NCBI GenBank assembly: GCA_902546795.1
Contig: CACCLK010000001.1
Location: forward strand, 1 to 64,000
DNA from: an uncultured Pelagibacteraceae bacterium
Lineage (GTDB): Bacteria; Pseudomonadota; Alphaproteobacteria; Pelagibacterales; Pelagibacteraceae
Direction of reading: 5' to 3'
DNA length: 64,000 nucleotides
Both the position numbers and the translations under genes were made by a program. The notes under the pieces were generated by a model that had not been told where the DNA came from, searched no databases, and was given only the letters and a program-made list of their open reading frames with translations. Positions 1 to 64,000 of this stretch are shown here, piece by piece. Position 1 is the stretch's first letter, and the number at the start of each line of letters is the position of its first letter.

Positions 1-1
1 T

Positions 2-673
2 ACACTTTACCCTGAGGTTTTTAGTGGTCTTTTAAATTCTGGTTTATACAAAAAAGCATTAGATAAAAAAATTTGGAAACTAGAAATATTAAATATAAGG
101 GATTACGCTGATGATAAACATAAAACAGTCGACGACACCCCATTTGGAGGAGGGTCGGGAATGTTAATGAGGCCTGATATTTTGGCTAAAGCGCTTGATA
201 GCAACTTGGGTAAAGACGATAAAAAATTTTATTTATCACCAAGAGGAAAGGTTTTAAATCAAAAAATTGTAAAAAACCTAGCAAAGGAAAAAAAGATAAA
301 TATTATTTGTGGTCACTTTGAGGGAATTGATCAGAGAGTTTTGGAAACAAGAAATATTGAGGAGCTTAGTATTGGTGATTTCATTTTATCTGGAGGTGAA
401 AGTGCAGCAATTGTTTTACTAGATGCAGTGATCCGTTTATTACCAGGTGTTCTTGGAAATGAAAAATCTTCAAAAGAGGAGAGTTTTGAGAATGGATTAT
501 TAGAGTACCCACAGTACACCAAGCCTCAAAATTGGGAGGAAAAAAGGCCACCAGAGGTTCTTTTATCCGGTGATCATGCTAAAATTAAGCACTGGCGTTT
601 ATCTCAATCTGAGGCTATAACACGTCGCCAGAGACCAGATCTTTGGAAAAAATATAAAAATGAAAAACATTGA
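2..673 (+). CDS. trmD: tRNA (guanine-N1)-methyltransferase, 5' truncated by window edge
   Basis: Frame open from base 2 ([19 protein letters not shown]...[11 protein letters not shown]); TrmD motifs [24 protein letters not shown]; followed by rplS. Confidence 0.95.
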
Positions 674-1163
674 AGACATAAATAAAGCTGCTGTAAAGAA
701 AATTATCTCTAGTAAGAAAATATCCGATTTTTCTCCAGGAGATACTATTAAAGTTGGTGTAAAAATTATTGAAGGTAAAAAAGAGAGAATTCAATACTTC
801 GAAGGGGTTTGTATTGCAAAAAAAAATAGAGACATAAATTCATCTTTTACTGTAAGAAAAATTTCTTTTGGTGAAGGTGTGGAAAGAACATTCGCATTGT
901 ATAGCCCTAACCTAGACACAATAAAAGTTATAAGATCTGGTAAAGTTAGAAGAGCTAAACTTTATTATTTAAGAGATAGAAAAGGTAAGTCAGCAAGAAT
1001 TGCCGAGAGGATAAGAAAAAAAATTGGAATAGATGTGTCATCTGAGCAAGTAGAGAAGAAAACATCTTCAGTTGCTGAGTCGCAAAAAGAAAACCTGGAA
1101 AAGACAACTTCGAATAAAGATTTAAAAACTGAAAATCAAAAAGATATTAAAGACAAAAAATAA
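660..1163 (+). CDS. rplS: 50S ribosomal protein L19 with long Lys/Glu-rich C-terminal tail
   Basis: [50 protein letters not shown] typical of L19; order trmD-rplS. Confidence 0.95.
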
Positions 1164-1174
1164 TTTTTTTTATA

Positions 1175-2572
1175 ATGCCAAAAACTTTATACGATAAAAT
1201 TTGGGATCACCATTTAATTGATAAACAAGAGGATGGAACTTGTCTCTTGTATGTCGATAGACATTTAGTACATGAAGTTACTAGCCCGCAGGCGTTTGAG
1301 GGCTTAAGATTACAGAAAAGAAAAGTAAGAAGACCCGAACTAACACTCGCAGTCCCTGATCACAACGTTCCAACTACAGATAGATCAAAAGGGATAGATG
1401 ATGAAGATTCAAAAATCCAAGTAGAAACACTAAGGCAAAACTGTAGAGAATTTGGTGTTAATCTTTTTGATGTGAATGACAAAAGACAAGGCATAGTTCA
1501 TATTATAGGACCTGAGCAAGGCTTCACTCAACCCGGAACGATAATAGTTTGTGGCGATAGTCATACAGCTACCCACGGCGCTTTCGGGGCACTAGCTTTT
1601 GGAATTGGAACATCCGAGGTGGAACACGTTTTGGCTACACAAACATTAATTCAAAAAAAATCAAAAAACTTAAGAATAAATGTAAATGGAAGTTTACCAA
1701 AAGGTGTAACAGCAAAAGATGTAATTTTAAAAATCATAGGAACTATTGGAACAGCAGGTGGGACTGGTTATGTAATAGAGTACGCTGGTGAAGTGATTAA
1801 AAGTTTAAGTATGGAAGAACGAATGACTGTTTGCAATATGACAATAGAGGCTGGTGCACGTGCTGGCCTAATTGCCCCAGATGAAAAAACTTTTGAATAT
1901 CTAAAAGGGAAAAATATGTCACCAAAAGATGAAAATTGGACGAAAGCTTTAAAATTTTGGAAAACATTATTTTCAGATAATGATTGTATGTTTGATAAAG
2001 AAATAAATTTAGAAGGAAAAGATATAGAGCCGTTAGTTACTTGGGGGACTTCACCGCAAGATGTTTCTCCTATAAATGGCACAGTCCCTGATCCAGAAAG
2101 GGAAAAGAATGAAGATAGAAAAATGGCTATGAAAAGATCGCTAGATTATATGGGTCTTAAAGCGAATACCAAAATATCTGAAATAAAAATAGACAAGATT
2201 TTCATCGGAAGCTGCACTAATGGCAGAATTGAAGATTTGAGACTAGCAGCTGATCTTTTAAAAGGAAAAAAAATTGCAAAGAATGTTAGTGCAATGGTAG
2301 TGCCTGGTTCTGGCTTAGTTAAAGAACAAGCAGAAAAAGAGGGTCTGGATCAAATATTTAAAGAGGCGGGATTTGAATGGAGAGAACCTGGTTGCTCAAT
2401 GTGTTTAGGAATGAACCCGGATCAACTTAAACCCAGAGAAAGATGTGCGTCTACTTCCAACAGAAATTTCGAGGGAAGACAGGGAAGAGGTGGTAGAACT
2501 CACCTAGTAAGCCCAGGAATGGCAATAGCGGCGGCTATCACAGGACATCTTTCAGATGTAAGAAAGATATAG
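1175..2572 (+). CDS. leuC: 3-isopropylmalate dehydratase large subunit
   Basis: Aconitase-family motifs [55 protein letters not shown]. Confidence 0.97.
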
Positions 2573-2574
2573 AA

Positions 2575-3171
2575 ATGAAAAAATTTAAAAATCTTAAATC
2601 AATTCCTGCATATTTGTCGTTACAAAACATTGATACAGATATGATAATCCCAAAACAGTTTTTAAAAACTATCAAAAGAACTGGTTTAGGCAAAAGTTTA
2701 TTTTATGAAATGCGTTACGATGAACAAGGCAAGATGATAAAGGACTTTATATTAAACAAAACTCCTTACGATAAATCAAAAATCCTTATAGCTGGTAAAA
2801 ACTTCGGCTGTGGATCTTCAAGAGAGCATGCTCCGTGGGCTCTATCGGATTTTGGAATTAAATGTATTATAAGCTCCAGCTTTGCAGATATATTTTACAA
2901 CAATTGTTTTAAAAACGGAATTTTGCCCATTAAGATTGAAGAGAAAATTATTAATGAACTTGTAATGTATTTCGAAACAAAGAAAGAGATAGAAGTGGAC
3001 TTAATTAACCAGAAAATAAATTGTGGTAATAAAAAATTCCAATTTAAAATTGATAGCTTTCAAAAAAAATGTTTATTAGAAGGACTTGATGATATTGATT
3101 TATCTTTCAAAAAAATCGATCAGATTAAAAATTTTGAAATAAAACTAAAACAAGATAAACCTTGGATTTAA
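2575..3171 (+). CDS. leuD: 3-isopropylmalate dehydratase small subunit
   Basis: NIDTDMIIPKQFLK, GKNFGCGSSREHAPWAL. Confidence 0.97.
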   Translation: MKKFKNLKSIPAYLSLQNIDTDMIIPKQFLKTIKRTGLGKSLFYEMRYDEQGKMIKDFILNKTPYDKSKILIAGKNFGCGSSREHAPWALSDFGIKCIISSSFADIFYNNCFKNGILPIKIEEKIINELVMYFETKKEIEVDLINQKINCGNKKFQFKIDSFQKKCLLEGLDDIDLSFKKIDQIKNFEIKLKQDKPWI

Positions 3172-3177
3172 TAAAAA

Positions 3178-4275
3178 GTGAGAAGTAGAAAAATATTATT
3201 GTTGCCTGGTGATGGTGTTGGCCCAGAAGTTGTTGGTGAAGTTAAAAAAATTATTAATTGGCTTAATTCAAAAAAATCGTTAGATTTTAAAGTAGAACAA
3301 GAGTTGATTGGTGGTGCTTCAATAGACAAAAACAAAACTCCAATTACAGACGAGGTATTTTACAAATCATTAGAATGTGATGCAGTTATACTGGGCGCTT
3401 GCGGTGGCCCAAAGTGGGATAATTTAGAATTTTCAAAAAAACCAGAAAGAGCATTATTGAAACTTCGAAAAGAATTAAAGCTTTTTGCAAATCTTAGACC
3501 AGCAATTTGCTTTAAACAACTTGTAGAGGCTTCTACACTTAAACCTGAAATCGTATCTGGTTTAGATATTATGATAGTTAGAGAATTAACAGGAGGAATT
3601 TATTTTGGAGAGCCAAGAGGTATCGAGCCTTATAAAAACAACGAGAGAAAAGGAATAAATACGCACACCTACACATCCAGTGAAATTCATAGAATAGCAA
3701 GAGTAGCCTTTGAATTAGCGAAAAAAAGAAAAAATAAAGTTACATCTTGTGAGAAATCAAACGTGATGGAAGCCGGGGTTTTATGGAGAGAAGAGGTTCA
3801 AAACTTAAAAGATAAAGAGTTTGGCAAAGTCAATTTAGAGCACATGCTTGCTGATAATGCTGCAATGCAACTTCTAAGAAATCCTAAGCAATTCGATGTA
3901 ATTTTAGCTGATAATTTATTTGGAGATATGTTATCAGATGAGGCTGCAATGCTTACTGGTTCTCTAGGTCTTTTACCTTCTGCATCCTTAGGAGCAAAAG
4001 ACAAAAACGGAAAAATTCGCTCTCTGTTTGAACCTTGTCACGGCTCAGCACCAGATATTGCTGGAAAAAATATATCTAATCCAATTGCGACTATATTGAG
4101 TTTTTCAATGGCTCTTAGATACTCTCTGGACATGGATAAAGAAGCAGACGCTCTTGATAACGCAGTTCAACAAGTTCTTGACGATGGATTAAGAACTAAA
4201 GATATAGTATCTAAAGGAACTAAAGAGGTTACAACCTCTCAAATGGGTGATGCAATAATCTCGAAACTAAAATAA
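3178..4275 (+). CDS. leuB: 3-isopropylmalate dehydrogenase (GTG start)
   Basis: [53 protein letters not shown]; adjacent to leuCD. Confidence 0.97.
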
Positions 4276-4284
4276 ATTATAAAT

Positions 4285-5271
4285 ATGAACTTAGCTATTA
4301 TAGGCGCAACAGGAAATGTTGGAAGAAAAACAATAGAAGTATTGGAAAAATCTAAAATACAAATTGATGAGTTGTTTTTAGTTGCATCCAAAAAAAGCGC
4401 AGGAGTCAAAATCAAGTTTAAAAAAAAAGAATTAGAGGTCTTAGATTTAGAAAATTATGATTTTTCAAAAGCAGAGATTACTTTTTTTGCTGCAGGAAGT
4501 CTCATTGCAAAACAATGGGTTCCAAAAGCAAGTAAAAAAACAATTGTTATTGATAATTCAAGGTACTTTAGGATGGAAAAAGAAATTCCACTTGTGGTTG
4601 CTGAAGTAAATCCAGAACAATTAAAAAAACATAGAAATGTTATCGCAAATCCTAATTGTTCAACGATTCAAATGGTTTTAGCTCTAAAACCGTTACATGA
4701 AAAATATAAAATTAAGAGAGTTATCGTTTCAACTTATCAAGCTGTCTCAGGCGCAGGTAAAGCAGCAATGGATGAACTATTAGATCAAACCAAGAATGTT
4801 CTAGCTGAAAAAAAAGTTTTATCGCAAAATTTTTCTAAACAAATAGCATTTAATCTTATCCCACAAATTGATGATTTTGATATCGATGGTTATACTAAAG
4901 AGGAACTCAAGATGGAGAATGAAACAAAAAAAATTCTTGATAGTGATATAAAAATTTCAGCTACCTGCGTACGTGTTCCCGTATTAAACTCCCACTCGGA
5001 GTCAGTAAATATTGAATTTGAACAGCGTTTTGACCTTGAGGATTTAAGAAAAACTCTGGAAAATGCACCAGGCTGCAAGGTAATAGATGGACATCAAGAC
5101 GGTGAATACATTACGCCAGTTGAAGCCAGCGGAGATCATAAAACTTTTATTTCTAGAATAAGAAAAGATCATTCTAATGAAAAAGCTATAAATATTTGGA
5201 TTGTTTCAGACAATTTATTAAAAGGTGCAGCTTTAAATACTGTTCAAATCGCTGAGGAATTAGTAAAATAA
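4285..5271 (+). CDS. asd: aspartate-semialdehyde dehydrogenase
   Basis: IIGATGNVGRKTIEVL, NPNCSTIQMVLALKPLH, STYQAVSGAGKAAMDEL. Confidence 0.96.
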   Translation: MNLAIIGATGNVGRKTIEVLEKSKIQIDELFLVASKKSAGVKIKFKKKELEVLDLENYDFSKAEITFFAAGSLIAKQWVPKASKKTIVIDNSRYFRMEKEIPLVVAEVNPEQLKKHRNVIANPNCSTIQMVLALKPLHEKYKIKRVIVSTYQAVSGAGKAAMDELLDQTKNVLAEKKVLSQNFSKQIAFNLIPQIDDFDIDGYTKEELKMENETKKILDSDIKISATCVRVPVLNSHSESVNIEFEQRFDLEDLRKTLENAPGCKVIDGHQDGEYITPVEASGDHKTFISRIRKDHSNEKAINIWIVSDNLLKGAALNTVQIAEELVK

Positions 5272-5274
5272 GTT

Positions 5275-5661
5275 ATGAATTATAATAAGAATCCACTCAC
5301 ACCCCACCTTCAAGTCTATCGATGGCAGATATCATCTTTATTATCCATTACTCACAGGATAGTTGGAGTAGTAAATTTTTTATTAATGATTTTATTTTGT
5401 TCATGGTTGATACTAATTTTTTTAAATCAAGATTTTTTAGTTTTAGGAAAAGAAGTGTTCGCTTCTTTTTTTGGTAATTTTATCATCTTATCTGTTTGCT
5501 GGACTTTTAGTTTTTTTGTATTGAACGAAATAAGGCATCTTGTCTGGGACCTAGGTTATGGTTTTGATGTAAAAATTTCAAAAATATCAGGATTTGCAGT
5601 TTTGATAGGATCATTTGTTCTTGCAGTAATAATATATAAACTTGGTGGTTTTTTTCTATGA
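5275..5661 (+). CDS. sdhC: succinate dehydrogenase cytochrome b556 subunit
   Basis: NPLTPHLQVYRWQISSLLSITHRIVGV; three TM segments; sdh operon. Confidence 0.93.
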   Translation: MNYNKNPLTPHLQVYRWQISSLLSITHRIVGVVNFLLMILFCSWLILIFLNQDFLVLGKEVFASFFGNFIILSVCWTFSFFVLNEIRHLVWDLGYGFDVKISKISGFAVLIGSFVLAVIIYKLGGFFL

Positions 5662-5984
5662 TGCATGTATCAACAAAAAAATGGCTTTTTACAAAAATTA
5701 GCTCAGCCGTATTAATACCTTTAATGATTTGGTTTTTGTTAAATTTTGTCTCAATTCTTAAAAAAGATCAAATTGAGCTATTGCAATTTTTAACCTCTCA
5801 ACCTTCTAAACTAGTTTTATCTGTATTTTTAGTGATTTTCTTCTTTTTTTTCTCTCTTACTATAAGCGAGATATTTGAGGACTATTTAAGCAATAACAAA
5901 ATCAAAAATGTCGCAAACAAGTTGCTGTATTTTTTTGCTATAACGTTTCCACTAATAACAATTTTTAGTATACATAACTTATAA
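5658..5984 (+). CDS. sdhD: succinate dehydrogenase membrane anchor subunit
   Basis: Small 3-TM protein between sdhC and sdhA, 4-bp overlap with sdhC. Confidence 0.85.
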
Positions 5985-5985
5985 A

Positions 5986-7761
5986 ATGAAAACTTATAAA
6001 ATAATTGATCATGAGTATGATGTTGTAGTTCTTGGGGCCGGCGGTTCAGGTCTTAGGGCAGCTGTGGGTTTATCTGAAGAAGGATTGAAAACAGCATGTA
6101 TTTCAAAAGTGTTTCCAACAAGAAGTCATACTTCTGCAGCTCAAGGCGGAATTTCGGCTGCTCTAGGCAACATGGGCGAAGATGACTGGAGATGGCACAT
6201 GTATGACACTGTAAAAGGATCAGACTGGTTAGGTGACCAGGATGCAATTGAATATTTATGTAAAGAAGCCCCTCAAGCTGTTTTAGAACTCGAAAGATAT
6301 GGTGTCCCTTTCAGTAGAACTGAAGACGGCAAAATTTATCAAAGACCCTTTGGGGGTATGACAAAAAACTATGGTAATGGCACAGCACAAAGAACTTGTG
6401 CAGCCGCTGATAGAACTGGTCATGCAATTTTACATACTCTTTATGGTCAAGCTTTAAAACATAAAACTGAATTTTTTATTGAGTATTTTGCATTAGATTT
6501 AATAATGAAAAATGGAGAGTGTAAAGGAGTTATAGCGTGGAATTTAAATGATGGAACAATTCACAGATTTCGATCTCACATTACAATTATTGCTACAGGC
6601 GGATATGGAAAGATTTATTACTCTGCAACATCTGCACACACTTGCACTGGTGACGGTAATGCAATGATTTTAAGAGCTGGTTTACCATTACAAGATATGG
6701 AATTTGTTCAGTTTCACCCAACGGGCATCTATGGCGTAGGCTGTTTAATCTCAGAGGGAGTTAGAGGAGAAGGAGGATATCTACTTAACTCAGAAGGTGA
6801 AAGATTTATGGAAAGATATGCTCCAAGTGCAAAAGATTTAGCATCAAGGGATGTTGTTAGCAGGTCTATCGCAATAGAAATAAATGAAGGCAGGGGAGTT
6901 GGAAAAGAGAAAGACCACGTACATTTACATCTTGATCATATAGACTCAAAAATTATTGATGAAAAGTTACCGGGTATAGCAGAATCGGCCAAAACTTTCT
7001 CAGGTGTCGATGTAACAAAAGAACCTATACCTGTTGTTCCAACAGTTCATTACAACATGGGTGGAATACCAACTAATTACAAAGCAGAAGTTTTAACTTT
7101 AAACGGTTCTGAAAAAACTGTTAAAGGCTTGATGGCGATTGGTGAAGCGGCCTGCGTATCAGTTCATGGGGCAAACAGATTAGGTTCGAATTCCCTCATC
7201 GATCTTGTTGTTTTTGGCAAAGCTGCAGCAAAAAGGGCGTCCGAGCTTGTTAAACCTGGAATGCCACATGAGGAAGTTTCCCAAACAGAAACTGATAAAT
7301 GTTTAGATCGGTTTGATAAAATAAGAAGCTCCAAAGGACAAACAAAAACATCAGAATTAAGACTATCTATGCAGAAAACAATGCAGAGCAAATGTGCAGT
7401 TTTTAGAACTGAAAAAACATTAAAAGAGGGCGTAGAACAGATTAGAAAATCTTATGAAGGTATGTCTGATTTGTCTGTTAAAGATCAGTCTTTGTTATTC
7501 AATACCGATCTCGTGGAAACCTTGGAATTTGATAATCTTATAAGACAGGCAATGACAACAATGGATAGCGCATATCACAGAAAAGAAAGTAGAGGCGCTC
7601 ATGCTAGAGAAGACTTCGCCAAAAGGGATGACAAAAATTATATGAAACACACTTTAGCCTGGCAAGATGGAAGAAAAGTTAATATTAAGTACAGAGATGT
7701 TCACTCAAGCACTCTAACTAATGATGTTCAATACTTTCCACCAAAAGAAAGAGTGTATTAA
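5986..7761 (+). CDS. sdhA: succinate dehydrogenase flavoprotein subunit
   Basis: [63 protein letters not shown]. Confidence 0.98.
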
Positions 7762-8537
7762 TGGCTGAGTTCAGTCTCCCTTCTAATTCAAAAATAATTA
7801 AAGGGGACTATTATCAGGATAAAACTGGTTCAAAAAATATTAAAAAAGTTAACGTTTACAGGTGGAATCCTGAGGACGATAAAAATCCAAGAATAGACAC
7901 CTTTGAAGTCGACATGAGCAACTGTGGTCCTAAAGTTTTAGATATACTTTTTAAAATTAAAAATGAATTAGACCCTTCTTTAACCTTTAGAAGATCATGC
8001 GCGCATGGAGTATGTGGATCGTGTGCAATGAATGTTGACGGTGTCAACACTTTATCTTGTATAAAATCTCATTCAGATATTAAGGGAGATTTAAATATTT
8101 ATCCTTTACCACACCTAAGAGTAGTGAAAGATTTAATTGGTGACTTAAGCAATTTATATAAACAGTACGAGTCAATCCAACCTTGGTTAAAAACTTCAAA
8201 AACTAGTAAAGAGAAAGAGGAAATAATTCAATCACAAAAAGATAGATCAAAATTAGACGGTTACTACGAATGCATACTTTGTGCGTGTTGCTCAACTTCT
8301 TGCCCAAGCTATTGGTGGAATGGAGACAAATATTTGGGACCAGCAGTTCTTCTTCAAGCTTACAGATGGATCAATGATAGCAGAGACGAGGAAAAAAATG
8401 AAAGGTTAAAAAAAGTTGCTGACGAATTAAAATTATATAGATGCCATACTATTATGAATTGTACTAATTCTTGTCCAAAAGGACTAAATCCTGCAAAAGC
8501 TATAGCATCTATAAAAAAAATGCTTGCAACAAGCTAA
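7761..8537 (+). CDS. sdhB: succinate dehydrogenase iron-sulfur subunit
   Basis: [50 protein letters not shown]. Confidence 0.98.
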
Positions 8538-8561
8538 AAGCTTATTTATTCAATAAATACC

Positions 8562-10055
8562 ATGAACCTTATTGAACATTATGTGAATGGAAAAAAATTT
8601 GCAGGTAAGTCAAAAAGAACTGGTAAAGTTTTCAACCCTGCAACGGGTGAACAAAGTGCAGAAGTAAAGCTCGCTACGGGTACCGATCTTGATGAAACCG
8701 TTAAAGTTGCAAAAAAAGCTTTCCATGAGTGGTCTAACAAGACCCCACTTTACAGGGCAAGAATTTTATTTAAATTTAAAGAGCTAATTGAAAAGTATTC
8801 TGACGAACTAACAAAATCAATTGTTGCTGAACATGGAAAAGTTTTTGAGGATGCTAGAGGCTCGCTCACAAGAGGCCTGGAGGTGGTTGAATTTGCTTGC
8901 GGCATACCTCAAATGTTAAAAGGTGAGTATACTGAAAATGTTGGAACAAATGTTGATAGTTGGTCATTAAGACAACCTTTAGGCGTTTGCGCAGGCATAA
9001 CACCTTTTAATTTCCCAGCTATGGTACCTATGTGGATGTTTCCAATGGCGATTGCTTGTGGAAATACTTTTATTTTAAAACCTTCAGAAAAAGATCCCTC
9101 TTGTTCAATCAGACTTGCTGAATTGTTTTCTGAGGCTGGTTTACCCGATGGAGTTTTAAATGTAGTCAACGGCGATAAAGAAGCCGTGGATGCAATCATT
9201 AAAAATAAAGATATTAGCGCCGTAAGCTTTGTAGGATCAACGCCAATAGCAAAATATATTTATGAAAATTGTGCAAAAAATGAAAAAAGAGTCCAGGCTC
9301 TAGGCGGTGCAAAAAATCATTGTGTTGTAATGCCTGATTGTGATCTAGATCAAGCCGTTAATGGTTTAATGGGAGCAGCCTATGGTTCAGCTGGTGAGAG
9401 ATGTATGGCTCAATCTGTAGCAGTTGCTGTAGGGAATATTGGAGATAAGTTAGTCAATAGTCTAGCAAAAAAAGTTGAAAATTTAAAAGTTGGACCTGGC
9501 ATGGATAAAAATTCTGAGATGGGCCCCTTGGTAACAAAAGAACATTTGAATAAAGTAAAAGGATATGTAGATCTTGGAGTTAAAGAGGGAGCCAAACTCG
9601 TTGTAGATGGAAGAAAACTAAGCTTACAGGGTTATGAAAACGGATTTTATATGGGAGGCTGTCTGTTTGACCAAGTAAAAAAAGACATGAGAATATATAA
9701 GGAAGAAATTTTTGGACCTGTTTTATCAGTAATTAGAGTTAAAAATTTTAATGAAGCTCTTCAGTTGGTAAATGATCATGAGTATGGAAACGGTGTAAGT
9801 ATTTTTACTAGAGACGGGGATACCGGAAGAACATTCTCATCTAAAGCTCAGATCGGAATGGTTGGAATTAATATTCCTATTCCAGTTCCAGTCGCTTTCC
9901 ACAGTTTTGGCGGTTGGAAAAGATCATTATTCGGAGACCAGCACATGCACGGTCCAGAGGGAGTAAGGTTCTATACAAAATTAAAAACCGTGACATCGAG
10001 ATGGCCTTCCGGATTAAGATCAGATCCAGAATTTACAATGCCAACAATGAAATAA
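8562..10055 (+). CDS. mmsA: CoA-acylating methylmalonate-semialdehyde dehydrogenase
   Basis: ALDH-superfamily protein with LGGAKNHCVVMPDCDLDQAVNGLMGAAYGSAGERCMAQSVAV and GVCAGITPFNFPAMVPMWMFP. Confidence 0.93.
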   Translation: MNLIEHYVNGKKFAGKSKRTGKVFNPATGEQSAEVKLATGTDLDETVKVAKKAFHEWSNKTPLYRARILFKFKELIEKYSDELTKSIVAEHGKVFEDARGSLTRGLEVVEFACGIPQMLKGEYTENVGTNVDSWSLRQPLGVCAGITPFNFPAMVPMWMFPMAIACGNTFILKPSEKDPSCSIRLAELFSEAGLPDGVLNVVNGDKEAVDAIIKNKDISAVSFVGSTPIAKYIYENCAKNEKRVQALGGAKNHCVVMPDCDLDQAVNGLMGAAYGSAGERCMAQSVAVAVGNIGDKLVNSLAKKVENLKVGPGMDKNSEMGPLVTKEHLNKVKGYVDLGVKEGAKLVVDGRKLSLQGYENGFYMGGCLFDQVKKDMRIYKEEIFGPVLSVIRVKNFNEALQLVNDHEYGNGVSIFTRDGDTGRTFSSKAQIGMVGINIPIPVPVAFHSFGGWKRSLFGDQHMHGPEGVRFYTKLKTVTSRWPSGLRSDPEFTMPTMK

Positions 10056-10057
10056 TT

Positions 10058-11014
10058 ATGAAGAAAAAGATTTCATTAATAGGAGCAGGTCAAATAGGTG
10101 GTACACTAGCACATTTAATAGCACTTAAAGGGTTGGCCGATGTTGTCTTATTCGACGTCGCGGAAGGTTTAGCAAAAGGAAAAGCATTAGATATTGCTCA
10201 ATCTTCACCAGTAAGCAAATTTAGTACTAATTTGGTTGGAACTAATAATTATAAAGATATTAAAGACTCCGATGTAATTATAATAACTGCTGGAGTTCCT
10301 AGAAAACCTGGTATGACAAGAGACGACCTACTTGGAATTAATTTAAAAATTATAAAGGAGGTAGCAAAAGGTATTAAAGAAAATTCACCAGAGTCTTTTA
10401 TAATCTGTATCACAAATCCTTTAGACGTAATTGTAATGGCGCTACAAAAATATTCTGGATTGCCAGCTAATAAAATTGTCGGGATGGCTGGAATATTAGA
10501 CTCATCTAGATTCATTTATTTCTTATCTCAGGAGTTAAATGTGCCGGTTAATAAGATTAAATCATTCGTACTCGGAGGTCATGGGGATACAATGGTTGCC
10601 ATGATAAATCACACAATAGTTGATGGTAAATCTCTAAAAGATTATATCAATGATGGAAAAATTTCAGAAGAAAAGCTTTTAAAGATTGTAGATAGAACAA
10701 AAAAGGGTGGAGCCGAAATTGTGAAGTATTTGGAAAAAGGGTCAGCATTTTACGCACCCGCCGCTGCAGGTGTTGAAATGGCAGAAAGTTTCTTGAAAAA
10801 TGAAAAAAAACAGCTCCCTTGTGCTGCATACCTAAACGGGGAATATGGTGTAAAAAATCTTTATGCAGGTGTGCCAGTAATAATCGGTAACAAGGGAGTC
10901 GAGAAAGTTATAGAGTTAAAATTAGACAAAGATGAAAAAATGAATTTTCATAAATCAATTGAAGCTGTAAAAGAGCTTTATAAAGCTGCAAAAAAAATTG
11001 ATACAAATCTGTGA
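10058..11014 (+). CDS. mdh: malate dehydrogenase (start set at 10058, not the track's 9914)
   Basis: MKKKISLIGAGQIGGTLAHLIALKGLADVVLFD, TAGVPRKPGMTRDDLLGIN; the track's N-terminus overlaps mmsA and is not Mdh-like. Confidence 0.96.
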   Translation: MKKKISLIGAGQIGGTLAHLIALKGLADVVLFDVAEGLAKGKALDIAQSSPVSKFSTNLVGTNNYKDIKDSDVIIITAGVPRKPGMTRDDLLGINLKIIKEVAKGIKENSPESFIICITNPLDVIVMALQKYSGLPANKIVGMAGILDSSRFIYFLSQELNVPVNKIKSFVLGGHGDTMVAMINHTIVDGKSLKDYINDGKISEEKLLKIVDRTKKGGAEIVKYLEKGSAFYAPAAAGVEMAESFLKNEKKQLPCAAYLNGEYGVKNLYAGVPVIIGNKGVEKVIELKLDKDEKMNFHKSIEAVKELYKAAKKIDTNL

Positions 11015-12567
11015 TTCAAAAAAGAGTTAAAATAAACTTTTTAATTCCAGCACTTATCGCTCTTTTTGCAATTATAATTAATCAATTTTACGGAAATCGT
11101 GGAATATTTCCGCACGATAGTACTGGTCATTTTGATACTGGTTTTAGAATTTTGCTAGGTGATAATCCAGTTGAAGATTACTGGATCGTTTCAGGTTTTT
11201 TTTTAGATTATTTACAAGCCGGATTATTTAAATTATTTGGTGTTAATTGGCAAATATACGTACTTCATGCTTCTTTATTAAATTCAATTTTTGTTCTTAC
11301 TTTTTATTTTTACTTTGAAAGATTAAATGTTAGAAAAAATTTAAACATATTTTTTTGCATCTGTTTATGTGTGCTTGGATATACTTCAAGTGGAACTCCA
11401 TTTGTTGACCACCATTCCACGTTAATTTCCATTTTGGCACTCGTATTTTTTTTGCGGATAAGAAAAAATAATAAATACTATTATTTTTCTTTCATTCCTT
11501 TTTTACTTTTAATAGCATTTTTATCTAAACCTGTCCCAGCAGCATATGTTACTCTTTTAATCTTATCTTTATTATTCATCGATTTTTTAATAGAAAGAAA
11601 AGCAATTAAGATAATTTCATTTTTCTCTGGGGGTATAATTTCACTTTTAATTTTTCTTATTTTTCTCAGGGCTGAAGGAATTAGTTTAGATAATTTTTTA
11701 ACACAATATATTTATTATTCTCAGGAAATTGGTAAATCAAGACTTACTAATCTTAGGTTTGATTTTTTTGGAGTTTTAGATGAATTTAAACTTTTGCTTT
11801 TATCAATTATTCCTTTATTGGTTTTATTAGTAAAAAAATTTTCGGAAGAAGGCATAAAGTTTTTAAAAAAAGAAGAGTTTTTTTCACTATTTAGTTTTTT
11901 TCTATTATCTATCATTTTAATTTTCTATCAACTATTAACAAGAAACCAAACGTTTATATTTTTTTTAATCCCAATCCTTGTATGTTTAAGCAATGAATTA
12001 TGGAATAGAAAAAGGATATATTTCATTTTAGTAATTTTATTTACTTTATTTGTTACTATTAAATTTCACGATAGATACAACAATCATAGAAAATTTCATG
12101 AAATGCAAACTGTAGATTTCTCGAAATCTATTGATGCAAAATTAATAGATAATAAGCTTAGAGGATTAAAGTGGATTACTCCTCAAGAAAAATTAGATCC
12201 AAAATTAGAAGTATTAGAAATTTTAAAAATCAAAAAGCATCTATTAAGCGAAAAAGAAAAATATATGTTATTAACAAACTATTCTTTCTTTTCTTCAATT
12301 CTAAATAAAAATAATGAAAGTTTCACAAGATGGTTTGTTGGAGACGGAACAGACTACCCAAGTAAATTAGATAGTAAATTCCAGTTGATTTTAAAAAATT
12401 TAGTAATTCAAAAAATAAAAACAAAAGAGATAAAAAAAATCTACCTAATAAAACCGATTTCAGAAAAAAATTTAAAAAATCTGATAGATGAAAAATGCTT
12501 AGAGAAAAAAAATCTCTCAACATATTTAACTCAAATTAAAATAATTTGCTCTATAGACTCTTTGTAA
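11011..12567 (+). CDS. polytopic membrane protein, glycosyltransferase-like (PMT/ArnT-type superfamily)
   Basis: GTG start overlapping mdh stop; many TM segments; N-terminal FPHDSTGHFDTGFRILLGDNPVEDYWI acidic loop. Confidence 0.6.
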   Translation: MIQKRVKINFLIPALIALFAIIINQFYGNRGIFPHDSTGHFDTGFRILLGDNPVEDYWIVSGFFLDYLQAGLFKLFGVNWQIYVLHASLLNSIFVLTFYFYFERLNVRKNLNIFFCICLCVLGYTSSGTPFVDHHSTLISILALVFFLRIRKNNKYYYFSFIPFLLLIAFLSKPVPAAYVTLLILSLLFIDFLIERKAIKIISFFSGGIISLLIFLIFLRAEGISLDNFLTQYIYYSQEIGKSRLTNLRFDFFGVLDEFKLLLLSIIPLLVLLVKKFSEEGIKFLKKEEFFSLFSFFLLSIILIFYQLLTRNQTFIFFLIPILVCLSNELWNRKRIYFILVILFTLFVTIKFHDRYNNHRKFHEMQTVDFSKSIDAKLIDNKLRGLKWITPQEKLDPKLEVLEILKIKKHLLSEKEKYMLLTNYSFFSSILNKNNESFTRWFVGDGTDYPSKLDSKFQLILKNLVIQKIKTKEIKKIYLIKPISEKNLKNLIDEKCLEKKNLSTYLTQIKIICSIDSL

Positions 12568-12569
12568 AA

Positions 12570-12833
12570 TCAATTTTGAGATTTTAACTCACTTTGCAGT
12601 TTATTTAAAAATTCATTAATAATTTTTTTATCATCGTTACTAAGTATTTTATCTTTTTTATTAGCTTTCGTTATTTCAGTTCTGATTTTATCTTTTACGT
12701 GTTCGATATTTTCCTTTGACTTCAGATTTTCAATTTCGGTTAATAATTGCCTTTTTATAACTCCAAATGTTAAATAAAAAAGGATGAGAAATATAAAAGA
12801 TGCAATAAGACACTTATAAATAAAAATTTTCAT
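12570..12833 (-). CDS. small hypothetical protein, one N-terminal TM
   Basis: 87-aa ORF, overlaps start/stop with upstream 12830..14482 CDS. Confidence 0.5.
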   Translation of the reverse strand: MKIFIYKCLIASFIFLILFYLTFGVIKRQLLTEIENLKSKENIEHVKDKIRTEITKANKKDKILSNDDKKIINEFLNKLQSELKSQN

Positions 12834-14482
12834 TTTTTTCTCTCGAATACTTCGTAAATTATCATTTCGTCTATTTTAAACTCTCTTGTTTTGCGAAATT
12901 TATTATCGAAGTCATATTTTTTACTTTTAAATATATTAACATCATAAATCCTATTTGAATATAAAATTTCAGCTTCATAGATTTTATCGTTAGGAATTAG
13001 TTTTATTTTTTTTTTCGTATTTTTATCCAATAAACTATATGTTCTCCACATAGGATACCAAGATTTTACACCCACTTTGATTTCTTTATCACTATTCTCA
13101 TTTTCTAGTGCCAAATTTCTTAAGAAACTAATTGAGGATAAACCCATAAAATCAACTTCAAATTTTTTTTTCATCTCTTTGGAAGCTAATAAGTTAAAAT
13201 AGAGAGACTGGTATGGGTGATATTGAAAAATTTTGAAAATATTTAATGTTATCATTAGAAATAAGAAAATAGAAATCGAATAATTAATTGATTTTTTAAA
13301 TTTAGTTTCATTCAAATAAAATTCAAGAAATAAAACTGAAAAATAAACTATAAAAAAGTTTAAAAAGTAGAAAAATCTCCAACTATTGTAGTATTTAATT
13401 TCGAAAAAAGATCCAACAAAAATTAGTATTAAAAAAATAAAAAGAATAAAAAAGTCTTTTTTCTCCGAATTATTATGCCAAAAATCATTTCGATCTCTCT
13501 TAGAATTAATTTCATCTAACTTCTTTAAAGTTTTACTGAACAAAACACTAAGACCAAGAAAAAACAAAATTAAATTTTGAATAGGCGTTGTTATTAAAAT
13601 CCAAAGTGCCAAATAGTAATTTGGAACCAAATCAGGTTTATAAAAATTTCCATTAAAAAATACTATCGAAGGGCCGAAAGAGCTTTTGTAATGCGTTAAA
13701 AAATCATAAAGATTGTTAAAGGTATTTTCCCAAAGAAAAGGCCAGTGCAAAATTAGAAATAATAAAAAAAAAAATAAATAAAGAAAAATAAATTTGGTAT
13801 TTTTAAATTCGCTTTTGTTACTTATTAATGAAAGTACAAAAATGAAAGAAATACCTAAAGGTAAAATTATACCAAATATTCTGGTTGATGTTGCTATTGC
13901 TGAAAACAAAGATAAAAATAAAATATTTTTTAATGAATTTTTATCTATACTTTCGAAATAGTAGTATATCGATATTATAAAAAAGGTTAAAAAAATTATG
14001 TCCTTGTTGTTGTGAAAGCTGTCACCAAATACCCTTGGCGTTAAAACTAACATCAATGATGCCAAGACTGGTAAAAAATTTCCACTAAATCTTTTTTTAA
14101 TTAATTTATAGAAAAAGAATACTCCAATTATGAAATAAGTATAGTTTAGCAGATGTCTAAATTCATAAATTTTAAGAGGATCATTTATATTTAAATAAAC
14201 TTCAAAAAAAGCAGCCGGTAGATCAAATATAATCCCATAATCACCAAACCAAGGAATTGTAAAGTCATCAGCTGTTTCTAGTTTTTTTTCTACAAGAATA
14301 GAAAAATCATTAGCTTGGAAGAAATCAGAAACGTATTTAAGCCAATATAAACCACTTTTTCGTTGAAAGCTTTCATCAATATTAAATCCAAAATCCTTGT
14401 AAAAATAAATCCCTATTAAAAAAAGAATTAAGAAAAACAAGTAGTCATAAGAATTTACAAAAAATTTGTGAATATATGCCAT
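12830..14482 (-). CDS. polytopic membrane protein, dolichyl-phosphate-mannose mannosyltransferase-like
   Basis: 550 aa, many TM segments; early acidic loop GFNIDESFQRKSGLYWL as in GT-C enzymes. Confidence 0.6.
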   Translation of the reverse strand: MAYIHKFFVNSYDYLFFLILFLIGIYFYKDFGFNIDESFQRKSGLYWLKYVSDFFQANDFSILVEKKLETADDFTIPWFGDYGIIFDLPAAFFEVYLNINDPLKIYEFRHLLNYTYFIIGVFFFYKLIKKRFSGNFLPVLASLMLVLTPRVFGDSFHNNKDIIFLTFFIISIYYYFESIDKNSLKNILFLSLFSAIATSTRIFGIILPLGISFIFVLSLISNKSEFKNTKFIFLYLFFFLLFLILHWPFLWENTFNNLYDFLTHYKSSFGPSIVFFNGNFYKPDLVPNYYLALWILITTPIQNLILFFLGLSVLFSKTLKKLDEINSKRDRNDFWHNNSEKKDFFILFIFLILIFVGSFFEIKYYNSWRFFYFLNFFIVYFSVLFLEFYLNETKFKKSINYSISIFLFLMITLNIFKIFQYHPYQSLYFNLLASKEMKKKFEVDFMGLSSISFLRNLALENENSDKEIKVGVKSWYPMWRTYSLLDKNTKKKIKLIPNDKIYEAEILYSNRIYDVNIFKSKKYDFDNKFRKTREFKIDEMIIYEVFERKK

Positions 14483-14615
14483 AATTCAGTTTATAACCTA
14501 AAATTCTTATTTATAAAAATTTTTGTTAGAATAAAGTATAGAAATATTTGGAAATAGTTGCTATTAGTACTTTTGTTTATATTAATTTCGATTTCATAAT
14601 AAGAGTAAAACTTAA

Positions 14616-15776
14616 ATGAATATTCACGAGCATCAGGCTAAGGAATTGCTTAAAGAATTCGGAGCCCCAGTATCTAACGGTATAGTAATATTTGATTTAA
14701 AAGATCTTGATAAAAAGATTAAATTTTTGAAAGGTGATAAATTTGTCGTTAAAGCACAAATTCATGCTGGTGGTAGGGGTAAAGCTGGTGGCGTAAAATT
14801 AGTGAGCGATATCCAAAGTTTAAAAGAAGAGGCAAAAAAAATGTTAGGAAAAACTTTAATAACTCATCAAACTGGTAAAGATGGGAAAAAAGTTAAAAGA
14901 TTATATATTGAGGAGGCTTCAGAAATATCAAAAGAATTTTATCTTTCTTGCCTTGTGGACAGAGCATCAGACAAAATTGCATTTATATGCAGCACCGAGG
15001 GAGGCATGGATATAGAAAAAGTTGCATTAGAAAATCCAGAAAAAATTATTACTACTAAAGTTGATCTAAAAGACACTCTTACTAAGCAAGATCTTAAACA
15101 AATCTCAAAAATTTTTCAATTAGGTGACAGCCAGGAGAAAGAATTAAATATTGTAATAAACTCTCTATATGAAATTTTAAAGCAAAAGGATGCAAGTCTC
15201 ATTGAGATCAATCCTCTTATTTTAACCAAAACAAATAAAATTATTTGTCTAGATGCTAAAATAAATTTTGACGATAATGCTATTTATAGAAGACCAGAAA
15301 TTTTAGCTTTAAGAGATTTGAATGAGGAAGAACCAGCGGAGATCGAGGCAAGTAAAAATGATTTAGCCTACATTAAACTTGATGGAAATATAGGCTGTAT
15401 GGTAAATGGTGCAGGCCTGGCAATGGCAACAATGGATATAATTAAACTTTATGGTGAAGAGCCTGCAAATTTTCTAGATGTGGGTGGAGGCGCTTCAAAA
15501 GAAAAAGTTTCAGCAGCCTTCAAACTAATTCTTTCTGATGAAAATGTTAAAGGAATTCTTATAAATATTTTTGGCGGCATTATGAGATGTGATGTTCTTG
15601 CGCAAGGAGTAGTAGAAGCCGCAAAGGAAACTAAACTCGAAGTTCCCTTAGTTGTTCGTCTTGCCGGTACAAATTTTGAAGAGGGAAAAAAAATATTAGA
15701 TGATTCAGGTCTCAGGATCTTGTCCGCAGTAGATTTGAATGATGCTGCAAAAAAAATTGTGGAAGCAATAAAATAG
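14616..15776 (+). CDS. sucC: succinyl-CoA synthetase beta subunit
   Basis: [50 protein letters not shown]. Confidence 0.98.
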
Positions 15777-15778
15777 AG

Positions 15779-16654
15779 ATGTCAATTTTAGTTAATAGCG
15801 AAACAAAAGTAATTTGCCAGGGATTTACTGGTAAACACGGTTCATTTCATTCTGAACAATCGCTTAAATATGGAACAAAACTAGTTGGAGGAGTTACTCC
15901 TAAAAAGGGTGGGCAAAAGCATCTAAACCTCCCTGTTTTCAACACTGTTCAAGAGGCAGTAGAAAAAACAAGAGCTAACGCAACCATGATTTACGTCCCC
16001 CCAAAGTTTGCAGCTTCAGCAATTATAGAGGCAATAAATTCCAAAATTGAATTAATTGTATGCATCACTGAAGGAATACCTGTGATGGACATGATCAAAG
16101 TAAAAAGTGAATTAAAAAAAAGTTCGAGCAGGTTAATAGGTCCGAATTGTCCAGGCATTATAACTCCAGATGAGTGTAAAATTGGAATAATGCCAGGAAA
16201 TATTCACAAAAAGGGCTCTGTGGGTATTGTATCAAGATCTGGAACACTTACTTATGAGGCGGTGGCACAAACTACAAAAAATGGCATGGGTCAATCCACC
16301 TGTATAGGAATAGGCGGTGACCCAATTAATGGGACTAATTTTATAGATTGTCTTGAACTTTTTTTAAAAGATGAAGAGACTCAGTCTATAGTAATGATAG
16401 GAGAGATTGGAGGCACAGCTGAAGAAGAAGCAGCTGAATTTTTAAAAAAATCTAAAATAAAAAAACCTACAGTTGGATTTGTTGCAGGCTTGACTGCTCC
16501 TCCAGGCAGAAGAATGGGACACGCAGGAGCGATAATCTCTGGAGGCAAGGGCGGAGCTCATGAAAAAATAGAATTAATGAAATCAGCAGGTATAACGATA
16601 TCAAAATCTCCAGCGGATATTGGTAAAACTTTATTTGAAAAACTTAATGGTTGA
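15779..16654 (+). CDS. sucD: succinyl-CoA synthetase alpha subunit
   Basis: [43 protein letters not shown]. Confidence 0.98.
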
Positions 16655-16685
16655 TTTTCTGAAATTTGTGTTAAAATAAGCTTGA

Positions 16686-19583
16686 ATGTCTTCGACAAAA
16701 AATAATCAAATATTTAAAAAAACCTCTTTTTTAGCAGGCAATAACTCCTCTTTCATAGAAGAATATTATTCCAAATATTTATTGAGCCCAGAGCTTGTCC
16801 CAGAGGATTGGAAGCTATTTTTTGAGGGATTAAATGAGGACAAAGATATTATAAGCAAAAATTTAAAAGGCCCAAGCTGGTCGAAAAAGAAAATTCTTGA
16901 GTCCAAGATAAAAAAAGTAAAAGAAAAAAAACTTAAAATTTCAAATAAGCAAGAAGTAAATATTAGTGACGCTGAAAACACTGCTAAAAATTCAGTGCGT
17001 GCTATTATGTTAATCAGAGCTTACAGAATAAGAGGGCATCTTATTGCAGATCTAGATCCTCTAGGACTTCAACAAAAAAAAGAACACCCAGAGCTGAAAC
17101 CTGAAACTTATGGCTTTACTAAAAAAGACTATTCAAAAAAAATATTTTTAGATGGAGTACTTGGTCTTCAATATGCATCACTTAATGAAATTTTAAATAT
17201 TCTTAAAAAAACTTACTCAAGTAAAATTGGATATGAGTTTATGCACATGGGAGATCCTGAAGAAAAAGCTTGGATTAGAGACAGAATTGAGGGCCCAAAT
17301 AAAGATATTGAATTCACGGAAAATGGTAAGAGAGCTATTCTAAATAAAATCATACAAGCTGAAGGTTTCGAAAAGTATCTTCATGTAAAATTTGTAGGCA
17401 CAAAAAGATTTGGTTTAGATGGTGCTGAGTCCTTAGTTCCAGCTTTAGAGCAAATTATAAAAAAAGGTGGAAATTTGGGTGCGAAAGAAATTAAAATGGG
17501 AATGCCACATAGAGGTCGTTTAAATGTACTCGCTAATGTAATGGGTAAACCATTTAAAGCAATTTTTAGCGAGTTTTTTGGAAAAAGTGTTTCATCTAAA
17601 AAGGATTTTGAAGGTGATGTAAAATATCATTTAGGTGCATCATCAAATAGAGAGTTCGATGGGAATGTGGTTCATATAAGTTTAACCGACAATCCATCAC
17701 ATTTAGAGGCGGTTAATCCAGTTGTTCTTGGACAAGTAAGAGCAAAGCAATTTTTTCACAATGACGCTAAAAGAAAGGGCGTTATACCTGTTCTTATCCA
17801 CGGAGATGCTGCATTCGCTGGTCAAGGCGTGGTAGCCGAATGTTTTGCCATGTCAGGATTACCAGGTCATAATATTGGTGGAACAATCCACTTAATTGTA
17901 AACAATCAAATAGGTTTTACTACTGCGCCAAGATTTGCAAGATCATCACCGTATCCATCTGATGTGGCTAAAACTGCTCAAGCACCTATATTTCATGTTA
18001 ACGGAGATGATCCTGAAGCAGTTGTGCATTGTGCTAAAATAGCAACCGAATACAGGCAAAAATTCAATAGAGACGTTGTGATAGACATGGTTTGTTACAG
18101 AAGGTTTGGTCATAATGAGGGAGACGAACCATCTTTTACTCAACCTATTATGTACCAGAAGATCAGGTCACACCAAACTACACTCAACATATATGCATCT
18201 CAATTAGTTAGAGAAGGTCTGCACAAATCTGAGGATGTTCAAAAAAAGAAAGACGAGTTTAAAACTTTTTTAGAGGAAGAGTATAGGTCATCCAAAAACT
18301 ATAAGTCTGAATTAAAATGGTTTGATGGAGTATGGTCAAGGTTTAAACCAGGCTTAGGTAAAGACAAAAGGGGTGTTAGTGGCATAGAAAAGAAAAGATT
18401 AATTGAAATTGGAAAAAAAATTAATCATATTCCAGACAATTTTAAAGTCCATAAAACAATAAAAAAAATATTCGATCAAAAAAAATTAATGATTGACGGT
18501 AAATTAGGAATAGATTGGTCAACAGCTGAAGCCTTAGCTTTCGGCTCTCTATTAGACGATGGTTTTTCAGTGAGATTGTCAGGCCAAGACTCTGGAAGAG
18601 GAACATTTAGCCAAAGACACTCCGTTCTAAGAAATCAAGAAAATCATGATAGATATATCCCTTTAAACAACATTTCAATTAAACAAAAAAAATTTGAAAT
18701 AATAGATAGTCTTCTTTCAGAATTAGCCGTTCTAGGATTTGAATTTGGATATTCGTTATCAGAACCTGAGACCCTAGTAATTTGGGAAGCACAATTTGGT
18801 GATTTTGCAAATGGGGCGCAAGTTATAATTGATCAATTCATAACTTCAAGTGAGTCTAAATGGGGTAGAGCAAGCGGATTAGTAATGCTATTACCACATG
18901 GCTACGAAGGCCAAGGTCCTGAACATTCCTCAGCAAGACTTGAAAGATTTCTGCAAATGTGCGCAGGGGAAAACATCCAGGTTATGAATTGTACTACCCC
19001 GGCAAACTATTTTCACGCTTTAAGAAGACAAATGAGAAGAGATTTTAGAAAACCCCTGGTAATGATGACGCCAAAATCTTTATTGAGGCACAAGCGATGT
19101 GTTTCTTACTTAGAGGACTTTGCAAAAAATACAACTTTTCACCGTATATTGGAGGATCATGCATATTTAAAAAATAGCAGGTTAATAAAATTAAAGAAAG
19201 ACAAAAAAATTAAAAAAGTAGTATTATGTTCTGGCAAGATCTATTTTGATTTACTCGATGCAAGAGAAAAAACAAAAAATGGTAGCACTATTTTTGTTAG
19301 ACTTGAGCAATTATATCCATTTCCTGCTAAAACATTAGCAAATATATTAAAAAAATATAAAAATGCCGAGGTCGTATGGTGTCAGGAAGAGCCAATGAAT
19401 ATGGGAGCGTGGAATACTGTAAGGAATTATATCAATCGAACATTAAAAATAGTAAATTCAAAAAGTAAAAACGTTAAATATATAGGAAGAAAGGCGTCCT
19501 CATCAACTGCGACTGGAAATCTAAATAAACATCTTGCACAACAATCAGAAATATTAGAAAAGGTGGTAGGAAAACTTAATTAA
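16686..19583 (+). CDS. sucA: 2-oxoglutarate dehydrogenase E1
   Basis: [63 protein letters not shown]. Confidence 0.98.
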
Positions 19584-20872
19584 TGTCTGAAAAAATACTA
19601 GTGCCAGCCTTAGGCGAGTCAGTCACAGAAGCTACTGTTGCAAAGTGGCTTAAGTCACAAGGGGAAAAAGTTTCCTCAGATGAGCCCGTTGTTGAACTTG
19701 AAACGGACAAAGTAAATATTGAAGTGCCAGCCCCATCAAACGGCATCCTTTCAAATATTTCGGTGAAAGAAGGAGAGACTGTTAATGTCGGGTCTCTGCT
19801 GGGTACAATTTCAGAAAATAAAATTTCTGAAAATAAAGATAAAAAATATTCTCCACCAATAAAAAAAGTTTCTAAAACAGAAACAAATAAACCAGCAAAA
19901 AGCACAAGCACAATTGAACCTTTGGTACTTAGTGAACAAGAACAAATAAGCGATGAAAAAGAAAAACCATTTATTTTGACGGACTCGGTTGATGAAAGTG
20001 TAGAGGCAAAATCAAAAAAAACTTTTGCTCCATCAGCAAGAAAAATCGCAACAGAAGCAAAAATTAATTTAGATGAAATTCATGGATCCGGTAAAAACGG
20101 TTTAATTTTAAAGGAAGATGTAATGAAGCTAATGGGTTATAAGCCAAAACCTTCTGAAAGAAAAATTAATCATGGTCCCGAAGAGAGAATAAAAATGACA
20201 AGACTTAGATTAACAATAGCTAAACGTCTAAAGGAAGCTCAAGAAAATGCAGCTATGTTAACTACTTTTAACGAAGTAGACATGACAGAGGTAATTTCAA
20301 TGAGAAATAAATATAAAGAAGAGTTTCAGAACATGTATTCTGTTAAATTAGGTTTTATGTCTTTTTTTGTAAAAGCATGCGTAGTAGGTCTAAAAAATTT
20401 TCCTGCAATTAATGCAGAAATACAAGGTGACGAAATAGTTTACAAAAATTACTATAACATAAGCATCGCAGTTGGAACGGACAGAGGTTTAGTTGTTCCC
20501 GTTGTAAGAAATACAGATGAAATGTCTTTTGCAGACATAGAGAAAAATATCAGTTTAATGGGGCAAAAAGCTAGAGACGGTAAAATAACAATAGAAGATC
20601 TTCAGGGAGGAACTTTTACAATTACAAACGGAGGTATTTATGGATCAATGCTCTCGACCCCAATACTTAACCCTCCTCAATCTGCAGTTTTGGGTATGCA
20701 TAATATTATTGAGAGACCAGTAGCTATAAACGGAGAACTAAAAATTCGTCCAATTATGTATATCGCTCTTTCATACGATCATAGAATTATTGATGGTAAA
20801 GAAGCTGTTTCATTTTTGAAAACCGTCAAAGATACTTTGGAAAAACCAGATAGACTTTTTTTGGATCTATAA
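19583..20872 (+). CDS. sucB: 2-oxoglutarate dehydrogenase E2 (dihydrolipoyl succinyltransferase)
   Basis: [60 protein letters not shown]. Confidence 0.98.
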
Positions 20873-20874
20873 AT

Positions 20875-22278
20875 ATGGAAAATAATTTTGATGTTATCGT
20901 TATAGGTGGTGGCCCTGGAGGATACGTATGTGCTATCAGATCTTCTCAATTAGGTTTGAAAACCGCATGTGTTGAAAGCAGAGGAACATTGGGGGGCACT
21001 TGTTTAAACGTTGGATGCATACCCTCGAAAAGTTTGCTGAACCTTTCAGAAAATTATCACAAAGCTAAAAAAGACTTTAAAAATCAAGGAATAGAAATAA
21101 GTGATATCAAATTGAATATTGATAAAATGATGCAAAACAAAGCCAAATCTGTTCAAGTCCTTACTAAAGGAGTAGAATTTCTTTTAAAAAAAAACAAGGT
21201 CTCTTATTTAAGAGGTAAGGGAGTAATATTTTCTCCTAATGATGTAGTAGTTTATGACGGAAGTGATAAAAAATCGTATAAAACAAAAAACATTGTTATA
21301 GCTACTGGCTCTGCTCCTTTAACTTTGCCCGGCATAGATATTGATGAAAAAAATATTTTATCCTCAACTGGAGCATTATCACTTAACAAAGTGCCTAAGT
21401 CCCTCGCGATAATTGGGGGAGGTTACATAGGCCTTGAAATGGGTTCAGTCTGGTCAAGATTAGGCACTGAGGTAACAGTTATCGAATACTTGGATCATAT
21501 TACACCTGGAATGGATAGAGAAATTTCAAAAGAATTCCAAAAGATATTAACAAAGCAAGGAATTAAATTTAAACTTAATAATAAAGTAAAAAGTGTTATA
21601 TCATCTTCTCAGGGATCAACCATAGTATTTGAGGACAATAATTCTAAAAAAGAAGAAAAACTTATTGCAGACAAAGTTTTATTATCAGTCGGAAGAAAGC
21701 CTTATACTGAGGGTTTAAATCTTTCAAAAATAGGGGTTAAAAAAGATTCTAAAGGTAGAGTTGAAGTAAATGAAAAATTACAAACAAGCGTAAAAAATAT
21801 TTTTGCAATTGGTGATGTTATCAAGGGACCAATGCTGGCGCATAAAGCTGAGGAGGAAGGTATTGCGGTCGCGGAGATACTCGCTGGTCAAGCAGGGCAT
21901 GTAAATTATGATGTTATTCCAGGGGTAATTTACACTGCACCTGAAGTTGCATCTGTGGGGAAAACAGAAGAAGAACTGAAGTCACAAAAAATAAATTATA
22001 AAGTGGGTAAATTTCCTTTTATTGCAAACTCAAGAGCAAAAGTGAATAATGAAACCGAAGGATTTGTAAAAATTCTCGCTAACGCGGAAACTGATAAAGT
22101 TCTCGGAGTTCATATTATTGGTCCTCACAGCGGTGACATGATTGCTGAAATGGCTTTAGCAATGGAATTTGGTGCTAGTTCTGAAGATATAGCTAGAACT
22201 TGTCACGCTCACCCAACACACACAGAGGCAATCAAAGAAGCTGCTTTAGCTGTTGATAAAAGACCAATTCATTTTTAA
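20875..22278 (+). CDS. lpd: dihydrolipoyl dehydrogenase
   Basis: VIGGGPGGYVCAIRSSQLG, GGTCLNVGCIPSKSLL, AHPTHTEAIKEAAL. Confidence 0.98.
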   Translation: MENNFDVIVIGGGPGGYVCAIRSSQLGLKTACVESRGTLGGTCLNVGCIPSKSLLNLSENYHKAKKDFKNQGIEISDIKLNIDKMMQNKAKSVQVLTKGVEFLLKKNKVSYLRGKGVIFSPNDVVVYDGSDKKSYKTKNIVIATGSAPLTLPGIDIDEKNILSSTGALSLNKVPKSLAIIGGGYIGLEMGSVWSRLGTEVTVIEYLDHITPGMDREISKEFQKILTKQGIKFKLNNKVKSVISSSQGSTIVFEDNNSKKEEKLIADKVLLSVGRKPYTEGLNLSKIGVKKDSKGRVEVNEKLQTSVKNIFAIGDVIKGPMLAHKAEEEGIAVAEILAGQAGHVNYDVIPGVIYTAPEVASVGKTEEELKSQKINYKVGKFPFIANSRAKVNNETEGFVKILANAETDKVLGVHIIGPHSGDMIAEMALAMEFGASSEDIARTCHAHPTHTEAIKEAALAVDKRPIHF

Positions 22279-22306
22279 TTTTAAATTTTTTTTATAAAAT
22301 CAACAT

Positions 22307-24259
22307 ATGGATGTGCCAGTTCTTCTGCCAAAAATATTTGATTATCCTCTTACATATAGCACTAGGGATAAATCTATAAGATCAGGTGATCTTGTTCAGG
22401 TGCCTTTTGGAAAAAAAAAAGAAATTGGAGTTGTGTGGGACAAGACTCAAAAAACTGGTAAAAAGATTAAGATTAAAACTATTGATAAAAAAATTAGAAA
22501 TAATTTTTTTAATAAAAATTTAATTAAATTTGTTAATTGGTTCTCAGTATACAATCTTTCTCCTAGAGGTCTTGTGCTTAAAATGTGTTTAGGCAACTTG
22601 AAAAATTTTGAAAAAAAGGGAATTTTTAAAAATAACTTTTGTAATAATATTCAAAATAAATTTAAATTAAGTGAGGAACAAGAGAAATCCGTTCAAAACT
22701 TAAATAGCTTCGGGGAAAAATTTCAAACAACTTTAATCGAAGGTGTGACCGGATCAGGTAAAACACTAGTTTATTTTCAACGAATAAAAAAGATAATGAA
22801 AGAAAACAAGCAAGCTTTAGTATTATTACCTGAAATTTTTTTAACAAATCAATTTAAAGATAGATTTAATGAATTTTTTGGATTTGAACCTTATATTTGG
22901 CATTCAAAAATAACACCGAAAAATAAAAAGAAAATTTGGGATGGTATTCATACTAATAAAATTAAAATTTTAATTGGAGCTAGATCTGCTTTATTTCTTC
23001 CTTTTAAAAATTTGGGTTTAATAATTGTTGATGAGGAACATGACCCATCCTACAAGCAAGAGGATGTTGTAATTTATAATGCTCGAGATATGGCAATTAT
23101 GCGAGCCTCTATTGAAAACATACCTATTCATCTTGTTACTTCTGTTCCCTCATTGGAAACATTTAATAATGTTAAAAAAAATAAGTATAAGCAAACTTTT
23201 TTAAAAAAAAGATTTAATAATTTTAAGTTTCCTAAGACAAAGATAGTTAATTTGAATTTAGAAAAAATGAAAAAAAGTTTTATAGCTGAGCAGACAATAG
23301 AAATAGTTAAAGATTATCTAAAAAAAGGTAACCAAGTTCTCTTTTTTTTAAATCGAAGAGGTTATTCCCCATTTCTTATTTGTAAAGATTGTGGTTTCAA
23401 GCACTTATGTCCTCATTGCTCAATTTATCTAACATATCATAAAATAAAGAAAAAAGTTGTATGTCATTTTTGTGGTTACGAAAATAAAATTATAAATACT
23501 TGTAAAAAAACACAGAACAAATGTAATTTCTCAATGTTTGGACCAGGTGTGGAAAGAATATTTGAGGAACTTAAAATCAAACTTCCTGAAAGAAAAATTA
23601 AAATTTTTTCAAGTGACTATCTGTCTAAAAAGAAAGAGTCTGAAAAAATTTTTGAAGAAATTAAAAAAAAGGATGTAGATATTTTAGTCGGTACACAAAT
23701 GATTTCTAAAGGTTTTAATTTTCCAAAATTAAATTGTATTGTTGTTGTAGATGCTGATTTTTCTGGAAGAGGATATGATCTTAGAGCAACTGAAAAAAAT
23801 ATTCAATTGTATAACCAATTAAGTGGAAGAGCGGGAAGATTTTCTGACGAGTCTATTATTGTTTATCAAACATTAAATCCTAATAGTGAAACTCTCAATG
23901 ACTTAATAATTAATAACCCAAAAAAATTTTTGGAGGAGGAACTAGTTTTGCGAAAAGGAAATAATCTTCCACCCTTTTCAAAACTTATAGCAATTATTGT
24001 GACATCAAAACATAAAGAAAAAAGTTTTAGAGGAGCACAAGAAATTAAAATTAGACTTTCAAAAATTGACAATATGGATGTTTTGGGCCCAGTGGAGTCG
24101 CCGGTTTCAAAACTTAAAAATAAATATAGAACTAGGCTTCTGATAAGAACTAATAGCCAATTTTTTGCTCAAAAACCTCTAATGAATCTTATAAAAAATC
24201 TAAAGATTTCAAGTCAAATTAAACTTACGGTTGATGTAGATCCAATTAATTTTGTATGA
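22307..24259 (+). CDS. priA: primosomal protein N' (replication restart helicase)
   Basis: LIEGVTGSGKTLVYFQ, VDEEHDPSYKQED, zinc cysteines CKDCGFKHLCPHC/CHFCGY, VDADFSGRGYDLRATEKNIQLYNQLSGRAGR. Confidence 0.95.
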   Translation: MDVPVLLPKIFDYPLTYSTRDKSIRSGDLVQVPFGKKKEIGVVWDKTQKTGKKIKIKTIDKKIRNNFFNKNLIKFVNWFSVYNLSPRGLVLKMCLGNLKNFEKKGIFKNNFCNNIQNKFKLSEEQEKSVQNLNSFGEKFQTTLIEGVTGSGKTLVYFQRIKKIMKENKQALVLLPEIFLTNQFKDRFNEFFGFEPYIWHSKITPKNKKKIWDGIHTNKIKILIGARSALFLPFKNLGLIIVDEEHDPSYKQEDVVIYNARDMAIMRASIENIPIHLVTSVPSLETFNNVKKNKYKQTFLKKRFNNFKFPKTKIVNLNLEKMKKSFIAEQTIEIVKDYLKKGNQVLFFLNRRGYSPFLICKDCGFKHLCPHCSIYLTYHKIKKKVVCHFCGYENKIINTCKKTQNKCNFSMFGPGVERIFEELKIKLPERKIKIFSSDYLSKKKESEKIFEEIKKKDVDILVGTQMISKGFNFPKLNCIVVVDADFSGRGYDLRATEKNIQLYNQLSGRAGRFSDESIIVYQTLNPNSETLNDLIINNPKKFLEEELVLRKGNNLPPFSKLIAIIVTSKHKEKSFRGAQEIKIRLSKIDNMDVLGPVESPVSKLKNKYRTRLLIRTNSQFFAQKPLMNLIKNLKISSQIKLTVDVDPINFV

Positions 24260-24346
24260 TGATATCATAAGCTCTTGAACGCAATAATCTCTTATGATAC
24301 GACAAAATAATTTCTTAACATAATCATAGGTATTATTTTGATCTAA

Positions 24347-24895
24347 ATGAAGTCATTTTCTACAGAAACATCCGAGAGGTACGCATCGGCTTTATTTCAA
24401 CTGGCCGTTGAAGAAAAAAACTTAAATATTGTTGAACAGAATGTTTCAAATTTTCAAAAAATTTATAAAAACAATCCTGACTTAAGAAATTTTATTAAAA
24501 ATCCTACAAATACAGATGAAGAGCAATCAGGATTAGTTGAAGCTTTATCAAAAAAAATAAATTTGACAAAAATTTTTAAAAATTTTTTACTTTTACTTAT
24601 TAAAAAAAGAAGAATATTTTTTATTGAAAAAATTTTAGCGAGTTTTAATAAATTTGTTACAAGACAAAAAGGGGAAATAAACGCTTCATTAATTTCATCA
24701 AAAGAGTTATCAAAACAAGAGATTGAAAAAATTTCAAAAGAATTATCTATTGACAGAGGATCTTCGATAAAATTTAGCTTTGAAGTTGATAAAAGTTTAA
24801 TTGGTGGCTTTAAAGTCCAGATTGGTAGCTTGATGATCGACTCTTCAATAAAAAATAAACTTAAAAAATTTCAACAATTAATGATTGAAAATTAA
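24347..24895 (+). CDS. atpH: ATP synthase F1 delta subunit
   Basis: First gene of the F1 operon, ERYASALFQLAVE, C-terminal VDKSLIGGFKVQIGSLMIDSSIKNKL. Confidence 0.96.
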   Translation: MKSFSTETSERYASALFQLAVEEKNLNIVEQNVSNFQKIYKNNPDLRNFIKNPTNTDEEQSGLVEALSKKINLTKIFKNFLLLLIKKRRIFFIEKILASFNKFVTRQKGEINASLISSKELSKQEIEKISKELSIDRGSSIKFSFEVDKSLIGGFKVQIGSLMIDSSIKNKLKKFQQLMIEN

Positions 24896-26422
24896 ATGGA
24901 TATTAACCCTTCAGAAGTAACTAAATTATTAAAGGAACAAATCAAAAATTTCGGCGATAAAGCAGAAGTTTCAGAGGTAGGTAAAGTTCTCTCAGTTGGC
25001 GACGGTATTGCCAGAGTATATGGTCTAGATAATGTTCAAGCAGGCGAGATGGTAGAGTTTAATGATGGATCTAAGGGTATGGCTCTTAATTTAGAAAATG
25101 ATAATGTTGGAGTAGTTATATTTGGTGATGATAGACAGATTAAAGAGGGAGACACTGTAAAAAGAACTAAATCAATCGTGGATGTGCCTGTTGGCAAGGA
25201 GTTATTAGGAAGAGTAGTAGATGGTTTAGGAAACCCAATTGATGGAAAAGGCAGCTTACCGAGTAAGATTAATAGAAAGCGGGTAGAAGTAAAAGCTCCA
25301 GGAATCATACCAAGAAAATCAGTAAACGAACCTATGCAAACTGGCTTAAAAGCAATTGATAGCTTGATCCCAGTTGGACGAGGCCAGAGAGAATTGATAA
25401 TTGGAGATCGTCAAACTGGTAAGACAGCTGTGGCTATTGATACGATAATAAATCAAAAAGAAATAAATAAATCCGGGGATGAAAAGAAGAAGTTATATTG
25501 TATATACGTGGCTATTGGTCAAAAAAGATCAACTGTAGCACAAATAGTAAAAACCTTAGAAGATGCGGGAGCTCTAGAATATACAACTGTGGTCTCAGCT
25601 ACCGCCTCAGACTCTGCGCCATTGCAATTTTTAGCTCCTTACACAGGCTGTACGATTGGTGAGTATTTTAGAGATAACGGTATGCATGCTTTAATTATTT
25701 ATGATGATCTTTCTAAACAAGCTGTGGCTTATAGGCAAATGTCTTTATTGTTAAGAAGGCCTCCAGGAAGAGAAGCATATCCAGGCGACGTATTTTATCT
25801 TCATAGCAGATTACTAGAGCGTGCTGCTAAACTAAATGATGATAAAGGCGGTGGTTCATTAACAGCACTTCCAATAATTGAGACCCAAGCGGGAGACGTG
25901 TCAGCATATATTCCGACAAATGTGATATCAATTACAGACGGGCAAATTTTTCTTGAAACAGAACTTTTCAACCAAGGTATCAGGCCAGCTGTCAATGTGG
26001 GATTATCTGTGTCACGTGTTGGATCAGCAGCTCAAATAAAAGCGATGAAAAAAGTCGCTGGCTCAGTCAAACTTGAGCTCGCTCAATATCGTGAAATGGC
26101 AGCTTTCGCCCAGTTTGGATCTGATCTTGATGCATCAACACAAAAACTCTTGAACAGAGGATCAAAATTAACTGAATTGTTAAAACAAAATCAATACTCT
26201 CCGTTTACTGTTGCAGAGCAAGTAGTTTCGATTTTTGCTGGAGTGAGAGGCTTTTTAGATGATATACCATTGGAGAAAATCAAGGATTTTGAGACAAAAC
26301 TAATCGATAAAATAAAAAGTGAAAAAAAAGAGATTCTAGAAAGCATAAATTCATCAGGAAAATTAGAGGAAAAAACCGAGAAACAAATAGAAACAATAAT
26401 AGAAGCTATTAAGAGAAAATAA
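24896..26422 (+). CDS. atpA: ATP synthase F1 alpha subunit
   Basis: [36 protein letters not shown]. Confidence 0.99.
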
Positions 26423-26423
26423 A

Positions 26424-27302
26424 ATGCCAAGCTTAGACGATTTAAAAAAAAGAATAAAAAGTGTTAAATCAACACAAAAAATCACGAAGGCGATGAAAAT
26501 GGTAGCCGCAGCAAAATTAAAAAAAGCGCAAGAAAATGCTGAAAAAGGAAGACCATTTAGTGATAAAATGCAAAATATCATTTTAAATCTTACTTTAGCT
26601 ATGAAAGACGATACGAGCGCTCCAAAGCTTTTAACTGGAACTGGAAATGATAAGACATATTTATGTGTCTTGTTAACAGCTGATAGAGGTTTATGTGGAG
26701 GTTTCAATACAAACATCTGTAAGCTTGCTAAAAAACATTTTAGGCAAATTTTAAATGATGGTAAAAATTTAAAGATTATTTCTGTTGGCTCTAAAGGTTA
26801 TGATCAAATAAAAAAGGAGTTTTCAAAATACGTTATTGAGAAGAGAGATTTTAAAAATATTAAAAATATAACCTTTGATGATGCTCAAAATATTGGAAAA
26901 ATTATATTAGAACTTTTTGAAAATAATCAGTTTGATAAATGCTTTTTATTTTTCAATAATTTTAAAAATGTGATTACTCAAGTTCCTAAGGCTCAACAAA
27001 TCATACCAGCACAGGAAATTGATAATCAAAGCAAAGATCAAAATAAAACAAACTATGATTTTGAACCTGATGAAGATGAGATACTCGAGGACCTGTTGCC
27101 AAAAAATATATCTACTCAAATTTTCAAAGCCTTTTTAGAAAATGCTGCTAGTGAGCAAGGTTCAAGAATGACTGCTATGGATAACGCTACTCGAAACGCA
27201 GGTGATTTGGTTGAAAAACTAACGATTAATTATAATAGAAGCAGGCAAGCAGCTATCACAAAGGAATTGATTGAAATAATTTCAGGAGCTGAAAGTTTAT
27301 AA
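26424..27302 (+). CDS. atpG: ATP synthase F1 gamma subunit
   Basis: RIKSVKSTQKITKAMKMVAAAKLKKAQ, AITKELIEIISGAESL. Confidence 0.98.
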   Translation: MPSLDDLKKRIKSVKSTQKITKAMKMVAAAKLKKAQENAEKGRPFSDKMQNIILNLTLAMKDDTSAPKLLTGTGNDKTYLCVLLTADRGLCGGFNTNICKLAKKHFRQILNDGKNLKIISVGSKGYDQIKKEFSKYVIEKRDFKNIKNITFDDAQNIGKIILELFENNQFDKCFLFFNNFKNVITQVPKAQQIIPAQEIDNQSKDQNKTNYDFEPDEDEILEDLLPKNISTQIFKAFLENAASEQGSRMTAMDNATRNAGDLVEKLTINYNRSRQAAITKELIEIISGAESL

Positions 27303-28723
<1,421 letters not shown>

Positions 28724-28724
<1 letters not shown>

Positions 28725-29113
28725 TGGCTGAAAACTTTAAGTTTGAACTAGTAAAACCAGATCAGTTTGTTTTTTCCTCTGAAGTATCATCAGTAAAAAT
28801 ACCTTGCTACGAAGGGGAGATGACTATTCTTAGAGATCATATTTCTTTAATAACTTTCTTAAGACCAGGGATAGTTGAAATTGACAAACAGGGAAATTTG
28901 GAAAAATACTATATAGAGGAAGGGACAGTAGAATTTAATAATAATAATCTTTTAGTTCTTACATCTACAGCAGAAAAATTAGTGGAACTCGATAAAAATA
29001 AAATCAATCAAATTTTAGCCGATACAGAGAAAAAACTTAATGATGATCAAATTAGCGATAAAGAAAAATATTTTTTAACTTATAAAGCAAGCACTCTCAA
29101 ACAACTTTCTTAA
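28724..29113 (+). CDS. atpC: ATP synthase F1 epsilon subunit
   Basis: FELVKPDQFVFSSEVSSVKIPCYEGEMTILRDH; last gene of operon. Confidence 0.95.
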
Positions 29114-29579
29114 GTGAGTTTTTGATTCTATCAGTGAGCTTTTCATAAACTTCTCTCTTAAAATCTACTATCACTTTGGGCAAACTATCTATATCTATCC
29201 ACTTCCACTCAATAAATTCAGGTTTTAAAGTTTGAATATTAATTTCATTTTCATTACCTAAAAATCTTGTTAGAAACCATTTTTGTTTTTGACCCTTAAA
29301 TCTTCCTTTCCAAATTATACCCACAAGTTTTTTGGGAAGAAAGTATTCGTACCACTCATCAAATGCTTCAAGAATCTCTATATTTTTAATACTCGTTTCC
29401 TCGTATAATTCCCTTTTCATTGCATCGATGAAATTTTCATTTTGATCAACACCACCTTGCGGCATTTGCCATTTATCAACTGGGTTATCTTTTCTTTTTC
29501 CTACAAAAACTTTATTTTCATGATTAAGAATTATTACTCCAACTCCAATTCTCATAGGTAAATCATTTTTATTTACCAT
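29097..29579 (-). CDS. rppH: RNA pyrophosphohydrolase (Nudix)
   Basis: RIGVGVIILNHENKVFVGKR, WQMPQGGVDQNENFIDAMKRELYEETSI Nudix box. Confidence 0.94.
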   Translation of the reverse strand: MVNKNDLPMRIGVGVIILNHENKVFVGKRKDNPVDKWQMPQGGVDQNENFIDAMKRELYEETSIKNIEILEAFDEWYEYFLPKKLVGIIWKGRFKGQKQKWFLTRFLGNENEINIQTLKPEFIEWKWIDIDSLPKVIVDFKREVYEKLTDRIKNSLKKVV

Positions 29580-30715
29580 TACGATTGAAACAAATTTATT
29601 GCGTAGTTTAATTGATTGTCTTTATCTGAGCTTATTTCAAAATCTTCGTTTGACTCTTCAACAAAAATATCGGGTGCTACACCTACTTCAGAAATAGATT
29701 TTCCAGATGGAAGGTAGTACTTTGAGATTGTCAACCTCATTCCTCCACCATTATCCAAAGGAATAATTGATTGAACCGATCCTTTACCATAGGAATTCTC
29801 ACCAAGTAAAATTGCCCTCTTATGATCTTTTAAAGCTCCAGCAAGTATTTCAGATGCCGAAGCGGAACCATTATTAATTAATACGATTACAGGCTTACCA
29901 TTAATACCATCACCAGATTTTGCAAAAAACTTTCTTGTTTCTGAAATTTTACGACCTTTTGTTGAAACTATTTCACCTTCGTCTAAGAAAAAGTCCGTGA
30001 TACTAATAGCTTGAGTAAGCAATCCGCCAGGATTATTTCTTACATCAAGAATGTAACCAACTGGTTTGTTTTTTTCCATTTTTTTAATTTCTTTGAAGAG
30101 TTGATCATCAGTATTTTGATTAAAAGATTTCAATTTAATATAACCAATATTCATCTTTTTATTCAAAATTTTTGTTTCAACTGATTTTACTTCAATAATA
30201 GCTCTTTTGATTTTAAACTCTAAAACTTTCTTCACATTTTTTCTTCGGATAGTTAAATTAATTTCAGAACCAACCGGACCTCTCATTAGTTTCACAGCTT
30301 CCATTAAAGTCTTGCCTTGGACCTGAGTATCATTAATTCTAACAATATAGTCTCCAGCTTTAATACCTGCTTTATCTGCTGGCGTGTCTTGTATTGGCGA
30401 TATAACCTTCACAACTCCAGCTTCCATACCAATCTCGATACCCAGTCCACCAAACTCTCCTTTAGTGTCGGTCTGCATACTTTTAAATAATTCTGGACTC
30501 ATATAAGCTGAGTAAGGGTCTAAGGATTGCAACACCCCATTAATAGCAGAGTCCATTACTTCAACTTGATCAATTTCGTCGACATACTCACTTTTTATTT
30601 TATCTAAAACTTCTCCAAACAAATCAATTTTGTCGAATAATTCTTCTTTAGTATTTCCTTTTAAAGGATTAGTAAAAAAAAATAGAACAATAAAAATATA
30701 ATAAATTAATCTCAT
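29579..30715 (-). CDS. ctpA: C-terminal processing peptidase (S41, PDZ)
   Basis: PDZ GGLGIEIGMEAGVVKVISPIQDTPADKAGIKAGD, YILDVRNNPGGLL, NNGSASASEILAGALKDHKRA. Confidence 0.94.
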   Translation of the reverse strand: MRLIYYIFIVLFFFTNPLKGNTKEELFDKIDLFGEVLDKIKSEYVDEIDQVEVMDSAINGVLQSLDPYSAYMSPELFKSMQTDTKGEFGGLGIEIGMEAGVVKVISPIQDTPADKAGIKAGDYIVRINDTQVQGKTLMEAVKLMRGPVGSEINLTIRRKNVKKVLEFKIKRAIIEVKSVETKILNKKMNIGYIKLKSFNQNTDDQLFKEIKKMEKNKPVGYILDVRNNPGGLLTQAISITDFFLDEGEIVSTKGRKISETRKFFAKSGDGINGKPVIVLINNGSASASEILAGALKDHKRAILLGENSYGKGSVQSIIPLDNGGGMRLTISKYYLPSGKSISEVGVAPDIFVEESNEDFEISSDKDNQLNYAINLFQS

Positions 30716-31059
30716 ATGATCGCTTTTTGTTTTGGAACTGGTTCAGACCACATTTTCTCTAAATCATAAAAATTTCTCTTTTCTGGATGGAATAAGTGAA
30801 CTATTACATCTATTGCATCAACTAACTTCCAATCGCTACTATCTTTACCTTCAATTTTACAATTTATTATTCCGTTTTTCTTTAAAACATTTAATAAGTT
30901 TTCAGACAGAGCTTGTAAGTGTCTAGAAGAATTTCCTGAGGCTATAATCATAAAGTCCGCAATTTGAGACTTATTTTTTAAACTAATTACAACAATATTT
31001 TTGGCTTTATTCTCATCTAAATTTTTAGTTATAATTCTTTTAAGTTTAAAAACTTGCAT
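30712..31059 (-). CDS. rsfS: ribosomal silencing factor RsfS
   Basis: DFMIIASGNSSRHLQALSENLL, GKDSSDWKLVDAIDVIVHLFHPEKRNFYDLEKMW. Confidence 0.95.
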   Translation of the reverse strand: MQVFKLKRIITKNLDENKAKNIVVISLKNKSQIADFMIIASGNSSRHLQALSENLLNVLKKNGIINCKIEGKDSSDWKLVDAIDVIVHLFHPEKRNFYDLEKMWSEPVPKQKAII

Positions 31060-31598
31060 TAAATCTTTTTATATTTATTTCTTATAGTAGAGGAAGATAT
31101 ATCTATTTTTTTATTTTTAATAAATATGATATTTTTGCCTCTATATCTCTTTATAATTATAGATTTTTTAGCTTTTTTATCAAACCCTTTTCTTGAAAAT
31201 ACTAACACTTCACATTTTTTAAGTATTTCTCTGTATTTGTGCCATTTATGAAAATAAATTAAATTGTCTGATCCAATAAGCAGAAAAATTTTTGCTTTCA
31301 AATTTTTCCTTTTTAAATAGTTTATTGAGTTAATTGTTCTTAAAGATTTTAATTTTCGCTCTAAATATAGCACTTTAATTTTTTTGTTTTTTTTGGTGAT
31401 TTGTCTAGATCTTTTAATACGTTCTTTAAGATTAAAAAAACTCTTTTTTTTAAATGGATTTTTTTCCGTGATTAACCAATAAAGATAACTAGATTTCGTC
31501 TTTTTCAAAAAAGTTAAAGCAATTTTTAAATGACCATGATGAGGAGGGTCGAAAGAACCTCCAAAAATACCAATTGATTTAAACTTTAATTTCTTCAT
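31059..31598 (-). CDS. nadD: nicotinate-nucleotide adenylyltransferase
   Basis: IGIFGGSFDPPHHGHLKIAL, LIGSDNLIYFHKWHKYREIL, ISSSTIR. Confidence 0.95.
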   Translation of the reverse strand: MKKLKFKSIGIFGGSFDPPHHGHLKIALTFLKKTKSSYLYWLITEKNPFKKKSFFNLKERIKRSRQITKKNKKIKVLYLERKLKSLRTINSINYLKRKNLKAKIFLLIGSDNLIYFHKWHKYREILKKCEVLVFSRKGFDKKAKKSIIIKRYRGKNIIFIKNKKIDISSSTIRNKYKKI

Positions 31599-31601
31599 TT
31601 A

Positions 31602-32846
31602 TCATTTTGGCCTTATGACTCCGTTTCCTATCACAACATACTTGTATGAAGTAAGCTGGTTTATTCCCACGGGACCTCTTGGTGGTAATTTGTTTGTTGA
31701 AATTCCTATTTCACCTCCAAATCCAAATTCACCGCCATCGGCAAATTGAGTAGATACATTTTGCATTGCGATAGAACTATTCACTCTAGTTATGAAGTAT
31801 TCACAATTTTTTTTATCACTAGAAACTATACAATCTGTATGCATCGTCCCATACTTTAGAATATGAGCTACAGCTTCTTTAACATTTTTTACAGATTTTA
31901 CAGATAAAATTGAGTCTAAATACTCTGTTTTCCAGTCCTTTTCATTTGCTAAAGGAAATCTATTTTTAAGAATTTTATTAATTTTTTTATCTACCTTTAC
32001 TTTACAGCCATTTTTTTCTAATAAATCAATTATTTCTTTTCCTCTATTATTGATTAATTTTTCGTTAATTAACAAAGTCTCCAATGCTCCACAAATACTA
32101 GTTCTTCGCATTTTTGAATTTAAAATTACTCTTTTAGCAATTTTAAAATCTGATTTCTTATCGAGATAAATATGGCACAATCCCTCTAGATGCCCAATCA
32201 CATGTATTTTAGAAAATTTTTGCACTTTTTCTACTAACCCTCTGCCACCTCTTGGAACTACAACATCTATATAATGACCCATATCTGAAAGAAGGTAATT
32301 AACAATTTTTCTATTTTTTTTTTCTATGAATTGCACGCAGTTTTTATCTAATCCATTTTTTGTTAATTGTGCTCTAAATAGATCTGCTAAAATTTTATTT
32401 GAATAAAATGCTTCAGAACCACCTCTTAAAATTACACAATTACCTGATTTTAAGGATAATGATGCTACGTCAGCAGTTACATTTGGTCTACTTTCATAAA
32501 TGACGCCAATAACACCAATTGGTGTTGAAATTTTTTTAATCTTTAGATTATTAGGTCTTTTCCACTGATCTAAAACTTTTCCAATCGGATTTTTAAATTT
32601 TGCAATTTGATTTATTGAATATCTGATTCCCTCTATTCTTTTTGCATCAAGAATTAATCTGTCAATCAAATTTTTTCTTTTAGCAGACTTTATATCTTTT
32701 ATATTTTCTTTTATTATTTTTAGTTTATTAATTTTCAAACTTTTATTGTAATTATCTAAAACTTTCACAATCTGACTATGTTTTGCGGTTTTAAGTCTTT
32801 CAAAAGCTAATTTAGATTTAATACCAATATCTTTTAAGTATTTCAT
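31602..32846 (-). CDS. proA: glutamate-5-semialdehyde dehydrogenase
   Basis: TPIGVIGVIYESRPNVTADVASLSLKSGNCVILRGGSEA. Confidence 0.97.
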   Translation of the reverse strand: MKYLKDIGIKSKLAFERLKTAKHSQIVKVLDNYNKSLKINKLKIIKENIKDIKSAKRKNLIDRLILDAKRIEGIRYSINQIAKFKNPIGKVLDQWKRPNNLKIKKISTPIGVIGVIYESRPNVTADVASLSLKSGNCVILRGGSEAFYSNKILADLFRAQLTKNGLDKNCVQFIEKKNRKIVNYLLSDMGHYIDVVVPRGGRGLVEKVQKFSKIHVIGHLEGLCHIYLDKKSDFKIAKRVILNSKMRRTSICGALETLLINEKLINNRGKEIIDLLEKNGCKVKVDKKINKILKNRFPLANEKDWKTEYLDSILSVKSVKNVKEAVAHILKYGTMHTDCIVSSDKKNCEYFITRVNSSIAMQNVSTQFADGGEFGFGGEIGISTNKLPPRGPVGINQLTSYKYVVIGNGVIRPK

Positions 32847-32847
32847 T

Positions 32848-33936
32848 TTATATTCTTACCATATCATCTTTATGAACAATTTCTGATTTACTTGGATATC
32901 CTAAAATATTTTGAATATCATTACTATGCCTACCTTTGATTTTGTTAATTTCATCAGATGTGAAAGACGATAAACCTCGAGCTAAATTTTTGTCATTTTC
33001 ATCAACAATCAAAACATTATCACCCTTGTCAAATTTTCCTTGAGCTTCCAAAACCCCTGCAGCAAGTAGACTCTTTCCATTCAAAAGTGCTTTCGCAGCT
33101 CCTTTATCAATACAAATCTTTCCTGAAGAAGACAGTGAGCTTGCTATCCATTTTTTTCTCGCGTCTAAATTTGAAATTTTTGGAATGAAACATGTATGTT
33201 TTTTTTCTTTAATTAATCTTTGAAGGGGATTTTTATACTTTCCATTCCCAATAAACATATAGCAACCAGAGTCCATACAAATTTTAGCAGCGTCTAATTT
33301 TGTGATCATACCACCAGCTCCGTAAGTACTATTTTTCTTATCGGCGAGTTTGTAAAATTTTTGGCTTAAATTCTCTACTTGTTTAATGTAGCTTTTTGAT
33401 TTTTTATCGTAGAGACCATCCACATCAGAGAATATTATTAAAGTATCAGCACCAACTATCTGGGCAACTCTTGCTGCAAGTCTGTCGTTATCACCATATT
33501 TTATTTCGGATGTAGCAGTTGTGTCATTTTCATTTACCAATGGAATAGCATTTAATTTAAATAAATTTTCAAATGTCCTTCTTACATTGATAGCTCTTTT
33601 TCTTTGTTCAGTGTCATCTGGTGAAATTAGTATTTGACCCATTTTCATATTATTTTTTACTAAAATATTTTGAAATTCTTTTGCTAATTGTATTTGGCCA
33701 ACAGCAGCTATTGCCTGGCTCATTTCAAGTTTTATTCGTTTTTTTTTAATCTTCAAGTAATTTTGCCCTAGAGCTATAGCCCCCGAGGAAACTATAATTA
33801 AGTTAATCTTTCTTTTAAATTTTTTAATATCTTTAATGAGACTATCAACCCATTTTTTTTTAAAATTTCCAGACGAGTCAACTACAGTGGAGGAGCCTAG
33901 TTTAATAACGACTTTTGATGAGTTTTTAATTAGCAT
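32848..33936 (-). CDS. proB: glutamate 5-kinase with PUA domain
   Basis: VIKLGSSTVVDSSG, PLVNENDTTATSEIKYGDNDRLAARVAQIVGAD. Confidence 0.97.
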   Translation of the reverse strand: MLIKNSSKVVIKLGSSTVVDSSGNFKKKWVDSLIKDIKKFKRKINLIIVSSGAIALGQNYLKIKKKRIKLEMSQAIAAVGQIQLAKEFQNILVKNNMKMGQILISPDDTEQRKRAINVRRTFENLFKLNAIPLVNENDTTATSEIKYGDNDRLAARVAQIVGADTLIIFSDVDGLYDKKSKSYIKQVENLSQKFYKLADKKNSTYGAGGMITKLDAAKICMDSGCYMFIGNGKYKNPLQRLIKEKKHTCFIPKISNLDARKKWIASSLSSSGKICIDKGAAKALLNGKSLLAAGVLEAQGKFDKGDNVLIVDENDKNLARGLSSFTSDEINKIKGRHSNDIQNILGYPSKSEIVHKDDMVRI

Positions 33937-34909
33937 TTTTAATCAAAACTTTTTTTAGTTTTATAATATCCTTTTTTTGAAAAATAGAAATTACCTCACA
34001 CTCTTTTTTAATAACTTTTTTAAATTTATAAATTTTTTCACGTGCTTTGTTTTTATCAATTAAATCTGATTTACTAAAACAAATAATTTCTTTTTTTTTA
34101 TTTAATTTTTTATCATATGCCGATAATTCTTTCTTAATATTTTTGTAATTGTTAATAAGGTTATCCTCATTTAAATCAATTAAATGTAGTAGGGTTTTGC
34201 ATCTTTCAATGTGTCGTAAAAACTTATCACCCAGACCCACGCCTTCATGCGCACCTTTAACTAAACCAGGTATATCTGCTAAAATGATTTCTTTATTATC
34301 ATAATACGAAACTCCTAAATTTGGATTTAAAGTTGTAAATGGATAATTTGCAATTTTAGGTTTAGCTCGCGTAAGTGTAGCCAGAAGACTAGACTTGCCA
34401 GCATTAGGCAACCCAATGATACCAATATCTGCAATCATTTTTAACTGTAACCATATCCAAAATTCTTCTCCAAATTTTCCATCAGTTTTTTTTCTAGGCG
34501 CTCTATTTGTTGAACTCTTGAAATTAACATTTCCCAATCCCCCTTTCCCACCTGATGCAATTAAATATTTTTCTTTATTTTTTGTAAAATCATAAATTAA
34601 AGTATTATTATCTTCCTCGAAAATCTGTGTTCCGACTGGGATTTTCAAAATTAAATCTTTTCCACTAGCACCAGTTTTATTTCTTTTGCTTCCAGCGAAG
34701 CCATTTTCAGCTTTAAAATGTTGAGTGTATCTAAAGTCAATTAAAGTGTTTAAGTTTCTCTCTGATACAAAAATTATTGAGCCTCCAGCTCCACCATTGC
34801 CACCATCAGGTCCACCAAACTCAATAAATTTTTCTCTTCGAAAACTTGCTGAGCCAGCTCCACCTCTTCCAGCTTTGATAAAAATCTTTGCTTGATCTAA
34901 AAATTTCAT
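33926..34909 (-). CDS. obgE: GTPase ObgE/CgtA
   Basis: MKFLDQAKIFIKAGRGGAGSASFRREKFIEFGGPDGGNGG, GLPNAGKSSLLATLTRAKPKIANYPFTTLNPNLG. Confidence 0.97.
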   Translation of the reverse strand: MKFLDQAKIFIKAGRGGAGSASFRREKFIEFGGPDGGNGGAGGSIIFVSERNLNTLIDFRYTQHFKAENGFAGSKRNKTGASGKDLILKIPVGTQIFEEDNNTLIYDFTKNKEKYLIASGGKGGLGNVNFKSSTNRAPRKKTDGKFGEEFWIWLQLKMIADIGIIGLPNAGKSSLLATLTRAKPKIANYPFTTLNPNLGVSYYDNKEIILADIPGLVKGAHEGVGLGDKFLRHIERCKTLLHLIDLNEDNLINNYKNIKKELSAYDKKLNKKKEIICFSKSDLIDKNKAREKIYKFKKVIKKECEVISIFQKKDIIKLKKVLIKNAN

Positions 34910-34938
34910 TTTAACAATGTCGTTGAAATCTAATTTTA

Positions 34939-35193
34939 TTAACTAGGGACTACAGAAACAAAGGTTCTGTTTAATTTTGATTTCTTAAACTTTACTTTTC
35001 CTTTAATTAAAGAAAAAATTGAATGATCTTTTCCAATTCCAACATTTTGACCCGGATGGACTTTTGTTCCGCGCTGACGAACTATTATATTTCCTGGTAA
35101 GACATCTTGGCTCCCGTACTTTTTTACTCCAAGTCTTCTGCCTTTACTATCTCGTCCGTTTCTAGATGATCCACCTGCTTTTTTTGTTGCCAT
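34939..35193 (-). CDS. rpmA: 50S ribosomal protein L27
   Basis: [29 protein letters not shown]. Confidence 0.98.
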
Positions 35194-35194
35194 T

Positions 35195-35611
35195 TTACTT
35201 TTTTACTTTCTTAGTTTCTTTCTTTGTATCCTTTTTAACTTCTTTCTTAATAGTTTTTTTTTCGTCAGCCTTGAACTCAGCTATGATTTTACCATCTTTT
35301 GATAAAATTTTTGTTATTTGAATTTTAGAGTGTCTCTGTCTATGGCCATTTTTTCTTCTTGAGTTTTTTCTTCTTCTCTTTTGAAAAACTAAAATTGTTC
35401 TATCTTTAATATTTTTCAAAAGTTTTGCTTCGACAACTGCTCCCTCAATATTTGGGTTACCGACCTCAATATTTTTGTCATCATTCAATAACAAAACCTT
35501 TTTGAATTTTATAACTTTGCCTTCTTCGCTGTCAATTTTTTCTACATCTATAATTTTGCTAGCTGAGACTTTGTATTGTTTTCCACCCGTTTCTATAATA
35601 GCAAATGACAT
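35195..35611 (-). CDS. rplU: 50S ribosomal protein L21 with Lys-rich C-terminal tail
   Basis: [45 protein letters not shown]. Confidence 0.97.
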
Positions 35612-35635
35612 AAATATCTCCTTAAATTCTAAGGG

Positions 35636-35663
35636 AATATAGCCTGATAGCTTCTTAAGTCAA
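35636..35663 (-). promoter_or_regulatory. putative sigma70-type promoter for rplU-rpmA-obgE...
   Basis: On minus strand TTGACT - 16 nt - TATATT, followed by AAGGAGATATTT ATG. Confidence 0.6.
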
Positions 35664-35672
35664 GATTTTTGA

Positions 35673-36431
35673 TTAAAAAGAGTCTTTTAAATCTCTCAAT
35701 TTTTTAAAGGTAAGAATGTCTGAAGCGTTATTAATACCTATATTTTTTTTAACACTTTCATTATCGCACCTTAAGAATATGTTTGTTTTTAGTTCGTCGT
35801 CAATTGTTGTTGGAATAGTTGGAGATTTGTCTCGTAATTTTTGATCGATAAAAAGTTTCTTTTTTTTAAGAAAAGTGTTGTCCTTGTCATACTCCAAACA
35901 AAATTCATAATTATTTTTTGTGTATTCGTGACCACAATATACTTTTGTTTCTGGGGGTAGATTTTTAATTTTGTTCAACGAATTAAACATTTCTTCATGA
36001 GTACCTTCAAATATTCTACCACATCCTAAAGAGAACAAAGTATCTCCTGTAAAAATTATCTTTTCTTTCATAAAAAAAAAAGCAATATGTCCTTTAGTGT
36101 GACCTGGAGTGAAAATTACTCTAAATTCCAAATTACCAATTTTGTGCGTTTGGTTTTCCTCAAGTAAAATATCTATTCCAGGAATGCGATCTTTTTCCAT
36201 TCCAAATGCTAAAATTTTTGATCCATATTTTTTTTTTAGCATCAAATTGCCATCTACATGATCAGAATGATGATGAGTATTAAGAATGAAGTCTAATTTT
36301 TTGTATTTTTTTATAATTTCTTCACAAGCATAGAATTCTGAGGGGTCTATTATTGAGACAGTATTTGATTCTTTTTCATGAATTAAATAACTGTAATTGT
36401 CACTCAGACATGGAATAACTTCTACTATCAT
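35673..36431 (-). CDS. gloB: hydroxyacylglutathione hydrolase (glyoxalase II)
   Basis: Metallo-beta-lactamase motif THHHSDHVDGN, FTPGHTKGHIAFFF, FTGDTLFSLGCGRIFEGT, CGHEYT. Confidence 0.95.
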   Translation of the reverse strand: MIVEVIPCLSDNYSYLIHEKESNTVSIIDPSEFYACEEIIKKYKKLDFILNTHHHSDHVDGNLMLKKKYGSKILAFGMEKDRIPGIDILLEENQTHKIGNLEFRVIFTPGHTKGHIAFFFMKEKIIFTGDTLFSLGCGRIFEGTHEEMFNSLNKIKNLPPETKVYCGHEYTKNNYEFCLEYDKDNTFLKKKKLFIDQKLRDKSPTIPTTIDDELKTNIFLRCDNESVKKNIGINNASDILTFKKLRDLKDSF

Positions 36432-36432
36432 A

Positions 36433-37053
36433 CTATCCTATTAAAAAGATGCCTAATTTTGAAAAGAGGTTTTTGATTTCTAGGTTGCCCCTTTTAATAA
36501 ATGATGTTTGATCTTGATTTACACCAACAACTTTTTTTATGTGAATTTTTTTTTCATCACAAAAATTAAATAAATCTTTAATAGTACACATATGTAAATT
36601 AGGAGTGTTATACCATGTATTTGGTAGCGTCTTTGTGACTGGCATTTTACCAAAAAATAAAAGTTTCATCCTCACTTTCCAATAACCAAAATTGGGGATA
36701 GAAATGATTACTGATTTTCCTATTCTCAATAATTCTTTTAAAACTTTTTCAGGTTTATAAAAAGCTTGAAGCGTTTGACTAAGAACAACATAGTCAAAAG
36801 ATTTTTCAGGAAACTGATGAAGCTCAGTTTCAGCATTTCCTTGTATTACTGATAGTCCTTTGTGAATACATATTTGAACATTATCTTGATCAAGCTCTAA
36901 TCCTCGAACCTCTATATTTTTTTCATTTTTTAGAAGGCTCATTAAAGACCCATCACCACAGCCTACATCAAGAACTCTACTGTTATTGGGTAATAATTCT
37001 GCAATTACTTTAAATTCTTTTTTCATTTTTAAATTTATCGTACATTGTGTCAA
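36433..37053 (-). CDS. metW: methionine biosynthesis protein MetW (start may be 37026)
   Basis: VLDVGCGDGSLMSLL, SFDYVVLSQTLQAFYKPEKVLKELLRIGK; overlaps metX 3' end. Confidence 0.93.
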   Translation of the reverse strand: MTQCTINLKMKKEFKVIAELLPNNSRVLDVGCGDGSLMSLLKNEKNIEVRGLELDQDNVQICIHKGLSVIQGNAETELHQFPEKSFDYVVLSQTLQAFYKPEKVLKELLRIGKSVIISIPNFGYWKVRMKLLFFGKMPVTKTLPNTWYNTPNLHMCTIKDLFNFCDEKKIHIKKVVGVNQDQTSFIKRGNLEIKNLFSKLGIFLIG

Positions 37054-38149
37054 TAAAACCTTTAAGTGTTTTTAAAAATTCTGGTTCATTAAGAAGAAAA
37101 GAATCGTGACCTTTGTCTGTCACAATTTCAGAATAAGAAACATCTGCGCCCGAGGCATTTAGCGCTATTACTATATCCTTATTATCTTTTGTCGTATAAA
37201 GCCAATCTGAGGAAAAAGATATAATCAAAAATTTTGTTTTTTGATTTTTAAAAGCTCCTGAAAGTCCGCCTTTGAATTGCTTTGATAAATCAAAATAATC
37301 CATCGCTCTGGTAATATAGAGAACAGAGTTAGCATCAAATCTTTCAACAAAAGCATAGCCTTGATGTCTTAAGTAGCTCTCTACTTGAAAGTCAGCATTG
37401 AAACTAAATTCATAATCAGCTTTTTCTTGCAGTTTTCTTCCAAATTTTTCTTGCATGCCTTTTTCTGATAAATAGCTAATATGACCCACCATTCTTGCAA
37501 CAGCTAAACCATTTTTTGGTTGTACTTTCTTTAAAACATACTTTCCATTATCCCATATAGGATCAGCCATAATTGCTTGACGCGCCAACTCATTCAAAGC
37601 GATATTTTGAGCGCTATGACTTGAGCTACAAGCTATTGGAACAGCTGAAAAAGTTTTATCAGGAAATGTTGCACAAAACTGTAATAACTGCATACCTCCC
37701 ATTGAACCTCCAGTTGCACATAAAAGTTTTTTGACACCAAGGTGTTCTAATAAAGTCTCTTGAGCTCGAACCATATCTCTAATTGTTATGACTGGAAAAT
37801 CCAATCCATAAGGCTTATTGCTATCCGGGTTAATATTTTTTGGACCTAATGAGCCCATACATCCACCAATTACATTTGCACATATAACAAAATATTTATT
37901 AGTATCTATTGCCTTTCCAGGCCCAACCGCGGTAACCCACCAACCTTCTTTATTAGTTATTGGGTTAGTACCAGTAACAAATTGATCACCTGTTAATGCG
38001 TGGAATACTAGAATAGCATTATCTTTATTAGGATTTAACTTTCCATAAGTTTCATATGCAAGTGGAAAATTCGTTATAGTCTTTCCACAATCTAATTTAA
38101 GTGGTTTAGTTACATCTAATTTCTTAATATTTTCAAGTTTTATATTCAT
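37010..38149 (-). CDS. metX: homoserine O-acetyltransferase (track start 38179 also possible)
   Basis: VFHALTGDQFVTG, GGSMGGMQLLQF; linked to metW; upstream SAM-II riboswitch. Confidence 0.95.
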   Translation of the reverse strand: MNIKLENIKKLDVTKPLKLDCGKTITNFPLAYETYGKLNPNKDNAILVFHALTGDQFVTGTNPITNKEGWWVTAVGPGKAIDTNKYFVICANVIGGCMGSLGPKNINPDSNKPYGLDFPVITIRDMVRAQETLLEHLGVKKLLCATGGSMGGMQLLQFCATFPDKTFSAVPIACSSSHSAQNIALNELARQAIMADPIWDNGKYVLKKVQPKNGLAVARMVGHISYLSEKGMQEKFGRKLQEKADYEFSFNADFQVESYLRHQGYAFVERFDANSVLYITRAMDYFDLSKQFKGGLSGAFKNQKTKFLIISFSSDWLYTTKDNKDIVIALNASGADVSYSEIVTDKGHDSFLLNEPEFLKTLKGFIDTMYDKFKNEKRI

Positions 38150-38151
38150 CC

Positions 38152-38177
38152 AAAAAAAAAGCCCAGCTAAACTGGGC
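38152..38177 (-). terminator. Rho-independent terminator in the metX leader (attenuator)
   Basis: Minus strand GCCCAGTTTAGCTGGGC followed by nine T. Confidence 0.85.
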
Positions 38178-38180
38178 ATA

Positions 38181-38233
38181 TCCCTTTTTAGCTACATTTA
38201 TTTCGCGCCTGCAATTTGGTTAAATCGGCGCTA
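38181..38233 (-). ncRNA. SAM-II riboswitch aptamer
   Basis: Minus strand TAGCGCCGATTTAACCAAATTGCAGGCGCGAAATAAATGTAGCTAAAAAGGGA closely matches the SAM-II aptamer recalled from marine metagenomic metX leaders (CGCGCUGAUUUAACCGUAUUGCAAGCGCGUGAUAAAUGUAGCUAAAAAGGG), including a compensated pair in P1. Confidence 0.93.
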
Positions 38234-38237
38234 TGAA

Positions 38238-38266
38238 TTAGTACTAAATAGTCTTAAACTTGTCAA
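38238..38266 (-). promoter_or_regulatory. putative promoter of metX-metW-gloB
   Basis: Minus strand TTGACA - 17 nt - TACTAA; predicted start at about 38230-38232, i.e. at the first aptamer base pairs. Confidence 0.55.
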
Positions 38267-38326
38267 ATTCATATGTAATCAAGCATAGAATTTAAGATAT
38301 TTTTTATATATGAAATTAAAATAAAT

Positions 38327-39409
38327 ATGAATTTACCTAAGCCTAAAAAAATTAATGCTGATAAATATGTAGCTGGTTTAAGCCTGTTTAAGCAGAAAGC
38401 AGCAAAAATTAAATTATCAGCCAATGAATCTGCCCTAGGACCAAGCCCGAAAGCCGTTAAGGCTTTTAACAAAGTTTTTAAAAATATTAAACGATACCCT
38501 GACTCTGATGGTATTTTTCTTAGAAAAGTTTTGGCAAAAAAATTTAAATTAGATTTTAATAGAATTATCTTAGGCTCTGGATCAGATCAAATTTTGGAAT
38601 TAATATGTAAGGCTTTTTTAGATAAAAAAGATGAAGTAATAATACCTGAATATAGTTTTATTATTTATAGAATTTATAGTAAAATTTGTGGTGCAAAGAT
38701 TATTTACGCGAAAGAAAAAAATTTTAAAATTTCTGTAAAGGAAATTCTTTCTAAAGTGAGTCATAAAACAAAAATAGTTTTTTTGGCAAATCCTAATAAT
38801 CCAACTGGCACACTGTTAAGTAAAAAAGCACTCATTGAATTAAGAAGAAAATTAAGAAGTAATATTTTATTAGTAGTAGATGACGCATACTGTGAATATG
38901 TTAAAGAAAAAAATTATTCGTCAGCTCTTGAATTATTTTCCAGCTCTAAAAATGTTATTGTAACAAGAACATTTTCAAAAATTTACGGATTAGCTGGCCT
39001 TAGAGTTGGCTGGGGGTACGGTCCTAAAAATTTAATACAAGCTATTAGCCAATTGAAACCACCTTTCAACGTAAATAGAGCTGCACTATTTGCCGCGTCA
39101 GAGTCTATAAAAGATAGTAAGTGGTTAAATAAAGAGGTGCTTCATATAAAAAAATGGTCCAAAATTTTTTTTAAAACTTTCAAAGAATTGAAAATTGATA
39201 CTAATTATGGCCATGGAAATTTTATGCTTATAAATTTTGATAAAATTAAAAAAAATTCAAAAAATGTTTTTTTGAAGTTAGCAAAATCTGGAATCTTAGT
39301 AAGAAAAATGGAAGTTTATAAAATAAGAAACTCCCTAAGAGTAACAATAGGAAATAGTAAAGAAAATAAAAAATTTATTCAAGTTTTAAAGAAAGTTATA
39401 AATGTTTAA
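38327..39409 (+). CDS. hisC: histidinol-phosphate aminotransferase
   Basis: KLSANESALGPSPKAVKAF, FLANPNNPTGT, TFSKIYGLAGLRVGWGY. Confidence 0.93.
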   Translation: MNLPKPKKINADKYVAGLSLFKQKAAKIKLSANESALGPSPKAVKAFNKVFKNIKRYPDSDGIFLRKVLAKKFKLDFNRIILGSGSDQILELICKAFLDKKDEVIIPEYSFIIYRIYSKICGAKIIYAKEKNFKISVKEILSKVSHKTKIVFLANPNNPTGTLLSKKALIELRRKLRSNILLVVDDAYCEYVKEKNYSSALELFSSSKNVIVTRTFSKIYGLAGLRVGWGYGPKNLIQAISQLKPPFNVNRAALFAASESIKDSKWLNKEVLHIKKWSKIFFKTFKELKIDTNYGHGNFMLINFDKIKKNSKNVFLKLAKSGILVRKMEVYKIRNSLRVTIGNSKENKKFIQVLKKVINV

Positions 39410-40301
39410 AAAAATTTGTATATTAGGATGTGGTTTAATCGGTTCATCTATTTTGAGAGCAATTAATAAAAACAAATTAAGCAAAGAAAATTCTGTTTTT
39501 GATAAGTCAAAAAAAGTTTTGGACTTTCTTAAAAAAGAAAAACTTTCTAGTGAGGTGACAGATGATATACAGCTTGCAGTAAAAAATGCAGATCTTATAA
39601 TAATTTCGACACCGCTTAGCTCTTATGCTGAATTAATTTCTTTAATAAAAAACGATCTGAAAGCAGGAGTTATTTTAACTGATACTGGATCAGTCAAAAA
39701 AGAAATTAATAAAGTTATAGAAAATTCAAAATTAAAAAATATCCATTGGATAGCTTCTCATCCTATAGCTGGAACCGAAGAAAGTGGGCCAGAGGCGGGC
39801 TTTGCGGATTTATTCAAAAATAGATGGTGTATTCTGTCAGCTAACAATCAAGTTGCTAAAGATAAAATAGAAATTCTAGAGAGATTTTGGTCTAAGCTAG
39901 GGAGTAAAGTAAAACTCATGTCATTTGAAGATCATGACTATGTATTGTCCTTAACAAGCCATCTTCCTCACGCAGTTGCTTACAGTATTGTGAGAACTGC
40001 AATTAATAATGAAGATAAATTTAAAAATGATGTGATCCAATACAGTGCTGGAGGATTAAGAGATTTTACTAGAATTGCCGCATCAGATCCTTTGATGTGG
40101 AAAGATATTTTTATTGATAACAGTGATTATATTTTAAAGGTTTTAGATAACTATTCCAAAAATCTTGATGAAATTAAAAATGCCGTTAAAAATAAAGACA
40201 GTAAAAAGCTTTTAGAAATTTTTTCGTCAACTAAAAAAGTAAGAAAAGAAATTATTGAAGCAGGCCAAGACACTAAAAAACCTGACTTTGGACGAAAATA
40301 A
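39402..40301 (+). CDS. tyrA: prephenate/arogenate dehydrogenase
   Basis: ILGCGLIGSSILRAI, ASHPIAGTEESGPEAGFADLFKNRWCIL; adjacent to hisC. Confidence 0.92.
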   Translation: MFKKICILGCGLIGSSILRAINKNKLSKENSVFDKSKKVLDFLKKEKLSSEVTDDIQLAVKNADLIIISTPLSSYAELISLIKNDLKAGVILTDTGSVKKEINKVIENSKLKNIHWIASHPIAGTEESGPEAGFADLFKNRWCILSANNQVAKDKIEILERFWSKLGSKVKLMSFEDHDYVLSLTSHLPHAVAYSIVRTAINNEDKFKNDVIQYSAGGLRDFTRIAASDPLMWKDIFIDNSDYILKVLDNYSKNLDEIKNAVKNKDSKKLLEIFSSTKKVRKEIIEAGQDTKKPDFGRK

Positions 40302-41009
40302 CTAATAATATTTTTTTATTTCAGTATAAATCTTATTTTCAATTTCTTTTGTAAATTCATCATTATCTTTGCCTGGCATTATCGGCTCTAAAAATGAAAT
40401 ATGAATATCTCCTGAAAACTTCATAAAACTATTTTTTGGCCAAACTTTTCCTGTATTTAATGCAACAGGAATACAAGGTAAATTCAGTGCTTTGTATATT
40501 CTACCAACTCCTTTTTTGAAAGGAGGCTGTTCATCTAATTTTACTCGGGTTCCCTGAGGGAATATTAAAAGCGGTCTTTTACTTTTTTCTAATCTCTCTT
40601 TTATTTTTTCAAAAAAATTTAAATTTTCCTTGGTAGTCGTCTCTCTGATAATTGCTATAGAGCCAATCTTTCTCAAATACCAACCAAACAAAGGTATATT
40701 TAAAAGCTCTTTTTTTAAAATAAAAATCGGACCATCCAAAGGTATTTGTAATGCAAAAGTTTCAAACATAGATTGGTGTGCTGAAGCAACAAAAAAATGA
40801 TCAACTTTTTTTAAGTTTTCTTTTCCGTGAAAAATTACTTTAGTATTCATTACAAGCTTCAATATGAACACCATATATTTTGCTGATAACCTTCCAAAAA
40901 AAATTGTAAATCTGTCAGGTAGAATTAATGTAGGTATAGCTAATAAAAAAATTAAAATTAGTCCAAAGTAAAGAAAAAAATTAAAAATTAAAGATTTAAT
41001 AAATTGCAT
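40302..41009 (-). CDS. plsC: 1-acyl-sn-glycerol-3-phosphate acyltransferase
   Basis: VASAHQSMFETFAL (HX4-5 acyltransferase box), LLIFPQGTRVKLDEQPPFKKGV. Confidence 0.9.
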   Translation of the reverse strand: MQFIKSLIFNFFLYFGLILIFLLAIPTLILPDRFTIFFGRLSAKYMVFILKLVMNTKVIFHGKENLKKVDHFFVASAHQSMFETFALQIPLDGPIFILKKELLNIPLFGWYLRKIGSIAIIRETTTKENLNFFEKIKERLEKSKRPLLIFPQGTRVKLDEQPPFKKGVGRIYKALNLPCIPVALNTGKVWPKNSFMKFSGDIHISFLEPIMPGKDNDEFTKEIENKIYTEIKKYY

Positions 41010-42238
41010 TAAGAATTAATCAATTTTAGTAAATTTTGTTTTTTTCTAATATATCTAAATTTATTTCTTTTAATTAAAATTTCAGCGATTAAAGGCCTAG
41101 TATTATAATTTGACGATAATGAGGACCCATATGCACCAACATTTGTAATTGCAATAAAATCGTTCTCGCTTAGTTTTTGATATTTCCTATAAACTCCAAA
41201 TTTACAAGTGCTTTCACAAATTGGCCCTACAAATTCTACCGCGTTTTTCATTTTAGATGAATTTTTAGTAATAGGTATAATTTTATGAAATGCATTGTAT
41301 AAAGCTGGTCGCATGAAATCATTCATTCCGGCATCTAATATTATAAAGGTTTTATTTTGCCCTTTTTTAATAAATTGAACTTTACTTACTAGTATACCTG
41401 TGTTCCCAATTATGGATCTCCCTGGCTCAAAAATTATTTTACATTTAATTTTTCTTGCAAAATTATTTACTAATTTTGCATAAATATTAAGATTAATTGG
41501 TTTTTCTTTATCCTTGTAATTAATCCCAAAGCCCCCACCTAAATCAACATATTTTAAATTCAACCTTAATTCTTTTATTAATTTATTCATCACTTTAAGT
41601 GTTTTTTTGAAGGGCCCATCATTTAATATTTGGCTTCCTATATGAACACTTAAAGCTTCTAATTTAATATTTTTTAATTTGTCAATTTTTTTTATAAAAA
41701 ATTTAAAATTTTTAATTGATAAGCCGAACTTGTTATCTGCTTTACCCGTAGATATATTTTTATGTGTTTTTGCGTCGACATTAGGATTTAATCTAAACCC
41801 AATTGAAACCTTTTTTTTCATTTTTTTTGCCAATGCATTGACTAGCTTCGCTTCACTCTCAGACTCACAATTAATTAGTAAAATTTTTTTGCTAATCGCA
41901 ATTTTTAATTCTTCCTCTGTTTTACCAACTCCTGAAAAAACTATCTTTTTTGCTTTTATACCAGCCTTAAGAGCTTTTAAAAGTTCTCCGCCAGACACAA
42001 CATCGGCTCCAGCTCCTAGTTTACCTAAAACTCTCAAAATATTTGTATTGCTATTAGATTTTGCTGCAAAGCATATCAAAGGATTAGTTTTTTTGAATGT
42101 TTTAACAAAATTTAAATAGTTAAAAACAATTTGATTTTCTGAATAAATATAAAAAGGTGTTTTATTCTTTTTTAAAAAATTTCGAATTGATATTTTCTCA
42201 AGAAATAAATTTTTGCCTACATATCTTAAATTTTGCAT
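41009..42238 (-). CDS. lysA: diaminopimelate decarboxylase
   Basis: TPFYIYSENQI, CFAAKSNSNTNILRVL, VHIGSQI, VDLGGGFGINY. Confidence 0.96.
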   Translation of the reverse strand: MQNLRYVGKNLFLEKISIRNFLKKNKTPFYIYSENQIVFNYLNFVKTFKKTNPLICFAAKSNSNTNILRVLGKLGAGADVVSGGELLKALKAGIKAKKIVFSGVGKTEEELKIAISKKILLINCESESEAKLVNALAKKMKKKVSIGFRLNPNVDAKTHKNISTGKADNKFGLSIKNFKFFIKKIDKLKNIKLEALSVHIGSQILNDGPFKKTLKVMNKLIKELRLNLKYVDLGGGFGINYKDKEKPINLNIYAKLVNNFARKIKCKIIFEPGRSIIGNTGILVSKVQFIKKGQNKTFIILDAGMNDFMRPALYNAFHKIIPITKNSSKMKNAVEFVGPICESTCKFGVYRKYQKLSENDFIAITNVGAYGSSLSSNYNTRPLIAEILIKRNKFRYIRKKQNLLKLINS

Positions 42239-42242
42239 AAGA

Positions 42243-42353
42243 TTATAAAACTATTTGTATATGATCGAGTTTTCCTTGATATTTAGGCTCTGATTTTTTT
42301 CCACATCCCGACAGAGTTAAGATTATTATACAAGTAAATGTCAATATTTTCAT
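42243..42353 (-). CDS. 36-aa putative lipoprotein (LptM-like by position), absent from ORF track
   Basis: MKILTFTCIIILTLSGCGKKSEPKYQGKLDHIQIVL; signal peptide plus lipobox LSGC; ATGA overlap with argH stop, between argH and lysA. Confidence 0.85.
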   Translation of the reverse strand: MKILTFTCIIILTLSGCGKKSEPKYQGKLDHIQIVL

Positions 42354-43744
42354 TTCAATTCCTTTTTATATTTTTTTAACATCTTTTTAATATTTTGTTC
42401 AGCAGTTCCACCATGAGAAATCTTTGAGTTCATTGAGTTTTTAACATTCAAAATCTTCTGAACTTTACTATCGATTTCTTTAAAAAACTTTTTAAGCTCA
42501 TTCAATGATAATTGATCAAGCTTTTTAGATTTTTTTTCAGCATAATTTACCACCTTTGAGGAAATATTATAAGCTTCTCTAAAAGAGAGCTTTTTTTCTC
42601 TCACCAAATAATCTGAAAGGTCTGTCGCTGTTGTGTACCCTTCGTTGGCCATTTTAAGCATTCTGTTTCTATTAGGTGTAATACTTTTAATTAATTCATT
42701 TGCCATAATTAATGTATCTTTTAGTGTATCGTAACCATCAAACACAAGCGATTTATCGTCTTGTAAGTCTTTAAAATAAGAAATAGGAAGGCCTTTCATT
42801 ATTGTTAATAAAGAGTTCAATTTTCCATAATTTATACCCGTTCTTCCTCTAATTAACTCTGCAGGATCTGGGTTCTTTTTTTGTGGCATAATCGATGAAC
42901 CAGTCAACATTCTATCCGAGAAAGATATAAGTTGGTATGCATCAGAATTCATAATAATGAAATCCTCTGCTAGTCTAGATAAGTGCATAGCGCAAACAGC
43001 GCTTGCATACAAAAAATCTATAGCGAAATCCCTATCAGAGACAGAGTCTATTGAGTTATCTGTTGGTTTTTTAAACCCAAGTTTTTTTGAAGTAAAATTT
43101 CTATCAATTTTATACGAAGTACCTGATAAAGCCGCAGACCCCAATGGAGACTCGTCAAGCAAAATTAAATTGTTTTTAAATCTTTTTTTGTCTCTTTTTA
43201 GCATTTCAAAGTAAGCTAATAGATAATGAGCAAAAGAAATAGGTTGAGCATTTTTTAAATGCGTCAATCCTGGCATTGTAGCATCAGTGTATTTTTCTGA
43301 TTTTTTTAATATTGATTTCATTAATTCATTTATTTGATGAATTATTTCTTTAGTAGAATCTTTTATCCATAACTTAAAATCAGTGACAACTTGGTCATTT
43401 CTTGATCTGGCAGTGTGCATGTGACCAGCAGCCGGTCCAATTATTTCAAATAATTTTTTTTCGATATTGAGATGAATATCCTCATATTTTTCTTTAAAGG
43501 AAAAGTTACCTTTTTCAATTTTTTTAAGTATTTTTTCAAGCCCACTTATAATTTTTTTTCCATCTTTTGCAGATATAATCTTTTGTTTAATTAACATCTG
43601 GGTGTGTATTTTTGATGCAAAAATATCTTGTTTATATAGCCTTTTATCGGTGTTGATTGACGCACCTATTCTTTGAAAAGATTTAGAAGTTTGACTTTTA
43701 AACCTTTTTGACCAGACTGTTTTATTTTTATTTTTTATTTTCAT
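42350..43744 (-). CDS. argH: argininosuccinate lyase
   Basis: HTARSRNDQVVTDFKLW, GSSIMPQKKNPDPAELIRGRTG. Confidence 0.98.
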   Translation of the reverse strand: MKIKNKNKTVWSKRFKSQTSKSFQRIGASINTDKRLYKQDIFASKIHTQMLIKQKIISAKDGKKIISGLEKILKKIEKGNFSFKEKYEDIHLNIEKKLFEIIGPAAGHMHTARSRNDQVVTDFKLWIKDSTKEIIHQINELMKSILKKSEKYTDATMPGLTHLKNAQPISFAHYLLAYFEMLKRDKKRFKNNLILLDESPLGSAALSGTSYKIDRNFTSKKLGFKKPTDNSIDSVSDRDFAIDFLYASAVCAMHLSRLAEDFIIMNSDAYQLISFSDRMLTGSSIMPQKKNPDPAELIRGRTGINYGKLNSLLTIMKGLPISYFKDLQDDKSLVFDGYDTLKDTLIMANELIKSITPNRNRMLKMANEGYTTATDLSDYLVREKKLSFREAYNISSKVVNYAEKKSKKLDQLSLNELKKFFKEIDSKVQKILNVKNSMNSKISHGGTAEQNIKKMLKKYKKELK

Positions 43745-43768
43745 GTGTTATTTTCAATTTAAATTAAT

Positions 43769-44296
43769 ATGAAAATTAGTAAATCTTTTAAAACCTATAT
43801 TAACATAATTTTAAGTTTCTTTATCTTCACTATTCAGGCGGCCAACTCAGAATTATCAGGAAAAGTGATAATATATGACAAACCTCTTGAAGTGGGTGAA
43901 TTAAAAATAAAAGATTTTAATCTTCAAGAGATTGATCTAAGTGAAGAAAGAGGCAAGATCATGATACTTAATTTCTGGGCTACATGGTGTGCTCCTTGTA
44001 AAAAAGAGATGCCATCTTTAGAAAAATTAGCTAAAAATCACCCAGATTTAAAGATTTTTCCTATAAACTTAGAAGCACCTAATAAAAAAAGAACAAGCAA
44101 TTTCTATAAAGAGCTTGAAATTGTCAATTTGGATATTTTCTTTGACCCTGACTTCAATCTTCCAAAAAAATTTAAGATGCGTGGACTTCCCACAACTATT
44201 CTTATCGATAAAAAAGGCAATGAGTTTGGCAGGGTTATAGGTGAAATAGATTTTTCAAGTAAGGAGTTCTATAATTTAATAGAAAAGTATCTTTAG
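43769..44296 (+). CDS. TlpA-like thiol:disulfide oxidoreductase
   Basis: Signal peptide, LNFWATWCAPCKKEMPSLEKLA, GLPTTILIDKKG. Confidence 0.9.
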   Translation: MKISKSFKTYINIILSFFIFTIQAANSELSGKVIIYDKPLEVGELKIKDFNLQEIDLSEERGKIMILNFWATWCAPCKKEMPSLEKLAKNHPDLKIFPINLEAPNKKRTSNFYKELEIVNLDIFFDPDFNLPKKFKMRGLPTTILIDKKGNEFGRVIGEIDFSSKEFYNLIEKYL

Positions 44297-44493
44297 TTTT
44301 TAAAAAGGTAAGCAAGTAAAACTAAAACTATAATAGCAATAAATTGCAGTAAGACTCTAAGTTGCATTAGTTTATTTGAATATTTTTTGCTGGTACTTCC
44401 ACCTTTAAATAAAGTATAAATACCTAATACTAAAACTATGCCAACAGCACCTAAAAGTGAAAAACCAATAAAGTTAAAAATAAATTCAGACAT
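44293..44493 (-). CDS. twin-transmembrane (HIG1-like) protein
   Basis: MSEFIFNFIGFSLLGAVGIVLVLGIYTLFKGGSTSKKYSNKLMQLRVLLQFIAIIVLVLLAYLF; the track's 5' extension would overlap the divergent gene. Confidence 0.75.
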   Translation of the reverse strand: MSEFIFNFIGFSLLGAVGIVLVLGIYTLFKGGSTSKKYSNKLMQLRVLLQFIAIIVLVLLAYLFKN

Positions 44494-44508
44494 AAATATT
44501 TTACTACC

Positions 44509-45165
44509 ATGAGCTATTCTCTTAACACAACAATAATTAACGCACAATCTGATCAAAAACCAAAAAACGCTGTAATACTTTGTCACGGATATGGGGGTAA
44601 TGGAAAGGATATTTCAATATTAGCTAATTATTGGAAAAATTATCTCAAAGATACTGTATTTATTTGTCCCGATGCACCCGAAATTTGTGCAGTAAGCCCA
44701 AGCGGATTTCAATGGTTTGATTTGTTAGATGAGAATAAAGAGCAAATTTTATCAAAATCATTAATTGCGGAAATGAAACTAAATAAATTTATTGATGAGG
44801 TAAAAAATAATTATCAACTCGCTGCTAATAAAATTGTCATGTGTGGTTTTAGTCAAGGTTGCATGATCGCATTACAAACTTCACTAAAAAGAGTAGATAA
44901 ACTAAAAGGGGTAATCGGATACTCTGGTAAAATAATAAATAAGGAACATTTAGCGAAAAATATCAATTCACGGCCTAGTATTTTTTTGATGCATGGAGAT
45001 AAAGACGAAGTAGTTCCAATAAGTTTTCTTCTGGAGGCTAAAGAATTTTTCAGTAATAATTCTTACGAAATAAGCACTGCAATATTCAAAAATTGTGAAC
45101 ATCGAATTCCACAAGAAGGATCAAGCCTTGGATTAGAATTTATTAAAAAAAATTTGTATAGTTGA
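44509..45165 (+). CDS. phospholipase/carboxylesterase family alpha/beta hydrolase
   Basis: ILCHGYGGNGKD, CGFSQGCMIAL nucleophile elbow, LMHGDKDEVVP, CEHRIPQEG. Confidence 0.88.
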   Translation: MSYSLNTTIINAQSDQKPKNAVILCHGYGGNGKDISILANYWKNYLKDTVFICPDAPEICAVSPSGFQWFDLLDENKEQILSKSLIAEMKLNKFIDEVKNNYQLAANKIVMCGFSQGCMIALQTSLKRVDKLKGVIGYSGKIINKEHLAKNINSRPSIFLMHGDKDEVVPISFLLEAKEFFSNNSYEISTAIFKNCEHRIPQEGSSLGLEFIKKNLYS

Positions 45166-45225
45166 TAATCAAGCTGTTACAAAATAGAACTTGATAAAAT
45201 TATTAGTTTCAGATAGCTTTTGATT

Positions 45226-45795
45226 ATGATTATTTCTGCGACCGAAAAAGTTCCATTAGAAAAATGTCCAGCACTGGTGCTTAATGCTGATTTCAGACCA
45301 TTAAGCTATTATCCATTGTCTCTATGGTGTTGGCAGGACGCAGTTAAATCCGTTTTTTTAAAAAGAGTTAGTATTGTCTCAAATTACAAAAGAAAAATAA
45401 GAAGTCCATCATTCGAGATGAATTTGCCAAGTGTAATTGCATTAAAAAGTTTTATCAAACCCTCTGAGAATCCAAACTTCACAAGATTTAATGTTTTTTT
45501 AAGAGACAAATTTACTTGTCAGTATTGTGGAGATGGAAAAGACCTAACTTTTGATCATCTTCTTCCAAAATCCAAAGGTGGAATAACAGACTGGGAAAAT
45601 GTGGTAACTGCTTGCTCAACCTGCAATGTTAAAAAAGGTGGAAAGCTTTACGAATTGAGTGGAATGAAATTATTTAACAAGCCTTACAGACCTTCTGTAG
45701 AAGACCTTCATAAAAATGGGAGACATTTTCCTCCCAACTTTCTACACGAAAGCTGGATGGACTACTTGTATTGGGATATTGAACTTGAGCCTTAA
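45226..45795 (+). CDS. HNH endonuclease family protein
   Basis: CQYCGDGKDLTFDHLLPKSKGGITDWENVVTACSTCNVKKG. Confidence 0.9.
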   Translation: MIISATEKVPLEKCPALVLNADFRPLSYYPLSLWCWQDAVKSVFLKRVSIVSNYKRKIRSPSFEMNLPSVIALKSFIKPSENPNFTRFNVFLRDKFTCQYCGDGKDLTFDHLLPKSKGGITDWENVVTACSTCNVKKGGKLYELSGMKLFNKPYRPSVEDLHKNGRHFPPNFLHESWMDYLYWDIELEP

Positions 45796-46329
45796 TTAAT
45801 ATTTTTCTGATATTGCTATAGCAATTCGTGATGAAGTTTTAATTACATTGTCTAAAATCTTATATAATCCTTTTTTTGTTGCTCCTTCTTCATATGCAAT
45901 ATCCTTGTGATCTAATTCATCTTGTCTAAACTTTTCAATCTTCTTTTTTAAATCTTTTTCGTCCTCTTTTAATTTATATGTCTGATTTTTATAATGATCA
46001 TCTATTACCTCTTCTACCGAGGCAGTGCAAAGCATTGCTGCTTTCTTTCCCAACATAGCGGTTCCAAATCCTAACGCGACACCCATTATGTCCCAAAGGG
46101 GCAATAATCTTGTTGGTTTGATGTCTCTTCTATTTATTTCTTTTTCGAAAAATTCGAAGTGCTCTTTCTCATGCTCTTTCATCTCTTCGATTTTTTTTTT
46201 TAGGTCTTCGTCCTGTTTAAAGGTTTTGAGGGCTAAAAGTTGACCTTCATAAATTTTAATCGCACCTCTCTCACCGGCATGATCAACTCTAATAATTTCT
46301 TCTAAAGTTTTTTTATCTGTTTTGTTCAT
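45796..46329 (-). CDS. coq7: 2-polyprenyl-3-methyl-6-methoxy-1,4-benzoquinone monooxygenase, Coq7 type
   Basis: RVDHAGERGAIKIYEGQ, EMKEHEKEHFEFFE, TASVEEVIDDHY, RQDELDHKDIA di-iron ligands. Confidence 0.93.
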   Translation of the reverse strand: MNKTDKKTLEEIIRVDHAGERGAIKIYEGQLLALKTFKQDEDLKKKIEEMKEHEKEHFEFFEKEINRRDIKPTRLLPLWDIMGVALGFGTAMLGKKAAMLCTASVEEVIDDHYKNQTYKLKEDEKDLKKKIEKFRQDELDHKDIAYEEGATKKGLYKILDNVIKTSSRIAIAISEKY

Positions 46330-46783
46330 TTTTTAAATTTATAAGAAGAATACCACTTAAGACAAGAGATAAAAGTGTATTTATTGTAGCAAGCGACAAA
46401 CCAAAAAATCTTATAGTAACATCTTTGCAACTAATTACTGTTTTCTCTAATGCTTTGAGCAATTCTTCTGGGTTAGTAATTTTATTATTATCTAAATTAC
46501 AAATAAAAGACTCCTCAAAAAAGCCTTGTTCTATTCCAAAATGATAAAAAGAAATTGATGAACCTATCAAAAAAAGCAAAGCTACAACCATTATCAAAGC
46601 TTTTTTGAATTTATGAAAAATTATTGAGAAAGGTAACAACACAACAGCTGCTGCATAAGGAATTCTTTGTAGAATACATAGATTACACGGTTTATGTCCG
46701 AGGCCAAATTCAATAAAGTAAGCCATACATAATATCAAGAAACTTAAAAAAGAAATATTTATTAAAACTGTATTTTTTTTCAT
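46313..46783 (-). CDS. DsbB-like disulfide bond formation membrane protein
   Basis: 4-TM protein with GHKPCNLCILQRIPY motif. Confidence 0.85.
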   Translation of the reverse strand: MKKNTVLINISFLSFLILCMAYFIEFGLGHKPCNLCILQRIPYAAAVVLLPFSIIFHKFKKALIMVVALLFLIGSSISFYHFGIEQGFFEESFICNLDNNKITNPEELLKALEKTVISCKDVTIRFFGLSLATINTLLSLVLSGILLINLKNEQNR

Positions 46784-46784
46784 T

Positions 46785-47381
46785 TTATTTCAAAAATAAG
46801 TAAGCTATTCCCATTAATAAAACTATGAATAAACCAAGTAGTAAAAATAATTTCTTACCTTCTGCAGAAAAATAATCTTCGAATTTTTTACCAAATTTCA
46901 TTGATAAATACGAAACAATAAAAAACCTCAAACCTCTTGAAATAAGACTGATAATTACAAATAAAAAAAGATTAAAATTCATCAATCCACTTGTGATAGT
47001 AAAAACTTTGTAAGGCAAAGGGGTGAATCCAGCTAAAAAAAGTGTGCTTATCCAAAAAATCATACCTTCTTTATTTGATAATTTTCCTTGAAGATCTAAA
47101 ACCTTTTCTTCATAGTTATATAGCTCAATTACTGACATGGAAATATCAATAAACATATAACCCAAAAAATATCCGAAAACTCCACCGAGAACTGAAAAAA
47201 TTGTTGCTACCAAAAAATTTTTAAAATAGTCCTCTTTTTTAGCTATGGACATCGGAATTAACATCACATCTGGCGGTATGGGAAAAAATGAACTTTCTAT
47301 AAATGATACAAATCCTAATGCTATCTTAGAAAATTTATGTCTAGCCAATTCTAAACATCTATCGTATAACTTTTTTATCAT
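46785..47381 (-). CDS. YqaA/DedA-like (SNARE-associated) membrane protein
   Basis: FVSFIESSFFPIPPDVMLIPMSI, FLAGFTPLPYKVFTITSGLM. Confidence 0.85.
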   Translation of the reverse strand: MIKKLYDRCLELARHKFSKIALGFVSFIESSFFPIPPDVMLIPMSIAKKEDYFKNFLVATIFSVLGGVFGYFLGYMFIDISMSVIELYNYEEKVLDLQGKLSNKEGMIFWISTLFLAGFTPLPYKVFTITSGLMNFNLFLFVIISLISRGLRFFIVSYLSMKFGKKFEDYFSAEGKKLFLLLGLFIVLLMGIAYLFLK

Positions 47382-47390
47382 TTTGAATTT

Positions 47391-47576
47391 ATGAACTTAA
47401 AATGCACAATACTCAAGTTCTTAGCAAGTCTAATCTTGTCTCCCATAGCTATTTATGCAGTGTTGCTTTTAGCGAAAATATTTGGTGCAGATTATGAATT
47501 CACCCATGGAGAGTCATTTGTTGTGTGGCTTTTGATGGCAATTTTAATATCTAATAGCGTAACATGGAAAAAATAA
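47391..47576 (+). CDS. 61-aa hypothetical membrane protein
   Basis: Two predicted TM segments; stop adjacent to the start of next CDS. Confidence 0.6.
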   Translation: MNLKCTILKFLASLILSPIAIYAVLLLAKIFGADYEFTHGESFVVWLLMAILISNSVTWKK

Positions 47577-47577
47577 T

Positions 47578-48657
47578 ATGTCTGAATTAAAAAAAGAAAA
47601 TATAACTGAGTTGCACCCATCAATTAAAAATACTTCTCGGTTCCCTACACAATTTACACACAATGCAGATATTGATAATATTTTAATCAACAACATGGGT
47701 TTAGTTGTAAATAACTGGTTTAGGTTTCAATCAGAGTGGACTTATAATGCTTATAAGACTCTTAAAGATTTAGATAAATATTTAATTCTTATTTATTTAA
47801 TTCAAAAAACATTCAATCATTATTCAGACATGTTTTTAGTACAATCGGAAAAAACGTTTTATGATATTGAAAAATTTGAAATAGAAAAAATTAACCTGAT
47901 AGAAATATCTGAAGAATTGAATATCCCAAAAGAGACAGTAAGAAGAAAAATAAATGAACTTAATAAGTCTGGTTTTGTTGAAAGATCGGGAAAAAGAATT
48001 ATCATAAGAACAGGGGCTTTCGATAAGCAAAGACCTGTAGAAACAGTAAAGCGTTTATCTACTTTTTTATCAAATGTATCGAAAATTCTATCCGATCAAA
48101 ATAAAAACATTATTAATTCTCCGGTCGAAGCATTAGAGCTTGAAAACTTCATAAGATCAAATTTCACATTAATTTGGAAATTCTTTTTTAGAACACAAAT
48201 TCCAAATTTAGTCGGATGGAGAAATTTTTATGGAGATCTTGAGACCTGGGTAGTAGTTGCAACCGTTTTAATAAATCAAATGCAAAAGCTTAGAGACAAG
48301 TACAAAGGTAAAGGAGTAATAGAAGACTCAGAAAAATTTTCTAATGATGAAAAATTTAGAAAATCTTGGGAAAATGCTCTTTCTAAAGGAAATGAAATTA
48401 CAGGAGTGAACGCCTCTTCAATTTCAGAAGTATCTGGTATTCCACGAGCAACAGTCATCAGAAAACTTAAACATGGGGTAAAAATGGGAGTATTAGAGAG
48501 AGATAAAAATCAGCTTTACACTATGAAAAAAATGAAAGCACCAAAGCTGAAACAATTCTTACAAACTGGTAAAACTATTCAATTTAGAATTTATAGTTTT
48601 ATTGGTACATTTTTCGACCTTTATAAAAACAAAGAAAGAATACCAAGGGCAAAATAA
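47578..48657 (+). CDS. putative transcriptional regulator with two winged-helix-like segments
   Basis: EISEELNIPKETVRRKINELNKSGFVERSGKRIII and SEVSGIPRATVIRKLKHGVKMGVLERDKNQLYTM. Confidence 0.7.
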   Translation: MSELKKENITELHPSIKNTSRFPTQFTHNADIDNILINNMGLVVNNWFRFQSEWTYNAYKTLKDLDKYLILIYLIQKTFNHYSDMFLVQSEKTFYDIEKFEIEKINLIEISEELNIPKETVRRKINELNKSGFVERSGKRIIIRTGAFDKQRPVETVKRLSTFLSNVSKILSDQNKNIINSPVEALELENFIRSNFTLIWKFFFRTQIPNLVGWRNFYGDLETWVVVATVLINQMQKLRDKYKGKGVIEDSEKFSNDEKFRKSWENALSKGNEITGVNASSISEVSGIPRATVIRKLKHGVKMGVLERDKNQLYTMKKMKAPKLKQFLQTGKTIQFRIYSFIGTFFDLYKNKERIPRAK

Positions 48658-48697
48658 ATCTTTTTTTTTTAATAAAAATAATATTATATTTAAATTA

Positions 48698-48781
48698 GGG
48701 CGAATGGTGGAACTGGTAGACGCGCCGGACTCAAAATCCGGTGGTAGCAATACCTTGAGAGTTCGAGTCTCTCTTCGCCCA
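48698..48781 (+). tRNA. tRNA-Leu (anticodon CAA), CCA not encoded
   Basis: GGGCGAA...TTCGCCC acceptor stem, anticodon arm CCGGA-CTCAAAA-TCCGG, class II variable arm, GTTCGAGTC T arm. Confidence 0.96.
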
Positions 48782-48788
48782 CAAATTT

Positions 48789-50465
48789 ATGGAAATAAAT
48801 AAATTAAACAGCCTTGTAGAACTATTTTTTAAAAAATATAACGAGGTAAATTCTAGCAAACCTTTTTTAAGATGGTTGAAACTTGAGAAACAAAATTACA
48901 ACTGGCAGGAAACAGCAGAAAGAATTTTTAAACTTACTCACGAAATAAAGTCATTGATTAATGAAGGAGACAGATGTTTGATACTATCAGAAAACAGACC
49001 TTATTGGTTGATGGTAGATATAGCTGTTATGAATGCAGGTGGTGTTTCAGTTCCTATTTTTACAACTTATTCGTCAAATGATTACGAATATATTTTAAAT
49101 GACTGTAGACCGTCAGTAATAATTGTTTCAAATAATGATCAATTTATTAAAATAAAGAATTATATAAATCCTGAAGTAAAAAAAATTATTTCTTTCGAAA
49201 AATTAGAAAAAGCAAGTTTATTAATAAATGATATCATTGAGAGAGGAAATTCAGAAAAAATAATAAATCATAAATTGAAAAGAAATATGCCTGCATGCAT
49301 AATTTATACCTCGGGAACCTCGGGGAATCCAAAAGGTGTGATATTAAGCCATGGAGGAATTCTCTCTAATTGCGAAGGTGCTTTTGATTTATTGAAACCA
49401 CTTATTAAAAAAAAGGATCCGATATTTTTAACGTGGCTGCCACTGTCTCACTCGTATGAGCATACCGTTCAATTTGTACAAATTCTCTTAGGTGCAAAAA
49501 TTTTTTATGCAGAAAGCCTTGAAAAACTTTTGTCCAATATGTCAATCGCAAAACCTACAATTATGACAGCCGTTCCAAGGTTCTATCAAAATTTATATCA
49601 TAAAATTTCAATGAATTTTGAAAAGCAAAAAGGTTTAAAGAAAAAATTAATTGAAAATACTATTTCTCTTGGCACAAAAATTTTAAAAAAAAAACAATTA
49701 AATTTTAAAGAAAAATTTGTAAACTTTTTATGTGAGAATCTGGTTAGAAAAAAAATTAAAAAGCAATTTGGAGGACAGCTCCAAGCTTTTGTTTCTGGTG
49801 GCGGAGCGCTCGATAGAAAGATAGGTGAATTTTTAAATTCTATTGGATTACCTACTTTACAGGGGTACGGTCTTACAGAGGCCTCTCCTGTGGTAAGTTG
49901 TAATTTACCTCATAATATTCAAGTGGAAAGCGTGGGACCTCCTTTTAAGACTAATAATGTAAAGATCGCAGAAGATGGAGAAATTTTAATAAAAGGTGAG
50001 AATGTAATGTTAGGATATTGGGAAAAGAAAAAGGAAACTTCCGAGGTAATAATTGATGGTTGGTTACATACAGGCGATATAGGGCAAATCAATCATGATG
50101 GAAATTTAATAATCACAGATAGAAAAAAAGAGCTTATCGTTAATTTAGGTGGCGATAATATCTCACCAACAAAAATAGAAAATTTACTGTGTTTAAGTGA
50201 AAATATTAAACAAAGTTTTGTTTATGGTGACAAAAAAAATTATTTAGTTGCTTTAATTGTTTCAGAAAACTTAAAAGATGAAGAAAAAATAAAGAAATAC
50301 ATTGAAAATCTTAACAAAAACTTATCTTTAATAGAAAAAATAAAGAAATTTAAAATAATTTCAAAAGAATTTACAATTGAAAATAGAATGCTCACTCCCA
50401 CATTAAAATTAAAAAGAAAAGAAATTTTAAAAAATTATAAACAAGATCTAGAAAGTCTTTATTAA
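48789..50465 (+). CDS. AMP-dependent long-chain acyl-CoA synthetase
   Basis: IIYTSGTSGNPKGVILSHGG, LQGYGLTEASPVVS, GWLHTGDIGQINHDGNLIITDRKKELIV. Confidence 0.92.
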   Translation: MEINKLNSLVELFFKKYNEVNSSKPFLRWLKLEKQNYNWQETAERIFKLTHEIKSLINEGDRCLILSENRPYWLMVDIAVMNAGGVSVPIFTTYSSNDYEYILNDCRPSVIIVSNNDQFIKIKNYINPEVKKIISFEKLEKASLLINDIIERGNSEKIINHKLKRNMPACIIYTSGTSGNPKGVILSHGGILSNCEGAFDLLKPLIKKKDPIFLTWLPLSHSYEHTVQFVQILLGAKIFYAESLEKLLSNMSIAKPTIMTAVPRFYQNLYHKISMNFEKQKGLKKKLIENTISLGTKILKKKQLNFKEKFVNFLCENLVRKKIKKQFGGQLQAFVSGGGALDRKIGEFLNSIGLPTLQGYGLTEASPVVSCNLPHNIQVESVGPPFKTNNVKIAEDGEILIKGENVMLGYWEKKKETSEVIIDGWLHTGDIGQINHDGNLIITDRKKELIVNLGGDNISPTKIENLLCLSENIKQSFVYGDKKNYLVALIVSENLKDEEKIKKYIENLNKNLSLIEKIKKFKIISKEFTIENRMLTPTLKLKRKEILKNYKQDLESLY

Positions 50466-50592
50466 AAAAAATTAATTCATTATAAAATTTGCGCTAAAAA
50501 CATTGAAATACTTATGTTTTTTTACAAATATTTATTTAAGTAAAATTTAATTTTTTTTTTATTTTTTATAAAATTTGAAAGTGAATTTGTGT

Positions 50593-50621
50593 TTGACATG
50601 TAACAAAAAAAACTTAAAGAT
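50593..50621 (+). promoter_or_regulatory. putative promoter of the basic micropeptide gene
   Basis: TTGACA (50593-50598), 17-nt spacer, weak AAAGAT -10 candidate; hairpin begins about 10 nt downstream. Confidence 0.4.
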
Positions 50622-50671
50622 TAAAAATATAAACGAATCACAATGATTTGTTTAATTAACAGGGAGATAAG

Positions 50672-50746
50672 ATGGCTAAAAGAAGAAAAAAAGCTAAAAA
50701 GAAAAAGAAAGCTAAAAAAGGTAAAAAAAGAAGAAGAAGAAGATAG
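50672..50746 (+). CDS. 24-aa Lys/Arg-rich micropeptide (absent from ORF track)
   Basis: ATG...TAG encodes MAKRRKKAKKKKKAKKGKKRRRRR; SD AGGGAGA 7 nt upstream; hairpin 50631-50653; terminator downstream. Confidence 0.75.
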   Translation: MAKRRKKAKKKKKAKKGKKRRRRR

Positions 50747-50762
50747 TAACTTTCTTTTTAAA

Positions 50763-50800
50763 AAACGCCCTACTTTATTTGAAGTGAGGGCGTTTTTTTT
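50763..50800. terminator. bidirectional intrinsic terminator between micropeptide gene and carD
   Basis: ACGCCCTACTT...AAGTGAGGGCGT stem flanked by A run and T run, usable on both strands. Confidence 0.85.
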
Positions 50801-51455
50801 ATTCTAATTTCGCTAATTCTAAACGACCTAAAGCTTTATCCATTTTTTTTTGTACATCTTCAGGACCTAAAGATAAAACTGCCTCAAACTCTGATTTAAG
50901 TCTTTCGTAAGCTTTTTCAAAAAGTTGCCTCTCAGAGTAAGACTGGTCTGCGATAATGTCGGTATTTTTGTTAAGATCTTTTACTACCTCTGCAAGCTCA
51001 TATATCTTTCCAGAGTTAATTTTTTGATCGTATTCTTGAGCTCTTCTGCTCCACATAGTTCTTTTAATTTTTGGTTTAGTTTTAAGGATCGCTATACATT
51101 TGTTAACTTGATTAATGGATGCAATTGGTCTTAAATTTGATTGTTGGTTTATTGGAACAGTCAAAGTCAATTTTTCTTTTTCAATAAATATTTTATAAAA
51201 TTGAATATCAATTTGGCCTATTTTAGCTTTTTCTACGGCTACTATTTTTCCAACTCCATGTTTAGGATAGACGACAAAATCTTTTACATTATAAACTTTT
51301 TTTTCTGAGGCTTGTTTTTTGACTTTTGTAATTATTGGTTTTTCGTCAGAATTAGCTGATGCAGGCTTTTTATCATTTGAGGAAGTCTTTTTTTTTAATA
51401 TAACTTTTTTTAATTTTATTTTAGCCTTCTTTTTGACTTTCTTTTTTTTTGGCAT
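50799..51455 (-). CDS. carD: CarD/CdnL-TRCF-family transcriptional regulator with Lys-rich N-terminal extension
   Basis: KDFVVYPKHGVGKIVAVEKAKIGQIDIQFYKIFIEKEKLTLTVPINQ. Confidence 0.92.
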   Translation of the reverse strand: MPKKKKVKKKAKIKLKKVILKKKTSSNDKKPASANSDEKPIITKVKKQASEKKVYNVKDFVVYPKHGVGKIVAVEKAKIGQIDIQFYKIFIEKEKLTLTVPINQQSNLRPIASINQVNKCIAILKTKPKIKRTMWSRRAQEYDQKINSGKIYELAEVVKDLNKNTDIIADQSYSERQLFEKAYERLKSEFEAVLSLGPEDVQKKMDKALGRLELAKLE

Positions 51456-51458
51456 TTT

Positions 51459-51800
51459 TTAACTTCCTGGTTTTTCTGAAAAGTGTTTATCGTATTTGTT
51501 TTTAAGATTTCTGAATTTTTCTTGATCTGTCATCGGATCTTTCTTTTTTGTAATATTAGGCCATATTGCAGAAAACTTTTTATTAATCAACAACCATTTT
51601 TCCTTATCTTCAACACTGCTATCTGCATCTGATTTTATTGCGTCTATTGGACATTCAGGTTCGCAAACTCCACAATCTATACACTCGTCTGGATTTATAA
51701 CTAACATATTTTCCCCTTCATAAAAACAGTCAACCGGGCAGACCTCAACACAATCTGTTAGTTTACATTTTATACATTCATCTTTTACAATATACGTCAT
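51459..51800 (-). CDS. fdxA: 7Fe/8Fe ferredoxin
   Basis: [55 protein letters not shown]. Confidence 0.95.
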
Positions 51801-52189
51801 TTATTTTCTAAAAGTTTTAATTTTATCTCACCACATAGCTTGTCTGGAAAATAAATCAAGCCACAAATTCGTCTGAGTAAATTTGACTCGTATTGATCAA
51901 TTTTATTATCTGAAATCATTATCTTACAAATCTGTTCAATAATTTTTGATTTAATTTCCTCTGATTTTTTTTTTATTTCATTAGTAAATTGAAGAAGTTG
52001 ATTTGAATTTGCCTCAAGTCTTTCAGCTTCTTTTAGAGTTTCTTTATTTTGAGTTGATGTATCTGAAATAGAGTCAATGAAGTGCAAGATTAAGTCTTTT
52101 TCATCATTAGAATAATTCTCATCAATTTTAGCTGCATGAACTAATAATGCGCTTATACCCACAATTTCACTTTTACTAAATTCACTCAT
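51797..52189 (-). CDS. TerB-like small protein
   Basis: [24 protein letters not shown] ... [26 protein letters not shown] acidic helical repeats as in TerB-like proteins. Confidence 0.6.
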
Positions 52190-52191
52190 TA

Positions 52192-54657
52192 TTATTTTAT
52201 GTTTAACTCTAGTAATTTGCTAAAAGGATTAGATGCACTTTTACTTTTTACTTCTCTCCTCTTTTTTTGGTTATCCCCAAGATAAATATAAGTTTTTTCA
52301 TCTTTTGTTTTTTTATAATTCATAAAGTTCATTAACTTATGAAAATTTTCGGTGGAGCAACCAATTAAATTAATCATATCTGAATTTATATTAAACTTAC
52401 GATTTTTAGTGTTATCTATCATCTTTATAAATAATTTTTCTAAAATATCTACCCTAACATAGAAATCTCTAAATTTTTCAAAACCACATAACAGCATAAA
52501 ATCTTTATTTAAATTTTTATTATTTATAAAATTAAGCCCAGATTTTGGTAGTATATGATTAGATGTATTATTAAACAACTTCCAAAGTGACACTCTTAAA
52601 TTTAAAGCTTTTGGTTTTAACATTTTTGGTAAATAAATATGATATCTTCCTATTTTTATACCCATACCCCAAAGTTTTTTTCTATCGTTATTTGTAATCA
52701 GCTTTACTATTTGATTTGCTTCATTCCTTTTGACAAGACCATTCTTTTCGTAAAGTTGAAAAGCCAAAGCTCTTAGATATTGACTATCAATTTTCCTTGT
52801 TGTTAAATTTAGTAAATCCCCTAAAACTTCACTAAGATAAGATTGTAACCAGTTATTCAAGAAATTTTCAAGCTCAGCTCTAAGATCGCTTTCCAAAGAC
52901 TCATCCGCAATTATTTCAATCTCAGGAGAAAGATAATTGTAACCTTTTTTAAGTTTAGCTATTACACTGTTATTCCAAATAATTTTATTTTCATCATTTA
53001 ATGCTATTTCTTTATTTTCAATTATTTTTTCCACTCTTTTTGTAAGCTCTTTTTTTATTCCTTTTCTAGCTGCTTTTTTTATAGACTTGATATCAGTGTC
53101 TAAAGTTTTGGAGGTATAAGCTATAGAAAATGTTAATCCTTTTAATTCTCCAATAAGCTGACCATCGATTATTATTTTGTTATTTTCATCAATTTCCGTT
53201 TTAAGAACTAAGTCCTGTTTAAGGTTTCTTGATAAAACACTGATTTTTTTATCTATAAAACTTCGGGTTAATTCATCATGAAGTTTGTCAGATAATTTAT
53301 CTTCTATGTCTTTAGTGAGTTGAACCCAATAATCTGAATTTTCTACCCAATTTTTTTTATTTGCAACATAAGACCATGTTCTAACATTAGAAATTCTATG
53401 AGATAAAACATCAATATTACCGTGATCTTTTTCCAAACCTTTTAATTGTTCTTTCATATAATCGTTTGGGATTTTCTTTTTTTGAGTCGATAAGAATCTA
53501 TAAACTTTATCTACTACATTTATATGCTGTCCGTAAGCCTTTTTTTCAAAATCTGGAATTTGACAACATTCCCAGAGTAATTCTAAATTATTAAAATAAA
53601 GATTATTATTTTCACCTTTTTTCAAAAAAAATCTTAAAACGTTTTCGTCAAGTGAGTCTTGTGTTTTAATTAATGATCTATTTTTTGGTCTCATTTCTAA
53701 TGACTCTAATAATGCATTAGGATTTTTAAAATTTAAATTATTATTTCGCCAATAAATCATTTTAGTGTCCGGCAGATTATGTTTTTCAACATTTTCAATC
53801 TCATCTGAGTTTATACTTTCACAATCCCCAGTAGTGCCAAATACTCCATCGTTTTTGTATCTTCCTGCTCTTCCAGCTATTTGTGATATCTCAATTAAAT
53901 TAAGTCTTCTTGTTTTTTTTCCGTCAAATTTTTTTAAATTTGAAAAAAAAATTTCATTTATATCCATATTTAAACCCATTCCAATCGCATCTGTTGCAAC
54001 TAAATAATCAACATCTCCAGATTGATATAGTTCTACTTGAGAGTTTCTTGTTTTGGGGCTTAACGATCCCATTATGACTGCCGCACCACCTTTTTGTCTT
54101 CTAATAAGTTCAGCTAATGCATACACTTCCTCTATTGAGAAAGCGATTATTGCTGCTTTCCTGTCTAATCTTGAAATCTTTTTATAACCACCATAACTTA
54201 ACTTAGAAAATCTATCTTTTTTTATAAACTCAACATCTGTAATCAATTCATTAATTATATTTTGCATGACCTGCGAGCCTAAAAACATTGTTAATTTTTT
54301 ACCCCTAAAATTAAGAAGCCTGTCGGTAAAAATATGACCCCTTTCTTTATCCGCGCACATTTGTATTTCATCAACTGCAATAAATTCTACATTTTTATCC
54401 TTCGGCATAGACTCGACTGTGCAAATAAAATATTTTGCTGTGCTTGGTATGATTTTTTCTTCACCAGTTATTAAAGCGACTTTTTCAATCCCTACTTGTT
54501 TAGAGCATTTATCATAAACTTCTCTTGCAAGAAGTCTAAGCGGTAAACCAAATATACCGCTCTCAAATTTTAGCATCTTTTCAATAGCTAGATGAGTTTT
54601 TCCTGTATTAGTCGGACCTAGCAGACATAAAATTTTCTCAGAACTATTTTTTTCCAT
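52192..54657 (-). CDS. SUV3-like DEAD/DEAH RNA helicase
   Basis: LLGPTNTGKTHLAIEKM, LPLRLLAREVYD, AVDEIQMCADKERG, DAIGMGLNMDINEIFFSNLKKFDG, QIAGRAGR. Confidence 0.93.
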   Translation of the reverse strand: MEKNSSEKILCLLGPTNTGKTHLAIEKMLKFESGIFGLPLRLLAREVYDKCSKQVGIEKVALITGEEKIIPSTAKYFICTVESMPKDKNVEFIAVDEIQMCADKERGHIFTDRLLNFRGKKLTMFLGSQVMQNIINELITDVEFIKKDRFSKLSYGGYKKISRLDRKAAIIAFSIEEVYALAELIRRQKGGAAVIMGSLSPKTRNSQVELYQSGDVDYLVATDAIGMGLNMDINEIFFSNLKKFDGKKTRRLNLIEISQIAGRAGRYKNDGVFGTTGDCESINSDEIENVEKHNLPDTKMIYWRNNNLNFKNPNALLESLEMRPKNRSLIKTQDSLDENVLRFFLKKGENNNLYFNNLELLWECCQIPDFEKKAYGQHINVVDKVYRFLSTQKKKIPNDYMKEQLKGLEKDHGNIDVLSHRISNVRTWSYVANKKNWVENSDYWVQLTKDIEDKLSDKLHDELTRSFIDKKISVLSRNLKQDLVLKTEIDENNKIIIDGQLIGELKGLTFSIAYTSKTLDTDIKSIKKAARKGIKKELTKRVEKIIENKEIALNDENKIIWNNSVIAKLKKGYNYLSPEIEIIADESLESDLRAELENFLNNWLQSYLSEVLGDLLNLTTRKIDSQYLRALAFQLYEKNGLVKRNEANQIVKLITNNDRKKLWGMGIKIGRYHIYLPKMLKPKALNLRVSLWKLFNNTSNHILPKSGLNFINNKNLNKDFMLLCGFEKFRDFYVRVDILEKLFIKMIDNTKNRKFNINSDMINLIGCSTENFHKLMNFMNYKKTKDEKTYIYLGDNQKKRREVKSKSASNPFSKLLELNIK

Positions 54658-54768
54658 ATTTGTGTTTGAATAATTTTTTTATACTATATATAGGCAGTTG
54701 TTGAGAACAAAGTAGGATTAAAACATGACCGAATCGATTTGTCAAATGTTCTAGTTTTAAAATTTGAA

Positions 54769-54798
54769 TTGACTGTAAACCCCAAGTCCCCGTATAGA
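54769..54798 (+). promoter_or_regulatory. putative promoter of the aminotransferase gene
   Basis: TTGACT - 18 nt - TATAGA; start codon 54827. Confidence 0.45.
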
Positions 54799-54826
54799 AT
54801 TAAGCAGTTTAATGAATTAAGTAATA

Positions 54827-56062
54827 ATGAATTTAATCAAAAAAAATATTACTAAAGTAAAACAGTCAGCAACTTTGGTAATAAATGAGAAATCAAAACA
54901 ATTAATCGCTGACGGAAAAAAAGTTTACAGCTTTGGCTTCGGACAGTCGCCATTTCCAGTTCCTGAGAAGATAGTTTCCGTATTAAAAGATAACGCTCAT
55001 AAAAAAGAATACTTACCTATGCAGGGATTAGAAGAATTAAGAGAGGCAGTATCTAAATATTTATTTAGTCAAACTGGAGTGAACTATTCTAAAGAAAATA
55101 TTTTAATTACACCAGGCTCGAAAGAAGCAATGCTTTTAATGCACGTTGCTTTTAATGGTGATATCTTGCTTCCTACCTCAAGCTGGGTTTCTTATGAACC
55201 CCAAGCAAATATTGCAAAGAATAAAACTCATTGGATAAAAACAAAAAGAGAAAATAACTGGTTTCCTACCGCAGACGAACTTGAAAAAAAGATAAAAATG
55301 AAAATAAAAAACAAAAATATTATTTTAATATTAAATTCTCCAAATAATCCATCAGGAAGTGTATGTAAGAATCTTAAACAATTAGCAAAAATTGCAAAGA
55401 AAAATAAAATCCTCGTATTATCAGATGAAATTTATACTGATCTTACATTTAATGGCAGTTACGACTCGATTTCAAAATATTACCCGGAGGGCACTTTAAT
55501 TTCTGGAGGTCTAAGTAAATGGTGCGGTGCAGGTGGTTGGAGATTGGGTTTTATAGCCGTGCCAGATAAATTGAAAAAATTTTTAAAAAGCTTAAAAACA
55601 TTAGCTAGCGAGTCTTATTCCACTGTTAATACACCATTGCAATATGCAGCAGTAGAAGCATATAGCGGGGACTATGAAAATTATAAAAATAAAACTAGAA
55701 AAATTTTAGAGGGTGTTGGTAATTATGCTTACAATAATTTAAAATCAAACAAAATTCTTTTAACACCACCTGAAGGGGCATTTTATCTAATGCCAGAATT
55801 TTTAGGCACTAAATTTAAAAACTCAAATCATCTTTGTGAAAAAATTTTAGAAGACACAGGAGTAGCTTTACTACCAGGATCTGACTTTGGCTTTGAACCA
55901 AAAAAAATGATAGCAAGACTAAGCTATACTGATTTTGATGGTGAAAATTTTTTAAACTCTCTTGAAGATAACGGTAATTTAACTGACGGTATGGTTGAAA
56001 AATTTGCACCAAATGTTGTGGAGGGTATTAAAAAGCTATCAAATTGGGCTAAAAAAATCTAA
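54827..56062 (+). CDS. class I/II PLP-dependent aminotransferase
   Basis: SPNNPSGSVCKNLKQL, LSDEIYTDLTF, SGGLSKWCGAGGWRLGF. Confidence 0.93.
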   Translation: MNLIKKNITKVKQSATLVINEKSKQLIADGKKVYSFGFGQSPFPVPEKIVSVLKDNAHKKEYLPMQGLEELREAVSKYLFSQTGVNYSKENILITPGSKEAMLLMHVAFNGDILLPTSSWVSYEPQANIAKNKTHWIKTKRENNWFPTADELEKKIKMKIKNKNIILILNSPNNPSGSVCKNLKQLAKIAKKNKILVLSDEIYTDLTFNGSYDSISKYYPEGTLISGGLSKWCGAGGWRLGFIAVPDKLKKFLKSLKTLASESYSTVNTPLQYAAVEAYSGDYENYKNKTRKILEGVGNYAYNNLKSNKILLTPPEGAFYLMPEFLGTKFKNSNHLCEKILEDTGVALLPGSDFGFEPKKMIARLSYTDFDGENFLNSLEDNGNLTDGMVEKFAPNVVEGIKKLSNWAKKI

Positions 56063-56125
56063 AGATTCTCTTTGACCTTAAGATAACAAAGTAGTTAAAT
56101 CTTGGTCCTAACGAAGGGAGATACG

Positions 56126-57124
56126 ATGAAAAAACTAATATCAACAATCTCTGCTACATTAGTATTGTTTGCGCTATCAAGCCCATTAACAACAATAGCT
56201 AAATCCGCTGAGTTCTTTTCTATTGGAACAGGTGGACCTACTGGAGTTTATTTCCAAGTAGGAAATGCTGTGTGTAAAATGGTTGCAAAGATACAATCTG
56301 CAGAACACGGAAGAAAAAAAGGAACGGACAAAGCATACAGATGCTCTGCTCCTTCAACAGGAGGTTCTACTTATAACATTGGTCAAATCATGCAGGGTGA
56401 GTTACAATTTGGTGTAGCTCAGTCAGACTGGCAATACCATGCATATAATGGAACAAGACCTGATAAAGTTAAACCTTACGACAAATTACGAGCAGTTTTC
56501 TCAGCTCATCCAGAGCCATTTCAAATTATAGCTAGAAAAGGTTCTAGAATAAAAGACTGGAATTCTTTAAAAGGCAAAAAAGTAAATATTGGAAACCCAG
56601 GTTCTGGACAAAGAGGAACATTCGAAGTTCTTATGGAAGCACATGGCGTAGACACTGGTTATTTTGGTTCTACTTCAGAGCTTACTTCATCTGAACAATC
56701 AGGAGCTCTTTGTGATAAAAAAATCGACGCATTTGGTTACACAGTTGGTGTGCCCAATGCTGGTGTTGCACAATCTACAGATGGATGTGGAGCAAGCATA
56801 ATTAACTTAGAAACAGACGCAGTTAAAAAACTTGTGGCTGATAACCCTTTTTATGCCTTTGCTACAATTCCGAAAGGTACTTACAAAACATCAAAAAAAG
56901 ATGTTACTACTTTTGGAGTAATGGCTTCATTTGTAACAAGTGCGGATGTTTCTGATGATCTTGTATACTCAGTAACAAAAGCTGTTTTTGAAAATCTTGA
57001 TGATTTTAGAAAACAACATCCTGCATTTGCAAATTTAGATCCAAAGAAAATGATCGTAGATGGTCTTTCTGCCCCGCTACATCCAGGTGCAGTAAAATAC
57101 TATAAAGAAAAAGGCTTAATGTAA
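56126..57124 (+). CDS. TAXI-family TRAP transporter substrate-binding protein (start trimmed to 56126)
   Basis: Signal peptide; FFSIGTGGPTGVYFQVGNAVCKMV; SD GAAGGGAGA before ATG at 56126. Confidence 0.93.
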   Translation: MKKLISTISATLVLFALSSPLTTIAKSAEFFSIGTGGPTGVYFQVGNAVCKMVAKIQSAEHGRKKGTDKAYRCSAPSTGGSTYNIGQIMQGELQFGVAQSDWQYHAYNGTRPDKVKPYDKLRAVFSAHPEPFQIIARKGSRIKDWNSLKGKKVNIGNPGSGQRGTFEVLMEAHGVDTGYFGSTSELTSSEQSGALCDKKIDAFGYTVGVPNAGVAQSTDGCGASIINLETDAVKKLVADNPFYAFATIPKGTYKTSKKDVTTFGVMASFVTSADVSDDLVYSVTKAVFENLDDFRKQHPAFANLDPKKMIVDGLSAPLHPGAVKYYKEKGLM

Positions 57125-57137
57125 GTCAAATAAATTT

Positions 57138-57170
57138 AAGGCCCAGTTGAAAAACTGGGCCTTTTTTTTT
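57138..57170 (+). terminator. intrinsic terminator between TAXI binding protein and permease
   Basis: 11-bp perfect stem AAGGCCCAGTT-GAAA-AACTGGGCCTT followed by T run. Confidence 0.93.
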
Positions 57171-57181
57171 ATGTTCTTTTA

Positions 57182-59527
57182 ATGTCACAAGTTAATCAAA
57201 ATTTTTTTAAAAAACACGATGAAGAGGGCGGGTCCAGAAGAGTCCTTCATAATTGGAATCTTAAATTAGTTGGATTTTTGGCAATTACTTGGTCTCTTTT
57301 TCAATTATGGTATGCTTCACCTCTTCCATTTATACTTGATTTCGGAAAATTTATTGACGTTCCAGCAAGAGCAATTCACCTAGCTTTTGGTATGGGTCTT
57401 TGTTTTTTAGCTTACCCGGCGATCAAATCAAAAAGAAACTCATCAATAAATATCTCTGATTATACTTTAGCTTTTATTTCTACTTTAGCTACAATTTATC
57501 TAGTCATAGAGTACGAAGGTTTAGTTTATAGGCAGGGTATACTAGCATCATTAAATTTTTTTGGTCTAAAGATTCCTTATGAATTAATTCTTGGGGGTCT
57601 CGGAATTATTCTTCTGTTAGAGGCAACTAGAAGGGCCATCGGAATTCCTTTGGTGGCAATAGCTCTTATATTTCTATTATTTTCAATTTTTGGTCAAAAG
57701 ATGCCTGATTTAATCTCTCATCAAGGCTTATCAATCACAAGACTTGTTGGATACCATTGGTTCGGTGGAGAGGCAATTTTTGGTATACCCATAAGTGTCT
57801 CAGTAAGTTTTATTTTCCTTTTTGTTTTATTTGGCGCAACTTTGGATGCTGCAGGAGGTGGAAAATATTTCCTTAATTTAGCATTTGCATTAGTCGGTAA
57901 AATGAGAGGTGGGCCAGCAAAGGCCGCAATTTTAGCTTCTGGATTGACCGGATTAATTTCTGGATCTTCAGTAGCAAATACTGTCACAACTGGAACTTTT
58001 ACAATTCCAATAATGAAAAGGACTGGTCTTAGTCCTACAAAAGCAGGTGCTATTGAAGTTGCTGCATCTGTAAACGGACAAATTATGCCTCCAATTATGG
58101 GTGCCGCAGCTTTTGTTATGGCAGAATTATTAGGAATTTCTTATTTTACAGTTATTACTCATGCGTTCTTGCCCGCAATAATATCTTATATAGCTTTATT
58201 TTATATCTCGCATTTAGAGTCTGTTAAATTAGATATCAAGGGATTACCAGCAGATCAAATACCGCCATTAGGCAAAACATTTTTAAGTGGCATTCATTTC
58301 TTGATACCAATATTTATTTTAGTTTATTTATTATTAGTTGAGCGTTGGACCGCAGCATCAGCCGTATTTTATTCAATTCTATCTTTATTTTTAATTATTA
58401 TAGTAAAAGAAATTTTTACTGCAATTAGGGTTAACGAGAGTTTTGTTAGTGGATTACGAGAGGGATATAATAAAGTTATTACTGGATTAGAGAAAGGCGC
58501 TCTTAACATGATAAGCGTTGCAATAGCTATTGCAACCGCAGGAATAATTGTTGGTGCTGTTGCATCAACTGGTTTGAGCAACAATCTTATTGTAATCGTG
58601 GAGGCTATTTCAGGTGGTAATGTGATCACACTTCTTTTGTTAACAGCTGTTCTTTGTATTATTTTGGGAATGGGGTTGCCAACAACAGCAAACTATCTAG
58701 TTGTTGCGGCCTTGATGGCTCAGGTAGTTGTAGAGGTGGGAAGTGCTTCGGGCTATGTTTTTCCACTAATCGCTATTCACTTATATGTTTTTTATTATGG
58801 ACTTATGGCTGATGTTACACCGCCAGTTGGTCTTGCTTCTTATGCTGCTGCGGCAATATCAAAAGCAGATCCAATTAAAACTGGTGTTCAAGCTTTTTGG
58901 TATAGTTTAAGGACTGGAATTTTACCGATCGTATTCATATTTAATACTGAATTGCTTTTAATAGGTATTGAGAGTTTTTGGCACGGATTAGTTGTGGTTA
59001 TAACCTCTTTATCAGCAATATTAATTTTTACTGCGGCAACACAAGGTTGGTTCATAAATAGATTAAAATGGTATGAAATTATCGCTTTCCTTTTAATTTC
59101 AATGTCATTATTTAGACCAGGATACATTCTTGATAAATTTTATCCTAAATTTGAAAAACAAGCTCTTAATGTTGAGAAGATAAGTAGTATTGAATTTAAT
59201 CCTGAAAGAGAAGTTCATATAAAAGTAACTAGAAGAACAGAATATGGTGACAGGTATAAGCTTTTTGTGATTGAAAAAAATAGTTTTGAACAAGACTTCA
59301 GCTTCGAAGAATATGGAGTAAATTTGATTAATCAAGATGGAAGACTTACGGTTGATACTTTGAAGTGGAACGGTTTAGCTAAAAAGGCTGGAATTGAGAC
59401 TGGTGATGTAGTCAGCGAATTCAAAATTGAAAATCTAGACCGACCGGATAAAGCAATAATTTATCCTTTTTCATTTTTATTAATTTTCATTTTTGGATAT
59501 AATAATTATAGAAGAAAATTAAAATAA
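57182..59527 (+). CDS. TRAP transporter fused 4TM/12TM permease with C-terminal periplasmic extension
   Basis: DctM-like GGPAKAAILASGLTGLISGSSVANTVTTGTFTIPIMKR, NGQIMPPIMGAAAFVMAE, LGMGLPTTANYLVVAALMA. Confidence 0.93.
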   Translation: MSQVNQNFFKKHDEEGGSRRVLHNWNLKLVGFLAITWSLFQLWYASPLPFILDFGKFIDVPARAIHLAFGMGLCFLAYPAIKSKRNSSINISDYTLAFISTLATIYLVIEYEGLVYRQGILASLNFFGLKIPYELILGGLGIILLLEATRRAIGIPLVAIALIFLLFSIFGQKMPDLISHQGLSITRLVGYHWFGGEAIFGIPISVSVSFIFLFVLFGATLDAAGGGKYFLNLAFALVGKMRGGPAKAAILASGLTGLISGSSVANTVTTGTFTIPIMKRTGLSPTKAGAIEVAASVNGQIMPPIMGAAAFVMAELLGISYFTVITHAFLPAIISYIALFYISHLESVKLDIKGLPADQIPPLGKTFLSGIHFLIPIFILVYLLLVERWTAASAVFYSILSLFLIIIVKEIFTAIRVNESFVSGLREGYNKVITGLEKGALNMISVAIAIATAGIIVGAVASTGLSNNLIVIVEAISGGNVITLLLLTAVLCIILGMGLPTTANYLVVAALMAQVVVEVGSASGYVFPLIAIHLYVFYYGLMADVTPPVGLASYAAAAISKADPIKTGVQAFWYSLRTGILPIVFIFNTELLLIGIESFWHGLVVVITSLSAILIFTAATQGWFINRLKWYEIIAFLLISMSLFRPGYILDKFYPKFEKQALNVEKISSIEFNPEREVHIKVTRRTEYGDRYKLFVIEKNSFEQDFSFEEYGVNLINQDGRLTVDTLKWNGLAKKAGIETGDVVSEFKIENLDRPDKAIIYPFSFLLIFIFGYNNYRRKLK

Positions 59528-59531
59528 CGAT

Positions 59532-59681
59532 ATGTTAAAGCAGATTTACAGATTATTCTGCTATTTAGGTTTGCATAGATACGATGTGATTGATACAAAC
59601 TATGGTTTTGGCGCAGCTGGTTCAACACAAACAGTCAAGTGCAAGGATTGTGGACTTCAGAAAGTAAGACAAAAAAAATGA
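59532..59681 (+). CDS. 49-aa putative zinc-binding small protein (absent from ORF track)
   Basis: MLKQIYRLFCYLGLHRYDVIDTNYGFGAAGSTQTVKCKDCGLQKVRQKK; C-x4-H and CxxC; ATGA overlap with msrB. Confidence 0.65.
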   Translation: MLKQIYRLFCYLGLHRYDVIDTNYGFGAAGSTQTVKCKDCGLQKVRQKK

Positions 59682-60142
59682 ATAAAAAAAAAAGAAATTT
59701 TTTTAAATTTATTTTACTAACAGCTGTTTCAGTAAGTGTTGGTAAATATAGTCAATTATTTGCTCTAGAAAAATCAAAAATCCTCAATCCTAATTTAACA
59801 GAAGAGCAAAAAAAAATTATGTTTAGAGGAGGCACGGAACTTGCCGGGTCAAGTGTTTTAAATTTTGAGAAAAGAAGGGGCTCATATCATTGTGCTAATT
59901 GTAATGCTAAACTGTTCGAGTCAGTAGCAAAATATGATAGTGGCACCGGGTGGCCATCCTTTACAGACGCGATACCAGGAGCGTTCAAAACAAAAATAGA
60001 TTATTCGTATGGCATGAAAAGAATTGCTTATTATTGTGCTAAATGCGGTGCCCACCACGGACATGTTTTTAATGATGGCCCAGGACAATCTGGTAAAAGG
60101 TATTGCAATAATGGTGTTTGCTTAATATTTATACCTCAATAA
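59678..60142 (+). CDS. msrB: peptide-methionine (R)-S-oxide reductase with N-terminal signal
   Basis: YHCANCNAKLFESVAKYDSGTGWPSFTDAI, CAKCGAHHGHVFNDGPGQSGKRYCNNGVCLIF. Confidence 0.95.
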   Translation: MNKKKRNFFKFILLTAVSVSVGKYSQLFALEKSKILNPNLTEEQKKIMFRGGTELAGSSVLNFEKRRGSYHCANCNAKLFESVAKYDSGTGWPSFTDAIPGAFKTKIDYSYGMKRIAYYCAKCGAHHGHVFNDGPGQSGKRYCNNGVCLIFIPQ

Positions 60143-60535
60143 TTAAGATAATATTTTCCAGGTACCATTTGCTGAGGCAACGATTCCATTTCCGTTTAAG
60201 ATCTCACAATAAATAAATATCAATGTATTTGTTTTTTTTAAAATCTTTACTTTACCGGATAGTATTTCGCCTGATTTTCCAGCAGAAATAAATTTTATAT
60301 CTAAATTAATAGTAACGCATCTTTTTCCTGAGGCTATCATATGAGCTGCAGTTCCCATTCCAGCGTCCGCAATAGTTGATAAATACCCACCGTGGGCTAT
60401 TCCTCCAGTATTCAAATGCATATCCAGAACCTTTGCTGAAAATTGATAATTTTCGTTATCAATCTTTTTGAAAGATAGACCGCCTAAATGTTTCATAAAA
60501 CCTTTTTTAGATTCGTCCATACTTTTTTTTATCAT
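60143..60535 (-). CDS. PaaI-family hotdog thioesterase
   Basis: LNTGGIAHGGYLSTIADAGMGTAAH, TINLDIKFISAGKSGE. Confidence 0.88.
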   Translation of the reverse strand: MIKKSMDESKKGFMKHLGGLSFKKIDNENYQFSAKVLDMHLNTGGIAHGGYLSTIADAGMGTAAHMIASGKRCVTINLDIKFISAGKSGEILSGKVKILKKTNTLIFIYCEILNGNGIVASANGTWKILS

Positions 60536-61406
60536 ACATAGGAGCTAATTGTGAAAAAATAACAGCAAATAGTATTAGCATAATACCGATTACTTTAATT
60601 TCAGTTAAATATTGACTTAGAATGATCCAGCCAAAAACTGATGCAAAAACACCTTCAAGTGAAAATATAATTGCAACAGGAGCAGGAGATAAATTCTGTT
60701 GACCATAAATTTGTAAAAGAAAAGCTAATCCACTCGATAAAACTCCTGCATAAATCATTTCTTTCCCATCTAAAGCCATATTTGAAAACTGAACATTTTC
60801 AAAGACTAAAGCCGCGCATAATGCGAAAAGTGATGCTAATAAGCATTGCACACATGCAATTGTGATTGGGTAATTGAATATTTTTAAGAATCTGGAAATA
60901 AAAACAATATGAAACGCCCAAAATAAAGCATTAAAAATTGCGATACTATCCCCAATTCTTACTTGAATATTTTCAAACTCAGTTAAAAGAATTCCACCGA
61001 ATAAACAAATTATTATTGATAGCCAAACCGATTTATGAATATTTTTTGAAAAAAAATAGTAAGCAACAAAAGGAACTAGAACTACATAAAAAACAGTAAA
61101 AACTGCTGTGTTTGCGACATCAGTGTAAAGCAAAGCGTATTGCTGCAAAATATTTCCTGCTGATAATAGAAATCCTATAAGAAGCAGATTAAAAATATTT
61201 TCTTTTTTTATAATTAACGATTTGATTTTACCATACTCAAAAATTAATAAAAAAGGTACCAATGTTAGAAAACCAAGGAACAGTCTTCCAAAAGTAAATG
61301 TAAATGGACCGTTATAGTCCATACCCATGTCTTGAGCTATAAAAGCAGATCCCCAAATTAATGAACAGCTTATTGCACAAATAAGAGAGAATATTTTTTT
61401 ATTCAT
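60507..61406 (-). CDS. EamA-family (DMT) transporter
   Basis: About 10 TM segments; SLIWGSAFIAQDMGMDYNGPFTFTFGRLF; AIIFSLEGVFASVFGWIIL. Confidence 0.88.
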   Translation of the reverse strand: MNKKIFSLICAISCSLIWGSAFIAQDMGMDYNGPFTFTFGRLFLGFLTLVPFLLIFEYGKIKSLIIKKENIFNLLLIGFLLSAGNILQQYALLYTDVANTAVFTVFYVVLVPFVAYYFFSKNIHKSVWLSIIICLFGGILLTEFENIQVRIGDSIAIFNALFWAFHIVFISRFLKIFNYPITIACVQCLLASLFALCAALVFENVQFSNMALDGKEMIYAGVLSSGLAFLLQIYGQQNLSPAPVAIIFSLEGVFASVFGWIILSQYLTEIKVIGIMLILFAVIFSQLAPMYDKKKYGRI

Positions 61407-61429
61407 GCTTTGTACTATTTTATAATTTC

Positions 61430-62677
61430 TTAAACAGCAAGTTTAAAAGCAAAATCTTTTCCAAGACTTTGAGACAAATGAACACAAAATCTAGCACCCT
61501 CAGCCCCATCTATAATTCTATGATCATAAGATAATGAAATCGGCAATATCTTTCTTGATAGATATTTTCCGTCTTGAAATACAATTTTATCAAATACCTT
61601 ACCAACTCCTAAAATAGCAACTTCAGGTGGGTTTATAATTGGAGTAAAAAAATTTCCTCCTATTCCGCCTAAACTTGAGATGGTCATTGATCCACCAAAA
61701 AATTCCTTTTTATCAATTTTTAAATCTCTACATAACTTACTTACTCTCCTTAACTCATTTGAAATCTTTTTAATTGACATTTTCTCTACATCTCTAATTT
61801 TAGGTACCATCAAACCATGAGGCGTATCTACTGCAAAGCCTATATGATAATATTTTTTGAAAGTAATTTTGTTAGTTTCTGTATCAATTGAACAATTAAA
61901 ATTTGGATAAGTTTGTAAAGCTTTTACTAAAGCTCTAGTTATGAATGCTAAAGGTGTAATAGCAACCTTCTCACCAGTATAAACATCTCTTAATGATTTT
62001 CTGAAAATTTCCATTTCAGTAATATCAATTTCATCGTGCTGAGTAACGTGAGGTATCTCAGTCCAAGATCTAACAAGTTGAGGTCCGGAAAGCCTTTTTA
62101 CTCTTGGAATATCTTTAATTTCTATTTCACCGAATTCTGAGTGATCGTACTCATCTTTGTATTTCGTCTTATTTATTTGACCTTCTCCAGATGATGAAAG
62201 TTTTGATTTAATATGTTTCTTCACATCTTCTACTGTTACTCTCCCTAATCTTTCAGTCCCAGCTATTTGAAAAATGTCCGCTCCCATTTCTCTCGCAAAT
62301 TTTCTTATTTTTGGACTTGCAGATTTTACTGCGCCCTCAACACTTTTAACTTTTTGTTGAGCGGTGCTAATTTTTTTTTCTGGGATTTCTTTATTTTCTG
62401 TTTCCTTGCTTGCACTGGTTTTTATTTCTGATTTTTTTTGACCAACTTCTAGTGACAAAATTAAATCACCTTTATTTACTTTGTCTCCGACTTTTACATC
62501 AATATTTTTAATTACTCCATTATGAGTAGATGGAACTTCTACACTGGATTTATCGCTTTCAAGAGTGATCAAAGAATCATTCTTTTTTATATTTTGACCA
62601 GACTTTACAAGAACTTCTATAATTTCAACATCTTTGAAATCACCTAAATCTGGAACTAAAATTTTCTCAATCGACAT
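61430..62677 (-). CDS. aceF: 2-oxo acid dehydrogenase E2, probably pyruvate dehydrogenase dihydrolipoyl acetyltransferase
   Basis: ITLESDKSSVEVPSTHNGVIKNI lipoyl domain, PKIRKFAREMGADI E1/E3-binding segment, [17 protein letters not shown]. Confidence 0.85.
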   Translation of the reverse strand: MSIEKILVPDLGDFKDVEIIEVLVKSGQNIKKNDSLITLESDKSSVEVPSTHNGVIKNIDVKVGDKVNKGDLILSLEVGQKKSEIKTSASKETENKEIPEKKISTAQQKVKSVEGAVKSASPKIRKFAREMGADIFQIAGTERLGRVTVEDVKKHIKSKLSSSGEGQINKTKYKDEYDHSEFGEIEIKDIPRVKRLSGPQLVRSWTEIPHVTQHDEIDITEMEIFRKSLRDVYTGEKVAITPLAFITRALVKALQTYPNFNCSIDTETNKITFKKYYHIGFAVDTPHGLMVPKIRDVEKMSIKKISNELRRVSKLCRDLKIDKKEFFGGSMTISSLGGIGGNFFTPIINPPEVAILGVGKVFDKIVFQDGKYLSRKILPISLSYDHRIIDGAEGARFCVHLSQSLGKDFAFKLAV

Positions 62678-62698
62678 ATCATTAATGTAGCAAAAATT

Positions 62699-62775
62699 TG
62701 GTGCGCCTGCTAGGATTTGAACCCAGAACCTCCTGGTCCGTAGCCAAGCGCTCTATCCAGTTGAGCTACAGGCGC
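62699..62775 (-). tRNA. tRNA-Arg (anticodon ACG), CCA encoded
   Basis: Minus strand GCGCCTGTAGCTCAACTGGATAGAGCGCTTGGCTACGGACCAGGAGGTTCTGGGTTCAAATCCTAGCAGGCGCACCA. Confidence 0.96.
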
Positions 62776-62837
62776 ATTATCATCAATTACCAAATAAACT
62801 ATTGTATTTAAAGGACTAACATCTATATATTATAAAA

Positions 62838-64000
62838 ATGGCAGATAATGCAGTAGTAATTACATCAGCGGTAAGAACCGCAGTTGGATCATTGAACAGA
62901 AGCTTAAAAAATGTACCTGGTCACGAGCTTGGATCTGCAGTGATTAGCGAAAGTATTGACAGATCTAATTTAAAAAAAGACGAAGTTGATGAAGTAATAA
63001 TGGGACAAGTGTTAACTGGAGGAACAGGTCAAAACCCAGCGAGACAAGCTTCCATTCACTCTGGAATTCCAAAAGAAAAACCTGCCTTTATTGTTAATCA
63101 AGTTTGTGGTTCAGGAATAAGATCAGTTGCTTCAGGTTACCAAAGTATTAAGGCCGGAAACTCAAGTATAATAGTTGCTGGAGGACAAGAAAGTATGTCT
63201 TTAGCACCTCACGCAATTCATTTAAGAGATGGAAAAAAATTAGGTGATACTGAGATGACAGACACTATGATAAAAGATGGTTTGTGGGATGCATTTCACG
63301 GTTATCATATGGGTATTACGGCAGAGAATGTTGCATCAAAATTTCAGGTAACGAGAGAACAACAAGATAAATTTGCATTAAGCTCTCAGGAAAAAGCATT
63401 GAAAGCTCAAAAAGAAAATAAATTTAAAGAAGAAATTATTAATTTTCAGATAAAGTCAAAAAAAGCTCAAATCGATTTTAAAAAAGATGAGCATCCAAGA
63501 GAAGGAATTAATTTGGAAGCCTTAAAAAGATTAAAGCCAGTTTTTAAAAAAGATGGCACTGTTACAGCTGGTAATGCCTCAGGTATTAATGATGGGGCCG
63601 CTGCAGTAACAATGATGTCGTCTTTAGACGCAGAAAAAAAAGGTTTAAAAAAATTAGTAACAATAAAATCGTGGGCTAGCTGTGGAGTTGATCCTGCATT
63701 AATGGGTACTGGCCCAATTCCATCGTCAAAAAAAGCTTTAGATTTAGCAGGTTGGTCAGTTAAAGATTTAGATCTTTTAGAGGTCAACGAGGCTTTCGCA
63801 GCTCAAAGTATTGCTGTTCTAAAAACCTTAGGTGTACCAGAGGAGAAGGTAAATGTTAATGGCGGTGCTATTGCTATTGGACATCCTATAGGAGCTTCGG
63901 GTACTCGAATTCTTGTAACATTAATACACGAAATGATAAAACGTGACGTAAAGAGAGGTTTAGCCACATTGTGTATTGGTGGAGGTATGGGTATAGCAAT
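62838..64000 (+). CDS. acetyl-CoA C-acetyltransferase (thiolase), 3' truncated by window edge
   Basis: MADNAVVITSAVRTAVGSLNRSLKNVPGHELGS, NQVCGSGIRSVASGYQSI, NVNGGAIAIGHPIGASGTRILVTLIHEM. Confidence 0.94.
   Translation, partial: MADNAVVITSAVRTAVGSLNRSLKNVPGHELGSAVISESIDRSNLKKDEVDEVIMGQVLTGGTGQNPARQASIHSGIPKEKPAFIVNQVCGSGIRSVASGYQSIKAGNSSIIVAGGQESMSLAPHAIHLRDGKKLGDTEMTDTMIKDGLWDAFHGYHMGITAENVASKFQVTREQQDKFALSSQEKALKAQKENKFKEEIINFQIKSKKAQIDFKKDEHPREGINLEALKRLKPVFKKDGTVTAGNASGINDGAAAVTMMSSLDAEKKGLKKLVTIKSWASCGVDPALMGTGPIPSSKKALDLAGWSVKDLDLLEVNEAFAAQSIAVLKTLGVPEEKVNVNGGAIAIGHPIGASGTRILVTLIHEMIKRDVKRGLATLCIGGGMGIA

Follow-up and report, generated by a model that had tools for sequence, protein, structure and literature searches.

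A conserved, unannotated gene for a very short polybasic peptide convergent to carD in the Pelagibacterales

The window analysed here is a 64-kb stretch of DNA from a member of the Pelagibacteraceae (SAR11), whose genome is represented by an incomplete 703-kb assembly of 27 contigs. Its acyl-CoA synthetase ORF ends at 50465 and is followed by approximately 205 nt without a called gene, a gap that had been described as unusually long (about 200 nt) in an earlier reading made from the sequence alone (the sequence-only reading). Beyond this gap lies a small ORF, which starts with ATG at 50672, stops with TAG at 50744-50746 and codes for the 24-aa peptide MAKRRKKAKKKKKAKKGKKRRRRR, with 19 basic residues as that reading had reported. 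It is followed by carD on the opposite strand (stop codon 50799-50801), and a ferredoxin is also among the neighbours of the locus. A base-by-base check found TTGACA, the hairpin, the Shine-Dalgarno (SD) sequence, the start and stop codons and the terminator all at the positions first given for them. The features of the locus are as follows:

50593 to 50598, forward strand: -35 element TTGACA, read from the sequence, the spacing from TTGAC to CGAATCA being kept across the order
50615 to 50621, forward strand: weak candidate -10 element TAAAGAT with a spacer of 16-17 nt, assigned by position only
50631 to 50653, forward strand: 5′ leader hairpin AAACGAATCA-CAA-TGATTTGTTT (whole stretch AAACGAATCACAATGATTTGTTT), folding at -8.9 kcal/mol
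50634 to 50640, forward strand: heptamer CGAATCA, where the transcript is expected to begin, invariant in distinct leaders of two families
50661 to 50667, forward strand: SD sequence AGGGAGA, every copy from the same genus having GGGAG(A) 4-6 nt before its ATG
50672 to 50746, forward strand: ORF for MAKRRKKAKKKKKAKKGKKRRRRR, conserved at all loci compared and with charge-preserving codon changes
about 50760 to 50799, forward strand: terminator hairpin AAACGCCC...GGGCGTTT with a U-run, read from the sequence, possibly used in both directions
50799 to 51455, reverse strand: carD, an ORF convergent to the small gene, coding for a Lys-rich N-terminal tail, with homologues carrying such tails across the order

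Among the ORFs of 18-60 aa in the whole 64 kb, both strands included, this alone reaches 70% Lys+Arg, and no comparable basic ORF arose in first-order Markov resamplings of the window, either in 40 resamplings with an SD required or in 20 without that requirement. The proposal that the gene has its own promoter needs one refinement: TTGACA is present and its order-wide spacing is kept, but the -10 element is weak and a sigma-70 consensus scan of the window did not have the 50593 promoter among its listed promoters, so that support for this promoter comes from conserved spacing and not from consensus. The terminator likewise proposed for the gene is indeed a strong hairpin with a U-run, with the refinement that it is common to the micropeptide gene and the convergent carD. 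In relatives, the GC stem and the T-run after it are kept with altered loop and stem sequence.

Loci in other genomes were found using carD as an anchor, and only those with enough flank were counted. A basic ORF convergent to carD is present at 69 of 69 Pelagibacterales loci from two families. Within the genus of the window, all 30 loci hold the ORF with GGGAGA, an ATG, the N-terminus MAKR and an Arg-rich C-terminus, and a basic ORF with an SD, again convergent to carD, is found at 18 of 18 loci from other genera of the family and at 21 of 21 from the sister family, where two further contigs that end approximately 100 nt from carD were left uncounted. The sequence-only reading had named conservation of start codon, SD and frame in relatives as a check on the gene; start, SD, frame, stop and terminator were found in every relative with enough flank. 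Five genomes (G006, G079, G206, G223 and G228) are without both carD and the leader. Gene loss was considered for these and rejected in favour of assembly gaps, because the synthetase match reaches the contig start (G206, G006), is truncated (G228) or has no close counterpart (G079, G223). It may be mentioned that in several genomes of the same genus (G006, G206, G228) the assembly breaks in or near the acyl-CoA synthetase, just before the micropeptide locus.

The genus of the window represents the shortest length class, 20-25 aa, of an order-wide family. In its sister genera (here g5 to g9) the peptides range from 22 to 58 aa, being 22 aa in g9, 23-35 aa in g6, 31 aa in g7, 36-38 aa in g5 and 34-58 aa in g8, and the sister family has proteins of 40-99 aa, such as MEELKVIFAKARKKAKKKAAPKKKRKAAKRKPAKKK..., that resemble histone-H1 tails. 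The longest member, which begins MEDLKIIFAAAKKKAKKKAAPKKKKAAPKKKKKAAKKK..., is also H1-tail-like. Lys/Ala(/Pro)-rich low complexity with variable repeat number is clear in the members of 34-99 aa (g8 and the sister family), those of 40-99 aa being built of Lys/Ala/Pro repeats, and only Lys, Arg and Ala (with Thr in some cases) are left in the genus of the window. Short and long forms appear to be homologous on the basis of position, leader, SD and composition; low complexity makes proof at the sequence level impossible.

A pattern combining the SD with the N-terminus was searched for in 85,462 species genomes, and almost all of the 80 matches listed belong to the Pelagibacteraceae. The three others among the matches listed, from Phycisphaerales, Erysipelotrichaceae and Lachnospiraceae, all lack the leader. 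In 387 Alphaproteobacteria genomes the same pattern matched only in Pelagibacteraceae, and at 28 alphaproteobacterial carD loci from outside the order no similar ORF adjoins carD. As the pattern misses diverged forms, those of the sister family included, the restriction to the order is valid for the form seen in the window and for the carD site only. A protein search with an 85-aa form against 191 alphaproteobacterial genomes gave no match, missing its own family too; it is therefore uninformative, and DNA patterns were used instead. Outside the Proteobacteria, a Phycisphaerales contig (L141, VERO01000002.1) has a 21-aa ORF with an SD, MAKKKKKAAKKAAKKTAKKSR. A phage origin was considered and rejected, as five viral contigs matched the N-terminal pattern and none has the SAR11 leader. 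Two viral contigs (L278, L280) carry SD-preceded ORFs for Lys/Asn peptides of 25 and 23 aa (MAKKKKKNKKNKGKKKKNKKNKKKR and MAKKKNKKNKGKKKKNKKNKKKR), again without that leader, and these represent a separate case of tiny polybasic protein.

Searches of six family members with Pfam and NCBIfam profiles gave no meaningful match, and the gene is consequently not placed in any named family. A PDB search with the 24-aa peptide found no match up to E = 10, a result weakened by compositional bias, and a further PDB search returned nothing meaningful. Using Rfam 15, no match above gathering scores was obtained in the window region, and only tRNAs were matched at six diverse loci. The micropeptide gene is not mentioned in the available portions of a study of structured RNAs in Pelagibacter (PMC2704228) and of a Red Sea mdRNA-Seq paper (PMC5069720), and a wider literature search found nothing on it, nor any structure of a SAR11 ribosome.

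All 143 distinct leaders with sufficient flank, drawn from two families, carry the heptamer CGAATCA without a single change. TTGAC lies 38-42 nt upstream of it in 142 of these, which places the heptamer where transcription is expected to begin; in the remaining leader (L048) another TTGAC-like match is found closer to the heptamer. Simple hairpin pairing of the heptamer, upstream of the SD, is predicted in 119 of the 143 leaders. CGAATCA is also unchanged in the sister family, g5, g7 and g8, where the 3′ arm is different and its pairing partner is often another part of the 5′ arm. Covariation gives slight support, amounting to two G-C pairs that replace A-U or G-U at the pair adjoining the heptamer, since the stem is nearly invariant. 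A CCTC or CTCC element able to pair with the SD is seen in the sister family, g5 and g8 (L031-L050, L072, L074, L079, L081-L085) and is absent from the genus of the window. The promoter-plus-heptamer pattern occurs once per genome wherever it is found, as does the leader hairpin pattern in the genome of the window. An operator of a wider regulon was rejected because CGAATCA...GATTY(R) is essentially confined to the carD-side locus in 12 genomes, with a few weak sites near control level. The idea that the ORF serves a downstream gene, as an attenuator or leader peptide, was rejected as well, since the ORF is succeeded by a strong terminator and the gene beyond it is convergent. The leader may regulate translation of the micropeptide itself.

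Selection on the peptide was assessed from 98 distinct coding sequences of less than 60 aa, which give 105 pairs differing by 1-3 nt. These near-identical pairs, which are not independent of one another, contain 212 codon differences, of which 134 are synonymous (63%), 64 exchange Lys and Arg (30%) and 14 exchange Ala and Pro (7%), with no stops and no loss of charge. Random mutation would give 16% synonymous and 7% Lys/Arg changes, with 48% from basic to other residues and 15% stops. Length changes between copies stay in frame, and Arg accounts on average for a fraction of 0.65 of the last six residues as against 0.11 elsewhere. As no class of codon change occurs beyond synonymous, Lys/Arg and Ala/Pro, the comparison of coding sequences indicates that the peptide, and not the RNA alone, is under selection, the kept features being its charge and its Arg-rich end. 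The original suggestion of a small gene in its own right, complete with promoter, leader, SD, ORF and terminator, is thus strongly supported by conservation and charge-keeping codon changes, and it is virtually certain that this is a real, conserved gene that has gone unannotated.

With regard to function, we infer that the peptide binds nucleic acid, with the nucleoid as the first candidate and RNA or the ribosome as the second. The reading preferred here, to which we give about an even chance, is that of a free, disordered polycation with a DNA or nucleoid function, made from its own promoter and with a leader hairpin that aids the message. The peptide would resemble a cut-out histone-H1 C-terminal tail and would act by charge, as a small nucleoid protein alongside HU/IHF that binds and neutralises nucleic acid, mainly chromosomal DNA; its contact surfaces would be the Arg-rich end and the Lys/Ala core. 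Its length would change by gain or loss of Lys/Ala units and, the number of these being variable, binding is expected to follow from charge rather than from a fold. The gene is predicted to be expressed alone from its own promoter. A probable role of the 5′ hairpin is to make the mRNA more stable, and through it the peptide or some other factor may govern translation. Of the functions that the sequence-only reading offered, a histone/protamine-like protein is favoured and a ribosomal protein less so, as the family reaches 99 aa and its long members are H1-tail-like. Counting against a nucleoid role, these genomes already hold two to three HU/IHF-family proteins, and such a polycation could equally bind RNA, ribosomes or polyphosphate. 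A more specific version, namely an order-wide polycation coating the nucleoid or RNA, reduced in the lineage of the window to a minimal 'protamine' of approximately 23 residues, nearly all of them Lys, Arg or Ala, and autoregulated via the CGAATCA hairpin, is considered unlikely.

It is worth mentioning that the N-terminal tail of the neighbouring CarD is Lys-rich and H1-like in all Pelagibacterales seen (the window and loci L001-L050 and L065-L085), so that carD and the micropeptide gene are alike in tail-like composition. In the sister family these CarD tails contain long KKKVAKKKVA or KKKAAPKKVV runs, and those of some other Alphaproteobacteria (L092, L113) are Ala/Lys-rich too.

Known bacterial proteins offer parallels for such a polycation. 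Chlamydial Hc2 varies by the number of its Lys-rich repeats, and it and the Hc2-like proteins of Bordetella, Burkholderia and Ralstonia are, like the SAR11 family, Lys/Ala-rich and built of repeats in variable number, though at 165-237 aa Hc2 is longer than the 20-99 aa seen here (PMC2848022). The C-terminal KPAA tails of AlgP and PhaF in Pseudomonas are disordered and Lys/Ala/Pro-rich, like the long SAR11 members, and KPAA peptides of AlgP bind DNA (PMC9239181). However, the AlgP tail is attached to an alpha-helical domain, whereas the SAR11 protein is the tail alone, its short forms almost without Pro.

Foremost among the alternatives, albeit unlikely, is a SAR11-specific small ribosomal or ribosome-associated protein, buried in rRNA like bL37 (Mycobacterium, 24 aa) or eL41 (25 aa), whose positions in the ribosome are solved. 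The short forms of 20-25 aa match these in length and basic composition, and a solitary gene behind a structured leader would be in keeping with a ribosomal protein. However, a family whose members vary in repeat number, and with it in length between 20 and 99 aa, is unlike a fixed, rRNA-buried chain, and the peptide has no aromatic, His or Asp/Asn residues and no non-basic signature residues. Local alignments to these two are no better than those of shuffled peptides (z -1.8 to 0.8); membership is not supported, the likeness being compositional only.

An RNA-binding or RNA-chaperone micropeptide that targets its own leader hairpin and represses its own translation is improbable, ranking next after the ribosomal alternative. 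The Arg-rich C-terminus, the invariant CGAATCA hairpin a short way upstream of the SD at essentially this one locus and the SD-pairing element of the sister family, g5 and g8 would all suit it, and in Bacillus, according to a title cited in PMC2864753, RNA regulation involves small basic proteins. The SD-pairing element is nevertheless absent from the genus of the window, the near-invariant stem shows slight covariation, and CGAATCA...TGATTCG might also function at the DNA level, as a site where transcription begins. The likeness of the SAR11 peptide to the three small, basic proteins of the Bacillus iron-sparing response is of kind only.

It is very improbable that the peptide binds polyphosphate, or acts as a general counter-ion, in place of binding DNA. 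AlgP, similar in composition with its H1-like tail, associates with polyphosphate granules and spaces them (PMC9239181), but the SAR11 gene has no genomic link to phosphate genes, its neighbours being those listed above. Lastly, a dual-function or non-coding small RNA with an incidental ORF would suit the conserved promoter spacing, 5′ hairpin and terminator, but is extremely improbable, given that every copy keeps the ORF, start and SD, that codon changes are stop-free and overwhelmingly synonymous or charge-keeping, that length changes are in frame and that no Rfam family was matched.

Few cell lineages in the ocean are as numerous as SAR11, whose genomes contain little dispensable DNA. A gene kept at a single site across the order and absent from the family libraries searched here would represent a blind spot in a model of streamlined life, and trypsin, as used in standard proteomics, would reduce its product to fragments of one or two residues. 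H1-tail-like basic proteins are known as a kind; what is new is the extreme shortness in a globally important lineage. The leader is a candidate cis-regulatory element that is open to testing, and the gradation in length between 99-aa H1-like tails and a 20-aa polycation would constitute a natural experiment on the minimal sequence for a nucleic-acid-coating protein.
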